From an uncultured Chloroflexota bacterium (GTDB lineage: Bacteria > Chloroflexota > Dehalococcoidia > Lucifugimonadales > CAJXCD01): a stretch of DNA of 64,000 nucleotides. The notes below the pieces were generated by a model. The model worked only from the letters and a program-made list of their open reading frames with translations. It had not been told where the DNA came from and did no database searches. Each line of letters opens with the position of its first letter. Position 1 is the first letter of the stretch. A program made the translations under genes and the position numbers. Where the stretch lies: positions 1 through 64,000 of the forward strand of contig CAJXCD010000003.1 in NCBI GenBank assembly GCA_913051545.1, in the 5' to 3' direction. Positions 1-64,000 of the stretch are shown here, in pieces.

Positions 1-159
1 TTTATAAACTTTTGTCAAGCAAATAAAGCTTACTTTTACACACTTAACTCACTTATTTTAATAAAAAAAAGATGAGAAAAAAATCTGTGATAGATTTACC
101 TATAATGCTTTAACCAATGAATAAAGTAGTTCTTAATAATTTAAAAGTACATTGAAAGT

Positions 160-3165
<3,006 letters not shown>

Positions 3166-3179
3166 CACATTAAGGATCG

Positions 3180-3189
3180 TTTATTCATT
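3180..3189 (-). repeat. 23S precursor processing stem, 5' arm
   Basis: The minus strand reads AATGAATAAA here. Its exact complement, TTTATTCATT, lies on the minus strand at 116-125, just past the 3' end of the 23S. A transcript covering both would form a 10-bp stem enclosing the whole 23S, the usual arrangement for RNase III type maturation. The function is inferred from position. Confidence 0.55.
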
Positions 3190-3347
3190 CGTTACTCGGA
3201 ATTCATTCTTTAATTCATTCGCGCAGGATTCGGTTGTTAAAGTGCACTTTAAAAGGCACAGGGAACCTTGTGAATACAAGGGGATCCCTATTATCATCAA
3301 CTATTAACTAGAAATATCATGTGTCAAACAGACTTCGAGCGGTAGCC

Positions 3348-3377
3348 ATTATATGAGATACAATAGGTACCAGTCAA
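3348..3377 (-). promoter_or_regulatory. Promoter of the 23S rRNA
   Basis: On the minus strand TTGACT (3377-3372) and a consensus TATAAT (3353-3348) are separated by 18 bases. This gives a leader of about 175 bases before the mature 23S. Two more TTGACA hexamers lie nearby on the same strand (minus-strand reads starting near 3327 and 3425) but lack a convincing -10 box. A near-consensus promoter fits an rRNA gene transcribed on its own. Confidence 0.75.
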
Positions 3378-3471
3378 GGTTTTAGTAGGCTTTAGAAAAA
3401 GACGAAAATCATATCCGTGTCAAAAGATTATATCCGCCCATCAACATCATGAATATATCTATCGACACACT

Positions 3472-4140
3472 TTATGTATTAGTATTCACACCAAATTTTG
3501 ATAACAGATCACTGGGACCTGAATCTACCAGGGAGTGAGCATGATCCTTATCAATCCCTGCCCCGAGGGCAACCTTTATCGCATATTCACGCGACATTAA
3601 ATCTTCTGGCTCATGTGCGTCAGAGTCTAATACGAGTTTCGCTCCAACTTTACGAGCTATGTCCACGACATGGCCATTAGCAAGCCCATGTCCTTTTCTA
3701 CCAGACACTTCTAGAAAAACTCCGTTCTTTGCTGCTACAGAAGCTTCCTCTGGTGTTATGAGACCAGGATGAGCCAAGATATCCACGTTAGTAGAACTTA
3801 CCGCTGCCATATTAGTACCATTTTCAACTGGTTCCATGATTGTCTCACCATGAACGTTAACAACCTGAGCACCCATAGCCTTAGCCTCTCCTGCAATCAT
3901 ATCTATATCAGCAATAGGACAATGGGTAATTTCAACACCAGGCAAAGCCAATATATCCCACCGTCGGCTGGCTGCTTCACACTCTTTCTTGAGAGAATTC
4001 AGAATAAATTCTAAGTTGCCCGGACCCACGTGATCTGTGATTGCCATAACTTTATAACCAATAGTTAAAGCACGCCTTATAAGTTCTATTGGTGAAAGAA
4101 CTCCGTCACTCAGAAAAGTATGTGTGTGAAAGTCATACAT
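3472..4140 (-). CDS. PHP-domain metal-dependent hydrolase
   Basis: A 222-residue PHP-superfamily phosphoesterase. The metal-binding motifs run in order: HTH at residues 5-7, TDH, VHGE, AHPG and SDAH near the C-terminus. Length and motif order fit the histidinol-phosphatase-like and YcdX-like subfamilies, but the substrate cannot be read from the sequence. I chose the internal ATG at 4140 because GGAG lies 6 bases upstream and the protein then begins directly with the first strand (MYDFHTHT). An ATG 27 bases further out has no ribosome binding site. It is the last gene of the quinone-type run, 96 bases after the TPP enzyme. Confidence 0.85.
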   Translation of the reverse strand: MYDFHTHTFLSDGVLSPIELIRRALTIGYKVMAITDHVGPGNLEFILNSLKKECEAASRRWDILALPGVEITHCPIADIDMIAGEAKAMGAQVVNVHGETIMEPVENGTNMAAVSSTNVDILAHPGLITPEEASVAAKNGVFLEVSGRKGHGLANGHVVDIARKVGAKLVLDSDAHEPEDLMSREYAIKVALGAGIDKDHAHSLVDSGPSDLLSKFGVNTNT

Positions 4141-4236
4141 CAAAGTCTCCAACTTCATACTAGACACTTAGGAAAGGTTAACAGATAGATTCTTAATTAT
4201 CTATTACCAGCTTGGAAAATCTTACTGCTATAAAAA

Positions 4237-4800
4237 TTATGCCATTAAAATTTTTCTGAGTCTCATTACTGCATCACTCGTGCTCTGCATATCTAACCCT
4301 GGTGCATCATCGTAATGATATATCTTCAAATTCACGAAAGTAGAGACCGAATTTCGAATTAGAACTGGGAGTTCTGCTGAAAAATCTTCCAAGTCATTAA
4401 AGCCTATACTGCTAGCTATGCCTGCTGCTTTCGCAATCGTTACAAAGTCAACAACCCCAGAACCCGGTAAAGTTTGTCCTCCCGTAGTGAAATATACCCC
4501 ATCCTCAAATACTATGTGTAGTAGATTTGGTGGTACCTGATTACCGATGGTAACAAGGGAACCCAAATTCATCAGAAGTGATCCGTCTCCGTCAAGAACA
4601 ATTACTTTTTTGTCTGGTCTAGCTATCGACAGTCCTAAAGCCAGTGATGAAGCTTTACCCATGCCCCCATACACCGGCAAATCTAATTCAGGCCTAGTGG
4701 TAACATGCTTCCAATACCTAGCGGGAGTCATAGTGGTAACTACTACAGCTTCTCCCCTAATATCATTTATAGCATTAATTGCATCTATTGCAGCTATCAT
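4237..4800 (-). CDS. TPP-binding half enzyme, sulfopyruvate decarboxylase beta-like
   Basis: A 187-residue C-terminal-type thiamine-diphosphate domain, the length of single-domain beta subunits such as ComE of sulfopyruvate decarboxylase or the C-half of phosphonopyruvate decarboxylase. The cofactor motif starts with GDGSLLMNLGSL, and the later GVYFTTGGQ matches the GVYGSTGGQ signature. Oddity: the Asn that normally closes the GDG-Xn-N motif and helps bind Mg appears to be Asp (FED in place of LDN). No alpha (PYR-domain) partner is encoded in this window. It begins 41 bases after ubiX without a clear Shine-Dalgarno sequence. A role beside UbiX/UbiD is not established. Confidence 0.7.
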   Translation of the reverse strand: MIAAIDAINAINDIRGEAVVVTTMTPARYWKHVTTRPELDLPVYGGMGKASSLALGLSIARPDKKVIVLDGDGSLLMNLGSLVTIGNQVPPNLLHIVFEDGVYFTTGGQTLPGSGVVDFVTIAKAAGIASSIGFNDLEDFSAELPVLIRNSVSTFVNLKIYHYDDAPGLDMQSTSDAVMRLRKILMA

Positions 4801-4841
4801 AATCCACGCTAATAAAGTTCTAAATCCTTGTAGACAAGACT

Positions 4842-5435
4842 CTAACTACTGTGACCACTATACGTAAGCTTACCAGGTAATTCATCTATTAACTCGAGCG
4901 CTAGCAATATACGTTGGACCACAAATTCCACCACATCATTGATAGAAGATGGATTGAGATAAAATGCCGGATGTGGTGGCAGAACTGTAACCCCTAAACG
5001 CGCCAGAGAAGCCAAGTTTTCTAGATGTATAGCATTCAAAGGTGTTTCACGCGGCACCAATACAAGACGTCTTTTCTCCTTAATACATACGTCAGCTACT
5101 CTTCTTATTAAATTATCTGCTAGACCCTGATCTATTGCCGCTACTGTACCCATGCTACAAGGCACAACTACCATCCCTCTGGTAACAAATGTCCCTGAAG
5201 ATATTGGGGCAGCCAAATCTCCTACAGCATAATAACTGAATATACCACTGTCATCCCACCTCTCCAGAGACTCTCCAAAAGATTCATCCATCTCGTCCTT
5301 CCATACCATCCTAGCCGCAGATGAAGCAGTTGCGGCAACTGGTATACCGTTAGATAACATACAATCTATAGTAGCGGATGCCATCATCGAACCACTCGCA
5401 CCAGATATACCAACAACTACAGGTTTATTCCCCAT
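4842..5435 (-). CDS. ubiX: UbiX-family flavin prenyltransferase
   Basis: Makes prenylated FMN from FMN and dimethylallyl phosphate. This is the cofactor required by UbiD decarboxylases. The family motifs are clear: GISGASGS at the N-terminus, VVPCSMGT in the middle and LVPRETPL followed by LENLASLA. Length (197) is normal. ATG at 5435 is preferred over GTG at 5444 because GGAG sits 8 bases upstream of the ATG and touches the GTG. It follows ubiA by 16 bases. Together with UbiA and UbiD it forms a prenylation and decarboxylation set, here probably for menaquinone (MqnM role). Confidence 0.93.
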   Translation of the reverse strand: MGNKPVVVGISGASGSMMASATIDCMLSNGIPVAATASSAARMVWKDEMDESFGESLERWDDSGIFSYYAVGDLAAPISSGTFVTRGMVVVPCSMGTVAAIDQGLADNLIRRVADVCIKEKRRLVLVPRETPLNAIHLENLASLARLGVTVLPPHPAFYLNPSSINDVVEFVVQRILLALELIDELPGKLTYSGHSS

Positions 5436-5460
5436 ACCAAACACTCCGTTACTACTTATC

Positions 5461-6324
5461 CTACCATTCTATCTTGGCAACCAACAGTGATGCCACTGTA
5501 GATAGAAATACTACAGTTGAAATTAAAGCATTTACACGAAAAAATGCCATTTTCATATTAGAAAAATCTCTAGGTGATACCAAGACATATTTGTAAGCCA
5601 TAAGAAAGACTACGACTAAATTTCCTATATAGAATGGGTATGAAAGGCTCAACCACATTCCAACACCTAGAAGACTCAACACCGCTAGCACATCGAAAAC
5701 TTGTGCTAACCTAAATGCAAATACTACTCCAAATCGTTGAGCGACCGAATATAGTCCATTATCTACATAATACCGATAATCTTGGACATGATAGAGTATG
5801 TCAAAACTCCCTGCCCAGAAAGCTACCGCTACCGATAACAATACGGGTTCCCACGACAATCCTCCCGTGACACCAATCCAAGCAGCTGAAGGAGCTATAG
5901 CTAATACACCCCCTAATAATAGGTTTGAAGTCCATGTAAAACGCTTCGTGTACGGATATATAACAAGAAAACATGCAGCAAGTGGCGCTAGAATAAGAGC
6001 AAGCGTATTAAGCATAGCAGCCGACACAAAAAAAATAATACACGAAACAATACACAGAACTTTCATATCAAAAACACGCAGGACGCCTTTAGGAAGATGC
6101 CGGTTTAATGTTCTAGGATTCCTTGCATCAATGTGCCTATCTATAATTCTGTTCGAAGACATACCCAAAGATCTTGCAGTTACCATAGCCAAAGTTATCC
6201 AAATCAACTGGGAGAGTGTTGGCAACCCATCTGCAGCAAGAATCATACCTGTGAAGGCAAATGGCAAAGCGAATACAGTTTCTTGAAATTTAATGGAATC
6301 AAGAACAAGCAGCGCTTTATGCAT
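5461..6324 (-). CDS. ubiA: UbiA-family aromatic prenyltransferase (MqnP-like)
   Basis: An integral membrane enzyme that attaches a polyprenyl chain to an aromatic acid. The first Asp-rich motif is NRIIDRHIDARNPRT. The second, DILYHVQDYRYYVD, is shifted from the usual DxxxD spacing. About seven to eight hydrophobic segments follow. The N-terminus (IKFQETVFALPFAFTG) resembles MqnP-type enzymes of the futalosine menaquinone route more than ubiquinone UbiA, which is an inference. The ATG at 6324 directly follows an in-frame GTG at 6327. Neither has a good ribosome binding site, and the 27-base gap to ubiD suggests coupling. Confidence 0.9.
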   Translation of the reverse strand: MHKALLVLDSIKFQETVFALPFAFTGMILAADGLPTLSQLIWITLAMVTARSLGMSSNRIIDRHIDARNPRTLNRHLPKGVLRVFDMKVLCIVSCIIFFVSAAMLNTLALILAPLAACFLVIYPYTKRFTWTSNLLLGGVLAIAPSAAWIGVTGGLSWEPVLLSVAVAFWAGSFDILYHVQDYRYYVDNGLYSVAQRFGVVFAFRLAQVFDVLAVLSLLGVGMWLSLSYPFYIGNLVVVFLMAYKYVLVSPRDFSNMKMAFFRVNALISTVVFLSTVASLLVAKIEW

Positions 6325-6351
6325 CACTGCAAAGAGTTAAAAATATGAAAT

Positions 6352-7806
6352 TCAAATCCCATATTCCTCCCACCGCTTTTCCACAAGATTTATTATTTGA
6401 TTATCCATAGTAATATCATCAGGCCATTCTCTATCCCTGCCATCCAATTTACCCTTGGAAGTTGCATCTAACCCCATCTTACTTCCATATCCATAATTTT
6501 TTGATGCATGATCTAGATCATCTACAGGTCCTTCGGATATAACAATATCGCTGGCTGGATCAATATTTGCTGTAACTCTCCAAGCAACTTCAGAAAGATT
6601 TTGAACATCGACATCATGATCTAAAACTATAATTGCCTTAGCAAGCATCACTAACCCCAGTCCCCAAAGAGCCGACATCACCTTCCTGGCATGGCCAGGA
6701 TATTCTTTCTTTATAGAAACTAAAAGTAAGTTATGAAATACTCCCTCAGATGGCATATTTACATCAATTATCTCTGGCAAAGTCAATTGCAAAGCAGGTA
6801 ACATAAGTCGTTCACTTGCCTTGCCCATAAAAAAGTCTTCGCTAGGTGGTCTCCCTACCACTATTGAAGGATATATAGGATCCTTTCTTCGAGTAAGGGC
6901 GGTGACATGAAATACTGGGTAATCAGCTGCCGGTGAATAGTATCCTGTGTGATCTCCAAAAGGACCTTCGGTTTGTACCTCCCCCGGAATAACGTAACCC
7001 TCCAGAACGATTTCCGAATGAGCAGGAACTTCTAAATCTACAGTCTTACACCTCACCATATGTACAGATTCACCTCTTATAATTCCTGAAACTACAATCT
7101 CATCCATGTCTGGTGGAACTGGAAGAGACCCTGCCCACACAGTGACTGGATCACCACCAAGTGCTACAGCAACATCTAATCGATCTAGGTTTTTTTCCTC
7201 ACCCGATCTAAAATGTCGTGCACCTACTTTGTGAGTTTGCCAATGCATACCCGTTGTTCTAGAATCGTAAACCTGCATCCGATAAGTCCCGACATTTCGG
7301 CGACCCGTCTCTGGATCACGACTAATTACTAGCGGCAGGGTAATGAAGCACCCGGCATCATTAGGCCAACATTTTAATGCCGGAATAGTACCTAAATCTA
7401 CAGCTTCACCTATAAAAACCTCTTCTTGGCAAGGAGCCTTAGATACTATCTTAGGCTGTGCTTTATTTATACCCATAAGCTGCCCGATGGTTTTTACCTT
7501 ATCTACCAATCCTGGAGGAGGACCATCCAAGAGACCTAACAATTTCCGTACCTTATCACCAAGGTCTTCCAAATCGTTAACACCTAAAGCCCATTCAATT
7601 CTTCTACGCGATCCAAACAAATTGATGACCAGTGGCATGTCATAACCTTCCACATTCTCAAACAACAATGCGGGACCATCAGATTTAACAACCCGATCAG
7701 CTATTTGAGAAATCTCAAGGTCAGAGCTCACAGGAACTGTGATTCGCCTCAAATCTTTTTTTTCTTCAAGTAATGCTATGTATTCTCTAAGGTCCTTGAA
7801 TGCCAA
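6352..7806 (-). CDS. ubiD: UbiD-family prenylated-FMN decarboxylase
   Basis: Decarboxylates prenylated aromatic acids with prenyl-FMN. It has 484 residues, the usual length. Recognisable family segments include the N-terminal FKDLREYIALLE, the NVGTYRMQVYDSRTTGMHW stretch and EGPFGDHTGYYSPA, which carries the catalytic acidic patch, and the later KKEYPGHARKVMSALWG. It starts with TTG at 7806, where GAAAGG at the end of the preceding gene serves as a weak ribosome binding site, and lies 9 bases after that gene, so it is almost certainly cotranscribed. With UbiA and UbiX it probably acts in menaquinone synthesis (MqnL role). Nothing rules out an additional aromatic-catabolism role. Confidence 0.94.
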   Translation of the reverse strand: MAFKDLREYIALLEEKKDLRRITVPVSSDLEISQIADRVVKSDGPALLFENVEGYDMPLVINLFGSRRRIEWALGVNDLEDLGDKVRKLLGLLDGPPPGLVDKVKTIGQLMGINKAQPKIVSKAPCQEEVFIGEAVDLGTIPALKCWPNDAGCFITLPLVISRDPETGRRNVGTYRMQVYDSRTTGMHWQTHKVGARHFRSGEEKNLDRLDVAVALGGDPVTVWAGSLPVPPDMDEIVVSGIIRGESVHMVRCKTVDLEVPAHSEIVLEGYVIPGEVQTEGPFGDHTGYYSPAADYPVFHVTALTRRKDPIYPSIVVGRPPSEDFFMGKASERLMLPALQLTLPEIIDVNMPSEGVFHNLLLVSIKKEYPGHARKVMSALWGLGLVMLAKAIIVLDHDVDVQNLSEVAWRVTANIDPASDIVISEGPVDDLDHASKNYGYGSKMGLDATSKGKLDGRDREWPDDITMDNQIINLVEKRWEEYGI

Positions 7807-7815
7807 TTTTAAGTT

Positions 7816-8964
7816 CTACCTTTCACATTTTTCGTTAACGGTTCTAATATTTGTTGATGACAAATCTGAACGAAATTCAGATTCGGGTATGGCAGTTAAC
7901 ATATCTGAAAATTCACTCGGCACATCAATATCTTTAAGAGTACGAAATTGGTCTCCATCATTTCTACCCGCTACCAAAAAACTACATCTCTGTTTAGAAA
8001 TTTCTGACAAAGCCTTAACCATTACAGAACTATCTCCATCGTAATATTTAGGACTCATCAAACGTTTTGCAGTATCCCATCCTATGATAAATGTGCGTCC
8101 TGGGAACAACTGCGCTTTCTTATAAAAAACTGGTGTGTTAGACAGTATAAGATTACCATTTCCAATGAATTGCTTCATCCTTTTCCTTATTTCATACCTA
8201 CCCATAGGAGGTTTATCCACGTTGGTACAGGAAATTTCGTAACAAACGTCTCCACCCAACAATTTCGACGCTGTGAGCAATAGATCTTTGTGTCCTTTAT
8301 GGAGAGGGTTAAAAGATCCCGCCAAAATCCCTACTGAATCTGGAACCCCACTCAGTATTTCGCCGTTCCTAGACATAGTTATTGCCGGCACACGACCTTC
8401 TATAACACTAATAACTTCATCATCTAGAGGAGAAAAAGTTATGTCTATCTCTTCCCTTGGATCAAGATCAATTTTGATATCAAAATTGATCTTACAGTGG
8501 TCTGATAAGGCACGAATAAGTAACTTGCTACATATCTCGTCCTCAGCATCACGATCCCTAACTCCCTTAATAAACTGTATGCTATAAGTCACTATATCTT
8601 TATTGGATCTTACAGAAATAAAACAACTATGTGTTCCTTTTTTGTCTCGATTAGTAGATATGGATGAGGTGCTTCCAATTCCTACAACAGGCACTCCATC
8701 ACTAAGTCTTGACGCCTTTGAATAGGCTACCTCCGCAAGTTGTATAGAAGTGTCACCGGATGCGAAACTAGTAGGAACATTACCAAGTAACTCTACGATT
8801 GATTTTTCTGAATATGGCACCTGAATATCAATTATAGACTGGGATGCACCAGGCACCGAAAGCAACCAGTTTAGAGCCTTAGATCCACCACCAGTTGAAA
8901 ATATCACTGCTCGCGGACAGGACTCATGTATAACTTCTACTTGATTTCGTATTTCGGAATTCAT
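7816..8964 (-). CDS. Fusion: CinA C-terminal-like domain plus NadD-like nucleotidyltransferase
   Basis: About 382 residues in two parts. Residues 1-160 look like the CinA C-terminal amidohydrolase family (TGGGSKALNWLLSVPGAS, then VPYSEKSIVELLG). The second half holds a class I nucleotidyltransferase with GSFNPLHKGHKDLL, the HxGH nucleotide-binding signature, and a C-terminal SSTNIR matching the SSTxIR motif of NadD-type enzymes. Both families act on pyridine nucleotides (NMN deamidation and NMN/NaMN adenylylation), suggesting salvage, but the true substrate is unknown. The start is uncertain: ATG at 8964 or TTG at 8988, neither with a strong ribosome binding site. First gene of the ubiD-ubiA-ubiX run. 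Confidence 0.75.
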   Translation of the reverse strand: MNSEIRNQVEVIHESCPRAVIFSTGGGSKALNWLLSVPGASQSIIDIQVPYSEKSIVELLGNVPTSFASGDTSIQLAEVAYSKASRLSDGVPVVGIGSTSSISTNRDKKGTHSCFISVRSNKDIVTYSIQFIKGVRDRDAEDEICSKLLIRALSDHCKINFDIKIDLDPREEIDITFSPLDDEVISVIEGRVPAITMSRNGEILSGVPDSVGILAGSFNPLHKGHKDLLLTASKLLGGDVCYEISCTNVDKPPMGRYEIRKRMKQFIGNGNLILSNTPVFYKKAQLFPGRTFIIGWDTAKRLMSPKYYDGDSSVMVKALSEISKQRCSFLVAGRNDGDQFRTLKDIDVPSEFSDMLTAIPESEFRSDLSSTNIRTVNEKCER

Positions 8965-9109
8965 GGAAGATTCTGAAACTAATACCAATAACAGTTACTT
9001 TGTTTCGACTAATCTGTACTTACAAGTGCGGGGACCTACACATTAGGGGATGGGCACATAACTACACTAGCAGCAGCGCATGAGAAACTCCGTGTCAATT
9101 TTAGTTACG

Positions 9110-12100
9110 TTATGAACCTTGACCTGAATCCTCTTTAGTTACTTCGGAAGACTCAGAGCCTCTTTCATCTGACGACGATCCTGATGAAACCCCTCCTCCG
9201 GCTGGCCCGGAAGGACCTTTCCCTCGGAAGTATATTACCGCTCCTACTCCAGCAATTACTATAACCACCAAAATGATTATAAGAATCGGTGAAATTCCAC
9301 CTGCAGGTTCCGCTTCTTCTGGTTCAATTTCTACCTCAGGAGCAGGTGTGGGCGGCACAGGCGTGGACGTCGGTGGCACTGAGGTAGCAGTAGGCATTGG
9401 TGTAGCCGTTGGAGGTACAGACGTAGGTGTAGCCGTTGGAATCGACACTGCAACTACTTCTGGCTGCGGCTGGGGAACGGGTGTGGGCGTAGGAGCTACC
9501 GGCGTAGCTGTAGGCTGCACAGGTCTAGGCGTCGGGGTAGCTGGTACCGGCGTGGGTGTAGGAGTAGCTGGTACCGGCGTGGGTGTAGCTGTTGCCACTA
9601 CTACTGCAACCGGTCGAGGCGTAGCTGTTGGAAGCGGCCTAGACTGAACTGTAAAGGTACCTAAATGCCTATCAATACGGACCGAATACTCTCCCTGCTT
9701 TGGTGTAATCGAAAAAGATATTGGAAGCGTCTGACCTGGATCAAGTTTAACTGCACTGGTTGAATGAACCTGAGAATCCAACCACAGTATAGCCTCATAA
9801 ACCGCTATTCCTGAATTAAGGTTGGTAACGTCAGCTTCAACCTTAACCGCCTCTCCCTCACGAACATTGTTGTCCGGTATATTGAAATTCCCAACCCTGA
9901 ATTGTAAGGAGGGAGCTTCCGTACTACCCGACACTGCCCAAGTCGAAAATCCTGATATTCCTATACTAAAATATGTATTGGCTGGGTCTCCTGCAACGTC
10001 ACCTATTCTCTTAGCAGAAGCAGTCTGCCAATTGCCTGTCTCTTCATCATACCTGTTAAATTGTATCGACCACTCATGGATGTTATTGTTCGAAAGCCAA
10101 CTCTTAGACACTTTCATAGTGACATGAGCTGCCGCTACATCAGACGATTCGAAATTATCCGGAGCGATATTTATATACCTGTCTACAACCCGCCCTGACA
10201 AAGGCTTTGGAGCAGAAGGCACTTTGTTAATAGTCACAGCAGTGGCTGATGTATCAAAACCAGTATCGAACCTTACGAGCACATCTGACAATGTATCTGA
10301 ATCAGTAGATCCTCCAACATCTCCCCAGACACCATCACCAGAAGGAGAAGGTCCTACAGAAGGTGCAGTCTCAGGCATCCAAGGATCTACCGGCATAACA
10401 TTCCCTAACAGACTAAGTGCCTGCTTATCTTTAGCTGGACCAGATGCCAAAGCCGATCCAATAGCATCAGGTTTACTACCAGCTGCATTACCTACAGCAT
10501 CTCCTATCGCAGATGCATTACGACTCACAGCAGAAATTAATACAGTCCCCATAACAGTATCGTTCGTATCAGCTGCACTAGCTAACGCTGATCCAATACT
10601 GACAGGATCAGCATTGGCAGCTTCGGCCAACGTGTTACCTATAGAAACGGAATCCTCATTCCCTCCTGTTACCAACAGAGACCCTGTAGTAGAAGGGTTA
10701 AGAACGGCGGCTATAGCAAAGATAGATCCAGTAGCTTTAGGATCTGCCTTAGCTGCCTGAACTGCTATATTACCAGCGAGTGATAAATCTGAAGCCGTAG
10801 AAGAAACTAGAATCTGGCCCGCCACTGACGAATCAGCACCACCTGCCTCTATTAGTATGAGACCTGTCGTGGAAGCGTCTTCTGAAGCAGCCTGCAAGAA
10901 TATACTAACAGTAGTATCTACATCACTCTTACCAGCCTCAACCAGAGTTTCTCCAATTGCTCTTGCGTTATTAACGGCACCCGTCACCATAGCCTTAGCA
11001 ACTACGTCTAGATTTGACTTGGCCGATTCTACAACCAAAAGTCCTGCAACAGCTACATCAGCTCCTGCAGCACCTATCAACAACTCAGAAGCAGTTGCAA
11101 CGCCATCGATAGCAACCTCAATAAACAATATGGAACTCGATTCGACATCCATAGCAGCTATAATTCCGCCAGCTGCAGCCACATCTGTATCGACGACCGA
11201 AGTAATGATAGATACCGATGCTTCCAAATCAGCTTCAACCATAGAGGTAAATAGGGCGGCTCCATTTTCTACACTCAGTGCAGTCAAAGAAACCAAGGCA
11301 TCAGTCGCAGCATCTGGGTCGTCAGCATATGCCAAGGTAATCGCTGAAGCAGCTACTTCAGAATCCTGCTCAATTAGACTAGAAAGTCCCTCCGCTGCAT
11401 CAGAACCCTCAGAAAGAATAGTCGCCGCTTCATCTTCAGCAGACGGCGCCAAAATCAATATACTTCCACCACCAAGAGACGGTACTGCGGTAGGCGGTGG
11501 GGCCATAATTACAACTGGAGCCGGTGTAGCAGTTGGTACAGCTGGAGCCTTAGCTGCTTCACACGCATCGGTTGAAGCAGTTGCTGATGCCGCCTTTGCA
11601 GCATCCAATGAAGGAATTACAAGATAAACTGGACTGTTACCATTAGCTGAACCAGGAGAAAATGAAATACTATCAGTCAGTGTTCCTCCACTACCAATTT
11701 TTACCTGAGCTTGAATACCATCGACATAGAAAGTGATTGCCGCATTAGCTACTGCACCTTCCACTGGAGTAGTAGCAGTATCATCTCCACATACATGGAA
11801 AGCTTTGCTAACACCGTAATTGTACCGGGATTCCGTTTCATCATGTGTTGTGGTATTTTGAGTACCTAGCCCAGTAATACTATCTACAGACTGTCCGAAA
11901 TGAATATTATTTACACGCGCTTCCACAGACTTACCTGACGGAACTACAACACCGCCAGCAGTCTCTGCCCTACCGTAAAATATGTGAGTCTGAACGGGTG
12001 CCGCACTAACATCAACACTACCTGACTGCTGCTCCCAAAAAGCCACAGCTACCGCAGCAATTGCTACTAGTACGATACCAGGTAACAGTCTACCTAACAC
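9110..12100 (-). CDS. Membrane-anchored surface protein with 15-residue Ala-rich repeats and a Pro/Thr stalk
   Basis: A 996-residue exported protein of unknown function. Residues 1-22 form a signal peptide or anchor. Residues 35-190 look beta-rich. Residues 221-553 are about twenty repeats of 15 residues, roughly xADPxSIGxALAxAA. Residues 640-725 resemble the PGF-pre-PGF domain (ends FSTWAVSGS), and 730-815 a CARDB-like Ig domain. Residues 823-920 are a Pro/Thr-rich linker. A single membrane helix lies at 936-957, followed by a Gly/Ser-rich, charged tail. So the body lies outside and the C-terminus inside. GTG start at 12100 with AAGGTG 5 bases upstream. It follows the giant gene by 186 bases and is probably its partner or anchor. 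Confidence 0.8.
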   Translation of the reverse strand: MLGRLLPGIVLVAIAAVAVAFWEQQSGSVDVSAAPVQTHIFYGRAETAGGVVVPSGKSVEARVNNIHFGQSVDSITGLGTQNTTTHDETESRYNYGVSKAFHVCGDDTATTPVEGAVANAAITFYVDGIQAQVKIGSGGTLTDSISFSPGSANGNSPVYLVIPSLDAAKAASATASTDACEAAKAPAVPTATPAPVVIMAPPPTAVPSLGGGSILILAPSAEDEAATILSEGSDAAEGLSSLIEQDSEVAASAITLAYADDPDAATDALVSLTALSVENGAALFTSMVEADLEASVSIITSVVDTDVAAAGGIIAAMDVESSSILFIEVAIDGVATASELLIGAAGADVAVAGLLVVESAKSNLDVVAKAMVTGAVNNARAIGETLVEAGKSDVDTTVSIFLQAASEDASTTGLILIEAGGADSSVAGQILVSSTASDLSLAGNIAVQAAKADPKATGSIFAIAAVLNPSTTGSLLVTGGNEDSVSIGNTLAEAANADPVSIGSALASAADTNDTVMGTVLISAVSRNASAIGDAVGNAAGSKPDAIGSALASGPAKDKQALSLLGNVMPVDPWMPETAPSVGPSPSGDGVWGDVGGSTDSDTLSDVLVRFDTGFDTSATAVTINKVPSAPKPLSGRVVDRYINIAPDNFESSDVAAAHVTMKVSKSWLSNNNIHEWSIQFNRYDEETGNWQTASAKRIGDVAGDPANTYFSIGISGFSTWAVSGSTEAPSLQFRVGNFNIPDNNVREGEAVKVEADVTNLNSGIAVYEAILWLDSQVHSTSAVKLDPGQTLPISFSITPKQGEYSVRIDRHLGTFTVQSRPLPTATPRPVAVVVATATPTPVPATPTPTPVPATPTPRPVQPTATPVAPTPTPVPQPQPEVVAVSIPTATPTSVPPTATPMPTATSVPPTSTPVPPTPAPEVEIEPEEAEPAGGISPILIIILVVIVIAGVGAVIYFRGKGPSGPAGGGVSSGSSSDERGSESSEVTKEDSGQGS
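9537..9587 (-). repeat. Tandem 24-base direct repeat in the Pro/Thr stalk region
   Basis: Two identical 24-base units (9537-9560 and 9564-9587), separated by 3 bases, give a 27-base period. They encode a repeated PTPTPVPAT segment of the stalk. The surrounding region carries weaker copies of the same unit, so stalk length can probably change by slippage. Confidence 0.8.
10442..11440 (-). repeat. About twenty 45-base units encoding a 15-residue Ala-rich repeat
   Basis: The encoded residues 221-553 fall into 15-residue units. Clear examples are NADPVSIGSALASAA, KADPKATGSIFAIAA and KSDVDTTVSIFLQAA. Each unit has a polar or acidic start, a Gly or Ala near position 8, an aliphatic residue near position 11 and two small residues at the end. 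The DNA units have diverged well beyond perfect repeats, so the array is old. The fold (helical stalk or solenoid) cannot be decided from sequence alone. Confidence 0.75.
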
Positions 12101-12193
12101 CAGTTCACCTTATTATTTCTATAACTATTCACTAGAGAAAGCCTCTCTGCTTCGAACCATGAGCCTATCTCCCCATGAAGAGCCTCCGACGTA

Positions 12194-12228
12194 AGGCGGG
12201 TCCCACCCACGTGGGAAAGAACCCGCCT
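12194..12228 (-). terminator. Strong hairpin between the two surface-protein genes
   Basis: AGGCGGGT (12194-12201) pairs with ACCCGCCT (12221-12228). Inside it TCCCAC/GTGGGA (12201-12206 with 12211-12216) closes on a CCAC loop, leaving only a small bulge. It lies 58 bases past the stop of the giant gene. No T-run follows, so full intrinsic termination is uncertain. It may instead stabilise the upstream mRNA or reduce read-through into the anchored partner. Confidence 0.6.
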
Positions 12229-12286
12229 CATACAATTCCATGTCATTTGCTCTTTCAGGGCAGTTAGCAATTCTATTAATTTGCCC

Positions 12287-15200
12287 TTACGGAGTTATCG
12301 TTGGTCCTAGCTGGTCACCCAAGCTGTTTACTAAGACGTTATTAGGATCATCAACTATGAACGTCCAGTATGAACGGACCGGGCTAAGGATTCCACCAAG
12401 CGACTTCGACTGGAAGGTCTCAAAGATTGACGCATTGATATCGTCAGTTATAGAGGCATCTACTCTACGCTCAAACGTGAGAGCTGAAACCGCTAATTCG
12501 TAAGGTATCAAAGCACCCCTGAAGACCGAATCAAAACTAGTGTCTATCAGAATGTGCGGAGCTACTAGGTTGTATCCAACCCTGAGTTCCTGCTCTGGAG
12601 GCACTTCACCCTGCCTAAAGAACACACCCTGGATATTAAACTTGATTGGAACAGACTGCTTAGCAGTGAAGCCCGCAACTGAGACCTGCTTAAACACTTC
12701 AGTTGAACTAGAATCGTCAGCCACGTACGCAGTCTTAGCGTTGATTATCATTCCCTGGAACGGCTTAAGTTCAGTCAGAGTGTCTGCAGCACCATCACCT
12801 GGAGTATGTACTATGAAGTTACCCGCCTTGTTATAGGCAGAAGTACTCTCTATAACATCTCCTAGTTCCACGGTACCTGACAATTTGGTACCTAGCGCTT
12901 CGCTAACCTGACTGGTCACATCCTGACTCATTAGTCTGTCAAGACTGGCATCGTCAGTAGTTGAAGCGTCATCGTCATCCGGTATCAGAGCCAAGCCCAT
13001 GAAGTTATTACCCGGGAACAGGAAGTAGTTCCTGTTAGTCCTGGCAGACACAACATCAAACGAGCCCTCTACCGGCGCTTCGTTACCAGCCATGTCCCTT
13101 ACCGATACACTAATAGAGTTTAAACCTACCGGCGTACCTTCTGAGACTGTAGCTAAACCTACGTGACTTGTAACTTTACCATCTACCTCAGACAGTCCAT
13201 GCATCTCCAACAAGATGTCAGGCGTGTCACCCACTGTATCCAGCGGAATTCCATTAGTACCTTCTATTTCAAGTGTCGCAGACTCTACGCCTGACAGAGG
13301 ATCTGTAGCCGAGACCACTATGAAGTACTGGTCACCAACAACAGCCTCACCCGCACTTGTAACGGTAACTACAGCAACTGATGCCGTCGGCGCAGTTAGG
13401 TCTGCTATAGACGTTAGTGTCGTACTCGCCGACAAGCCACCACCGTCAGTAGCCCTTGCTACGAACGTGTTAGTACCTTCCTGCAAACTGACACCGAAGG
13501 AGAATGCACCTTCTGAAGTCACCTTACCAATCACCACAGAACTCGTCGCTCCCGCAGGAGTAGTTAAGTTATGAGTGATCTCCATTAAAGCACCCGGTGC
13601 ATTGATGGTAGGTTCCTTCAATGTACCTTGCAACGTCTGTATAACCTGGTTGGTATTACTAGGTACGTTAGAAAGCGTAATAACCGGAGCTATAGTATCA
13701 ACGAATCCCTGTGCCTGAGCTGAGCCGCTCAAGTTAGGACTGTAGCTCTGAACAGCAGTGGCGACCACCGTGTTCTCACCCTCAGCCAACGGGAATGGGT
13801 AGCTAAACTCTCTGTACAGAGTTGTACTCGTGCCATTAACGTTAGCCACTACTGGAGTAGCGAGAGCGGTTGTAGGAACTGTTATAGTCTTAGTTCCTGA
13901 ACCACTCAGGGTTATGTTATCTATGTACAAACCTGCACCTTCATTCGCCCACTCATCATTGGAATCAAAGGCGAACCTCACCTTGACTCTCTTGCCTGCC
14001 AGAGGAGACAAGTCGATTCCAACATCATGCTGCTCGCCCGGAGCGAACGGGAGAGGCGGTGCCTCAACCCACTGGAACAGGTCTGGATGCTCGTTATCTG
14101 GGAAAGGCATCCAGAACGGATCAACGAACTGGACTATCTGACCTATGGTCTGGAACTGACCAACAACGTCATTCCCCTGTAAGTCAGAGGTCACAGACGC
14201 GACCTGGATAAACTTCCTGTCCATGTCAGGCGGGAACTCTGTATCCCATGCAACTGAGAATCCCAGCTGGGAACCCATCGCTATCGGGTATACCTCTTTA
14301 CTGGTCAACGTTCCAGCAACTCTGGATCCTTCCTGGTTAAAGGAAGTGTCGCCAGCTTTACCGAACCGCCACGCAGAGTCTCCACAATCAGGACAGCTTC
14401 CTGTGTCATCTATATGCCATGAAACTGAACCATCGCCATGCGAAACTGCTCCAGTCCACAAAGCATTTGACGCTGATGCGTCATCAACATCGTCATTTAA
14501 GAACTCTGTAAACGGCAACTGGATACCAACACTAACCGAAGTGACGGCCGGGTCAGAAACCTTACCAGCAATCGTAGTGTTGGGCGTAGTAGCCACGAAG
14601 TTCTGGGTCGGCGACGTCAGCTGTATGGCAACGTTTGTGTTGCGTGCAACCGCATAAGACGCACTACTAGTGTACGTACTACCACCCTGATCCGCTGAGA
14701 ATGCCGTAGTGTAATTACCCACTATGGTCATCTCAACACCAGTGTTCTCAGGTAACGACGTACCTAAGACTGAGTTAGTAGCAGCATCCAACAAGAACAT
14801 GGTTGTACCAGAAATCGCGGTACCAACGATGTCCGCTCCAGTAATCTGATACTGGTCTGTCGCGACAGAATCAAAACCGTTCGTTAAGTCAAGCCGTGTA
14901 ATCCTATCGTTTAAGTTCCCGTAGTTTGAAGCACCAGCGATAATTAGCCTGCGGTCGTTATCAAAGTCGCTGTCAGGCGCAATATCTACAGAATTAATCG
15001 CATTGAGCCTGGTTAGTGAACCTTCAAACTGGTTAACTTCCTCTACAACAGCTCCAGCTATCATCTTTCCAAAAATTTCTACCATATCGTAATTGTAAGG
15101 ATTTATCCTGTACAGGAAGCCTTCCATGCCTCTGTCGGGATCCCCATCAGATCCTGCCCACAGGTTAGTCCCATCACTCGCTAAACCACCGAGTAATCCC

Positions 15201-18200
15201 GTGAATATCTCGGCAGGCATGTGGTCGTCCCACCTAATTACAAGAGGATTCCGGGAATTCACTGTACCGCTGTCCTTGTCTAACTGGTACAACACAGGAA
15301 TCTGCATTTGCATGACACCACCACCAGGCATTTCTATAGACTGGTTACCATTGTCAAGCACCCACAGTATGCCATCCTGTATAGCCAAACCGTAAGTCTC
15401 GCTATTAGGCGAGTCAAAGGAGGCTATCACCGTCGCAGTAGTAGTAGAGACACTCATCTTGAGTATCTTGTCTACAGGGCTGGCATCAACAGCTACCCAC
15501 ATTGTGTTGCCGTCAAGTGCCATTGCTCTAGGTGTGTTAGTTATGGTAATAGTCGGCAACGGAACAAGAGCTTTGTATACCTTCTTAGTCGTAGCATCTG
15601 CTACGTAAAGGTTATTACCCACAAAGTCGATACCGGATATATCACCCAGTGCATTGCTGCCCGGATCCTGTATATCCCAATTGTCTATAATCTGACCATC
15701 CTCGTCTGAACGGTAGATTGTCCCATACTTGGAAAGGAAGTACTGAGGTGTAGACGTAGAGTAAGCTATGTCGCTAAAGCCTTCCTCCATCCAACCTGGC
15801 TGACCAGGATTGAATAAGTACAGTTCGTTAGTCCTATTACCATTATTCTGGTTATAGTTGTCTATTCTTGGACCACCGTGCTGGCTGGTTGCAACAAGGT
15901 CGTCTCCATTACTCGTCAACCCTGGAACACCACCCATATCGGTCCCTATCTGGAATCCGGAATTGTCAGCCAGAGAGAAGTCACTGGCATTAAGTACAGT
16001 TACTTCCTGAGGGGGCGGACCCATGAAACCGCGCTCTTCCGCTACGATGTATACCCTGCCATCGTGGTAGGCAACAGCAGATCCTTCCTCACTATTTATA
16101 ACGTAGTATTTCTCTTCACCGTCAGCGGTAATAATAGCACCAGTAGACGGATTAACAGCTACAACAGCGTCACCACCATTACCATCAACCAGGATGTACA
16201 ACTCACCATCGTCAAAGTTGTACGCTAAGTCTACAGGCGTGTTAGTTATCGGTGACGGAGGAACAGCTGTCGATATGTATCCATCAGTCCCGTCATTCCA
16301 CCCCATGTATATAACGCTGGTATCAGGATGTATAGCCATACCCTGAACGTTTTGAACGCCTCCCGTCAGAGTGTAAGCCTTAGCAGGCCAAATCTCTTGA
16401 CCGAACGGGTTGATCCAAAGCTGGACATCACCTTCTTTTGCTGTCCAATAAGTATTGTCTCCCTGTATGAAGTCAACAGCGTCAGCACCTCCCAGAGCGT
16501 ACTGGTCCATGCTCTCCCGGTCGACATTACCATCAGTATTTATGTACCAGAACCTCTCCATCTGTGAGGACGAAGCTATTAGCTGCGTCCCGTTATTTGC
16601 AAGGCCCCCAGGCGTATCACACATCTGCATTCCGCCACCGCCACCGCCACCCATATGAGGACCATGCATGCCACCGCAAAGGTTATATGCATTTAATTCC
16701 GCACCCGTTACAGGGTTTAATTTCCACAGCTTGTTATCGTACCCGGAAGTTCCAATTGCCCATAGGGCATTATCAAGGAACGTGATTCCAGTAATAGTAC
16801 TACTCGGCAATTCAGCCGAACCGTTCTTAGTGTCATCACTTCCAAAGTTAGTATCTGGGGAGTAACCAGAAATACTAACCTTTATAACCCTGTCCTTAGG
16901 AGCACCGTCAACTAATACCCAAAGGGCTGCTCCTACATTTGTACCCTGGTAGAAAGCCGAGGAAGGCGATATAGCCATTCCTTGAGGCTTCGTGGTAATC
17001 GACGACGCGAAAGCACTGGCGGTAATGTAACCAGCGTTGCTCTGCGTACGAGCAATGTAGAGGACGTCCTGACCAAAAGTCATTCCGTGAACGTTACCAC
17101 TCATAGTACTACCACCAAGAGTAATAGTTTGGTCACTCTCGAAGGAGTTAAGGTCCGAACTCAATGCCATCAAAGAGCTACCGCTAGCTCCGTACAAAGT
17201 AGTCCTGGCCTCGTGATAAGCCAACGCCTTGAGACCAAATGTCATTGAACAGCAAGGCCAACCTTCAGCGACCCGTTCACCATTGGAAGGGTTAACCTTC
17301 CAAACATTGCTGTTAGTCTTAGCAGAAATTATGAGATTTTCTCCATCGTAAGTTATGCCACCCACGTCATCCCATATCTGCGCACTACTCTCAAGGTCTG
17401 TAGTACTCGCAACCACATTGGTCTTTACATTGTATTTATAGAGGTTTTTCCTCTTATTCCAAGCATCCCCGGACTCATCATTTGCGATTATGTACAGGAA
17501 ATTATCGTTACCCTCTGACACAAACGCAAGACCTTCCGTACCGCCGCTAGGTGCGTCCGCGATGCCGTCGCTGTCGAAGCTGGTATTAAGCGAACCGTCT
17601 GCAGTATTAACCCTTAGAATCTGATCGAAAGGCTCAGCATCAACTAGAACCCATACGGACTCGTTGCCACCTAACCCCGTTGCATCCGAGGAACTCCAGG
17701 CAATACCCCTAGGCTGCGTCGTAACCGATGCAGAAATAAAGGAGTGATACACTCTGGTTCCAGAAACAAGCCAGAGGTCATTGTATGGGCTGGAATCACT
17801 AAACGTCATACCCTGTATGTCGCTCATGGCCGTGCCACCACTAGCCGCAGCAAGGTTCGCAGTTCCAGTCTGATTAAATGTCGTATCTAGTTTTGATAAC
17901 TCCGTACCGTTAACCGCGTAGTAAGTCTTCTGAACAGGGTGATAAGCGATACCCTTGGAACCTTGCCAACTGGGACCATTCACCCAATTCTGACTAACCT
18001 GCTCACCAGTCGTAGAGATCTTGTATACGTCGTTGAAGTTAGTCTTCGTCCAAACGACTAAGTTTGTACCGTCATTGGTTATATCACCCAAGTCATCCCA
18101 GACCGACGCAGTGTCAGTAAGGTTCTTGGGGTAATTTGATTCAACCGCACCTGTCGTAGCATTAACCTTGTATAACTGCCTGGATTGGTCACAACAACCG

Positions 18201-20080
18201 CTACCTTCATTGGCAATTATATATAGGTATCCATCGAAGTATTCTATACCCTCAGTGTCGGCACTAGGCGCCTGCGCCCAGCCGTCATCAGAGAAGTTAG
18301 TTACCAGACTTCCATCTGAAGGATCAACCTTCAGAATGTAGTCCTTAGGAGACCCATCAACGAGCATCCAAAGGGATTCCGTGCTCGCTACCGTAGAGAA
18401 AGCAATTCCCTTAGAACTGACGGGAGAATCGACTGAAGCGCCAACGAACGTGGCATACACCTTACCATCCGCGTTACTCGTGAAATACATTGTGTCGCCA
18501 TCGAAAGTCAGGGACTTAATCGCGCTCTTACCGACATCAACGGTCTGAATCTTCGAACCAGCATCGGTCCACTGAGTTACGTCAGATCCATCCGCCGTGT
18601 ATATAAGGTTAGAGGCAAACGCTATAGCCTTTGCCTGCGTCCACTCACCTTCATTATCATCTAGCTCAATACCACTAGCTGAGATGTTGCGGAACCTATT
18701 ACCAAACTCATCAACCGTCCACAGGTCACCAGACCCACCAACGGTTAGACCAGCAAATTGATCCCAGTCCTGTCCCGCGTGGATTAGAGCCGTAACTTTA
18801 TTACTGGACCCTGCAGTCCAAGATGAATCATTTCCATTAGACGGCAAGTCTCCAGAGCTGGCTATTTTAAATATCCTTGACTGGTACTGACAGTTATCTG
18901 TCTCAATCTCGTCCCAACACCTGTTTTGGTTCTCCAGAACAAAAATAGACGAACCAACAGCTGCAACACCATCAAAACCAGTACTAGGAAGCGTGGTACT
19001 TGAACTTAATGTGTAATCACTTCCGCTTACCTTCAAGAGAGAGTCATTACTTACACCCGCTACGATAAACCAAAAGTCATCACCGTCATGAGCCATTCCT
19101 TTAACGACCTGAGCCGTAGAAGTGGTCCCATCAGTAGCGGGAACTACGAATTGCTCATCAGCACCTGAACCAAACGACGTAATGCTAGAAGTAGCTACCG
19201 TAGGCGCAGGTATTGCAAATGAGTCAGTTCCTTCAGGGAAACTAGCCGCAGTAGAAGTAGCGGCAGACAAAGTAGGTATAGCGAAACCGAGCGATGAAGT
19301 CGCACCAGTGCCCATGTAGGCAGTAGACGCAGGTAAAGCATCAACGGCATCAGGAGCATTTGTAGACAGTTCTATGGTAGGAACTGCAACCGCTGAGTCA
19401 GAGGAAGGCAAGGCAGTACCTGCTACCTCACCAGCTGTCGGTACAGCACCTGAATTAGTACTCCAAGCCGCATCCGTAGAAGGCATCTTTGTCCCGACGG
19501 CATCAGACGGAGGAGCAAGTGTTGGAATCGTAAAGTAGGTGTCGGTGTTTGGTATCAACGTCAAATCCGGAATCGGATCTAGTAAAACATCAGGAGTCCA
19601 CTGTACGACGTAATCAATCGTGCCTCCCCCTGATCCACCAGTGACAGTTACTTCCTCACTAAGAGATCCAGGAAGAGTTCCTGCCAGCGTGCTTGGCAAC
19701 GTGCCATCGCCCGCACTACCGGATACATTGTCGTAGGTTACTTTTACCAAAAGGTCCCCTGAAATGCTCGAAGAGGAGTAATCCACGAAGGTTCCACCAG
19801 TCTCCTCTCCAGGCAGGGTCACAGTAAAAGCCTGTGGACCTGTGGTATTTGCGAGAGTTATGCCTGAAATGGTGACCTCCTGGTCAGCATCCACAGACAG
19901 AGCCCCTGTGAAGACTATAGTCTCGCCCAAAAGGTATTGGGACGAGCTAGCCGCCAAAGCGACATCTGAGTTTGAGTCCAAAGCATGAGTCACGCCACGG
20001 TTCAGTACCATAGACAGAACCAGCAGCGAAACCATGAGAACTACAGACGTTAAAACATTCCTACTAAATGTTAAATTCAT
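12287..20080 (-). CDS. Giant secreted beta-propeller and Ig-domain surface protein
   Basis: A 2597-residue exported protein of unknown function. The N-terminal signal peptide ends near THALDSNS. A beta-rich N-terminal region is followed by six related modules of about 230-250 residues, starting near 19110, 18420, 17720, 16995, 16247 and 15542. Each opens with a (K/R)GIA-like strand then a WVLVDGxPKDxILKV-like strand and resembles NHL/YVTN propeller blades. Next come an Ig-like domain, a jelly-roll domain (about 13900-14490, ending in AGLYIDNI), two more Ig-like domains with an AGNEAP loop, and a unique C-terminal region of about 250 residues. No C-terminal membrane helix. ATG at 20080 is chosen because AGGTGA lies 5 bases upstream. 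Sampled GC (47-60%) exceeds that of neighbours (about 33-45%). Confidence 0.85.
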   Translation of the reverse strand: MNLTFSRNVLTSVVLMVSLLVLSMVLNRGVTHALDSNSDVALAASSSQYLLGETIVFTGALSVDADQEVTISGITLANTTGPQAFTVTLPGEETGGTFVDYSSSSISGDLLVKVTYDNVSGSAGDGTLPSTLAGTLPGSLSEEVTVTGGSGGGTIDYVVQWTPDVLLDPIPDLTLIPNTDTYFTIPTLAPPSDAVGTKMPSTDAAWSTNSGAVPTAGEVAGTALPSSDSAVAVPTIELSTNAPDAVDALPASTAYMGTGATSSLGFAIPTLSAATSTAASFPEGTDSFAIPAPTVATSSITSFGSGADEQFVVPATDGTTSTAQVVKGMAHDGDDFWFIVAGVSNDSLLKVSGSDYTLSSSTTLPSTGFDGVAAVGSSIFVLENQNRCWDEIETDNCQYQSRIFKIASSGDLPSNGNDSSWTAGSSNKVTALIHAGQDWDQFAGLTVGGSGDLWTVDEFGNRFRNISASGIELDDNEGEWTQAKAIAFASNLIYTADGSDVTQWTDAGSKIQTVDVGKSAIKSLTFDGDTMYFTSNADGKVYATFVGASVDSPVSSKGIAFSTVASTESLWMLVDGSPKDYILKVDPSDGSLVTNFSDDGWAQAPSADTEGIEYFDGYLYIIANEGSGCCDQSRQLYKVNATTGAVESNYPKNLTDTASVWDDLGDITNDGTNLVVWTKTNFNDVYKISTTGEQVSQNWVNGPSWQGSKGIAYHPVQKTYYAVNGTELSKLDTTFNQTGTANLAAASGGTAMSDIQGMTFSDSSPYNDLWLVSGTRVYHSFISASVTTQPRGIAWSSSDATGLGGNESVWVLVDAEPFDQILRVNTADGSLNTSFDSDGIADAPSGGTEGLAFVSEGNDNFLYIIANDESGDAWNKRKNLYKYNVKTNVVASTTDLESSAQIWDDVGGITYDGENLIISAKTNSNVWKVNPSNGERVAEGWPCCSMTFGLKALAYHEARTTLYGASGSSLMALSSDLNSFESDQTITLGGSTMSGNVHGMTFGQDVLYIARTQSNAGYITASAFASSITTKPQGMAISPSSAFYQGTNVGAALWVLVDGAPKDRVIKVSISGYSPDTNFGSDDTKNGSAELPSSTITGITFLDNALWAIGTSGYDNKLWKLNPVTGAELNAYNLCGGMHGPHMGGGGGGGMQMCDTPGGLANNGTQLIASSSQMERFWYINTDGNVDRESMDQYALGGADAVDFIQGDNTYWTAKEGDVQLWINPFGQEIWPAKAYTLTGGVQNVQGMAIHPDTSVIYMGWNDGTDGYISTAVPPSPITNTPVDLAYNFDDGELYILVDGNGGDAVVAVNPSTGAIITADGEEKYYVINSEEGSAVAYHDGRVYIVAEERGFMGPPPQEVTVLNASDFSLADNSGFQIGTDMGGVPGLTSNGDDLVATSQHGGPRIDNYNQNNGNRTNELYLFNPGQPGWMEEGFSDIAYSTSTPQYFLSKYGTIYRSDEDGQIIDNWDIQDPGSNALGDISGIDFVGNNLYVADATTKKVYKALVPLPTITITNTPRAMALDGNTMWVAVDASPVDKILKMSVSTTTATVIASFDSPNSETYGLAIQDGILWVLDNGNQSIEMPGGGVMQMQIPVLYQLDKDSGTVNSRNPLVIRWDDHMPAEIFTGLLGGLASDGTNLWAGSDGDPDRGMEGFLYRINPYNYDMVEIFGKMIAGAVVEEVNQFEGSLTRLNAINSVDIAPDSDFDNDRRLIIAGASNYGNLNDRITRLDLTNGFDSVATDQYQITGADIVGTAISGTTMFLLDAATNSVLGTSLPENTGVEMTIVGNYTTAFSADQGGSTYTSSASYAVARNTNVAIQLTSPTQNFVATTPNTTIAGKVSDPAVTSVSVGIQLPFTEFLNDDVDDASASNALWTGAVSHGDGSVSWHIDDTGSCPDCGDSAWRFGKAGDTSFNQEGSRVAGTLTSKEVYPIAMGSQLGFSVAWDTEFPPDMDRKFIQVASVTSDLQGNDVVGQFQTIGQIVQFVDPFWMPFPDNEHPDLFQWVEAPPLPFAPGEQHDVGIDLSPLAGKRVKVRFAFDSNDEWANEGAGLYIDNITLSGSGTKTITVPTTALATPVVANVNGTSTTLYREFSYPFPLAEGENTVVATAVQSYSPNLSGSAQAQGFVDTIAPVITLSNVPSNTNQVIQTLQGTLKEPTINAPGALMEITHNLTTPAGATSSVVIGKVTSEGAFSFGVSLQEGTNTFVARATDGGGLSASTTLTSIADLTAPTASVAVVTVTSAGEAVVGDQYFIVVSATDPLSGVESATLEIEGTNGIPLDTVGDTPDILLEMHGLSEVDGKVTSHVGLATVSEGTPVGLNSISVSVRDMAGNEAPVEGSFDVVSARTNRNYFLFPGNNFMGLALIPDDDDASTTDDASLDRLMSQDVTSQVSEALGTKLSGTVELGDVIESTSAYNKAGNFIVHTPGDGAADTLTELKPFQGMIINAKTAYVADDSSSTEVFKQVSVAGFTAKQSVPIKFNIQGVFFRQGEVPPEQELRVGYNLVAPHILIDTSFDSVFRGALIPYELAVSALTFERRVDASITDDINASIFETFQSKSLGGILSPVRSYWTFIVDDPNNVLVNSLGDQLGPTITP

Positions 20081-20284
20081 CACCTTCACCTATTCTCCAC
20101 TTTTTAAAATTTCCTACTTTTAGTTTCTTTGTCTATTTGAAAATGGCGTCCCATTTTGGTCTCTCACTAGTCATTTACATGCTATCCGACCTCTACGTGC
20201 ACGCAACTGTTACTTCACGTCCATAGACTAAATTTGTCCATTTTCACACAGCAAGACTTGCAGACACGGAGTACGCCGCATGCA

Positions 20285-20313
20285 ATTACACACCAGATAG
20301 TCTCGAGTGTCAA
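20285..20313 (-). promoter_or_regulatory. Promoter for the giant surface protein
   Basis: The minus strand shows a consensus TTGACA (20313-20308), a 17-base spacer and TGTAAT (20290-20285). Transcription would begin near 20278, leaving about 200 bases before the ATG at 20080. Confidence 0.6.
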
Positions 20314-20400
20314 GTGTTATTACAACTTAATAATTCTGTCCGATAGAGTGATCACGATTCGGTATTTACTGACAATATTATTCCCCTCTTTAACATAAAA

Positions 20401-20424
20401 CCAGCATTATCTCCAGCATTATCT
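20401..20424 (+). repeat. Tandem 12-base repeat upstream of trkH
   Basis: CCAGCATTATCT occurs twice head to tail without a gap, 115 bases before the trkH start. It could be a pair of regulator half-sites or a simple slippage duplication. Confidence 0.6.
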
Positions 20425-20538
20425 TAGGAATAAAATCTATTACAATAGGTGTGCTGAAACGAATTATGTATTAGGATATTCTCGAATGATTGTTTTCTTT
20501 TTAATGGGATCTAAAGTTAAGCCAGTTTATTTAATATA

Positions 20539-22002
20539 ATGCCTGACCAAACACACATACCTAAATCATCTTCTTGGAAACCTAAGCCCGGAGACAGGGT
20601 AGTAAGGCACCCACGCGCTGAGCAAATGAGCCCCGTAAAGCTGACTGTGCAGGCCCAGCGCGCTCAGTCGCGCGCCCTGGCGTCCCCGCTGATCATAGGT
20701 TACGTGTTCCTAGGCATGATAACCATCGGTACCATCCTGCTAATGATGCCATTCTCCCACCATGGAACTGGATTAGCACCATTCGTTGATTCCCTCTTTA
20801 CCGCCACATCAGCAACAACGGTTACAGGGTTAATAACTCAAGATACTGCCACGTACTGGACTCGAACTGGACAGATAGTGATATTAAGTCTCGTGTTTAC
20901 GGGAGGCTTAGGATTCATGACCCTGGCTACTTTTCTGATGGTCCTTATCGGTCAAAGGGTCTCTTTATCTCAACGCATCCTGGTAAAAGATAGCCTGGGG
21001 ACAGACAAAATGGGAGGACTGGTTAGATTAACTGTCGGAATAGTCTTAGCAACCACTGCAATACAAATCATAGGGTTTATTGCCCTTTTAACAAAATTTT
21101 CTCTTATGTATTCACTTCCAGAAGCAATCTGGCAATCGGTCTTCCATGCTGTATCAGGTTTCAACAGCGCTGGATTTACAGTATTGCCGGAAGGCACTAG
21201 TCTCGCCTCTGTACAAAAAGACAAAACAATCTTAGCAATAATGGCAAGTCTGATAGTGGTAGGATCTATAAGTTACTGGGTCATGGTAGACGTAGTTAAA
21301 CACCGCAGATTTTCACTACTGACTTTAAATACAAAATTGGTCCTGATATTAACCTCTGTATTGATAGCACTGGGGACAATGGTTTTCTTTTTCTCAGAGT
21401 ACAACAATGATACTCTCATAGACTTAGACTTATCGGATAAAATAATTGTATCTGTATTCGAATCGATCAGTGGGCGTACAGCAGGATTCTCAACCGTCAG
21501 TCACGCTGACACTGAACAGCACACCAATTTCTTCTTCGCAGCCATGATGTTCGTAGGTGGTGCATCAGCATCTGTGGCGGGCGGTATAAAAGTCAATACA
21601 GTAGCAGTGGTCTTAGTAGCAGTCTTATCCACTATCAGAGGCAGCAGGAACGCCTCTGCGTTTGGTAGGGAAATTCCTCAAGTTCAAGTTCAAAGAGCTA
21701 TATCTATGGTAGCGATAGCTGCGATGTTTGTTTTCCTAGTGGCACTGATACTTACATTTTCCCAAAACGCATCAGGAAATCAGTTCGCATTTATTGATCT
21801 CCTGTTTGAAAGTGTATCCGCAGCTGGCACGGTTGGACTCAGTACAGGTCTAACATCAGACCTTTCAAAATGGGGGCATATAATACTAATCGTGACTATG
21901 TATCTTGGACGTATCGGGCCTCTTATGCTTGGCCTTTACATGGCAGAAAGTAATGAAAGAGATCTTTACAGGTACGCTCAGGAGAGAGCCGTTATAGGCT
22001 AA
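20539..22002 (+). CDS. trkH: TrkH/KtrB-type potassium uptake protein
   Basis: A 487-residue membrane translocating subunit for potassium. The four pore-loop repeats are visible: TSATTVTG, VSGFNSAGF, ISGRTAGF and VSAAGTVGLSTG, each supplying a selectivity-filter Gly. About ten hydrophobic helices follow a basic cytoplasmic tail of about 45 residues. It is followed by its likely RCK partner, 136 bases downstream. The first 150 bases are much richer in GC (65% over 20581-20700) than the rest. That segment encodes the cytoplasmic tail, which is typical of Chloroflexi TrkH proteins, so I see no reason to move the start. Confidence 0.93.
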   Translation: MPDQTHIPKSSSWKPKPGDRVVRHPRAEQMSPVKLTVQAQRAQSRALASPLIIGYVFLGMITIGTILLMMPFSHHGTGLAPFVDSLFTATSATTVTGLITQDTATYWTRTGQIVILSLVFTGGLGFMTLATFLMVLIGQRVSLSQRILVKDSLGTDKMGGLVRLTVGIVLATTAIQIIGFIALLTKFSLMYSLPEAIWQSVFHAVSGFNSAGFTVLPEGTSLASVQKDKTILAIMASLIVVGSISYWVMVDVVKHRRFSLLTLNTKLVLILTSVLIALGTMVFFFSEYNNDTLIDLDLSDKIIVSVFESISGRTAGFSTVSHADTEQHTNFFFAAMMFVGGASASVAGGIKVNTVAVVLVAVLSTIRGSRNASAFGREIPQVQVQRAISMVAIAAMFVFLVALILTFSQNASGNQFAFIDLLFESVSAAGTVGLSTGLTSDLSKWGHIILIVTMYLGRIGPLMLGLYMAESNERDLYRYAQERAVIG

Positions 22003-22138
22003 TCTTTGACATGGAAGGAACCGCTGGGTAAATATCTTTTAGTGGATCAAACATTCTATTTTGCTGTATACTCCTGTTGCTGAGATGTTCACAGAGAAAC
22101 TCATCCTCATAACCCAAGCTCTCAGATGAGGTGGAAAT

Positions 22139-22840
22139 ATGGTAAAGCCTACACTTAAAAATAATGGTGCGAAAAACGGACGTAAACGGCAGGTAGTAGT
22201 TATCGGACTAGGTCGTTTTGGTTCAAGCGTTGCAAGATCTCTATACAACCTTGGGCATGATGTACTCGCAATCGACACAGACGAAGATCGAGTTCAGAGC
22301 ATTATGGGACAGGTCACATATCCAGTTACTGGAAATGGAACCAACGAAACTGTACTGAGGGAATTAGGAATCCCGGATTATGATGCGGCAGTAGTTGCGG
22401 TGGGAACGGATCTAGTGGCCAGTGTCATGTCCTGTGTGCTGCTAAAGACAATGAATCTCCCATACATAGTAGCCCGTGCCCATGATGAACTACACGGAAA
22501 CACCTTGGAACGAATAGGTGTAGACAAAGTGATACAAGCTGAATCAGAAATGGGAGTTAGAATCGGTCACGCACTATTCAACCCTAACCTTCAGGAATAT
22601 CTCCAACTGGCTCCAAACTATGGATTTAGTAGACTGAAAGTACCTAAAGAATGGGTGGATCAGACACTAAAGGAATTAGGATTCTCCGGACCTAGAGGGA
22701 AACAAGGTCTAGCCGTGCTAGCGGTAAAAAGGGCAAAAGACATCACATTGAACCCAGATAACGATGAACGCCTGAGGAACGGTGATATCCTTATAATGGC
22801 CGGAAGGGATGAACAAATCGAATCTCTAACACCTTCATAA
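22139..22840 (+). CDS. ktrA: TrkA/KtrA potassium channel regulatory subunit
   Basis: A 233-residue cytoplasmic RCK protein that gates TrkH in response to bound nucleotide. The N-terminal Rossmann fold has VIGLGRFGSSVARSL followed by the acidic ribose-binding residue in LAIDTDED. A C-terminal TrkA-C domain covers about residues 150-233 (LKVPKEWVDQTLKEL, then GDILIMAGRDEQI). The start is supported by GAGGT 7 bases upstream of the ATG. The complete glycine motif marks it as the functional partner of TrkH, unlike the degenerate copy at 23458. Confidence 0.92.
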   Translation: MVKPTLKNNGAKNGRKRQVVVIGLGRFGSSVARSLYNLGHDVLAIDTDEDRVQSIMGQVTYPVTGNGTNETVLRELGIPDYDAAVVAVGTDLVASVMSCVLLKTMNLPYIVARAHDELHGNTLERIGVDKVIQAESEMGVRIGHALFNPNLQEYLQLAPNYGFSRLKVPKEWVDQTLKELGFSGPRGKQGLAVLAVKRAKDITLNPDNDERLRNGDILIMAGRDEQIESLTPS

Positions 22841-22937
22841 AAACTACACTCTATTTTGCATGAGTCAATTTATTGTGTAGGGCCACTGATCTTAATACCT
22901 GCTTAAGTGTTAACGAAAAATGATAGAAAGATAGCTA

Positions 22938-23396
22938 TTGGTATCCTTTCGAAAATCGAAAAATAACCAACTCAATTCAGTACTTGTATCAGTAACCGGT
23001 GAGTCGTGCGACGACGAAGCCGTACAGTTGGCATACAAGTTATTGGATCATCAAAATGGGCAATTGTACATTGTGTATGTTATAGAAGTAGAACGAAGTC
23101 TTCCAGTAGACGCCGAGATTTCGGCCGCAACTGCGAAAGCAGAACAAGTATTAAAACGATCTGAAGAAATCTCAAAGTCATTTCATGGGAAAATACATGC
23201 AGAAATGCTGCAATCACGTAAAGCGGGACCTGCTTTAGTACATGAGGCAGTAGATAGAATGGTTGATGCTATGATTATCAGTGTCCCATACAGCGAACAG
23301 TACGGATCTTTTTCGATGGGGGAAACAGCCTCTTACGTACTTGAACATTCACCTTGCAAAGTGATTTTATGGCGTGAACCTATCTCCACCAAATAA
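22938..23396 (+). CDS. UspA-like universal stress protein
   Basis: A 152-residue single-domain USP-fold protein: strand LNSVLVSVTG at the N-terminus, the central YIVYVIEV strand, and a C-terminal GSFSMGETASYVLEHSPCKVIL. That tail matches the end of USP proteins (GSVSxxVLxxAPCPVLV) but lacks part of the ATP-binding Gly motif, so it is probably non-ATP-binding. It starts with TTG at 22938, with GAAAG upstream. Set inside a potassium-uptake cluster, it may sense the same signals as the RCK proteins. That is an inference. Confidence 0.75.
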   Translation: MVSFRKSKNNQLNSVLVSVTGESCDDEAVQLAYKLLDHQNGQLYIVYVIEVERSLPVDAEISAATAKAEQVLKRSEEISKSFHGKIHAEMLQSRKAGPALVHEAVDRMVDAMIISVPYSEQYGSFSMGETASYVLEHSPCKVILWREPISTK

Positions 23397-23457
23397 CTAT
23401 CCCGGCAGTCCGAAACTGAAAATTCTGAAACAATACTGAAATAACTATAAGAAATTT

Positions 23458-23901
23458 ATGAACTCAACTAGCAAAATTGATACCGACGCATTAACCATAC
23501 TTATGATAGGGTGTAGTGAATTAGCTATATCAGTAGCAACTCTGTTAGCTGAATTAGGTCACGGTATATTTATTCTCGACTCTTCCTCAGAAGCTTTAGG
23601 TAAATTGCCAGACGGGAAGGTGGAAGACGGACATATAACCCCGTTACTAACAACGATGTCTCTACAAAACGATTTGTTACAACCATCGATCCCAGAACCG
23701 GACGTCTTCATAGCTATTACGGAATCTGACACTCAAAACGCGTTGTCTGCCCAATTGGCCCAGAAGTTATTACGACCAGAAAAAATAATATGTCGCATCG
23801 AAAATATTGATTTGCAAGAAATGTACTTACAATCAGATATCGTAGCAATCAGTGGGAAAAATATTATCACCAAAATGATTGTTGATTCAGTAGGCACGTA
23901 A
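23458..23901 (+). CDS. Degenerate single-domain TrkA-N (RCK) protein
   Basis: A 147-residue Rossmann-fold RCK domain without the C-terminal TrkA-C domain. The fold signature is present (ILMIGCSELAISVATLLAELG, then an acidic residue in IFILDSSSEA) but the canonical GxGxxG has become GCSELA, so nucleotide binding is doubtful. Later segments (DVFIAITESDTQNALSAQLA) match RCK proteins well. It precedes an intact TrkA protein by only 7 bases. Together they could form a heteromeric ring of one binding and one non-binding subunit. Confidence 0.75.
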   Translation: MNSTSKIDTDALTILMIGCSELAISVATLLAELGHGIFILDSSSEALGKLPDGKVEDGHITPLLTTMSLQNDLLQPSIPEPDVFIAITESDTQNALSAQLAQKLLRPEKIICRIENIDLQEMYLQSDIVAISGKNIITKMIVDSVGT

Positions 23902-23908
23902 ACATTAT

Positions 23909-24586
23909 ATGTATGTCATCATAGTTGGAGCAGGTAGAACAGGAATTCCTCTAGCAAAGTGGTTAATTTCTGGCGGCCATGAAATTGGCATAATAGAAAA
24001 GCAAAATGATGCATATGATTCTGTTAGTAATAATCTCGGCACCGTATCAGTATTTGGAGATGGCACTGATAAAAACATACTCTCCAAAGCCGGAACAAAT
24101 CGCGCAGATGTATTAATCGCTACAACAAGATCAGATGACGTAAATTTAGTAACCTGTCAGCTGGCAAAATATTACTTCCAGGTAGAAAAAACAATAGCAA
24201 TACTAAATGATCAGGATAATCGAGAATTATTCGATGATCTGGGAATTGATGTCGTCGTCAATATTGCTGATCTGTTAGTCTCAGAGATACAAGAAGGTCT
24301 TGCATCAAGAGAAACGAGACATTTGATGCCATTTTCGGAACTAGGTAGTACATCACTGTTGTCTGTACGGATTCCTGGAAACGTTGGGATTGACCAGAGA
24401 AAGATAAGTGAACTGACTCTTCCAGATGGAACGCTTTTACCTCTTATTATTAAACGTGACGGGAATATGGTAATCCCCGATGAGAATACTTTCATTGAAT
24501 CAGGTGATCAAGTGATTGTAGTAACAGCGCCTCAAACTGAAGATGATGTTAGGGATACACTTACCGCGAGAAATGGAGAACATTAA
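23909..24586 (+). CDS. trkA: TrkA-family regulatory protein (second complete RCK)
   Basis: A 225-residue cytoplasmic potassium-transport regulator. IIVGAGRTGIPLAKWL is an intact nucleotide-binding glycine motif, followed by IIEKQNDA with the acidic ribose-binding residue. The C-terminal TrkA-C domain spans about 140-225 (LLSVRIPGNVGI, then SGDQVIVVTAPQ). Seven bases separate it from the degenerate RCK gene. Its stop TAA overlaps the ATG of pheA, so pheA is translationally coupled to it. Its transporter is probably the TrkH above, but a distant channel is possible. Confidence 0.9.
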   Translation: MYVIIVGAGRTGIPLAKWLISGGHEIGIIEKQNDAYDSVSNNLGTVSVFGDGTDKNILSKAGTNRADVLIATTRSDDVNLVTCQLAKYYFQVEKTIAILNDQDNRELFDDLGIDVVVNIADLLVSEIQEGLASRETRHLMPFSELGSTSLLSVRIPGNVGIDQRKISELTLPDGTLLPLIIKRDGNMVIPDENTFIESGDQVIVVTAPQTEDDVRDTLTARNGEH

Positions 24587-25413
24587 TGAAGAAAAGGCTG
24601 GCATTTCTCGGCCCGGCTGGCACACACACTGAACAGGCTTCTTTGAAATATGACCCTGGAGCCCTGCTTATACCTTTCTCTTCTAATTCAACCGTCGCCG
24701 AATCTGTTACGTCCAGAATCACAGATGAAGGAATCTTACCTATAGAAAACAGTCAGGAAGGCCCCGTCAACGAGACATTAGATTTACTAATACACGATTC
24801 CTTGCTACGAATTCGGCACGAACTTGTACTGCAGATAAAGAATTACCTAGTCTCGAGCAAAAAGACACATGAAAAAGATATAGAAATTGTATATTCACAC
24901 CCTCAAGCGCTAGCACAATGCCGAAAATTCCTTGCAAAGCATTTTCCGAAAGCAAATCTTGTAGCATCAATGAGTACAGCTGCGGCTGTAGAAGAGATGC
25001 TGCAAAACCCCACTAAATCAGCTGCCATCTCTACCAAAAGAGCTAGTGAAATTTATGACACCAAAATATTGTCAAATGAAATAAATGACAACCCTAACAA
25101 CCTGACTCGATTCGTGGTTTTATCCCCAGAAGACCACCCTTTGACTGGTTCAGACAAGACCTCTGTCGGGTTTTCGTTTAATCAAGATACTCCAGGAATA
25201 CTACATAGTACACTTGGGGAGTTTGCAAAACGTGGGATCAACCTTGCGAAGATAGAATCAAGACCAACCAGGGAAAGCCTAGGAAAATACATATTCCTGG
25301 TGGACTTAGAAGGTCATAGAAAAGACTCACAAGTTTCAGAAGCTCTTAAAATTATTAGAGACAAAGCATCCGTGTTCAAGATTTTCGGATCATACCCAAA
25401 ATATCAAATGTGA
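24586..25413 (+). CDS. pheA: Prephenate dehydratase
   Basis: Converts prephenate to phenylpyruvate in phenylalanine synthesis. 275 residues. The catalytic domain contains FLGPAGTHTEQA at the start, PIENSQEGPVNETLDLL and NLTRFVVL, which carries the essential TRF motif. A C-terminal ACT domain includes IESRPTRE, the ESRP motif that binds phenylalanine for feedback inhibition. The start ATG overlaps the trkA stop (TAATG). There is no chorismate mutase domain, as in monofunctional enzymes. Confidence 0.94.
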   Translation: MKKRLAFLGPAGTHTEQASLKYDPGALLIPFSSNSTVAESVTSRITDEGILPIENSQEGPVNETLDLLIHDSLLRIRHELVLQIKNYLVSSKKTHEKDIEIVYSHPQALAQCRKFLAKHFPKANLVASMSTAAAVEEMLQNPTKSAAISTKRASEIYDTKILSNEINDNPNNLTRFVVLSPEDHPLTGSDKTSVGFSFNQDTPGILHSTLGEFAKRGINLAKIESRPTRESLGKYIFLVDLEGHRKDSQVSEALKIIRDKASVFKIFGSYPKYQM

Positions 25414-25455
25414 ACAACTACTTGCTCACGTAATAAATCACTCGTAAATTCCGTG

Positions 25456-25809
25456 TCAGGATTTCTCAGTCTCTGATTCTTCAGTGGGCGATCTGTCCAC
25501 TAAAGAATCAGACGCCTTAGATATTTGAGTGGCTAGTCTTTCAGCTACAGGGCCTACTTTTTCCGCCATTTCATCAACTACTGGTCCTACTCGCTCCCTG
25601 ACCGCTTCTACAGCGGGGCCTACATTTTCCCTCAAGTTTTCAGCCGCATCTCCAGCTCTGGTACGCAAGGAGTCACTGTGATTTGCAAGTTCAGCCCTAG
25701 TTTCAGCACCCGACTTAGGAGCAATTAAAATCCCGACTACAGCACCAACTATACCCCCTAAGAGAAATCCAGATACAAACGAACTCCCTCCACCGTCGTT
25801 AGCCATCAC
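25456..25809 (-). CDS. YtxH-like envelope protein
   Basis: A 117-residue protein. A Gly-rich hydrophobic helix (VSGFLLGGIVGAVVGILIAP) is followed by KSGAETR, the YtxH-family pattern. After it comes an amphipathic charged tail with three VGP-containing repeats of about 11-14 residues, likely helical. Its start overlaps the end of the preceding gene by 11 bases. YtxH proteins are general-stress-associated in Bacillus. The role here is unknown. Confidence 0.7.
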   Translation of the reverse strand: MMANDGGGSSFVSGFLLGGIVGAVVGILIAPKSGAETRAELANHSDSLRTRAGDAAENLRENVGPAVEAVRERVGPVVDEMAEKVGPVAERLATQISKASDSLVDRSPTEESETEKS

Positions 25810-26050
25810 GATCTCCTCTCTTTTTATTCAATCCCAGAATCAATCCCACTAACCTACCAATACCACTGATTGACCCAGAATTGTATATAGTCTCCGCCAC
25901 ATCCTCTACCCTACTCACCATTAATCTAACAGAGGATAATATGCCATATATCTTCCTGAATGAAAGTGTCAAGAAAACCAACATAGACGTTATCCCTACT
26001 ATGATAAGGATATCTCTAACGAGTGCTAAAATCTCAGATAATTGATCCAT
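25799..26050 (-). CDS. Small single-pass membrane protein upstream of the YtxH-like gene
   Basis: About 83 residues from the ATG at 26050. One hydrophobic helix (ILIIVGITSMLVFLTLSF) is followed by a helical stretch and a basic end (LNKKRGDRDG). Position and shape resemble the YtxG/DUF948 proteins that pair with YtxH, but I see no decisive motif. GAGGG lies 11 bases upstream of this ATG. Earlier in-frame starts exist (up to 26089) but add only a poorly conserved-looking tail. It overlaps the next gene by 11 bases. Confidence 0.55.
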   Translation of the reverse strand: MDQLSEILALVRDILIIVGITSMLVFLTLSFRKIYGILSSVRLMVSRVEDVAETIYNSGSISGIGRLVGLILGLNKKRGDRDG

Positions 26051-26241
26051 AATTACAATGCCCTCAAGACCTATCATCAATGGTAGCACGCCGATAATAG
26101 CTCAGCAATCGGTAAGTTTAAGTTACCTGTAGATTAATGGTTTGGAGCTAAATCCTCAGTACATGTAATTAAAAACGCTGTGGAACACATAAATGACAAG
26201 AAACAAGATTTAAAAAACGGTCTATAAGTTTGCGAATTGAT

Positions 26242-27225
26242 CTATGGCTTTATTAGGATTCTTGTAAAGCCCTCTTCATCTTCGCGTTGGGTGAGAACCT
26301 GGTGCATACCTTCTTCCGCCCACATAATTACGTCATATACATTTAGTATATCCGGCATTATCACTTCTACAAAAGATTCTTTATTATTAGATACGTGATC
26401 AGCAAGGGCTGCAAGGATTCCTGCACAGGTCCGACCTGTACCATCTATAACCGTCCATCCACCATCTAGTCCATTATCAGGATCGTTAAATTGCCCGTTA
26501 TTGCGGACCTTAATTTCTCCACTTTCTCTCATCTGAATTTGGAGCTTAAAATTAGATACCGCCTCCCAATGTACCCCATCGTTCCTATTCCCTTTAGAGC
26601 AAGCTGCACCACGTACGCCAACTATATCGGGATTGATGCGAGACAACTCATCAAGATTCTCTATCTTTAGATGCCCTGACAGGGCCGTACTCATACCGAG
26701 TTTTTTTCCTTGAAAAACCATGTCTCTTAGTTCATCCTCTGAAAGAAAATCAAAAAGATTTCTACCATCTTTAGTCAAAGTATCTATTAAAAACCCATCG
26801 CATTCACCATCTCTAGCTAGACTAACCATCTCATGTGAATCTAGACCATCATATAGTGAGTTATCCGCAAATAAGGATCCAATCAGCTTTGTTTCTGATC
26901 CCTCCAAAGCCCTTTTTGATGCTTTGAGAATTTCTACAGCCTCATCGTAACCGGTATCCATAAATCCAACTTTGACAGATGTGGCTTTAAGGAGACCTGC
27001 GGAGTAAACCGCCATTGCCACAGTACCAACTTGATTAGGTACAACACCTAGGGTAACACTAGCATGATGATCTTGCGGAACAGCTTCTCGAACCTGTTTG
27101 ACGAGGTATGGTTCAGCAGATCCCACTAGAGCCTCCTGTAAATTCTTCACATCCACTATATCTGCTCCACCCTTCAAAGCCTGAAATGCCTCGTCCAAAT
27201 TTTGGACACTAACCATCAAAATCAT
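26242..27225 (-). CDS. MfnB-like furan synthase fused to a TusA-like domain
   Basis: A 327-residue two-domain protein. Residues 1-235 match the MfnB family ((5-formylfuran-3-yl)methyl phosphate synthase, methanofuran pathway): MVSVQNLDEAFQALKGGADIVDVKN at the N-terminus has the family's GGADIxDVKN with the active-site Lys. Residues 250-327 look like TusA: VIDGTGRTCAGILAAL, then MPDILNVYDVIMWAEEG and RILIKP, with the sulfur-carrying Cys but Ala in place of the Pro of CPxP. Start ATG at 27225 has AAGGGG 8 bases upstream. It is 48 bases after the DapA-like gene and probably cotranscribed. The combination of functions is not known to me. Confidence 0.7.
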   Translation of the reverse strand: MILMVSVQNLDEAFQALKGGADIVDVKNLQEALVGSAEPYLVKQVREAVPQDHHASVTLGVVPNQVGTVAMAVYSAGLLKATSVKVGFMDTGYDEAVEILKASKRALEGSETKLIGSLFADNSLYDGLDSHEMVSLARDGECDGFLIDTLTKDGRNLFDFLSEDELRDMVFQGKKLGMSTALSGHLKIENLDELSRINPDIVGVRGAACSKGNRNDGVHWEAVSNFKLQIQMRESGEIKVRNNGQFNDPDNGLDGGWTVIDGTGRTCAGILAALADHVSNNKESFVEVIMPDILNVYDVIMWAEEGMHQVLTQREDEEGFTRILIKP

Positions 27226-27273
27226 TTATAGAACCCCTTCATAGATATATCAGATCCAATCCTTGACCCATAA

Positions 27274-28254
27274 CTATTTCTGACTGGACACATTTATTAT
27301 TGAAGATAATTGGCTTTTGAGTTCAGATTTTTCATCATCAAGCAGATCAACTAATGGTAATCTGACATGTCCGCCAGCCATACCCATAAGCTCTCCCCAA
27401 TATTTGCACATTGAAACAGGTAGTGACCCGTTGAATTTTTTGACGGTCTTTTGCCACCATTTATCTGAAATTTTCTTTAAAGGACTTATATTTGCAAGAT
27501 AAAATCCCTCATCCACATCTCCTTGAATCGCTCTGTTAACAAAACTAACGTAATTATTACATTCTGGTGTATCAAATCGCCAATCAGAAGTATTTGCAAA
27601 CATAACTTGCTGCTGAAATCCAAGCTCTTTACCCTTGAACAGAATCCATTCGTCTGGTGTACTTACCACACTTTCATTTCCAATCAATAGATGGACATCT
27701 ATAGATAATTGCCTGTCAAAACTAGCCTCTTTCACACCTACAACATTGGGAATGTCACACAAGCGCTTAAGTCCATCTGGGCTCACCACTATGCCAAACT
27801 GCGGAGAGTTATAAAACATTATTGCTAAGGAAGTATTTTCAGCCACATGACTCACGTATTGAACAATTTGCTCCTCCGTTTTAGTCACAAAATATGGTGC
27901 TGCAATTACCAATAGATCGAATCCTACGTTCTCAGCATGGTTAGCTAGCAACACAGTATCTTTGACGGAGGTATGGGTCACATGAGCAGCAGTAAATAAG
28001 GTATCTCCGGATTCATCAACAACTATATCGTAAACTCGAAGTCTTTCATCAATTGTGAGACTCCAAAATTCCCCCATACCCCACGTGCATCCTACACCCT
28101 GTGTTCCCAGGCTGAAGATACGCCTAATATTAGAGCGTAAGCCCAGTTCATCTATGTCATCATCCACAGTAAAAGGGGTGACCAAAGTAGACCATTGGCC
28201 CACCATAGTTTCTCTAGCCCAATCTAATGCTTCACCCTTGGAATATCTAGGCAC
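27274..28254 (-). CDS. DapA/NAL-family aldolase, substrate unknown
   Basis: A 326-residue TIM-barrel class I aldolase. The Schiff-base Lys is in GVKEAS and the catalytic Tyr in MFYNSP, both in the expected order. The motif that in true dihydrodipicolinate synthase reads GTTGE is here WGMGE, with both Thr lost, so lysine synthesis is unlikely and another 2-oxo-acid aldolase or dehydratase activity is more probable. It is about 30 residues longer than DapA. It is followed by the MfnB-TusA-like fusion. A C-terminal helical tail completes the fold. Confidence 0.8.
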   Translation of the reverse strand: MPRYSKGEALDWARETMVGQWSTLVTPFTVDDDIDELGLRSNIRRIFSLGTQGVGCTWGMGEFWSLTIDERLRVYDIVVDESGDTLFTAAHVTHTSVKDTVLLANHAENVGFDLLVIAAPYFVTKTEEQIVQYVSHVAENTSLAIMFYNSPQFGIVVSPDGLKRLCDIPNVVGVKEASFDRQLSIDVHLLIGNESVVSTPDEWILFKGKELGFQQQVMFANTSDWRFDTPECNNYVSFVNRAIQGDVDEGFYLANISPLKKISDKWWQKTVKKFNGSLPVSMCKYWGELMGMAGGHVRLPLVDLLDDEKSELKSQLSSIINVSSQK

Positions 28255-28425
28255 ACCTCAACTCCGTAATGATCCCTACGCGGTACTAGTATATGATTAC
28301 ATTCACAATTACATACTAAAATGATAGATGTGTGATTGATACATGTCAATCAAGTATTTCATTTAAATCTTCGACTGGACTCAATAATTTAAGCTAAACA
28401 CAATCCATATTGGAAACAGCATAAA

Positions 28426-30870
28426 TTAGCTAATGTCCTCGATAATTATTTTTGAATGCTCGCTAACACGTTTTGATAACATCTTGTGTTTCGACATCTC
28501 GAGTCTAGGATCTTCTTCCAATGTTTTTGATGCCTCATTTCTAGCTAATGACAATATGTCATGATCAGTAATACTAGCTATTTTTAGGTTTGGCAATCCA
28601 CTTTGCCTAGTGCCTATGTAATCCCCAGGACCTCGGAGGCGCAAATCTTCCTCAGCCAACTTGAAACCATCACCCACATGCTCTACAACTTTTAATCGTT
28701 GCATTGCTTCTTTACTGGGTTGATCAGACAAAAGCAGACAATAACTTTGGTCCGAACTGCGTCCAACCCTGCCTCTAAATTGATGTAATTGTGCCAACCC
28801 AAACCTGTCAGCACCATCAACTAACATAACAGTCGCATTAGGTATGTCTATACCCACCTCAACTACAGGAGTCGACACCAATACGTCCAATTCCTTTTCC
28901 TTAAATTGGTTCATGACTTCTTCTTTTTCCTTTAATGGCATTCTTCCGTGAAGAAGTCCGAGTCTAAGATCAGGAAAAATATCTGATGATAAACGTGTGT
29001 GTTCTTCCGTAGCTGCCCGAGATTGGATTGCTTCAGACTCATCTATTAACGGACATACAATGAATGCCTGATGGCCCAAATCAACTTGTTTCTTTATAAA
29101 AGCATACGCCGTAATCCTACGTTCCGGTTCAATCCACCTGGTTTTTATAGGTAACCTACCAGCAGGCATTTCACGGATCACTGAAATATCGAGATCCCCG
29201 TAAAGAGTAAGTGCTAAAGAACGAGGAATCGGAGTAGCCGACATAGCAAGTAGATGTGGTCGACCACCCTTACTGCGCAGCATAGTTCGCTGCATTACGC
29301 CAAATCTATGTTGTTCATCCACAATTGCAAGTGCCAGTTTAGGTACCTCTACATCGTCTTGGATAATTGCATGAGTACCTACTACAAAATCTATGTCTCC
29401 CGAAGCTATCTCACGATGCATTGAATCCTTAACTTTTTTAGGCAAACTTCCAATCAATAAACCAATCCTGACCGGACGTCCTGAACCTGCTAAATCAACT
29501 GTTACTACGGCACCTTCACGTATTACGGGAGATGAAGAATTTAGCAGGTGAGTGATGGTAACAAAATGCTGTTCAGCAAGGATTTCGGTGGGTGCCATCA
29601 ATACAGCCTGAAATCCATTTACTGGAGCGAATAGCATGGAAGCAAGCGCCACAACTGTCTTCCCACTACCTACATCTCCTTGTAATAGCCTGCTCATAGG
29701 ACGTGAGGATCTTAAGTCATCCAATATATTATCTAAAACTTCTGTCTGATCTGAAGTGAGATCAAAAGGGAGACTCTGTAGAAAGCTTGAAAGAACTTTA
29801 GAATCAATATTTAGAGGTATACCGTCTTCATCATGTTGCCAAGATAATTTCCGCTTCAAAACGGTTATCTGAAGTAAGAACAGTTCATCAAATGCAAGCC
29901 GTCTACGAGCCGCATTCCATTCAGAATGTGAATCAGGGTAATGGATCTGGTATATAGATTTGTGCAAGTCCATAAGAGCAAGACGATCTCTGATATCCTC
30001 GGTTATAAACTCTTTAATTTGAGGTACTACTACTTCCAAAGCTTGATTCACTAACCGGCGAATTGTACGTTGAGGCAGACCGTCTACACTAGGATACACT
30101 GGCACTAAGCGTCCAGTGTGCAGTAATTGCTCTTGTCCTCTAAGAAGCTCATATTCAGGGGATTCAAACACAAAATTACCCCTAAACACATTTACTTTTC
30201 CACTAATAACTACTTGCGTACCTGGCTTGAATGTTTGGACTAAGTAAGGTTGATTAAACCATATTGCTCTGACGTTGCCGCTATCATCTCCTAAAACAGC
30301 TTGAGTAGACCTACGCTTAGGGCCTTGCCGTGTCTCTGATGCCTCCCATACTGTCACAACAATTGTCTGTTCTTCGCCAAATTGTAATTCGGACACCTTC
30401 CGTGTATTGGCAAAATCATTGTGTCTATGCGGGAAAAGATAAATCAAATCATAGACTGTTTTTACACCTAACCGTCCTAGATGACGCAAATTTGTTTTAG
30501 TCACGCGTTCTAGAGATGAAATATCATCATCAAGTTTCAGTGCTGTTCTATTTTTTCGATTGGATGAATCTTTCGAACGCTTTACTCGGGAACCAACCTT
30601 ATCACTGGAACAACGTTCCAAGAAATTCTCTATATTGCCAAACCTATCCGATACCCAAGAAATCCGACCTTCATGAGTGAGGATCGAATATGAACTGAAT
30701 TCACCTATTACCGACCCCAGTTCTGCAGACCAACGCTGAAGGAAAAGATCCAGTCCTCCCACGACAGTCTTGTCTTGGTAATTATCGTCCTGTTCTTTAA
30801 TTAGAATTTTGAAGAGTGACTCTAATTTAAGTATAGCCTCGGCGGAATAATTAGAATTATTAGGAGCCAT
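28426..30870 (-). CDS. recG: ATP-dependent DNA helicase RecG
   Basis: Branch-migrating helicase that reverses stalled forks. 814 residues, about 120 longer than E. coli RecG because of an N-terminal extension with a helical, charged region. The wedge (OB) domain follows (TVVGG...FPHRHNDF), then the helicase motifs: GDVGSGKTVVA (motif I), DEQHRFG (II), SATPIPRSLAL (III), and GRVGRSSDQ with the RecG-specific region after it. Located 19 bases after degV, last gene of the fakA-degV-recG run. Confidence 0.96.
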   Translation of the reverse strand: MAPNNSNYSAEAILKLESLFKILIKEQDDNYQDKTVVGGLDLFLQRWSAELGSVIGEFSSYSILTHEGRISWVSDRFGNIENFLERCSSDKVGSRVKRSKDSSNRKNRTALKLDDDISSLERVTKTNLRHLGRLGVKTVYDLIYLFPHRHNDFANTRKVSELQFGEEQTIVVTVWEASETRQGPKRRSTQAVLGDDSGNVRAIWFNQPYLVQTFKPGTQVVISGKVNVFRGNFVFESPEYELLRGQEQLLHTGRLVPVYPSVDGLPQRTIRRLVNQALEVVVPQIKEFITEDIRDRLALMDLHKSIYQIHYPDSHSEWNAARRRLAFDELFLLQITVLKRKLSWQHDEDGIPLNIDSKVLSSFLQSLPFDLTSDQTEVLDNILDDLRSSRPMSRLLQGDVGSGKTVVALASMLFAPVNGFQAVLMAPTEILAEQHFVTITHLLNSSSPVIREGAVVTVDLAGSGRPVRIGLLIGSLPKKVKDSMHREIASGDIDFVVGTHAIIQDDVEVPKLALAIVDEQHRFGVMQRTMLRSKGGRPHLLAMSATPIPRSLALTLYGDLDISVIREMPAGRLPIKTRWIEPERRITAYAFIKKQVDLGHQAFIVCPLIDESEAIQSRAATEEHTRLSSDIFPDLRLGLLHGRMPLKEKEEVMNQFKEKELDVLVSTPVVEVGIDIPNATVMLVDGADRFGLAQLHQFRGRVGRSSDQSYCLLLSDQPSKEAMQRLKVVEHVGDGFKLAEEDLRLRGPGDYIGTRQSGLPNLKIASITDHDILSLARNEASKTLEEDPRLEMSKHKMLSKRVSEHSKIIIEDIS

Positions 30871-30889
30871 ATAGGAATCCGCCTAGCGT

Positions 30890-31738
30890 TCAGGTAGAAC
30901 TAGATTGTATTAAACATATCCCAATTGATCCTGGACCTGCGTGCGTCCCAATCGATGGGCCTATTCTTGCAATCAACGGTTCAGAATCTCCAACAATCAT
31001 ATCTCTAAGATCGTCAGCAATCTCACTAGCTAAATCTGGAGTTGAAGTGTAAGAAACGCTTAACCTTTCAACAGAGGAGAAAGAACGTGCTGTTTCTTGA
31101 AGCTTGACTAACGCCTTGCCAAATGTCCTGGCTTTACCCAATTCGCCAACTTCACCATCCCTCATTATTATCATGGGCTTTATTTTGAGAATCGTACCTA
31201 GCAAAGCTTGAGCTTTACCAATTCGACCTCCTTTTTGAAGATACTCAACAGTATCTAAAACAAACATAGATTGAGATCTTGACGCTGCATCATTAGCGGC
31301 ATCTTTCACTTCAGATAAACTTGCCCCACTTTGAGCTGTCTCTGCAGCAGCTATAACTACCAATCCTAACGCCATCGATGCCTGAGTGCTATCGATAACC
31401 TCTATAGGACAATCAGTGGAACATTGATCCTTACCCTGAATAGCAGAATTGTAAGTACCGCTTACTTTCGAAGAAACGTGTACTGAAACAATGCCGTCGG
31501 CATCTTTACCAATTTCATCGAATACTTCTATGAAATCACCTGGTGGAGGTTGGGATGTTGAAGGGAAAACTGTTCCTTTGGTCAATCTATTGTAAAAATC
31601 ATCACTAGTAAGATCCACTCCATCCTTGAAACTTTCAGTCCCAAAATTAACTCTACAAGGAATAACAACTATCCCTAAATCATCAGCTATAGCAGGATCT
31701 AAATCGGACGCACTATCCGTAACCACTCTAATAGTCAA
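30890..31738 (-). CDS. fakB: DegV-family fatty-acid-binding protein (FakB)
   Basis: 282 residues, normal length. The N-terminal RVVTDSASDLDPAIADDLGI and the mid-protein TSQPPPGDF are DegV hallmarks. These proteins hold a fatty acid for phosphorylation by FakA. The FakA gene is directly upstream, separated by 35 bases, so the pair forms a fatty-acid kinase and binding protein that feed exogenous acyl chains into phospholipid. A plsC lies elsewhere in the window but not beside it. Confidence 0.9.
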   Translation of the reverse strand: MTIRVVTDSASDLDPAIADDLGIVVIPCRVNFGTESFKDGVDLTSDDFYNRLTKGTVFPSTSQPPPGDFIEVFDEIGKDADGIVSVHVSSKVSGTYNSAIQGKDQCSTDCPIEVIDSTQASMALGLVVIAAAETAQSGASLSEVKDAANDAASRSQSMFVLDTVEYLQKGGRIGKAQALLGTILKIKPMIIMRDGEVGELGKARTFGKALVKLQETARSFSSVERLSVSYTSTPDLASEIADDLRDMIVGDSEPLIARIGPSIGTHAGPGSIGICLIQSSST

Positions 31739-31773
31739 TATATTACTCCTTCATTCAATTAACATGTAATCCA

Positions 31774-33411
31774 TCACTCTATCGATATCAGCAAATGATA
31801 ATTTGGCTGTCCTCCATTAACAACCTCGACTTCCAATCCCGGAAACACAGCGAGAATACGTTTTCCAAGGTCTTGTACTTCATCTAACTGTACTCTATCT
31901 CCACCATACAAAGTTACCAAATCACCACCTGAAACACCTGCGGCCTCCAATATTGCTTCAACAACTGACGGTAAATCACGCCCTGTAGTTGTAAGTTTCC
32001 CATCAAGCAATCCGATTAAATGCCCCTCCTTTACTTCAATGTCATCAAGCATCACATCCCTCACAGCCTCTGTAACTTCGACTGTTTGAATTGATAAGAT
32101 AGCTTCCTGCATATCTCGGACGTTAGATTCTATATCCCTATCTGAATTAAAGCATAAAATAGCTGCTATGCCCTGAGGAATAGTTTTCGACTCAACAACT
32201 TGGACTAACTTTGAAGAAATTTCGGAAGCCTGATGAGCTGTTGGAATAATGTTCTTATTGTTAGGTAGTAAAATGACTTTATCGGATTTGGCAGAATCAA
32301 TCACCTCAACTAAATCTCTGACGCTAGGATTAAGGGTGTTACCACCATCCAGCACTTTGGCAGAACCAAGACTTACAAATAAATCCTTAATTCCATCCCC
32401 AAGTGCTACAGAGACTATACCCAAAGGAACATTAACTCCTTCATCTGGTGTATTCCTGGAAAAAACCTCTTTTTGTTCATCCATGTTTGTTATATCAACC
32501 CGTGATAGTGTCCCATAAGAGATCGCAGAACTTAGAACCTTACCTGGATCCTCTGAGTGAACATGCACCTTCACTATGGTTTCATTTCCAATAACAACCG
32601 TAGAGTCAGCAATAGCCTCCATGTCAGCCTTTATTTTCTCAATCCCAAGCGATTTTCCTTCGATCATAAATTGCGTGCAATATCCGTACTCTTTATCGTG
32701 AGTATCCGAAAAGAATTGTTCTGAGACTTTGCCAGACAACATTTCGGGTGAACCTACATCGCCAAATGCAAGCGTGTCTCCGAGAGATTGCCCCTTCAAT
32801 TGCCGCCTAATTCCTTCTAGAATAATGGCTAGACCACGACCACCAGCATCTACAACTCCAGCTTCTCGAAGTACATCTAGCATTTCGGGTGTACGTTCCA
32901 CAGTATCATTTGCATTTGAACACACAATTTCGAATAATTCATCTACCCCCACTCCGGCGTCAGCCGCCTTAACAGCAGCCTCTGATATTGAACTTATAAC
33001 CGTTAACATTGTCCCTTCAACAGGATTCCCAACCGCGCTATATGAATTCTTACGAGCGGCAATAAAACTTTTAGCTAGCTCTTCCACTCCACAATGAGGC
33101 ATCCCTTTTATACCATCCGACATTCCTTTGAAAAATTGAGACAATATTACTCCACTATTACCACGTGCCTCCATTAGCGCATTTCGAGCCATTTGATCAG
33201 CCATGTCGCCCGCTTCTAATCGAATAGATGAAGAATCTCCCAGGATACCTTTCATCGTAAGTAGCATATTCGTTCCTGTGTCTCCATCAGGAACTGGAAA
33301 AACGTTTAGAGAATTTACAGCCTCCACATTCCTTTCGAGAAGTGCAGTCCCAAACACAAACATATCGTACAAATCACGACCTGTAAGATAAGAATTATTT
33401 CCAGAATTAAT
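31774..33411 (-). CDS. fakA: Fatty acid kinase FakA (DAK2-domain protein)
   Basis: Phosphorylates FakB-bound fatty acids. The N-terminal DhaL/DAK2 domain has NVFPVPDGDTGTNM, with Asp residues binding Mg, and GNSGVILSQFF. A DegV-like C-terminal region follows. Only a TTG at 33372 is available as a canonical start, without a ribosome binding site. In contrast AGGAGG (33425-33420) lies 8 bases upstream of an in-frame ATT (33411-33409), and no ATG, GTG or TTG lies at a workable distance. The ATT start adds 13 residues (NSGNNSYLTGRD) that resemble the usual FakA N-terminus. I set the start there. Confidence 0.85.
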   Translation of the reverse strand: MNSGNNSYLTGRDLYDMFVFGTALLERNVEAVNSLNVFPVPDGDTGTNMLLTMKGILGDSSSIRLEAGDMADQMARNALMEARGNSGVILSQFFKGMSDGIKGMPHCGVEELAKSFIAARKNSYSAVGNPVEGTMLTVISSISEAAVKAADAGVGVDELFEIVCSNANDTVERTPEMLDVLREAGVVDAGGRGLAIILEGIRRQLKGQSLGDTLAFGDVGSPEMLSGKVSEQFFSDTHDKEYGYCTQFMIEGKSLGIEKIKADMEAIADSTVVIGNETIVKVHVHSEDPGKVLSSAISYGTLSRVDITNMDEQKEVFSRNTPDEGVNVPLGIVSVALGDGIKDLFVSLGSAKVLDGGNTLNPSVRDLVEVIDSAKSDKVILLPNNKNIIPTAHQASEISSKLVQVVESKTIPQGIAAILCFNSDRDIESNVRDMQEAILSIQTVEVTEAVRDVMLDDIEVKEGHLIGLLDGKLTTTGRDLPSVVEAILEAAGVSGGDLVTLYGGDRVQLDEVQDLGKRILAVFPGLEVEVVNGGQPNYHLLISIE

Positions 33412-33419
33412 GACTGCGA

Positions 33420-33425
33420 CCTCCT
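33420..33425 (-). promoter_or_regulatory. Perfect ribosome binding site for fakA
   Basis: AGGAGG on the minus strand, 8 bases from an in-frame ATT. The next standard start codon in frame lies 47 bases downstream of it. The site therefore indicates a non-canonical start codon. Confidence 0.7.
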
Positions 33426-33433
33426 ATTTATCA

Positions 33434-33462
33434 TTGCTTATTTAGCTATATTGTGCTATATT
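33434..33462 (+). promoter_or_regulatory. Promoter for rpmB-hemA
   Basis: TTGCTT, 17 bases, then TATATT preceded by TGC (extended -10 pattern). Transcription would begin near 33469, about 100 bases before rpmB. It lies between the divergent fakA start and rpmB. Confidence 0.55.
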
Positions 33463-33534
33463 TCGATGGTGAACAGACGAGGAATCTGCCGCTGTGAGAT
33501 CGGCTCTATTATGACTGATCTAAGTATGAAACAG

Positions 33535-33564
33535 ATTCTACCTAAATTACATTGATACAGTCAA
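33535..33564 (-). promoter_or_regulatory. Promoter for fakA-degV-recG
   Basis: TTGACT (33564-33559) and TAGAAT (33540-33535) on the minus strand, 18 bases apart. Transcription would start near 33528. The site ends only six bases before the rpmB start codon and is crossed by the rpmB transcript. Confidence 0.5.
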
Positions 33565-33570
33565 AGATAC

Positions 33571-33762
33571 ATGGCTAAATGCGAAATATGCGACAAGTCT
33601 GGACAGTCTGGTAACAGAGTAAGCTTTTCTATGCGACATACCAGGCATAGGTGGCATGCCAATGTTCAAAAAGCTACCGTGTACGATAACGGCAAATCAA
33701 AACAGATTAGCGTATGCACTCGCTGTTTGAGAACGCAGTACAAGAATCGTGTACGGGCCTAG
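33571..33762 (+). CDS. rpmB: Ribosomal protein bL28
   Basis: A 63-residue ribosomal protein with the L28 core (SGNRVSFSMRHTRHRWHANVQKATV). It is the zinc-binding variant: Cys4 and Cys7 near the N-terminus and Cys49 and Cys52 in VCTRCLR. It is transcribed away from fakA and followed by hemA 58 bases later. Confidence 0.96.
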   Translation: MAKCEICDKSGQSGNRVSFSMRHTRHRWHANVQKATVYDNGKSKQISVCTRCLRTQYKNRVRA

Positions 33763-33820
33763 TTCAGCATCAAGAAACTCCATACTGTTTTTCATTTGAG
33801 ATATATTTTAGGGCTACTCT

Positions 33821-35065
33821 TTGCAAATCCTACTCGTTGGATTAAACCATCATACTGCTCCAGTAGCTGTTAGAGAAAAGGTTGCTTTCACAGAAAAACA
33901 AGTAAAGAAAGCTATCCCTCTTCTTGACTCAAAAGTTGACCAGCCCGTAATCTTATCTACATGCAATCGCACAGAGATTTATTCTGTAGTAGAAAACCCT
34001 GAAAATGCAGCAGAAATCGTCACTGCATTCCTGTCTTCATTCCATAAAATCGAAATTTCTAGCATACAGCGGCTCCTATATATAAAAACAGACCAGGAAG
34101 CTGTGACACACCTTTTTCAAGTAGCAAGCGGGCTAGACTCCATGGTATTTGGAGAGTCAGAAATACTAGGGCAAATTAGAGGAGCACTTACAACAGCATC
34201 AGAAGCTAAAGCTCTACCTCAAACAATATCGAGACTGTTTCACCGTGCCATCAGGACAGGACGGCGTGTGCGCAATGAAACACACATTGGACGCAATCCT
34301 TTATCCGTTAGCTATGTAGCCGTAGAATTAGCCACAAAAATCCTCGGTGATCTCAATAATTTATGTGTGTTACTTATAGGTGCGGGAGAAGCCGGCACAC
34401 TGCTAGCAAAAGCACTGATGTCTGCCAACGTCGAAGAAATAATGATATCCAATCGAACCCCTGAAAAATCCACCGAATTAGCCGAAGAACTAGGGGGTAA
34501 AACTGTACTATTTGAAGATGCCCTGACAAACCTTGCCAATGCAGATGTAATAATTACAGCAACTGAAGCTTCTGAACATATAATAACCAAAGATGCTGTA
34601 GCAAAATTATCGACGTCAAACCCTCAGAAATCCGTTTCATTATTTGACCTCTCGGTACCACGAAATATAGATCCTGATGTTGCATCTTTAAATGGAGTAA
34701 ATCTCTACAACATAGACGACTTAGTTACAATCACTAGAGATAACTTGACTGAGCGTCACGGAGCGTCATCAGACGCTAACAAAATAATAGATGAAGAAAT
34801 AATAGAATTCACTAGATGGTGGGAGACTCTAGATACAGTTCCTATAATAAAATCTCTGCGCGAAGAGAGCGAACGCATAAGGAGTGAAGAAATATCTCGA
34901 GCTTTATCCAAATTATCGAATCTCACAGAGGAAGAATTAGATACAATACAAGCGATGAGTAGGTCAATCGTAAGACGCCTGCTCCACAATCCTACAATGT
35001 CACTAAAGAAACAAAAACCTACCGATCTTCATATAGATTTTTTGAAGAATCTATTCGGCATATAG
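33821..35065 (+). CDS. hemA: Glutamyl-tRNA reductase
   Basis: First committed enzyme of tetrapyrrole synthesis by the C5 route, reducing glutamyl-tRNA(Glu) to glutamate-1-semialdehyde. The catalytic domain has GLNHHTAPVAVREK and the nucleophilic Cys in STCNRTEIY. ASGLDSMVFGESEILGQ is the tRNA- and substrate-binding signature. The NADPH Rossmann domain carries LIGAGEAGTLLAKAL, and a C-terminal dimerisation helix follows. It begins with TTG at 33821, which places the start exactly at the conserved first strand. 414 residues is normal. No other heme gene is in the window. Confidence 0.95.
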   Translation: MQILLVGLNHHTAPVAVREKVAFTEKQVKKAIPLLDSKVDQPVILSTCNRTEIYSVVENPENAAEIVTAFLSSFHKIEISSIQRLLYIKTDQEAVTHLFQVASGLDSMVFGESEILGQIRGALTTASEAKALPQTISRLFHRAIRTGRRVRNETHIGRNPLSVSYVAVELATKILGDLNNLCVLLIGAGEAGTLLAKALMSANVEEIMISNRTPEKSTELAEELGGKTVLFEDALTNLANADVIITATEASEHIITKDAVAKLSTSNPQKSVSLFDLSVPRNIDPDVASLNGVNLYNIDDLVTITRDNLTERHGASSDANKIIDEEIIEFTRWWETLDTVPIIKSLREESERIRSEEISRALSKLSNLTEEELDTIQAMSRSIVRRLLHNPTMSLKKQKPTDLHIDFLKNLFGI

Positions 35066-35086
35066 ATTCTTCAAAAAAACATGTAC

Positions 35087-37375
35087 CTAGCTTAAGTCAT
35101 TATTGTGGAAAAGATTTAGCGCAGACCCGGCCTTAAACCAGTCCACTTGTCTTAAAGCAAAAGAATGATTAAGCTCTAGCTCATCTACACTACCGTCAGA
35201 ATGATGTAGTAAACACGTTACAGTGTGGCCTGGTGCAAGTAAGTTCAACTTCAGTAGACTAATTTTGTCATCTTCAAGTATTTTATCGTAATCAGATGGG
35301 TCACTAAATGTTAATGGTAACATTCCGTGCTTTTTCAAGTTTGATTCATGAATTCTTGCAAAACTACGAGCTATTACAGCTGCACCACCCAATAGTCTTG
35401 GTGACATAGCAGCATGTTCTCGACTACTACCCTCACCATAATTATAGTCGCCTACCACTACCCATCGGACACCTAGGGATTTATAATTCCTAGCGATTCT
35501 AGATATGACAATGCCAGTGTCCCCATTAAGTAGATTTTTACCCGTTCCAGATTCACCAGTAAAAGCGTTAACTGCCCCCATAAACATATTGTCACTAAAT
35601 TTTTCTAAATGACCTCGGAATTTCAACCATGGACCAGCAGGAGAGATATGGTCAGTAGTGCATTTGCCGCGTGCCTTCAATAGTATCGGTATTTCAAGGT
35701 AATCTTTACCATCCCATCCAGGGAATGGATCTAGTAATTGAATCCTATTACTATCGGAATCCACAACTATCTCCAAATCACCACCATCAATGGGCGGAGG
35801 AATATAAGGAGATACGCCCTCAGTAAACCCTCCGACTGGAACGTCGGGAGCTCTCTTAGGTGGATCCAATTTGAAATCAACCCCATTGCTGTCAGTCAGC
35901 GAATCTGATGTAGGGTTGAATGAAAGGCGACCAGCTAGAGATAGGGCTACCACAATTTCTGGAGATGCTATGAAATTCATGGTTTCAGAACGGCCATCAT
36001 TTCTTCTTGGAAAATTACGATTGTAAGATGTGACAATAGTGTTAGGAACACCATCCAAATCCTTTTCACGTCTCCACTGCCCTATACAAGGTCCACAGGC
36101 ATTTGCCAAAACAGTCGACCCGATGCTTCTTAGAGATTTAAGATGGCCATCTCGTTCAATAGTCGCTCGCACCTGCTCAGAACCCGGAGTCACCATCAAT
36201 GGTACTTGAGATGCAACACCTCGACCTAATGCCTGCTCAGCGACATCAGCTGCACGACCCATGTCTTCGTACGACGAGTTGGTGCAACTACCAATCAATG
36301 CTGTATCTATTTCATCTATAAATCCCTGATCTTTATCAAAAACTTCACTTCTAAGCGAAGACAAAGGACGGGCCCTGTCTGGAGAATGCGGACCGACTAT
36401 ATGAGGCTCTAATAACGACAAATCTATTTCTACTACCCTATCAAAATACATTTCAGGATCTTTCTCAATCCCTTCATCTTGCACTAACAGATCTTTATTA
36501 TCTTCAGCGAGAGTGGCTAAATCGGACCTCCTAGTAGCTTCGAGATATGCACCCATTCTGTAATCGTATGGGAAAATGGAAGTAGTAGCGCCTAATTCAG
36601 CACCCATATTAGTAATAGTTGCTTTGCCTGTACAGCTTATCGATCGAGCCCCAGGGCCAAAATATTCTATGATTGAATTAGTGCCGCCAGAAACCGTCAA
36701 CTCCCCTGCTAAGTAGAGTATTACATCCTTGGGAGCAGTCCAGCCACTCAACTCACCCTTTAGATATACGCCAATATGTCGAGGATGCAATACTTCCCAT
36801 GGTAATCCAGCCATAACCTCTACAGCATCTGACCCACCAACTCCAACCGCACAGGCTCCTAAACCACCAGCATTCGGGGTGTGAGAATCAGTACCTATCA
36901 TAAGTGCACCAGGAAAAGCATAATTCTCTAACACTACCTGGTGAATTATTCCTGCACCAGGACCCCAAAATCCTGCGCCATATTTAGCACAAGATGACTT
37001 GAGGAAATTGTACACTTCACTATTCTCTTGCTTTGATTCTTTCAGATCATTTTCACCATCAACTCTCGCCTGTATCAGGTGATCACAATGAACCGTTGTG
37101 GGTACCGCAACACTAGGTCGCCTAGTTTGCATAAATTGAAGCATTACCGTCTGTCCCAATACATCCTGTAAAGCCACCCGATCCGGTCGCAACGCTAATA
37201 TAGCCTGACCTGGATCAATAATCTGTTCATCAGGATTATCAGAATGCCCTAATAGAATTTTATCTGCCAATGTCATAGGGGCACTCGACCTAACCCTTAT
37301 AACATCCAAATTCCTACGCATTTTTTCGTATGCAAGAGCTACCATTCTAGGTGTAGATTCAATAGACAACGACAT
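35087..37375 (-). CDS. acnA: Aconitate hydratase, mitochondrial-type
   Basis: Interconverts citrate and isocitrate in the TCA cycle. 762 residues, matching the mitochondrial-type family. The three cluster Cys are in GSCTNSSYEDM and NACGPCIGQW. Substrate-binding segments include GTDSHTPNAGGLG, TSYNRNFPRRNDG and the C-terminal swivel domain with TDHISPAGPWLKFRGHLEKFSDN. The gene ends 21 bases from the convergent hemA. A strong hairpin separates it from the ferredoxin gene upstream. No odd residues noticed. Confidence 0.96.
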   Translation of the reverse strand: MSLSIESTPRMVALAYEKMRRNLDVIRVRSSAPMTLADKILLGHSDNPDEQIIDPGQAILALRPDRVALQDVLGQTVMLQFMQTRRPSVAVPTTVHCDHLIQARVDGENDLKESKQENSEVYNFLKSSCAKYGAGFWGPGAGIIHQVVLENYAFPGALMIGTDSHTPNAGGLGACAVGVGGSDAVEVMAGLPWEVLHPRHIGVYLKGELSGWTAPKDVILYLAGELTVSGGTNSIIEYFGPGARSISCTGKATITNMGAELGATTSIFPYDYRMGAYLEATRRSDLATLAEDNKDLLVQDEGIEKDPEMYFDRVVEIDLSLLEPHIVGPHSPDRARPLSSLRSEVFDKDQGFIDEIDTALIGSCTNSSYEDMGRAADVAEQALGRGVASQVPLMVTPGSEQVRATIERDGHLKSLRSIGSTVLANACGPCIGQWRREKDLDGVPNTIVTSYNRNFPRRNDGRSETMNFIASPEIVVALSLAGRLSFNPTSDSLTDSNGVDFKLDPPKRAPDVPVGGFTEGVSPYIPPPIDGGDLEIVVDSDSNRIQLLDPFPGWDGKDYLEIPILLKARGKCTTDHISPAGPWLKFRGHLEKFSDNMFMGAVNAFTGESGTGKNLLNGDTGIVISRIARNYKSLGVRWVVVGDYNYGEGSSREHAAMSPRLLGGAAVIARSFARIHESNLKKHGMLPLTFSDPSDYDKILEDDKISLLKLNLLAPGHTVTCLLHHSDGSVDELELNHSFALRQVDWFKAGSALNLFHNNDLS

Positions 37376-37402
37376 TACCCTCCTAATAAAACAACCTCAG
37401 AT

Positions 37403-37448
37403 AAGAAGGCCGACCACGAACGATATTTTGTTCTCGGCCGGCCTTCTT
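37403..37448 (-). terminator. Hairpin between ferredoxin and aconitase
   Basis: AAGAAGGCCG (37403-37412) and CGGCCTTCTT (37439-37448) pair perfectly over 10 bases, with extra inner pairing around CGAAC/GTTC. It lies about 55 bases past the ferredoxin stop and 28 bases before aconitase. No clear T-run follows the stem on the minus strand, so it may act as attenuator as well as terminator. Confidence 0.65.
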
Positions 37449-37503
37449 GAGTCTAATTTCTAATGTGAGACAAAACACAATTGTCTGTCAACAAACACAG
37501 AAT

Positions 37504-37752
37504 CTAACGTGACATTCCAAAGTAGGCATAGTTCAAATCCTTGTAACTTTCCCACTCATCAGGTGTATCTTCCTCAGCAAATATTGCCACTACTGGGCAT
37601 ACAGGCTCGCAAGCTGCACAGTCTATACACTCTTCTGGATGAATATAATACATGTTATCTTCAGGGTTGGTGTATATACAATCCACCGGACAAACGTCCA
37701 CACAAGCCGCATCTTTTACATCAATACACGGCTCCGCAATAATATACGTCAT
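37504..37752 (-). CDS. 7Fe ferredoxin (3Fe-4S plus 4Fe-4S)
   Basis: An 82-residue electron carrier. The Cys pattern is C9-x7-C17-x3-C21-P...C42-x2-C45-x2-C48-x3-C52-P, matching the Azotobacter FdI type. By that comparison C9, C17 and C52 hold the 3Fe-4S cluster and C21, C42, C45 and C48 hold the 4Fe-4S cluster. C25 corresponds to the free Cys24 of FdI. It has its own promoter at 37799-37828. GGAGG lies 11 bases before the ATG. The partner enzyme is unknown. Confidence 0.92.
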   Translation of the reverse strand: MTYIIAEPCIDVKDAACVDVCPVDCIYTNPEDNMYYIHPEECIDCAACEPVCPVVAIFAEEDTPDEWESYKDLNYAYFGMSR

Positions 37753-37798
37753 TCTGACAGATACCTCCCGTTCCTCTTTCCAAATTGTTTGTCCAACA

Positions 37799-37828
37799 AT
37801 TATATCCCGTGTCTGTTAAAGCTTTCAA
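37799..37828 (-). promoter_or_regulatory. Ferredoxin promoter
   Basis: Minus strand TTGAAA (37828-37823), 18 bases, then consensus TATAAT (37804-37799). Transcription would begin near 37792, about 40 bases before the ferredoxin ATG. Confidence 0.65.
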
Positions 37829-37836
37829 GCACAACG

Positions 37837-37865
37837 TTGACAATCACTAGATCTCGATGTTAACT
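37837..37865 (+). promoter_or_regulatory. Promoter for the epimerase-like gene
   Basis: Consensus TTGACA (37837-37842), 17 bases, then TTAACT (37860-37865). It lies about 45 bases before the ATG at 37910 and back to back with the ferredoxin promoter. Confidence 0.55.
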
Positions 37866-37909
37866 GTTGCTGCTTAATAATCACTTTCGTAGTATAAGAC
37901 ATCTTTCTG

Positions 37910-38662
37910 ATGAAAAAAATATTAATAACGGGTATGAGTGGACTAATCGGAGGGTTACTGCGCCAACACCTCGAAAAAGTTGGTGACTATAAGCTTGTTG
38001 CTTTGAATCGCCGAAATTTGGACGGCATCCAATGTTACCAAGCAGATATATCTAATTTAGAAGATATAAGGCCTGCATTCAAAAACATAGATGTGGTGGT
38101 ACATTTAGCTGCTAACCTCAACCAAAATAGCTGGAAGGAACAATTAAACGACAACATCATAGGGACGTATAACGTGTACCTTGCGGCTGTAGAATCTGGT
38201 GTAAAAAGAGTCGTCTTTGCCAGTAGCGGGAGCACGATAAGAGGCTTTGACAACATTCCACCCTACGATGCTGTTAATGAGGGGCGATATGGAGATGTTA
38301 CTGGTAAAGTAAAAAAGATAAGTCACGAAGTATTTAGACCTGATAGCATATATGGTGCCACAAAAGTTTGGGGTGAAGCAATTGGACGATATTTTAGTGA
38401 CACCTTCAATTTATCGGTGATTTGTATCCGTATAGGCAGTGTTAACGGTAATGATAGACCTTCCAATCCTCGAGAAGTTTCTGCATATCTGAGTCACAAA
38501 GACGTGGCATTAATTTTGCATAAGTGTATTGAAGCTCCGTCCGAAATCAAATGCGACACGTTTTTTGCCCTTTCAGACAATAAATGGGGCATACGAGATT
38601 TAGAACACTCAAAAGCGATACTAGGGTGGGAACCGAAAGACTCATCTGACAAATTCCTGTGA
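37910..38662 (+). CDS. NAD-dependent epimerase/dehydratase family protein
   Basis: A 250-residue extended short-chain dehydrogenase. TGMSGLIGG is the nucleotide-binding glycine motif, VVHLAAN the second NAD segment, ASSGST carries the catalytic Ser and YGATK the YxxxK catalytic pair. The size and the short C-terminal part resemble uronate dehydrogenase-like proteins, but the substrate is not determined. It stands alone between divergent promoters and cmk (130 bases downstream). Confidence 0.85.
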   Translation: MKKILITGMSGLIGGLLRQHLEKVGDYKLVALNRRNLDGIQCYQADISNLEDIRPAFKNIDVVVHLAANLNQNSWKEQLNDNIIGTYNVYLAAVESGVKRVVFASSGSTIRGFDNIPPYDAVNEGRYGDVTGKVKKISHEVFRPDSIYGATKVWGEAIGRYFSDTFNLSVICIRIGSVNGNDRPSNPREVSAYLSHKDVALILHKCIEAPSEIKCDTFFALSDNKWGIRDLEHSKAILGWEPKDSSDKFL

Positions 38663-38792
38663 TTTTTAAAACACAACTATATGTCAAATCGCATGAATAC
38701 TGATAACAGTATTAAAACATCCTTGTGTCGACTATTTGCTGGAGATATAATCGCTATATGCCCGCATCAAGTATCGTGAGAGATAATTCACG

Positions 38793-39461
38793 TTGTCCAG
38801 AAGCACTACAGTAACAATAGATGGTCCAGCTTCCTCCGGTAAAACGGTGGTCGGCAAGCTAGTATCCAAGCATTTAAACTACCGTTTTCTAGATACTGGG
38901 TCTATGTATCGAGCAATAACACGGGAAGCACTCAAAAAAGAAATAAACCTAGACGACGATATAGCACTGTCTCAATTAGCTATAGATACAGATATCAAAC
39001 TCATTCCTCAAGACATCTCGGGATTGGTTCTGGTTAATGGGAAAAAACTACTGCATGAATTAAGAAATCCTGATATAGATAAGTCCGTATCGCAAGTATC
39101 AAGTGTCTCAGGGGTCAGAACAGCACTCGTAAAAAGACAAAGAATGGTATGTGAAGAGGGTGAAATTGTGGTAGTTGGTAGAGACATAGGAACTGTAGTA
39201 CTTCCTGATGCAAGAACAAAAATATACCTTACCGCTTCTCTAGAAATTAGAGCCAGGAGACGACACGATGAAAGTACCTCTCAAGGAGGAAGATTTGATA
39301 CCAAAAACATATTTGAAAAACTAAGGAAACGCGATCTCATTGATTCGACGAGAGAAAATTCACCACTACGGCCAGCAGATGATGCTGTCATAATTGACAC
39401 CGATAATCTAAGTATCGAGGAGGTTGCAGACATAATCGTAGATTTAGTAGGTACTAGCTGA
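38793..39461 (+). CDS. cmk: Cytidylate kinase
   Basis: Phosphorylates CMP and dCMP. 222 residues. The P-loop is DGPASSGKTVVGK, followed by LDTGSMYRAITREAL (CMP-binding region) and GRDIGTVVLPDA. Start is TTG at 38793, placed exactly before the first strand. The stop TGA overlaps the plsC ATG by one base, so the two are translationally coupled, a common cmk-plsC arrangement. Confidence 0.95.
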   Translation: MSRSTTVTIDGPASSGKTVVGKLVSKHLNYRFLDTGSMYRAITREALKKEINLDDDIALSQLAIDTDIKLIPQDISGLVLVNGKKLLHELRNPDIDKSVSQVSSVSGVRTALVKRQRMVCEEGEIVVVGRDIGTVVLPDARTKIYLTASLEIRARRRHDESTSQGGRFDTKNIFEKLRKRDLIDSTRENSPLRPADDAVIIDTDNLSIEEVADIIVDLVGTS

Positions 39462-40111
39462 TGGGAATACTAAAACCTTTAAGTAACTTTGGTCAGCGTA
39501 TCACGTTAAATATTTTCGCTGATTGCAATGTCGAAGGTACTGAAAATGTCCCTCCTATGGGTTCGCTGATAATCGTATCAAATCATCAAAGCACCGTGGA
39601 TCCATCCTTAATTTCCACTTTTATACCACGTCCTACTAAATTTTTGGCCAAGAAATCTTTGTTCAAAAACCCGATTTTTTCTGCAATGCTGAATTCATAT
39701 GGAGCGTTCCCCCTAGATCGTTCAACTTCTGACGCCCGTGCATTCCGATGGGCTCTTAAACAGCTAAGTATTGATCAAGCTATAGTACTATTCCCGGAAG
39801 GAACCAGAAGTTTATCCGGGCTAAAAAAAGCTAATACTGGGGTGACTAGGCTAGCCTTGAAATCGAACTCAGCGATACTACCTATCGGCATCACTGGTAC
39901 TGAAAAATTAGGGTCAGTGGTGAGAGTTTTAAATCCGACTGGTAAAATACAGGTTAATATAGGAGCTCCGTTTTCACTTCCAAACATCGAGGGCAGACCT
40001 AGCAAAGAAGTTCTTACATCACTTACTGATATGATAATGGAGCGCATAGCCTTTTTACTCCCCGGAGAGTATAGAGGTGTATACGACATGCGTAATAAAG
40101 CCAATTCTTGA
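39461..40111 (+). CDS. plsC: 1-acylglycerol-3-phosphate acyltransferase
   Basis: Makes phosphatidic acid from lysophosphatidic acid. 216 residues with the acyltransferase blocks in order: NHQSTVD (HX4D catalytic pair), FPLDRSTSDARAF, then FPEGTRS (substrate-binding EGT) and ILPIGITGTE. Membrane-associated. Coupled to cmk by a one-base overlap. It would use acyl chains supplied by FASII or by the FakA/FakB pair. Confidence 0.93.
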   Translation: MGILKPLSNFGQRITLNIFADCNVEGTENVPPMGSLIIVSNHQSTVDPSLISTFIPRPTKFLAKKSLFKNPIFSAMLNSYGAFPLDRSTSDARAFRWALKQLSIDQAIVLFPEGTRSLSGLKKANTGVTRLALKSNSAILPIGITGTEKLGSVVRVLNPTGKIQVNIGAPFSLPNIEGRPSKEVLTSLTDMIMERIAFLLPGEYRGVYDMRNKANS

Positions 40112-40187
40112 AATTATTAACTATTGTCTGAGATCATGTAGGCTGTAAAAGAAGTATGTTCTACACACAACACTGGTTTAAAATTAT

Positions 40188-42032
40188 ATGTGCGGAATAA
40201 TAGGGTATACAGGTAATAATCTTGCCGCCCCAATCCTTCTTGAGGGGCTAGAAAGATTAGAATATAGAGGATACGACAGTGCCGGTATAGCTGTGCTTGG
40301 ATCCAATGGAGACCCTACAGTCCACAAATCTCAAGGGAAGCTTTCAGCACTAACGCATACTCTTGGGACTGGGATGCCGGAGGGAACCACGGGCATAGGA
40401 CACACACGCTGGGCCACACACGGAGGGCCTACTGACCACAATGCCCACCCGCACACAGACTGCTCAAACCAAGTCGCCGTTGTACATAACGGTATAGTCG
40501 AAAATTTCCTGAACCTTAGATCCGAATTGATCTCTCAAGGACACAAATTCTCTTCCGAAACTGATAGCGAATGCATACCACATTTAATTGAGTCATTCCT
40601 CAACCTTGGATTATCATTCCGAGACTCTGTATTAAAAACTTCGGAGAGGCTTCGTGGAGCACACGCAGTAGTTGCTATATCACATTCAGAACCGGGCCAG
40701 CTTGTTGCATTCAGGTTGGGGAACGCAGGCGGCCTGGTAATAGGATATGGCAAAGATCAACATTTCCTAGCCAGTGATATCCCTGCAATATTGCCTCATA
40801 CAAGAGAAGTTGCCTACCTCGGCAATGAAGAGTCCGTGCACATATCAATATCAGATGTTGAATACAGCACGCTAGACGGTCAAAAGATTTCTAAATCCAA
40901 GGGAACTGTATCCTACGATGCAGTATCTGCTGGAAAAGGTGAATACCCACACTTCATGCTTAAAGAAATCCATGAACAACCGGAATCTATCATTAACACT
41001 ATGCGAGGCCAAATATCATTCGAAAAATATGAAGTAAATCTTGATGGATTCCACTTGTCAGACCATGAAATCCAAAAAATTGAAAGAGTCGTACTGCTAG
41101 GAATGGGTACTAGTCTTCATGCCGCTATGGTTGGGCGAAACTGGATAGAGTCTATCTCCCGTATTCCAGCAGAAGCAGACAATTCATCTGAATTCCGTTA
41201 CAGAGATGCCATCATAGATGAAAAGACTCTTGTAATTTCAGTGTGTCAGTCAGGAGAAACAGCGGATACCCTAGCAGCTATGAGTCAAGCCCAGGCCCTA
41301 GGAGCACCCCAAGTAACACTGTGTAACTATGAAGGAACCCAAACGAGTCGCATAGCAGGAAGCACAATACTGCTCCGATCCGGACCTGAAATTGGTGTAG
41401 CTGCAAGTAAAACTTTCGTGTGCTCTCTAACTGCCCTGTATATGCTAGCTCTTGAGCTAGGTATTAGACGCGGATCGCTGAGTCCTAACGAGTTGAAAAA
41501 ATCGATAGATGAACTCGCCCATCTACCGGAGATGCTTGGAACATTATTATCAGACGACGAAAACTACCTCAGCCTTGCAAACAAATTTTATCAATTTTCA
41601 GATTTTCTGTATCTCGGACGCGGGTTGAATTACCCTCTGGCAATGGAAGGTGCTCTCAAACTTAAGGAAATCAGCTATATCCATGCTGAAGGATACCCAG
41701 CAGGAGAAATGAAACACGGACCCATCTCATTAATCGACGAAAAAATGCCGATCGTTGCACTGATACCAAAAGATTCTCTCTACGAAAAGATGCTCAACAG
41801 CATAAGTGAAGCGAAAACCCGTGGGGGAACGGTGATAGCCATCACAACCGATGGAGACGAAAAAATTAAAGAGTTGTCTGACTACCAAATCTATATGCCT
41901 GAAGCATCTCCTATTATAAATCCGATTCTAGCTGCTTTACCTATGCAGTTACTTGCGTACCACATAGCTGTCAAGCGAGAGTGTGATGTGGACCAACCAC
42001 GTAATCTAGCCAAGTCAGTCACTGTAGAATAG
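40188..42032 (+). CDS. glmS: Glutamine-fructose-6-phosphate aminotransferase
   Basis: Makes glucosamine-6-phosphate, the entry to amino-sugar and cell wall synthesis. 614 residues. The N-terminal glutaminase has MCGIIGY (Cys2 is the nucleophile) and TRWATHGGPTDHNAHPH. Two SIS domains follow with LGMGTSLHAA, SVCQSGETADT and SGPEIGVAASKTF, and the C-terminal end is LAKSVTVE. No glmS ribozyme could be recognised in the 76 bases before the gene. Confidence 0.97.
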   Translation: MCGIIGYTGNNLAAPILLEGLERLEYRGYDSAGIAVLGSNGDPTVHKSQGKLSALTHTLGTGMPEGTTGIGHTRWATHGGPTDHNAHPHTDCSNQVAVVHNGIVENFLNLRSELISQGHKFSSETDSECIPHLIESFLNLGLSFRDSVLKTSERLRGAHAVVAISHSEPGQLVAFRLGNAGGLVIGYGKDQHFLASDIPAILPHTREVAYLGNEESVHISISDVEYSTLDGQKISKSKGTVSYDAVSAGKGEYPHFMLKEIHEQPESIINTMRGQISFEKYEVNLDGFHLSDHEIQKIERVVLLGMGTSLHAAMVGRNWIESISRIPAEADNSSEFRYRDAIIDEKTLVISVCQSGETADTLAAMSQAQALGAPQVTLCNYEGTQTSRIAGSTILLRSGPEIGVAASKTFVCSLTALYMLALELGIRRGSLSPNELKKSIDELAHLPEMLGTLLSDDENYLSLANKFYQFSDFLYLGRGLNYPLAMEGALKLKEISYIHAEGYPAGEMKHGPISLIDEKMPIVALIPKDSLYEKMLNSISEAKTRGGTVIAITTDGDEKIKELSDYQIYMPEASPIINPILAALPMQLLAYHIAVKRECDVDQPRNLAKSVTVE

Positions 42033-42090
42033 TAAACATCAGTTTGCCAACACAAAAAAAATTAGTTGTCAGATTTCCGGGAGTTAGACT

Positions 42091-42594
42091 TTGAATTTAG
42101 AATTTATACTGCTTCGAATCCTACACATAGTAGGTGGTACCGTATGGGCGGGTGGAGCTGTTTACGTAGCGTTCATACTGTCTCCAAATCTTGACAGGCT
42201 GGGACCGGATATTCGAGGTTCGATCATGAAAGCTGTGTCTAGAGCTACGACTTCCTTCCTAACTGGTGCTGGGACAATCACTATATTTGCAGGGATCGCC
42301 TTGACTTTAAGAATGAGACAAAATTTTTTCACCACATGGTTTAACTCAGAATGGGGATGGGCAATATTTATAGGAATGGTAATTTCAATCGCAGCAATCG
42401 GTCTGGGAGGCATTGTGGGAACTAATGTAAAACGCTTAGCTAAGCTCAGCTCAGAAATAGAGGGTCGTTCCCCATCTAACGAAGAAATCACAAACATGGC
42501 GGCAATGTCTGAAAAGATCAGTTATATCAGCAAAATTTCAGCAGTCTTAGTAATAATTGCCTTAATTACTATGGCGTCGGCCCGCTATCTGTAG
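42091..42594 (+). CDS. Four-helix membrane protein, CopD/DUF2269-like
   Basis: A 167-residue integral membrane protein with four hydrophobic segments (about residues 4-28, 52-72, 87-107 and 146-165). LRILHIVGGTVWAGGAVYVAF resembles the first helix of CopD-like and DUF2269 proteins, whose His and Gly residues often sit near heme or copper. No further metal motif is visible. TTG start at 42091. Its stop is next to that of the convergent HpcH gene. Confidence 0.55.
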   Translation: MNLEFILLRILHIVGGTVWAGGAVYVAFILSPNLDRLGPDIRGSIMKAVSRATTSFLTGAGTITIFAGIALTLRMRQNFFTTWFNSEWGWAIFIGMVISIAAIGLGGIVGTNVKRLAKLSSEIEGRSPSNEEITNMAAMSEKISYISKISAVLVIIALITMASARYL

Positions 42595-42598
42595 TTTA

Positions 42599-43429
42599 CT
42601 ATAGCAGGTAGTCAGACACATATCTAGATGCACTCTCACGTATAAAGTCTAATTCATCTACAGCAAGGAAAAACTGCGCACCCTTATTAATCCACTGTTT
42701 TGCCCCATCACCGCCTGAAGCAGTAGTACCAAATGGCAATTTGTACTTGAGTGCAATATCCTTTATCTCCTCCATCGGCCCAACAACATCGGGGTGATCA
42801 AATTCACCGGGACGTCCCATCTCAATACTGAAATCACCAGGGCCACAATAGACCATGTCAACTCCCGGAGTACTTATTATGGACTCTGCATTCTCATATC
42901 CCAACCTAGTTTCGATGTGGACAACCAGCGTACTTTCTGCATCTTGCTCAACCATCCATTCGGCTAAATCGGAAGTCTGTACATAATCACTATTCCCGTA
43001 ACCAGGAGCCATAGCTCTAGTACCCTTAGGCGGAAATTTGATGTAGCCAAGCAGTTCTTCTACCTGTTCATGCGTTTCGGTACGGGGTAGCTGGATACCG
43101 GATACTCCCGCCTCAAGTAGCTTAGAGACTTCCTGTCTTTCCAATTGTGGAGTCTTGGAAACTACAGGCAAACCATTGTCACGAGCTGAAAGAATCGTAT
43201 CAGCGAGGTTAGACGGGTTAAGAAATCCATGCTCGTATTCGATGTATATAAAATCGAAACCTGCATTTTTATACAGCTTAACTAGAGAAGGACGTACATA
43301 TTCTGTTATCGTTCCAGCTACCAAAATATCACCGTCGCTCAATCTGGATTTGAGATGTCGGCCAGGACCACCGGCAGGATATGGGTTATCGAAATTTCGT
43401 TCAGCAAAATTACTAGATGGAACAGGCAT
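42599..43429 (-). CDS. HpcH/HpaI-family aldolase
   Basis: A 276-residue class II (metal-dependent) 2-oxo-acid aldolase fold. Motifs: IEYEHGF (catalytic His region), GIQLPRTET, HIETRLGYENAE (metal-binding Glu) and CGPGDFSIEMG (metal-binding Asp). Such enzymes cleave 4-hydroxy-2-oxo acids from aromatic or sugar-acid breakdown. Substrate unknown. It is followed on the same strand by nothing and preceded by the Fbp transporter. Its longer N-terminal stretch of about 30 residues (SSNFAERNFDNPYPAGG) is unusual for HpaI. Confidence 0.85.
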   Translation of the reverse strand: MPVPSSNFAERNFDNPYPAGGPGRHLKSRLSDGDILVAGTITEYVRPSLVKLYKNAGFDFIYIEYEHGFLNPSNLADTILSARDNGLPVVSKTPQLERQEVSKLLEAGVSGIQLPRTETHEQVEELLGYIKFPPKGTRAMAPGYGNSDYVQTSDLAEWMVEQDAESTLVVHIETRLGYENAESIISTPGVDMVYCGPGDFSIEMGRPGEFDHPDVVGPMEEIKDIALKYKLPFGTTASGGDGAKQWINKGAQFFLAVDELDFIRESASRYVSDYLL

Positions 43430-43460
43430 AGTGATCCCCTATAACTCCTTTAATACTATT

Positions 43461-44528
43461 TCATTTTATTTGTCTGAAATTACTCTTTTTCAGAGCAAAT
43501 AAAGGCTCATTACCAAAACGTGTCAATGTGATTTTTGAACCGGGGTTAAAGCCAGCAGAATTGTTAACTCTGCATGGTAATACAGTACCAGATTTAAGTT
43601 TGACTGAGATAATTGTTTCATCACCTTTAAAATCCCTGGACTGTACAACATTAATACCCTCAGGATCCAAATTACATACGAAATCTGCAGTATGTGACAC
43701 TAAATCCACCTCATCTCCATCCATTATATCTTCCTCAGACTCCCAATTAAATGAACCAATTTCCGTTATAACCTTTTCCCCTGATATCTTGCCCCGAATA
43801 AAACCGCAGTTGCTGGTAATACTTGCTACAAATCTAGTTGTAGGAGATCTATAAAGCACCTCTGGAACATCAATCTGCTCTATTCTCCCTTTTTCGATTA
43901 CAGCTATACGATTACCTATTGAAAACGCTTCGTCCCTATCATGAGTTACAAATACTGCTGTAACGTTGTTCTCCCGTAATACACTCTCCACTTCGTTACA
44001 CATACCTGCTCGCATGTTAGCATCTATATTACTAAAAGGTTCATCCATTAGTAGAATTGAAGGTCGAGGGGCTAAACTACGTCCTAAGGCCACGCGTTGC
44101 TGCTCTCCTCCCGAAAGTTCATGAGGACTACTATGCTCCAACCCTGTGAGATGCAATAAGTCTAAAATTTCATTAAGTCTTTTAGAACGCGCGTTCTTGT
44201 CTAAATGAGAGATACCAAAGAGAATGTTTTCTTCTACATTAAGGTGAGGAAAGAGCATATAGTCCTGAAAAACCATCCCTACAGACCTTTTCTCTGGAGG
44301 TAATCCAAAATTCGATGAAGACATAAGGTTACCATTTATATATATCTCCCCACGGTCAAGGATTTCAAACCCAGCTATTAATCTAAGTAGAGTTGTTTTA
44401 CCTCCCCCACTGGGTCCCAAAATAGATAATATTTCGCCTGGATTCAAATTAAATGACACATTATCAATAACGGATTTGTCACCGAAGTTCTTGGTCACTT
44501 CATTACATTCAATAATTTTTGTGTTCAA
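43461..44528 (-). CDS. fbpC: Fe(III)-type ABC transporter ATP-binding protein (FbpC-like)
   Basis: A 355-residue ATPase with GPSGGGKTTLL (Walker A), LSGGEQQRVALGRSL (signature), LLMDEPFSN (Walker B) and the switch His in FVTHDRDEA. After residue 230 a TOBE-type regulatory domain follows, as in FbpC and PotA. TTG start at 44528 overlaps the FbpB stop (TTGA), so it is translationally coupled. It energises import of ferric iron or a similar substrate with FbpB and FbpA. Confidence 0.9.
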   Translation of the reverse strand: MNTKIIECNEVTKNFGDKSVIDNVSFNLNPGEILSILGPSGGGKTTLLRLIAGFEILDRGEIYINGNLMSSSNFGLPPEKRSVGMVFQDYMLFPHLNVEENILFGISHLDKNARSKRLNEILDLLHLTGLEHSSPHELSGGEQQRVALGRSLAPRPSILLMDEPFSNIDANMRAGMCNEVESVLRENNVTAVFVTHDRDEAFSIGNRIAVIEKGRIEQIDVPEVLYRSPTTRFVASITSNCGFIRGKISGEKVITEIGSFNWESEEDIMDGDEVDLVSHTADFVCNLDPEGINVVQSRDFKGDETIISVKLKSGTVLPCRVNNSAGFNPGSKITLTRFGNEPLFALKKSNFRQIK

Positions 44529-46111
44529 TTTCGAGTCCTAATATCCTTATGAATCAAAAATGCCATCGGGACACAAGAGATAATTACTATTATAATTGCC
44601 GGTAAGGCTGCTTGAGCAAAAAATGCTTCCTCTGAAGCCGACCAAATTTTGGTTGCGAGAGTCCCGAACCCTAAAGGAGCCAGTAGTAAAGTTGCTGGAA
44701 GTTCCTTGAGTGTAATAATAAACACCAATACAGCGCCGGCTATCACACCTGGCTTGAGCTGAGGTATCGTTACATAGATCATCGTTTGAAATAGATTATT
44801 TCCTAAACCTCTAGAAGCTTCTTCTTGCTTAGGATTTAATTGTAAGAACGAAGTTCTTGTGGATCCCAAGGCTGCAGGTAAGAAAAGGATCAGATAAGCA
44901 AACACCAACAACCAAATCGTTTGGTAGATAGGCTTCGCCCAACCTATTCCAAAAAACACAATCGCTAAAGCTACAACGATCCCAGGAAGCGCAAATCCAG
45001 TGAAACTGATTTTTTCTATTACTCTAGACAGAAATCCAGGATATCGAGTTGACAAAGCAGCAACTGGAATCGCACAAAAAGCGACTAATATAGCAGCCAA
45101 GAAAGATACAAAAATTGAGTTCCATACAGGGCCCCATAGACCTGCAAAAGTTTGACCTGCGAAAATTCCACGGACTAGCCAATATACTAAAACAGAGAGC
45201 GGCATAATTAGAGCCATAAATACTACTAAAAAGCAGAAAATCAAAGCGGGCCATTTCCAGCGCCCTAACTTTACAATATTGCTTAAACGTGATGCCCCGG
45301 CTCCTGTCCTATAATACAGTTTTCTACCTCTAAATTTAGCCTCTGCAAGTAGTATAAGAAAAGAAAACCCTGCCAGAAACAAAGATAATAAAGCAGCTCC
45401 ATTTCTATCTATCGCAGTATATCGCAGATATATAGACCTAGTGAGTGTTTCATAGTCTAATAAAGATACCGCACCAAAATCACTAACCGTATAAAGTGCT
45501 ACTAGAAGAGAGCCAGCTAATATAGAGGGTCTTAGAAGGGGGATCGTGACTCTATACATAACAGCGAGTCTTCTTGAACCCAAAGTTCTAGCAGATTCTT
45601 CAAATGCAGGATCTATTCCAATCATTGCTCCTCTGACAGTGAGAAGTACATACGGATAACTTAGTGCCGCTAGAGTAAATGTGGCACCAAAGAGACCATA
45701 TATTTCAGGAAGTCTATCTAATCCAAAAGGGCCAGATAATATGTTCTGTAATAATCCCTTAGGACTAAGAACAGAAATGAACAAAAAGGCACCAACATAA
45801 CTAGGAATCACCAAAGGAAGAGCAGTAGCGACAACCCAAAAACGTCTTAACGGCAAATCTGTTCGAACGGTTAACCAGGCAATTGGCAGTGATAACAGTA
45901 CCGAAGTCAAAGTTACGGTAACAACTAATTGGACTGTGCGCCACACAGTTTGTAAAGTCCTTGGTCTGATAATTGATGCCCATACATCCTCTGACACTCC
46001 AACACTGCGCACAAAAAGATAAACTAATGGTAATGACACAATTAACCCTATTAACACAGCTGGCACCAGCAGTGTAACAGGCATCGAATTTATAGAGGTT
46101 CGATTACTCAT
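44525..46111 (-). CDS. fbpB: Fe(III)-type ABC transporter permease (FbpB-like)
   Basis: A 528-residue permease with two halves, each about six membrane helices, as in FbpB and ThiP. Both halves have the EAA loop: DPAFEESARTLGSRRLAVMYRVTIPLL in the first and NPKQEEASRGLGNNLFQTMIYVTIPQL in the second, which contact the ATPase. It follows fbpA after 231 bases containing a tandem repeat, so expression of the permease may be lower than that of the binding protein. Confidence 0.92.
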   Translation of the reverse strand: MSNRTSINSMPVTLLVPAVLIGLIVSLPLVYLFVRSVGVSEDVWASIIRPRTLQTVWRTVQLVVTVTLTSVLLSLPIAWLTVRTDLPLRRFWVVATALPLVIPSYVGAFLFISVLSPKGLLQNILSGPFGLDRLPEIYGLFGATFTLAALSYPYVLLTVRGAMIGIDPAFEESARTLGSRRLAVMYRVTIPLLRPSILAGSLLVALYTVSDFGAVSLLDYETLTRSIYLRYTAIDRNGAALLSLFLAGFSFLILLAEAKFRGRKLYYRTGAGASRLSNIVKLGRWKWPALIFCFLVVFMALIMPLSVLVYWLVRGIFAGQTFAGLWGPVWNSIFVSFLAAILVAFCAIPVAALSTRYPGFLSRVIEKISFTGFALPGIVVALAIVFFGIGWAKPIYQTIWLLVFAYLILFLPAALGSTRTSFLQLNPKQEEASRGLGNNLFQTMIYVTIPQLKPGVIAGAVLVFIITLKELPATLLLAPLGFGTLATKIWSASEEAFFAQAALPAIIIVIISCVPMAFLIHKDIRTRN

Positions 46112-46220
46112 AATTATAATTGCTTTTTGGATTTTAACTACATAACGATTAGTGACCGACGAACCGTATTGTAAACCCTAAGTGTTGGGGAACACTATAG
46201 TGAATTCGATACGATCCTCG

Positions 46221-46358
46221 GTCACCATGACAGAAGGACTTAGTAATTAATTACAATGTGACAAACTTAGTTTTTCAAGGCATTACATTCGTCACCATGA
46301 CAGGAGGGATGCAATTAATTACCGTCTGAGAAATTTAGTTTTTCAAGGTATTACATTT
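46221..46358 (-). repeat. Tandem 70/68-base direct repeat duplicating the fbpA 3' end
   Basis: Two imperfect copies head to tail: 46221-46290 and 46291-46358. Shared landmarks are GTCACCATGACAG, AATTAATTAC, TTAGTTTTTCAAGG and ATTACATT. The second copy covers the last codons and stop of fbpA, so the first is a duplicated gene end lying downstream of the stop. Confidence 0.85.
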
Positions 46359-47455
46359 AGTTCCCTTAGAAGTTCCTGCGTTCCACTTAAGTCTGCCAAA
46401 TCTGCCATATCTACTGACGGCTTAACAATATCAGCGATAGGCGTCAACAACCTCTCAGTCTTGACTCCGTCAACCAACGGATACTCAAAAGTCTGCCCTG
46501 CGAAATATTGCTGAGCGACAGGGGCAAGCATAAATTGCAAGAATTTTTCTGCGTTACTCTTATTAGTTGCTGTATCAAGAATTCCAGCACCCGCAACCAG
46601 AACCAAACTTCCAGGACCACCAGCTTCTAAGTGGTGATTACGTGCTCCAAAACTATCGCCTTCCTCAGCTAAGAATCTGTATAAGTAATAGTGATTTACA
46701 AAACCTACATCAACTTCTCCATTGTCTAATGCTGCCAATATCGGAGTGTTCTTTGGATATACCTTCGGCTCATTAGCCAAAATACCCTCTATCCACTTTT
46801 TCGTCTCATCATCACCCCACACAACCCTCATCGCAGTCACCATTGCCTGAAAGGATCCGTTAGTAGGAGGCCATCCAATCCGACCTTTCCATTTGGGATC
46901 AGTAAATCCCTTTATTGAATCAGGAAGGTCTTCCGGACTTACCGAATCAGAATTGTATGCTACCACTCTCGCCCTACCCGATATTCCTATCCATTTACCT
47001 TCCGGAGAGCGAGCCCACTCTGGTGACAATTCTAGTAAAGCAGCGGGTATCGCATCCATCATACCGACTACTTCCCCTAATCCACCTGGATCCTGGGCAA
47101 AAAACACGTCTGCAGGGGATTTTTCACCTTCTTCCAAAATGAGAGCCGCAATTTCAGCAGTTTTACCATACTTCACAGAAACGTCAATTCCTGAGGATAT
47201 TTTAAACTGCTCAATTATCGGTCCCACCAGGGATTCAGATCTACCCGAGTATACAACTAGCGACCCGGGGTCAGCTTCAACTGGGACTTCCTTTATTACT
47301 TCCTTCTCAACAATAACTTCAACTGGAACTTCTTTTATGACTTCTATGGTTTCTGGCGCTTCTTCAGTACTAGAACACGCAATGCTTAATAGTAACCCCG
47401 CTAAACCTACAGAAAACCATAAAGCGCGTAAGTATTTACAACTAAAATACACCAT
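46343..47455 (-). CDS. fbpA: Fe(III)-binding lipoprotein (FbpA-like)
   Basis: Substrate-binding protein of the ABC transporter. ATG at 47455 is chosen because GGAGGT sits 5 bases upstream, giving a lipoprotein signal ending in LLLSIAC with the lipid-bearing Cys. The longer reading from 47527 has no ribosome binding site. After a spacer containing repeated IKEVPVE units comes a class II periplasmic-binding fold. NHYYLYR carries the Tyr-Tyr pair that binds ferric iron in FbpA proteins. About 370 residues. The last codons are within a tandem repeat. Confidence 0.9.
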   Translation of the reverse strand: MVYFSCKYLRALWFSVGLAGLLLSIACSSTEEAPETIEVIKEVPVEVIVEKEVIKEVPVEADPGSLVVYSGRSESLVGPIIEQFKISSGIDVSVKYGKTAEIAALILEEGEKSPADVFFAQDPGGLGEVVGMMDAIPAALLELSPEWARSPEGKWIGISGRARVVAYNSDSVSPEDLPDSIKGFTDPKWKGRIGWPPTNGSFQAMVTAMRVVWGDDETKKWIEGILANEPKVYPKNTPILAALDNGEVDVGFVNHYYLYRFLAEEGDSFGARNHHLEAGGPGSLVLVAGAGILDTATNKSNAEKFLQFMLAPVAQQYFAGQTFEYPLVDGVKTERLLTPIADIVKPSVDMADLADLSGTQELLRELNVIP

Positions 47456-47465
47456 ACGTAACCTC

Positions 47466-47477
47466 CAATAATTATTG
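47466..47477 (-). promoter_or_regulatory. Palindrome beside the fbpA ribosome binding site
   Basis: CAATAATTATTG is a perfect 12-base palindrome touching the GGAGG of fbpA. A TTGACA (minus strand, 47515-47510) lies upstream with a poor -10 box (TTTTTA at 17 bases or TTTATA at 19). The AT-rich palindrome is in the right place for an iron-responsive operator but does not match a full Fur box. Confidence 0.35.
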
Positions 47478-47586
47478 ATACATATATAAAAACATAAGTC
47501 GTACATAGATGTCAACTTAGTATACACTTACTAAAAATATACACAGGTGGCAACACTCTTGATTACGACACGTGAAATGGGCCTGA

Positions 47587-48591
47587 CTAAAGAGTTATCT
47601 TAGTTAAATCATCCACTACGAACTGCTCCGATTCTCCATCTGGATCGCCACTTGGGCAACTAACTCTCGGAGCCCCAGGAATTTGAGTTACACTTGCTTT
47701 GTAAGCCCCTGAAATGGCTCCATCATTCCCGGAATATTCAATCATAACTTCTGCTAGCCGATTATCTTCAGAAATATTTACAACTTCTCCCGCCACATCC
47801 ATATCCGTCCATCCCCAGCCATGAGAAACAAGTAATTCTCTCTCTACCACTTGTTCAAACGGAGTATTCAAACCCAAGCGTCCCCTATAATTGGTTTTTA
47901 TCTGAGATGGGGGGGTGTTTCTATTTACCAAAATATCCAACTCTTCATGCCCCATCCTAGCCCAATTTAGCCCTTGAGGAAGATCTATAATGTTCGGGGC
48001 AAACCTGTGTCCACCCAAGTGACTGGCCTGCCAAATTCTAAGGCTGTTATTTTTACCAGATGCATATTCATTCCTCAGAACTTCAAATGCAGAATATCCA
48101 AATTTGCCGCAACACCTATCATACTTGGCATGTGTACAAACAAGTATTTCCCTCACGCCAGAGGTATCTTGTATAAAGTTTGCGAACTTGGATAGTTTTT
48201 CGCGACTAGACAGCAATGCATTTACTAATTCCTCTACCATTTCTGTAGGAAGCAAGTAATCTTCTTTAAGGAATTCAGAAAATTTATGCGATGGAAACTC
48301 AGGACGAGAAAATAACATTACACGAGACTTGCCTTGTATCGAATATTCAGTGTCTGGCGCTACACAATGCAACTTAACTGAATTTCCATTACTTTCCTCT
48401 TCATTCAATGTCTTTAGCACTAAATCAGGAAAATGATTGGTTTCCCTGATTTCACTTGCCCAAGGTCTAGGGAGTTCCAATATAAGACATCTACTCCAAC
48501 TAGGCGCAGTACCACCAGGGTCTTCACCGTTATTTTGAGAAAAAACAGAGCAAAGGCTCTGACTGACTTCGGAACGCTCATCTCCTATCAT
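47587..48591 (-). CDS. Sucrase/ferredoxin-like [2Fe-2S] protein (Apd1 type)
   Basis: A 334-residue thioredoxin-fold protein of the Suc_Fer-like family. Cluster ligands are visible as in yeast Apd1: Cys-x8-Cys in VCTHAKYDRCC and His-x3-His in SHLGGHRFAPN, giving a [2Fe-2S] centre with two Cys and two His. The N-terminal WSRCLILELPRPW segment is also typical. It is on the same strand as fbpA, 131 bases upstream, and could share iron or oxidative-stress control. Its electron partner is unknown. Confidence 0.8.
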   Translation of the reverse strand: MIGDERSEVSQSLCSVFSQNNGEDPGGTAPSWSRCLILELPRPWASEIRETNHFPDLVLKTLNEEESNGNSVKLHCVAPDTEYSIQGKSRVMLFSRPEFPSHKFSEFLKEDYLLPTEMVEELVNALLSSREKLSKFANFIQDTSGVREILVCTHAKYDRCCGKFGYSAFEVLRNEYASGKNNSLRIWQASHLGGHRFAPNIIDLPQGLNWARMGHEELDILVNRNTPPSQIKTNYRGRLGLNTPFEQVVERELLVSHGWGWTDMDVAGEVVNISEDNRLAEVMIEYSGNDGAISGAYKASVTQIPGAPRVSCPSGDPDGESEQFVVDDLTKITL

Positions 48592-48750
48592 TTGGCATCT
48601 CCTTGCTAGTATTTTCCCGCTATTAGCACTGCATTAACAATAATTAGTGAACAATTTACCCCAGAATAATTGTACTCACAACGCTATCTTCTTTCCAATA
48701 TATCCCGATACAACATATAATATTTCCATGAACTTGATCTACTAATATTT

Positions 48751-49437
48751 ATGAAAATCCTGCTTACATCCGCAAAATCAGACACAATACATAGAATATC
48801 TACTGGTTTGACAAAATCACATACCGTGACTCTGTCCGACAGAAATCACGTCTCTACAGACTTGCAATTTATACAATCCAGTCTTAACCACGATGCCGGA
48901 ACAAATGCTTTAGTTCGAAACCAGGAAGTTGTTATTCACTCACTTGATAATGATAGTAAAGCGAGTGATTCTGACATTTTGGATGCAGCAATGCGTTGCA
49001 CTTACAATCTCCTATTCGCCAGTGTTGAAGAAAAGGTTCCTAAATTCATATACATAAGCTCACTCACACTCATGGATGCATACAATGAGAAATACATCGT
49101 TAGTGAATCATGGGAACCTATGCCACAAACCAATCCTAGTATATTGAGATACCACTTGGCTGAATTAGTTTGCAGAGAATTCTCACTTGAAGGAAATATC
49201 GATGTAATTGTCTTAAGGTTTGGGGAAATAGTCGACCAAGATCACATGTTGACACAAACAAAATCTGCGCTCTACGTAGAGGATGCGATCAATGCCATAA
49301 ATATGGCAATTAAAACCAGCAGAAATGAACTCAACAATAAACGGCTATTCCATATACAATCGAAAATACCCAATGGTCAATACCCAACGTTATCCGCAGA
49401 AAATACCCTTGGATACAATCCAGTAAAACATATTTGA
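48751..49437 (+). CDS. Degenerate SDR-like protein
   Basis: A 228-residue protein with an SDR-type fold: the VVIHSLDN and FIYISSLTLMDAY strands correspond to the family's VIHLAA and YISS segments. The N-terminal glycine motif is missing (KILLTSAKSDTIHR instead of TGxxGxxG) and the catalytic YxxxK reads YHLAE. Oxidoreductase activity is therefore doubtful. It may be a regulator or scaffold derived from an epimerase. Thirty-one bases separate it from the CocE gene, suggesting cotranscription. Confidence 0.65.
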   Translation: MKILLTSAKSDTIHRISTGLTKSHTVTLSDRNHVSTDLQFIQSSLNHDAGTNALVRNQEVVIHSLDNDSKASDSDILDAAMRCTYNLLFASVEEKVPKFIYISSLTLMDAYNEKYIVSESWEPMPQTNPSILRYHLAELVCREFSLEGNIDVIVLRFGEIVDQDHMLTQTKSALYVEDAINAINMAIKTSRNELNNKRLFHIQSKIPNGQYPTLSAENTLGYNPVKHI

Positions 49438-49468
49438 CGAATCCGAACTAATTGAATGGAGTCGGTAA

Positions 49469-51379
49469 TTGGGTAAAGAAATATTTTACGAATCTCATTT
49501 ATCTAGCAATGTCATGATTCCTATGAGGGACGGCACTAGATTAGCCACAGACATCTATCGTCCCGCAAAAGATGGCAATACTATACAGGGATATTTACCT
49601 ACTATACTTGGACGAACCTCTTACGATAAAACATGGGCTGAACTATGGGTAGAACCAGTGGCCAATTTTTTCACGCCCAGAGGGTATGTTGTTGCAATTC
49701 AAGATCTTCGTGGCAGATATAATTCCGAAGGAACTGGCCAATACTATCATTCGGCTAACCCAAAAGAAGGAACTGACGGTTTCGACACAATAGAATGGAT
49801 TGCTTCCCAATCTTGGTCAAATGGGAAGGTTGGAATGGTAGGTAGTTCACATAGTGGAATTGTTCAAACAATTGCATCGCTATACCGGCCTCCGCACCTG
49901 AGTGCATTGTGGGTAGATGTCGCACCAACTAATATTTTCATGCACGAAGCCCGAGAAGGTGGCGCCATGGGTCTAGACATGCTATATGCATTATTCCTCC
50001 ACTCTTATGATAGCCAAGAAGTCAGGAACGACCCAGACGCAAGAAGGCAGATATTAGAAGGATGGGAAAATATTGAACACTACCTAAATAATATGCCTTT
50101 CGAGCCAGGCAAAACACCTATAAAACATGTCCCAAACCTAGAAAAGATCCTGTTCCACTACTATAGAGATGGGGAATACAACGATTTTTGGGCACAAGAT
50201 GCATGTAATCAAGAAAGGTTTTTTTATAAATCTGCAGACATTCCCGCTGTATTCTCTAGTGGCTGGTACGACGCATTTTCAATAGCCGCATCAAATCAAT
50301 ATGCCTCAATGTCGATGAAAAACAACTCACCTCAACGTCTCCTTATTGGACCATGGAACCATGGAGGGCTGCGTGGAGGACAATCCTACACTGGAGACGT
50401 GGACTTTGGCTCAAGCGCTTCTTACGGCAACGAGAAATACAATCAACTACGTTTAAGTTGGTTTGACCACTGGCTACGAGGTATTTCTAACGGTATAGAG
50501 AATTGCCCACCAGTGAGAATTTTCGTGATGGGAGGTGGAACCGGTCTTCCGAATCATGAAGGCAGACTTGACCATGGAGGCAAATGGAGAAATGAGAATG
50601 AATGGCCGTTAGCTAGAACAAACTACAGGCGAATGTACTTAAACAAAGACGGCTTCCTTAACTGGTCGATTCCAAATGACATTAAAGCTTCTAAAAGTTT
50701 CAAGTACGACCCTGAAAACCCTGTACCTACTATATCTTCAAATGCTCTTGGCATGTTTAAGTTGGCAAAAGGGTCGAAGGATGATAATGAAAAAAAAGAA
50801 AGAATATTTCACAGGTTAAACACTTTGTTTATAGCTGGAGCTTCACACCAGAAGGAAGAACCAAGACATTTTGGTTCAAAGCCACCATACCCTCTAATAG
50901 AAAATAGGTCCGATGTGCTTACATTCCGGTCGAGGCCCCTTGAATCCAACACAGAAATAACGGGAGAAATTGAAGTAGTATTATGGATCTCTTCTACGTC
51001 AAGTGATACCGATTTCACTGCGAAATTAATTGACCTTTACCCACCTAGTGAATCATACATTAATGGATATGCAATGAACCTAACTGATTCAATAATACGT
51101 ACTCGTTTCCGAAACGGATTCAGTAAAAGTGAAATGATGACCACTGGAGGCGTGTATGAAGTACATATAAAATTACCTCCTACCAGCAATGTATTTAGGA
51201 AAGGGAACTGTATTCGGCTAGATATTTCCAGTAGTAGCTTCCCTAAATACGATGTCAATCCAAACACCGGGGAACCACTAGGACTCCACACACAAACTGT
51301 TATGGCAGAAAATACAATTCACTTGAACCAAACATACCACTCATTCATAAGTCTACCCATAATACCAAATCAAAAATAG
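49469..51379 (+). CDS. CocE/NonD-family X-Pro dipeptidyl-peptidase-like hydrolase
   Basis: A 636-residue alpha/beta hydrolase. IPMRDGTRLATDIYRP opens the CocE family. The nucleophile Ser is in VGSSHSGIVQ (GxSxxG). A catalytic Asp is expected in the SGWYDAFS region and the His in GPWNHGG. The C-terminal half is the jelly-roll domain of the family. It starts with TTG at 49469, with GGAG 7 bases upstream. The natural substrate (ester, amide or peptide) is not determined. A cytoplasmic location is suggested because no signal peptide is seen. Confidence 0.88.
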   Translation: MGKEIFYESHLSSNVMIPMRDGTRLATDIYRPAKDGNTIQGYLPTILGRTSYDKTWAELWVEPVANFFTPRGYVVAIQDLRGRYNSEGTGQYYHSANPKEGTDGFDTIEWIASQSWSNGKVGMVGSSHSGIVQTIASLYRPPHLSALWVDVAPTNIFMHEAREGGAMGLDMLYALFLHSYDSQEVRNDPDARRQILEGWENIEHYLNNMPFEPGKTPIKHVPNLEKILFHYYRDGEYNDFWAQDACNQERFFYKSADIPAVFSSGWYDAFSIAASNQYASMSMKNNSPQRLLIGPWNHGGLRGGQSYTGDVDFGSSASYGNEKYNQLRLSWFDHWLRGISNGIENCPPVRIFVMGGGTGLPNHEGRLDHGGKWRNENEWPLARTNYRRMYLNKDGFLNWSIPNDIKASKSFKYDPENPVPTISSNALGMFKLAKGSKDDNEKKERIFHRLNTLFIAGASHQKEEPRHFGSKPPYPLIENRSDVLTFRSRPLESNTEITGEIEVVLWISSTSSDTDFTAKLIDLYPPSESYINGYAMNLTDSIIRTRFRNGFSKSEMMTTGGVYEVHIKLPPTSNVFRKGNCIRLDISSSSFPKYDVNPNTGEPLGLHTQTVMAENTIHLNQTYHSFISLPIIPNQK

Positions 51380-51409
51380 CTATCGTGGAAAGCGGTAAAT
51401 CAATACCTA

Positions 51410-52573
51410 TTACTTACTTTTATCGTACTGGGTACCCGCCGCTTTGACAGCACGCTTACGGAGTGCCATAAGATCGTGTCTCTTTTCAGCAGACCAAGCC
51501 TGAGATTTTTGAAGCCCTACCAGGGACCCCTGGAACCGCGGCATTACATACCGAGCAATCAATTCATAACTATGAAGAACTGCCTCCCGTCCAGCAAATT
51601 CTGTCGAATGAATCAGGAGTCCTCCAAAACCTCCCGTCCGTTGATCAAGGCGTTCAATCGCTGCAATTAAATCGTCAGGGGTACCTATACACCATGTACC
51701 TTCTTCCGTTAGCGCATCAATTATTTTGTCAGCAGGCCCGTTGTATGCTACATCGAACCCCATAGTATTTTCAAAATAGTCTCTCTGATAACGAGCCGCT
51801 CCTGCACGAGCCTGCTCAATAGCCTCCTCCCGAGTATCTGCTAGGTGTACTAGCATAACTAGCCTCCACTCATCCCTGCTAACTTCCTTGCCATAGTTAG
51901 ATGCGGTCTCTTCTGCAATACCCCAATATTCTTTAAGGCTTTGAGTATAACTATCTTCGCTCGGGATACTAAGTGAAAGCACAGAAGCCCCATGTTTACC
52001 TGCAAGTCTCATACCAGAAGGAGACTGGGCAGCAGCCACTGCTATAGGGAAATGAGGTTGCGTATAGGGACGTAATTGTAACAAAGCCTCTCGGAGAGTA
52101 AACCAATCAGACTGATGAGTTACAGGATCAGTTTCCGTTAATAACCTGATTATAACTCCAAGCGATTCATCCATACGATCTCTTTGATCAGCAGGATCTA
52201 TCCCCAACATATATGCATCGGTCCCAAGTGCCCCTGGTCCAACACCCATCATCACCCTGCCACGTGTCATATGATCCAACTGAACCATTCTATCTGCAAC
52301 CATCATTGGGTGGTGGTAAGGTAAACTAATCACCCCTGTTCCTAATCTTAAGTGTTTAGTCCTTTCAGCAGCCGATGCGATAAATAGCTCTGGAGAAGCT
52401 ATAGTTTCCCAACCAGCACTATGATGTTCTCCTATCCAAGCTTCGTCAAACCCGAGGTAATCCAGCCACTGCAGTAGTTCAAGGTCCCTTTCCAAACCAA
52501 GAGTGGGGTTTTCTCCTAACTGGTGGAATGGGCCCAAAAAAATACCGAATTTCATGCGTGATGGAAGTGTCAT
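51410..52573 (-). CDS. LLM-class flavin-dependent monooxygenase
   Basis: A 387-residue luciferase-like TIM-barrel protein using reduced FMN. Features: FGIFLGPFHQLGENPTLGLERDLELL at the N-terminus, WIGEHHSAGWETIASPELF with the conserved EHH, and GTGVISLPYHHPMMVADRMVQLDHMTRGR. It is most like the limonene 1,2-monooxygenase branch. The substrate is unknown. AGGTG lies 5 bases before the ATG. Large numbers of such genes are characteristic of SAR202 bacteria, which are thought to use them on recalcitrant organic matter. Confidence 0.9.
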   Translation of the reverse strand: MTLPSRMKFGIFLGPFHQLGENPTLGLERDLELLQWLDYLGFDEAWIGEHHSAGWETIASPELFIASAAERTKHLRLGTGVISLPYHHPMMVADRMVQLDHMTRGRVMMGVGPGALGTDAYMLGIDPADQRDRMDESLGVIIRLLTETDPVTHQSDWFTLREALLQLRPYTQPHFPIAVAAAQSPSGMRLAGKHGASVLSLSIPSEDSYTQSLKEYWGIAEETASNYGKEVSRDEWRLVMLVHLADTREEAIEQARAGAARYQRDYFENTMGFDVAYNGPADKIIDALTEEGTWCIGTPDDLIAAIERLDQRTGGFGGLLIHSTEFAGREAVLHSYELIARYVMPRFQGSLVGLQKSQAWSAEKRHDLMALRKRAVKAAGTQYDKSK

Positions 52574-52691
52574 GTACTCACCTCAAATCATTTAATAAGC
52601 AACATCTAATACTGCTAAATAATTTTACCATCGCCGCTAAAAACGAAACAAAATGTGATAACGGAAAAATACTAGACTATAGTCGAATCAA

Positions 52692-54389
52692 TCAACACTT
52701 AATCATTTCTTTTACGAAATCCACTACGTCATCTCTGTGAACAAGTTTTGATTCAGAAGTCCCTCGACTCATAACTTCGACAGCGCATTGTTTTAGATTA
52801 CGTAAACTAACTACCAATCTGACTGGCAAACCTATCAAATCAGCGTCATTGAACTTCACTCCTGCTGATTCCTCTCTGTCATCAAACAATACTTCTACCC
52901 CTTCTTCTTTAAGTTCAGAATATAATAACTCTGCCTCAGAGGAAATCTCCTCTTTTTCAATGTTAAGAGCTGACAACCAGACTGAATATGGAGCAATTGC
53001 ATCACTCATTATCATTCCTTTATCATCATTTTTTTGCTCTATTGAAGCCGCTAACAACCGTCCTACCCCTATACCATATGACCCCATAATTATTGGGTGT
53101 TGCTGATCTCGTTCATCCAAAAACATGGCCCCTAAAGAGGCACTGTACTTTGTGCCAAGCTTAAACACGTGACCCAGTTCTATCCCGCGCTGAGTGTATA
53201 GTTTTGATTCACATACAGAACAACTGTAACCATCTTTAGCCAAACTTATATCAGTTATTACTTCTGCACTGAAATCCCTATCATAATTGGAATTTAAAAC
53301 ATGGTAATCCTCTCTATTAGCACCTGCTACCAAATTTATGCTGGATTCAACCGAATCATCAGCTATTATTCTCAAATCATCTTGGCCTATCGGAGAAGCA
53401 AATCCTGGCAGCAAACCTGCATTCCTAACTTCAGAAGATTCAGCTAACCTAATGTCCGACGCATTAACAGCATTTTTCAACTTCACTTCATTAATATCCA
53501 AATCTCCACGTATCACTGCTACTGCCAGCTCACCATCTACCATGTAAAACACTGACTTTAAAGTTTGTTGAATTTCGATGCCTGCATAATTAGCTAACTG
53601 ATTTATTGTTTTAATGTTGGGAGTATGAATCTCCTTTAATGGCTTTTGTGAACCATTAGTCAATTCAGATTTGAGAAAAATCGCCTTCTCAGCATTAGCA
53701 GCATATCCACAATCAGAACATATCAAAACGGTATCTTCTCCTGAATCGGCAAGCGCAATAAATTCATGTGAACCACCACCACCCATAGCACCACTGTCAG
53801 CCTCCACCATTATTACTTCTAATCCACAACGAGAATAAATTCGTTCATAAGCAGCTATTACAGAACGATAGGTGTCTTCTAATCCACTCTCATCTACATC
53901 AAAACTATAAGCATCCTTCATATCAAATTCACGGACACGAATTAGTCCACCCCTTGGTCTCGGCTCATCACGAAATTTAGTCTGGATTTGATAGAGCACC
54001 TTAGGTAAATCTTTGTAACTGCTCACATTAGCCTTAACAATGTTGGTTAGCACCTCCTCATGAGTAGGTGCTATAACTAACGGACGCCCACGACGATCCT
54101 CAAGAGTCAACAAGTCATTACCAAATACTTCGGTGCGACCTGATTCATCATACAATTCCCTAGGCTGCAGCGCAGACAACCTAAGTTCCTGAGCTCCTAT
54201 CCTATCCATCTCCTCGCGGATTATGTTCTCGATCTTTCGCAACGACCTCCACGCCAATGGCAAATAGCTATATATCCCTGACGATACCTGAGAAATGAAT
54301 CCCGCCTTTACCATTAGCTTGTGACTAACAAACTCCGCCTCTGACGGATCATCACGCAAAGTTTTACCAAATAACCTAGATACCCTCAT
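52692..54389 (-). CDS. proS: Prolyl-tRNA synthetase
   Basis: Charges tRNA(Pro). 565 residues, bacterial type with the editing insertion between motifs 2 and 3. RDEPRPRGGLIRVREFDMKDAYSF is motif 2, GSYGIGVGRLLAASIEQ is motif 3, and the anticodon-binding domain follows (about 460-560). It is the last gene of the large rpsB-to-proS cluster, 43 bases after ispG. No irregular residues noticed. Confidence 0.96.
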   Translation of the reverse strand: MRVSRLFGKTLRDDPSEAEFVSHKLMVKAGFISQVSSGIYSYLPLAWRSLRKIENIIREEMDRIGAQELRLSALQPRELYDESGRTEVFGNDLLTLEDRRGRPLVIAPTHEEVLTNIVKANVSSYKDLPKVLYQIQTKFRDEPRPRGGLIRVREFDMKDAYSFDVDESGLEDTYRSVIAAYERIYSRCGLEVIMVEADSGAMGGGGSHEFIALADSGEDTVLICSDCGYAANAEKAIFLKSELTNGSQKPLKEIHTPNIKTINQLANYAGIEIQQTLKSVFYMVDGELAVAVIRGDLDINEVKLKNAVNASDIRLAESSEVRNAGLLPGFASPIGQDDLRIIADDSVESSINLVAGANREDYHVLNSNYDRDFSAEVITDISLAKDGYSCSVCESKLYTQRGIELGHVFKLGTKYSASLGAMFLDERDQQHPIIMGSYGIGVGRLLAASIEQKNDDKGMIMSDAIAPYSVWLSALNIEKEEISSEAELLYSELKEEGVEVLFDDREESAGVKFNDADLIGLPVRLVVSLRNLKQCAVEVMSRGTSESKLVHRDDVVDFVKEMIKC

Positions 54390-54432
54390 CTGCTAATATA
54401 TACTCCCTCAAGACAAATATAACCTGATTTAA

Positions 54433-55584
54433 TCAATCAACGGTTGCTAAATCGACTTCTACTTTGCCTACTTCCTCCATAAGTGCTGTTAACATTTCGG
54501 CCTCAGGTACTATCCTAGTCTTCTTACCTTTGCGAAATATAATCGCTCTCCCGGCACCAGCAGCTATCCCAACATCTGCATCTTTAGCCTCACCAGGACC
54601 GTTAACTTCGCATCCCATAACAGCAACTTTCACCGATGTCTTAGTTTGTTTTAACAAATCATCAACCGAATTCGCTAATTTAACCACATCAACATCTGCA
54701 CGTCCGCAACTAGGACATGCTACAAGTACAGCACCCTCTTTCCTTAATTCCAAAGATTTGAGTATCTCTAATCCAGTGTAAACTTCCTCACGTGGGTCGT
54801 CACTCAAGGAAACCCTAATCGTATCCCCAATCCCGTCATACAAAAGCGTGCCTAAACCTATAGCGCTACGAATACTACCTGATTTTGCAGTACCTGCCTC
54901 AGTAATCCCAAGATGAAACGGATATGGCACTAGCATCGACATCTTTCTATATGCTTCAACCGTAGTATCTACATCAAATGCCTTTAAAGATATTTTGATT
55001 AAATCAAATCCCAAATCCTCAAGAATACTAATTTCCCACAAACCAGTGGCTACCATATGATCTACAACGGAATAATCATCTGGCCCAGCCTCACCAGCTT
55101 TAGGCAATTCATTTACTCCGTCAGAGTGACGAGAAAATCCTCCCTTTCTTCCGATAGCACCAACCGGAGGCAAGCTACCAAAATTTACTCCGATACGAAT
55201 AGGCACACCCCGGACTTTAGCTTCCTTAACCACAGCCTCTACCTTACTTCTATCGCGAATATTACCTGGGTTTAGACGCAGGCAATCCACACCCGAATTC
55301 AAAGCTTCCAATGCAAGTTGGTAATGAAAATGTATATCTGCCACAATAGGTATGGAAACACGTTCCTTAATATTAGCCAAAGCTTTTGCGGCTTCCATAT
55401 CGGGCACCGCACACCGAGCAATTTCACAACCAGCATCTTGCATTAACTGAATTTGAGACACAGTGGCGTCAACATTTCTGGTATCAGTTTTAGTCATTGA
55501 CTGTACACTGATCCTAGAATTTCCCCCCACCGCCACATCACCAACATTAATTTGTTTAGTAACTCGTCTTTTTCGCAAAATCAT
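54433..55584 (-). CDS. ispG: 4-hydroxy-3-methylbut-2-enyl-diphosphate synthase
   Basis: Penultimate enzyme of the MEP isoprenoid pathway. 383 residues. TIM-barrel part with QSMTKTDTRNVDAT and ADIHFHYQLALEAL, then the 4Fe-4S domain with Cys in CPSCGRADVD and GCEVNGPGEAKDADVG. The cluster and its neighbours dxr and uppS show that isoprenoids for quinones and undecaprenyl phosphate are made by the MEP route. It starts with ATG at 55584, 24 bases after rseP. Confidence 0.96.
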   Translation of the reverse strand: MILRKRRVTKQINVGDVAVGGNSRISVQSMTKTDTRNVDATVSQIQLMQDAGCEIARCAVPDMEAAKALANIKERVSIPIVADIHFHYQLALEALNSGVDCLRLNPGNIRDRSKVEAVVKEAKVRGVPIRIGVNFGSLPPVGAIGRKGGFSRHSDGVNELPKAGEAGPDDYSVVDHMVATGLWEISILEDLGFDLIKISLKAFDVDTTVEAYRKMSMLVPYPFHLGITEAGTAKSGSIRSAIGLGTLLYDGIGDTIRVSLSDDPREEVYTGLEILKSLELRKEGAVLVACPSCGRADVDVVKLANSVDDLLKQTKTSVKVAVMGCEVNGPGEAKDADVGIAAGAGRAIIFRKGKKTRIVPEAEMLTALMEEVGKVEVDLATVD

Positions 55585-55608
55585 TCTCCCAATCCATGTC
55601 CTTGATAA

Positions 55609-56811
55609 CTATCTTAGAAATAATTTTTCTCCTTCCAAAACCTGTTGTATTTCAAAGAAACTGACGAACACTATAAGTCCAACCACAGCAATGAATCCTA
55701 CAAGATGAACCATCCCCTCCATTTTTGGTGAAACGCGTTTCCCACCCCGGACCATCTCTAGAATAACAAATACTAGCCGTCCTCCATCCAATGGTGGTAA
55801 AGGCAAAATATTAACTATTGCCAAACTAATGCTCAAGAAGGCGGTGAATTGAAAAACCCACGATAAACCAAGTTTATTAACCCCTTCACCCGCTACTTGA
55901 GCTATGCCAACGGGGCCAAGAATCCCTGGATTTGTTCCAGTTTCTACTCCCTGTCGCAACGAAGTGAAGGTAATAACAAGTACATTCCAAATGGTATTTA
56001 CTGAATTTGGCAATGCACTCCATATAGGATCACTAGTAGTTGCAAACTTCATGTTAGTCATCCCTATCATGACACCAATTGCACCTTGAGTCATGGTGTC
56101 TCCCAAATTTAAACTGGAGTTATACGTTCTTGCTTCATATAAATCCACTTCTTTGCTGGGATCTGTAACCACTTCCACTACTAGTAATTTAGGAGGACTC
56201 ACGCGCGGTACCAGATGGACAGTCTCAAAAGTCATTAAGTCAGGAGTCAATGACAAGCCAGAAACTGTATCGGAGCGCATTATCCCTATTTCTATCGAAT
56301 TTCCACTTTCAATTGAAACTGATTCAACTAAATCAGTCGTTGTATTCAAAGGATTGCCATTCACGCTTAGAATTGTGTCTCCCGACCTTAAACCTGCCGC
56401 TTTTGCCGGAGAATTTGGAGCCACACCTGTCACCACAACATCTCCGCCTATTAAAGTTTCGTGCGGCAACATTAGTACTATAGTAAAAATGATAACAGGA
56501 AGAATTAGGTTCATTATCGATCCAGCCATCAAAACAACCGCACGTTTTAGCGCTGATTGCCGTGCAAAGCTTCTTGGGTCAGAAGGGTCTTCTTCACCCA
56601 GCATACGCACAAAACCGCCAAGAGGAATCCAGTTAAGAGAATATATTGTACCTTTGAACTTGACACCAAAAACGCGAGGAGGAAATCCGAAACCAAACTC
56701 CTCTACCTTAATTCCAAACCATTTAGCTGAAGCAAAATGACCTAGTTCGTGTATAAATACAAGAGCTCCTAGTACTGGAACTATAATTAGCCAAGATGGC
56801 AGACCGAACAC
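55609..56811 (-). CDS. rseP: Site-2 intramembrane protease
   Basis: A zinc metalloprotease that cleaves membrane-embedded regulators. HELGH (HExxH) lies in the first helix, PLDGGR (the second metal-binding site) near the C-terminus, and a PDZ domain covers about 120-200 with GLRSGDTILSVNG. About four membrane helices. I start at GTG 56811, two bases after the dxr stop, because AGAGG precedes it by 7 bases. The longer reading starting at 56853 would overlap dxr by 40 bases and add a basic tail. Length about 400. Confidence 0.93.
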   Translation of the reverse strand: MFGLPSWLIIVPVLGALVFIHELGHFASAKWFGIKVEEFGFGFPPRVFGVKFKGTIYSLNWIPLGGFVRMLGEEDPSDPRSFARQSALKRAVVLMAGSIMNLILPVIIFTIVLMLPHETLIGGDVVVTGVAPNSPAKAAGLRSGDTILSVNGNPLNTTTDLVESVSIESGNSIEIGIMRSDTVSGLSLTPDLMTFETVHLVPRVSPPKLLVVEVVTDPSKEVDLYEARTYNSSLNLGDTMTQGAIGVMIGMTNMKFATTSDPIWSALPNSVNTIWNVLVITFTSLRQGVETGTNPGILGPVGIAQVAGEGVNKLGLSWVFQFTAFLSISLAIVNILPLPPLDGGRLVFVILEMVRGGKRVSPKMEGMVHLVGFIAVVGLIVFVSFFEIQQVLEGEKLFLR

Positions 56812-56813
56812 AA

Positions 56814-57944
56814 TTACACCTCTGCCAAAGACTTTACTTGATTTTTTGCCCAATTAGATGCAGATAAAATATCTTCTATATCAGGATCTAGAACGGGATC
56901 ATGCGATTTCAACGCTTCGTCTATAATTGAATATATTTCATCAAACCTAATTCGTCTCGATAGAAACAACTCAACTGCCATCTCATCTGCACCAGAAAGA
57001 GCAGCTGGCCATGTTCCACCTAGCTTTGCGATTTTTAGAGCCAAATCAAAACATGGGTATAAATCCTGATTTAACTCCTCAAATGACAAACACCCTGTCC
57101 CAACAGGATCAAAGCGATCTAAGGAATTATTGGCAATCCTGTCAGGGTAGAGAAGCGAATATTGTATCGGCGCCCGCATATCTGGTGGTCCAATTTGCGC
57201 TTTAACTGACCCATCTACAAACTCTACCATTGAATGAATCATACTTTGAGGGTGGATAACTACTTCAATATTTTCCCAAGGGACACCGAATAACCAGTGT
57301 GCTTCAATAACCTCAAAGGCTTTATTCATCAAAGTTGCCGAATCTATTGTAATTTTGGGTCCCATATTCCAAGTCGGATGCTTAAGAGCCTCCTCAGGCG
57401 TAACATCAGACAAATCACTTTTCTTGTAGTTCCTAAAAGCTCCACCAGATGCTGTAATAATAAGCTTAGATACCTTTTTATCCTCTCCTCTCATACACTG
57501 CCAAATGGCATTTGGTTCACTATCTACAGGCAAAATCTCTCCATCTGAGGTTTTAAGTAGTTCTGAAACGAGTTGACCTCCAATAACAATACTTTCTTTG
57601 TTAGCTAAAGCGACATTCTTACCTGACTGAATTGCTAAAATGGTTGAACGTAATCCAACATCACCCACTACAGCAGAGACAACCATATCAACATCAGGGT
57701 GGGAGACCATTTCATCCATGCTACATGGAATAGAACTGGACGACAATTTGGAACCATCATAATTTGGTAGTGATTCACAATGGAAAATCTTTGGCCTAAA
57801 CTCTATGATTTGTTCCTTTAAAAGCCCAACGCTACGTTTGGCAGCTAACCCAACAACCTTCAACCTGTCGTGGAATTCACGAACAACACTTAGAGTTTGA
57901 ACACCAACAGACCCTGTCGACCCTAATATCGCCAGTCCTCTCAT
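56814..57944 (-). CDS. dxr: 1-deoxy-D-xylulose-5-phosphate reductoisomerase
   Basis: Converts DXP to MEP using NADPH. 376 residues. N-terminal ILGSTGSVGVQTL binds NADPH. ITASGGAFRN, LMNKAFEVIEAHWLFGVPWENIEV and the C-terminal helical domain are present. ATG at 57944 overlaps the cdsA stop (ATGA), a typical coupled start, and puts the first strand at the N-terminus. The reading from 57956 would add only four residues. Confidence 0.96.
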   Translation of the reverse strand: MRGLAILGSTGSVGVQTLSVVREFHDRLKVVGLAAKRSVGLLKEQIIEFRPKIFHCESLPNYDGSKLSSSSIPCSMDEMVSHPDVDMVVSAVVGDVGLRSTILAIQSGKNVALANKESIVIGGQLVSELLKTSDGEILPVDSEPNAIWQCMRGEDKKVSKLIITASGGAFRNYKKSDLSDVTPEEALKHPTWNMGPKITIDSATLMNKAFEVIEAHWLFGVPWENIEVVIHPQSMIHSMVEFVDGSVKAQIGPPDMRAPIQYSLLYPDRIANNSLDRFDPVGTGCLSFEELNQDLYPCFDLALKIAKLGGTWPAALSGADEMAVELFLSRRIRFDEIYSIIDEALKSHDPVLDPDIEDILSASNWAKNQVKSLAEV

Positions 57945-58759
57945 TGAATAGTCCATATTACGAAATAATACACCAGCGCCAAATTGAAGACAACGGAATC
58001 CAGCCTGTCTAATACCCCACCGTGACCAGGCATCAGTACCCCAGAGTCTTTGAATCCGGCAACTCTTTTTAGTTTTGATTCAGCCAAGTCTCCCAACTGT
58101 CCTACGATACCAATTAGAAATCCTAATCCAAGGGCCAAATACAAGGAGTCTATTAGATCCAAAAATATCACTAACATCGGCGTTAAAACAATCGATAATA
58201 TAAATCCCGCAACAGCACCTTCCCAAGTCTTCGAAGGACTAATCGAAGGAACCATCAGATTTTTACCAAATTTTTTTCCCGCGTAAAGGGCGCCCGTGTC
58301 CACAGCGAATGTGACAGTTAAAGTAACTAACACCCATAAAGTACCTTGATCTATACCACGTAAAATTGGGGCATAAAACATCAGACATCCTACGTAACAT
58401 GGACACGCTATTGTTACTCCTATATTACTTATCCATGATACCGGATTATTACTGGCAATAACCCATGTGAGGTAAACTAGCGAGGCTGTAGCTAAAATAA
58501 CTGGCACAGGAAAAATATAGAGAGGATCCTGAGACAAAAAATAACCAATGCAAACAATTAAAACAACGCTAAACACTGATACTATAGAAAGTGGATAGAA
58601 TCCCCCGCTTCTAGCCATATTGCAGATCTCAATTACAGCTACAGCTGCAACTACAGCTATCCCAAGAGAAAATAACCAACCTCCCCAAAATACCAAAATT
58701 GCTAATATTGGAAGAGCAACAGACGCAGTAATTAATCTTAATCGCACCTGCAACACCAA
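57941..58759 (-). CDS. cdsA: Phosphatidate cytidylyltransferase
   Basis: Makes CDP-diacylglycerol for phospholipid synthesis. 272 residues with about eight membrane helices. The C-terminal family signature contains SPSKTWEGAVAG and GHGGVLDRLDSVVFNLAL, with the Mg-binding Asp. The start is uncertain (TTG at 58759 or a nearby GTG at 58756) because GAGGAG lies 14 bases before the first of these. Four bases overlap dxr. Confidence 0.93.
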   Translation of the reverse strand: MVLQVRLRLITASVALPILAILVFWGGWLFSLGIAVVAAVAVIEICNMARSGGFYPLSIVSVFSVVLIVCIGYFLSQDPLYIFPVPVILATASLVYLTWVIASNNPVSWISNIGVTIACPCYVGCLMFYAPILRGIDQGTLWVLVTLTVTFAVDTGALYAGKKFGKNLMVPSISPSKTWEGAVAGFILSIVLTPMLVIFLDLIDSLYLALGLGFLIGIVGQLGDLAESKLKRVAGFKDSGVLMPGHGGVLDRLDSVVFNLALVYYFVIWTIQ

Positions 58760-58838
58760 CCCAACTGCAAACGCTCCTCAAAACATGATCGCAAGTACTC
58801 AAATTTGACTGTGTCTAAGGAATGAATCTGCATTGGAA

Positions 58839-59522
58839 TTAACTGATGGGTACCCTACCATATCGACGAATACGGCTACTATAAGCACCCATAGCTTCTC
58901 TTACCGCATTTTCATCAAAATTTGGCCACAGTACTGGTGAAGAATAGTACTCTGAATATGCAGATTGCCAAATAAGAAAATTACTTATCCTCATTTCTCC
59001 AGCAGTTCGAATGACTAAATCAGGGTCAGGGATATCACCACTATATAAATATTTTCGAACAACGTCTTCTGTGACGCTTGAAGATTCTACACCGGAATCA
59101 ATAATTGCTTTAATCATATCTACTATTTCTGCTCTGCCTCCATAGTTATAAGCTATGTTCAAAGTCACAACCTGATTATCTTTAGTGAGGTCTACACTTC
59201 GAGAAATAGCATCTTGTAACTCACGTGACAGGCCTTCTGTTCTTCCAAAATGACAAATCTTAACACCGTTCTCATGCAATCTTTGAGTTTCACTAATGAT
59301 TGACTCCTGAAGCAACTTCATTAAGAAATCCACCTCAGCATCAGGACGTTCCCAATTTTCAGTGGAAAATGCAAAAAGAGTAAGGTACTTAACACCATAT
59401 TTGACAAATTCTTCTAGAATGCGTCGTATATTTTCAGTACCTGCCCGATGACCTTCGTGTCTCGGAAGTCCACGGTCCACAGCCCATCTCCCATTTCCGT
59501 CCATTATTATAGCTACATGCAT
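58839..59522 (-). CDS. uppS: Isoprenyl (undecaprenyl) diphosphate synthase
   Basis: Cis-prenyltransferase that makes the lipid carrier for cell wall synthesis. 227 residues. The first motif, HVAIIMDGNGRWAVDRGLPRHEGHRAG, contains the catalytic Asp and begins almost at the start codon, so the usual N-terminal leader is nearly absent. Later VIRTAGEMRISNFLIWQSAYSEYYSSPVLWPNF is the second signature. No upstream in-frame start codon exists, and the ribosome binding site is poor. Located 79 bases before frr in the cluster order. Confidence 0.94.
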   Translation of the reverse strand: MHVAIIMDGNGRWAVDRGLPRHEGHRAGTENIRRILEEFVKYGVKYLTLFAFSTENWERPDAEVDFLMKLLQESIISETQRLHENGVKICHFGRTEGLSRELQDAISRSVDLTKDNQVVTLNIAYNYGGRAEIVDMIKAIIDSGVESSSVTEDVVRKYLYSGDIPDPDLVIRTAGEMRISNFLIWQSAYSEYYSSPVLWPNFDENAVREAMGAYSSRIRRYGRVPIS

Positions 59523-59601
59523 TGGAGATGGTTCGACATCATACTTATTATTTTCATCGTGTGAATTAAATACTATCGCAGATATGTGAGGATATTCTAC
59601 C

Positions 59602-60165
59602 TCACACCTCCATTATTTCAGCTTCTTTCCTACTAGCAATATCGTCCATATTACCGATGTGCTGGTCAGTCAATTTCTGGAGTTGGGCCTGAAATTGCCT
59701 GCTATCATCTGCGGATAAACGTTTATCCTTTTCCATGCCTCTAATCTGTTCAAGCGTATATCTACGAATATTTCTAACAGAGACTTTTGCTTCCTCAGAT
59801 TTTTGACGAACAACCTTGGCCAAATCTTTCCTTCGTTCCTCGGTAAGCTCAGGTATATTTATCCTTATATTCGTCCCATCGTTATTAGGGACTAAACCTA
59901 TATCAGATTTCAGAATACTTTTCTCAACTTCAACAACCGCTTGCTTATCCCATGGCTGCACCATAAGCACTCTAGGCTCTGGAACCGAAATTGAACCTAG
60001 CTGTATAAGTGGAGTCGGAGTACCGTAGTAATCTACTAGTATGCCTTCCACCAATGCCGGATTAGCACGGCCTGTACGAACGGTATCGAGATTCCGTGAC
60101 AAAGCCTCAACAGACTTTGACATTTTAGTATCCGTCTGTGAAATCAAATCCTGAGGCATTACCAT
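59602..60165 (-). CDS. frr: Ribosome recycling factor
   Basis: Splits post-termination ribosomes with EF-G. 187 residues. VRTGRANPALVEGILVDYYGTPTPL and the C-terminal MEKDKRLSADDSRQFQAQLQKLTDQHI segment are diagnostic. AAGGTG lies 8 bases before the ATG at 60165. A second ATG two codons in could also be used. 33 bases after pyrH. Confidence 0.96.
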   Translation of the reverse strand: MVMPQDLISQTDTKMSKSVEALSRNLDTVRTGRANPALVEGILVDYYGTPTPLIQLGSISVPEPRVLMVQPWDKQAVVEVEKSILKSDIGLVPNNDGTNIRINIPELTEERRKDLAKVVRQKSEEAKVSVRNIRRYTLEQIRGMEKDKRLSADDSRQFQAQLQKLTDQHIGNMDDIASRKEAEIMEV

Positions 60166-60198
60166 TCTATATTCACCTTAAAGTACTAGCTTAAACAA

Positions 60199-61448
<1,250 letters not shown>

Positions 61449-61466
61449 CTTACCTCCTGCTACCCT

Positions 61467-62396
61467 TTATCCTTCTTTTTGTTCAGACTCTTCTTGATCA
61501 TCCTGAGTTGTACCTGAACCTTCAGGTATTTCTGATGTTACAGAAGACTTAATATCCTCAGCATCTTCATTATGGAGAGCAACTCCTGTTAGTTCCTGGT
61601 CACCTGAATCAGTTGAAGCATCTCCATGTTCTGGGCCTGTATCATCAATTTCAGAACTCACTGATAAGCGTCTGTTTGAACCCTGTATAATTGCGTCAGC
61701 TATTCTCTTTGTAACAAGCCTTATAGATCTGATCGCATCATCATTCCCAGGAATTGGTACGTCGACCAACTCTGGATTCCCATCAGTATCTATGAGTGCA
61801 ATTACTGGAACACCCAACCTCCGAGCCTCTGCTACTGCAATCGATTCTTTACTCACGTCCACAACAAACAGTGCACCTGGCATTTCAGTCATTTCTTTGA
61901 TCCCGCCTAAATACCGGCTCAGCCGAGCAATTTTAACTTCTAGTTTAAGTGCCTCCTTTTTAGGTAACACCTCAAATTCACCCTTTTCTCTACGCATTTC
62001 TAGATTGACCATATGGTCAATACGTGTTTGAATCGTCTTGAAATTCGTTAGAGTGCCGCCTAGCCAACGTGTACCCACATAGAAAGCCCCACATCTAACA
62101 GCCTCAGACACAATCGTGTCGTTAGCTTGTTTCTTAGTACCAACAAAGATGATCTTCTTCCCACTAGCACTTACACTCTCTGCAAATTCTGCAGCACGTT
62201 CCAAATATTCTAGTGTTTGCTGTAGATCAATAATGTGGATTCCATTACGATGAGCAAATATATACTGGCGCATCTTTGGATTCCACCTGCGCCTCTGATG
62301 CCCAAAGTGCACCCCCGCTTCCAACAATGATTTCATGGAAACTGGAGCTTCTTCTTCAGATCGTTGTTTTTCTATCTGTTCAGTTTCTTGCACCAT
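61467..62396 (-). CDS. rpsB: Ribosomal protein uS2 with acidic C-terminal tail
   Basis: First gene of the cluster. 309 residues, about 60 more than usual. [19 protein letters not shown] opens the S2 core and [35 protein letters not shown] closes its Rossmann part. The final 65 residues are low-complexity and acidic (Ser, Asp, Glu rich). Start ATG at 62396 has AGGAGG unusually far upstream (15 bases). An in-frame ATG just before [10 protein letters not shown] is an alternative start. The promoter is at 62453-62481. Confidence 0.95.
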
Positions 62397-62452
62397 TCGG
62401 AGTGTATTCCACCTCCTAAATTGAATCTTTATCGTCTTTCAAGCAAGCCTGA

Positions 62453-62481
62453 ATTATACCACAGGGCCATTTATACGGTAA
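62453..62481 (-). promoter_or_regulatory. Promoter of the rpsB cluster
   Basis: Minus strand TTACCG (62481-62476), 17 bases, then TATAAT (62458-62453) preceded by TGG, an extended -10 element. It would drive rpsB-tsf-pyrH-frr and onward. Confidence 0.7.
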
Positions 62482-62489
62482 ACATTGAA

Positions 62490-62519
62490 TTGCCGATCTT
62501 CCAATAGCTGTGATACACT
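62490..62519 (+). promoter_or_regulatory. Promoter of rpsO-pnp
   Basis: TTGCCG (62490-62495), 18 bases, then TACACT (62514-62519). It lies nine bases from the rpsB promoter and back to back with it. Confidence 0.45.
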
Positions 62520-62584
62520 TTGTAACACTATCGAAGGTCGAAAATAATGAGAAACTGTGGATAACCACAGAATTGGTTGAGGGA

Positions 62585-62854
62585 ATGGGACTGGACAAAG
62601 AAACCAAAGAGTCGGTCATTGCAGAGTATCAATTAAAAGAGGGCGATACAGGTTCCACAGAGGTACAGGTCGCACTTCTTACTTCCCGCATACAAAGACT
62701 CACCGAGCATCTACAATCCCACAGGCACGACGAATCTACTCGACGTGGCTTGCTCACCTTAGTGGGTAAGCGCCGGAAGCTGCTTTCCTACCTAAACGCA
62801 CAGGACGTATCACGCTACCGGTCGCTGATATCCCGTGCAGGGCTGAGAAGGTAA
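62585..62854 (+). CDS. rpsO: Ribosomal protein uS15
   Basis: 89 residues from ATG 62585. [41 protein letters not shown], then [10 protein letters not shown] are the S15 signature. A longer reading from 62510 has no family match. GAGGG overlaps close to the ATG. In many bacteria S15 represses its own mRNA through a leader structure. A small GTGG/CCAC hairpin lies just upstream but is too short to judge. pnp follows after 88 bases, the classical rpsO-pnp order. Confidence 0.96.
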
Positions 62855-62942
62855 CCTCATCCGTAGCAAATCTGTAACAAGCCGCTCAATAATCCGCTTT
62901 TTCTCGCATTAGATCCAAGCCATAGAAGAGGTTATTATACAA

Positions 62943-64000
62943 ATGACAACTAATTTTCAACGTAACGTGGGCTCCAGCCAAATAGTAATAGAAACCGGGA
63001 AGCTAGCCCAACAAGCAAATGGTACAGTGCTAATTAGGAACGGCGATTCAGTCGTACTAGTTACTGCAACTATGAACAACCCTAGGGAAGGAATTGATTT
63101 TTTCCCACTTACAATAGATTTTGAAGAAAGACATTATGCTCAAGGCAAGATACCAGCCAGCTTCTTCCGTAGAGAGGGGCGTCCTAGCACAGAAGGTGTC
63201 TTAACTTGCCGTCTCACGGACAGACCTCTTAGACCTCTTTTCCCAAAAGATTTTCGTAACGAAGTTCAAATTATAGGGACCACACTATCTACAGACCAAG
63301 AAACTCCTCTTGATATACTGACTATCATAGGTGCATCTGCAGCCTTGTCTATTTCAGATATCCCCTTTGGTGGACCAATAGGTGCCACGAGGATCGGCTA
63401 TATCAACGGAGACTTTGTCATAAATCCGTCTTACGAGCAAATTCAAGAAAGTGATATGGATCTTGTTGTAGCAGGAACCCGAGACGGCGTGCTGATGATG
63501 GAAGCCGGAGGCTCGCAACTATCGGAAGAAACTGTTCTTGAAGGTATAAAACTCGCTCAAGATACGAACCTGGAAGTTATATCACTTCAAGATGAGATGG
63601 TTAACAAGATAGGGAAACCAAAAGTCGGATTCGAAAGCACACAAAGTCCAGAAGGTATAGATGCAGAAATCTCTGGTGCCATCGGAACTGAATTAGATGA
63701 CTTACTTGGATCTACTGTTGGAAAATCAGACCAGTCAGAAAAGCTCGAATCCCTTAAAGAAGAAATTCTAACTAAATTCGCAGATAAATGGGAACACTCT
63801 GACATATCTAACTCATTTGAATCTATCCTAGAGAAAACTTTTAGGAAACGTATTTTGGAGAAGGAAGAACGTCCAGATGGAAGAAACCTGAAAGAGATAA
63901 GACCACTGGACTCCGAAGTAAGTCTACTTCCAAGAACACATGGAAGCAGTCTATTCAGCAGAGGCGAAACACAAATACTGGGGACAGCTACCCTAGGATC
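62943..64000 (+). CDS. pnp: Polyribonucleotide nucleotidyltransferase, 5' part
   Basis: The first 352 residues of PNPase, cut by the window edge. NFQRNVGSSQIVIETGKLAQQANGTVLIRNGDSVVLVTATM, RREGRPSTEGVLTCRLTDRPLRPLFPKDF and MMEAGGSQLSEETVLEGI form the first RNase PH domain, and the second begins at PDGRNLKEIRPLDSEVSLLPRTHGSSLFSRGETQ. GAGG lies 11 bases before the ATG. It degrades mRNA 3' to 5' with phosphate. Confidence 0.96.
   Translation, partial: MTTNFQRNVGSSQIVIETGKLAQQANGTVLIRNGDSVVLVTATMNNPREGIDFFPLTIDFEERHYAQGKIPASFFRREGRPSTEGVLTCRLTDRPLRPLFPKDFRNEVQIIGTTLSTDQETPLDILTIIGASAALSISDIPFGGPIGATRIGYINGDFVINPSYEQIQESDMDLVVAGTRDGVLMMEAGGSQLSEETVLEGIKLAQDTNLEVISLQDEMVNKIGKPKVGFESTQSPEGIDAEISGAIGTELDDLLGSTVGKSDQSEKLESLKEEILTKFADKWEHSDISNSFESILEKTFRKRILEKEERPDGRNLKEIRPLDSEVSLLPRTHGSSLFSRGETQILGTATLG

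Follow-up and report, generated by a model that had tools for sequence, protein, structure and literature searches.

The window, by which we mean the whole stretch of 64,000 nucleotides that was analysed, carries on its minus strand a gene for a protein of 327 amino acids in which an MfnB-like synthase is followed by a C-terminal TusA-like domain (positions 26242 to 27225; ORF call and Pfam). The coordinates given for this frame in the original prediction were correct, the coding strand being the minus one, and an ORF check of the same interval found no long frame on the plus strand. The protein consists of an MfnB / 4-HFC-P synthase-like TIM-barrel domain (residues 3-226; 26548 to 27219, minus strand; PF04476, MJ1099 and Foldseek match to 4rc1), a variable and flexible interdomain linker at about residues 241-256 (26458 to 26505, minus strand; alignment and pLDDT) and a TusA-like domain of the order beta-alpha-beta-alpha-beta-beta (residues 257-327; 26245 to 26457, minus strand; Pfam matches of relatives, AlphaFold and Foldseek). 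In the AlphaFold model of the linker, residues 243-254 have a pLDDT below 50. The gene located 48 bases upstream encodes a DHDPS/NAL-family class I aldolase of 326 amino acids (27274 to 28254, minus strand; PF00701).

A scan of the contigs of named genomes gave no match when the single sequence was used, and found 157 relatives, of which the best 80 were kept, when an alignment served as the query. All 80 cover residues 1-327 or nearly so, and their titles refer to the SAR202 cluster, the Dehalococcoidia or the Chloroflexi, except for three bins (L046, L081 and L093, with 'Planctomycetota' and 'Actinomycetota' titles), which are probably mislabelled because they are placed among SAR202 sequences in the tree. 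SAR202 bacteria are abundant in the ocean and mostly uncultured, and their metabolism is poorly known. Since the two-domain architecture recurs in 80 of 80 of these loci (the best 80 of 157), misassembly or a gene-call error was rejected as the source of the fusion. In 79 of the best 80 of the 157, the aldolase gene immediately precedes the synthase gene on the same strand, and in 22 of these 80 the aldolase, MfnB and TusA parts form one open reading frame of about 680-750 amino acids, that of L080 having 686; the fused proteins occupy one side of a branch of the tree (support 90), which corresponds to one change. The link between the aldolase and the fusion protein, also suggested originally, was thus confirmed by conserved adjacency and by triple fusions across SAR202. 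In one locus of the 80, L033, MfnB-TusA occurs with no aldolase within 10 kb and with CoA-transferase-like genes upstream. Loci L036 and L073 are two copies of the pair in a single bin with 10% contamination, and the second copy is probably a contaminant because its protein matches the L074 protein exactly.

Genomes sampled from the order overlap with the named loci, so that the counts from the two sets are not independent; full-length relatives with 60-75% identity were present in 22 of 40 of these genomes, and the synthase, the aldolase (matches of at least 53% identity) and the TusA-like domain were found in exactly the same 22. Of 250 genomes sampled from the order, 118 had PF04476 (120 matches) and 132 lacked it; in an even sample of 400 Chloroflexota genomes, only 2 had it. 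The frames that carry the 120 matches comprise 64 of 325-451 amino acids, 52 of at least 650 amino acids and four others, among which those of 155 and 567 amino acids run off contig ends; a stand-alone MfnB of about 230 amino acids was not found among the 120 matches in these 250 genomes.

The barrel matched PF04476 (4HFCP_synth) at residues 3-226 with an E-value of 3.6e-55 and 187.6 bits, above the curated cut-off of 22.4, and scored 192.6 bits, below the cut-off of 341, against the NCBIfam (5-formylfuran-3-yl)methyl phosphate synthase equivalog. The M. jannaschii MfnB, MJ1099 (PDB 4RC1/4U9P), was the sole convincing solved relative by sequence (E 1.5e-43, the match ending at residue 217), and Foldseek gave a TM score of 0.93 between the barrel and structure 4rc1. 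The alignment paired D25, K27, K85 and D151 of MJ1099, which we take to be catalytic or substrate residues, with D25, K27, K85 and D148 of the window protein, and K155 and R217 with K152 and R214. All six positions are invariant in 81 sequences, including Lys27, whose codon lies at 27145 to 27147 on the minus strand. Lys155 of MJ1099 (catalytic/substrate-binding) and Arg217 have been described (PMC11365854), and the codon of Lys152, the counterpart of Lys155, is at 26770 to 26772 on the minus strand.

Comparison with four outside sequences showed three replacements that are common to 81 of 81 SAR202 sequences. V61 lies in a GVVP motif where the MfnBs of M. jannaschii, Streptomyces and Thiodictyon have GDVP or GDLP, H185 lies in LSGH where the same enzymes have LAGS or LAGA, and Q65 takes the place of a lysine in M. 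jannaschii and Streptomyces and of another residue in Thiodictyon. An asparagine is present at position 122 in 78 of the 81 SAR202 domains, a position at which other residues are common to archaeal, Streptomyces or Thiodictyon MfnBs. From these sequence comparisons, the reaction type of the barrel is probably kept and a change of specificity through residues 61, 65, 122 and 185 is possible; because several positions common to other MfnBs are changed in SAR202, the exact substrate or product may differ from 4-HFC-P.

The C-terminal part was tested with profile and fold comparisons, both of which agreed with the earlier assignment of about the last 80 residues to TusA. Alone, the window protein gave a marginal match to PF01206 at residues 260-326 (E 0.028; 14.7 bits, below the cut-off of 28.6) and its isolated domain reached 19.1 bits against the same cut-off, which relatives L053, L080 and L095 pass with 29.1-31.1 bits. 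The C-termini of 56 of 56 relatives matched PF01206 at an E-value of 1 or less (1.7e-7 for the best), and three of the ten relatives scanned individually passed the curated cut-off. The AlphaFold model of the domain has a mean pLDDT of 92.6 and the beta-alpha-beta-alpha-beta-beta order given above. Its best solved match in Foldseek was E. coli TusA 1DCJ (probability 1.00; TM 0.79/0.72), and SirA-like 3HZ7 gave TM 0.83/0.82 with an rmsd of 1.5 A; the Foldseek E-values, 0.017 at best with a query of 73 residues, are weak by themselves. When the alignment of the C-terminal part was run as a profile against the PDB, only chance matches were returned (nicotinamide riboside kinase, E 1.4), so the assignment rests on Pfam and on the fold. 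Since 56 of 56 relatives match, 3 of 10 pass the cut-off and the fold fits TusA, the marginal match of the window protein is not due to chance, and the C-terminal part of this MfnB-like protein is a real TusA domain. Nor is it an ordinary MfnB extension, as the original prediction had also held: plasmid-borne MfnBs (Streptomyces, Rhizobium and others) matched the MfnB part only, over about residues 1-234 or to residue 259 at low identity, none of 37 records reached 80% coverage, and the Streptomyces and Thiodictyon MfnBs end without a TusA part.

The string TGRTCAG, reported earlier with an alanine after its cysteine, is present in this domain, and the cysteine is Cys267 (codon at 26425 to 26427, minus strand). 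This residue, present without exception in the 81 sequences, aligns with the cysteine of canonical TusA (Cys19) and stands at the N-terminus of helix 1, where helix H13-26 of the domain model begins. When a canonical TusA from a relative was used as the reference, Asp292 (77 of 81) and Asp298 (81 of 81), which span 26332 to 26352 on the minus strand, aligned with TusA Asp45 and Asp51 at the same six-residue spacing, and Trp302 and His308 (both 81 of 81) were common to the two proteins. In E. coli TusA, the conserved residues Asp45 and Asp51 are near Cys19 and contribute to the transfer of sulfur (PMC2854127); Arg50 of that protein corresponds to Tyr297 of the window protein in our own alignment. 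The CPxP motif described for TusA (PMC11073785) was not found; in nearly all sequences the residues after the cysteine read A-(G/S)-(I/V). The SAR202 domain shares with the TusA/SirA/YeeD family (PF01206; 1DCJ, 3HZ7, 3LVJ) the fold, the cysteine that opens helix 1, the aspartate pair and the Trp and His residues, whereas it differs by the loss of the CPxP prolines and by its fusion to a synthase. In 40 genomes of the order, every occurrence of the TusA-like domain was within this fusion. TusA was matched nowhere else in the window's genome, which also lacks a canonical TusA relay, and neither a cysteine desulfurase gene nor any further sulfur gene was observed in linkage with the synthase-aldolase pair.

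The aldolase belongs to the PF00701 superfamily (E 8.5e-31; 107 bits for a cut-off of 22). Like DHDPS/NAL enzymes such as DapA, NanA and KdgD, it has the Schiff-base lysine, Lys175 (codon at 27730 to 27732, minus strand; aligned with that of solved DHDPS), and Tyr148, both invariant in 78 sequences. In DapA, the TTGE motif binds pyruvate and the arginine after YN-P binds the substrate. The original prediction was right that TTGE is missing, since this position reads W-G-M-G-E (G-M-G-E at residues 59-62; 28069 to 28080, minus strand; alignment), with W58, G61 and E62 invariant in the 78 aldolases, and YN-P-Q-F is found in place of the YN-P-x-R of DapA. Together, GMGE and YN-P-Q-F imply that the aldolase should take a substrate other than that of DapA. 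The protein also differs from the family by a nearly invariant NTSDWRF block of its own and scored below every equivalog cut-off. A role as DapA (4-hydroxy-tetrahydrodipicolinate synthase) was ruled out by GMGE, by Gln-Phe after YN-P and by 88 bits against TIGR00674, the cut-off of which is 206. Models of 5-dehydro-4-deoxyglucarate dehydratase and of sugar-acid aldolases gave the best scores, none of which reached the cut-off.

Gene order around the pair differs between the split and the fused groups. The conserved outer neighbours recG, fakA/degV, pheA, Trk and YtxH were discounted as pathway partners, other genes being located there near many fused copies, and so were the UbiA/UbiD/UbiX-like genes located further off, which are replaced around many fused copies. 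Because the outer genes change in this way, only the aldolase/MfnB-TusA pair is a constant unit. About 20-30 of the 80 loci (the best 80 of 157) have genes resembling UbiD, UbiA and UbiX within 10 kb, which are possibly a quinone-biosynthesis block in shared synteny. After the synthase, at 25459-26089 on the minus strand, are genes for a YtxH-like protein (PF12732) and for a protein of 96 amino acids without Pfam match; YtxH-like genes are also present downstream in 27 loci. At 12287-20089, also on the minus strand, a repetitive protein of 2600 amino acids with weak matches to the NHL repeat and Glucodextran_B is encoded, and this protein is probably secreted.

The MfnB-like domain had been connected with methylofuran and H4MPT, and this connection fails. 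None of the 13 genomes tested, all of them carriers of the unit and 11 at least 90% complete, contained FTR, MCH, Fae or MfnF, and the methanogen controls were positive. Methylofuran-dependent C1 oxidation is thus very unlikely, and the lack of the usual furan-cofactor pathway points to a biosynthetic pathway not described so far. The SAR202 protein is like MJ1099 in its barrel and in the six residues kept, and unlike it in the added TusA domain, in V61, Q65 and H185, in its score below the equivalog cut-off and in the lack of a methanofuran pathway around it.

Our leading reading, which we put forward tentatively, is that the aldolase and MfnB-TusA constitute a dedicated three-module unit for a metabolite unrelated to methanofuran, with two subunits in the window and a single chain in a SAR202 sub-clade. 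A furan or similar aldehyde would undergo an aldol reaction with a 2-oxo acid, and the tethered TusA-like domain would deliver sulfur. The unit probably makes a metabolite derived from a furan aldehyde, and this metabolite possibly contains sulfur; the conserved Cys/Asp/Asp set agrees with a furan product of that kind. Because the catalytic residues are retained, the Lys/Asp set of the barrel would condense triose phosphates to 4-HFC-P or a close furan aldehyde. The linkage of the aldolase to MfnB-TusA suggests that it could then form a Schiff base at Lys175 and join the furan aldehyde with a 2-oxo acid, or cleave such an adduct. The conserved residues of the TusA domain suggest that Cys267 would take sulfur as a persulfide, with the assistance of Asp292 and Asp298, and pass it to the bound intermediate. 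An analogy points the same way: in the methanofuran pathway a transaminase acts on the aldehyde product of MfnB, and by its position the aldehyde dehydrogenase of a Streptomyces operon may do so too. Against this reading are the loss of CPxP, the changes at V61, Q65 and H185, the missed equivalog cut-off, the lack of a linked sulfur gene and the aldolase-free locus L033.

It is less probable, and on balance unlikely, that the TusA-like domain delivers no sulfur. Cys267 would then hold the aldehyde as a thiohemiacetal, or the domain would bind a ligand or a partner and tether the intermediate between the barrels, and the product would come from a plain, sulfur-free pathway from a furan aldehyde and a 2-oxo acid. 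This is consistent with the cysteine being kept though CPxP is lost, with the flexible linker, with a domain that never occurs outside the fusion in the 40 genomes and with the window's genome lacking a canonical TusA relay. However, both aspartates that serve sulfur transfer in TusA are kept at identical spacing, and plain tethering needs neither. A barrel that no longer forms a furan is more doubtful still; it would perform another Schiff-base aldol or elimination reaction on a related phosphate sugar, fed by the upstream aldolase, for example with glyceraldehyde-3-phosphate from a KDPG-like cleavage. The replacements V61, Q65, H185 and N122 at positions common to other MfnBs and the affinity of the aldolase for sugar-acid models, below cut-off, speak for it. 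Against it, each catalytic or substrate Lys, Asp and Arg that was compared is retained, and the fold fits MJ1099.

In the ThiG-ThiS system, a TIM barrel with a Schiff-base lysine takes sulfur from a small carrier protein. By analogy, the persulfide sulfur of Cys267 might enter the ring or the side chain during condensation to give a sulfur heterocycle (e.g. a thiophene) or a thio-furan, which we consider improbable; the analogy is mechanistic, with no sequence relation claimed, and ThiS, unlike TusA, is a beta-grasp thiocarboxylate carrier. If this were true, such a unit would supply a building block for a SAR202 cofactor or metabolite that is so far undescribed. An ordinary methanofuran/methylofuran enzyme with an incidental tail, for which PF04476 membership and the retained catalytic residues could be invoked, is very improbable. 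The four pathway proteins are absent from the 13 genomes, the tail folds as a TusA domain that all relatives conserve, and the partner is an aldolase, where that pathway would have an aminotransferase or a kinase.

Both domains and the aldolase belong to known families. Our search of the open-access literature, subscription papers being outside it, returned no MfnB-TusA fusion and no link of SAR202 to the unit, and to that extent the combination and its use outside methanofuran synthesis are undescribed. A conserved set of aldolase, furan synthase and sulfur carrier, at times in one chain, marks an undescribed pathway in which MfnB chemistry would be recruited away from C1 cofactors. The three domains in one protein are a directly testable enzyme, and the candidate substrates (triose phosphates, pyruvate, and cysteine with a desulfurase) are cheap.

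Streptomyces plasmids carry an operon in which MfnB is followed by genes for an aldehyde dehydrogenase, an alcohol dehydrogenase and a SAM methyltransferase (L116, 12001-16263 of NZ_CP108274.1; L117, 11980-16437 of NZ_CP108584.1). This operon resembles the SAR202 unit in that MfnB lies beside aldehyde-processing genes, with no methanofuran genes in the stretch read, whereas its MfnB is a stand-alone protein of about 250 amino acids, without TusA and without the aldolase. It is apparently a second use of MfnB outside methanofuran synthesis, and its product is perhaps a furan carboxylic acid metabolite.
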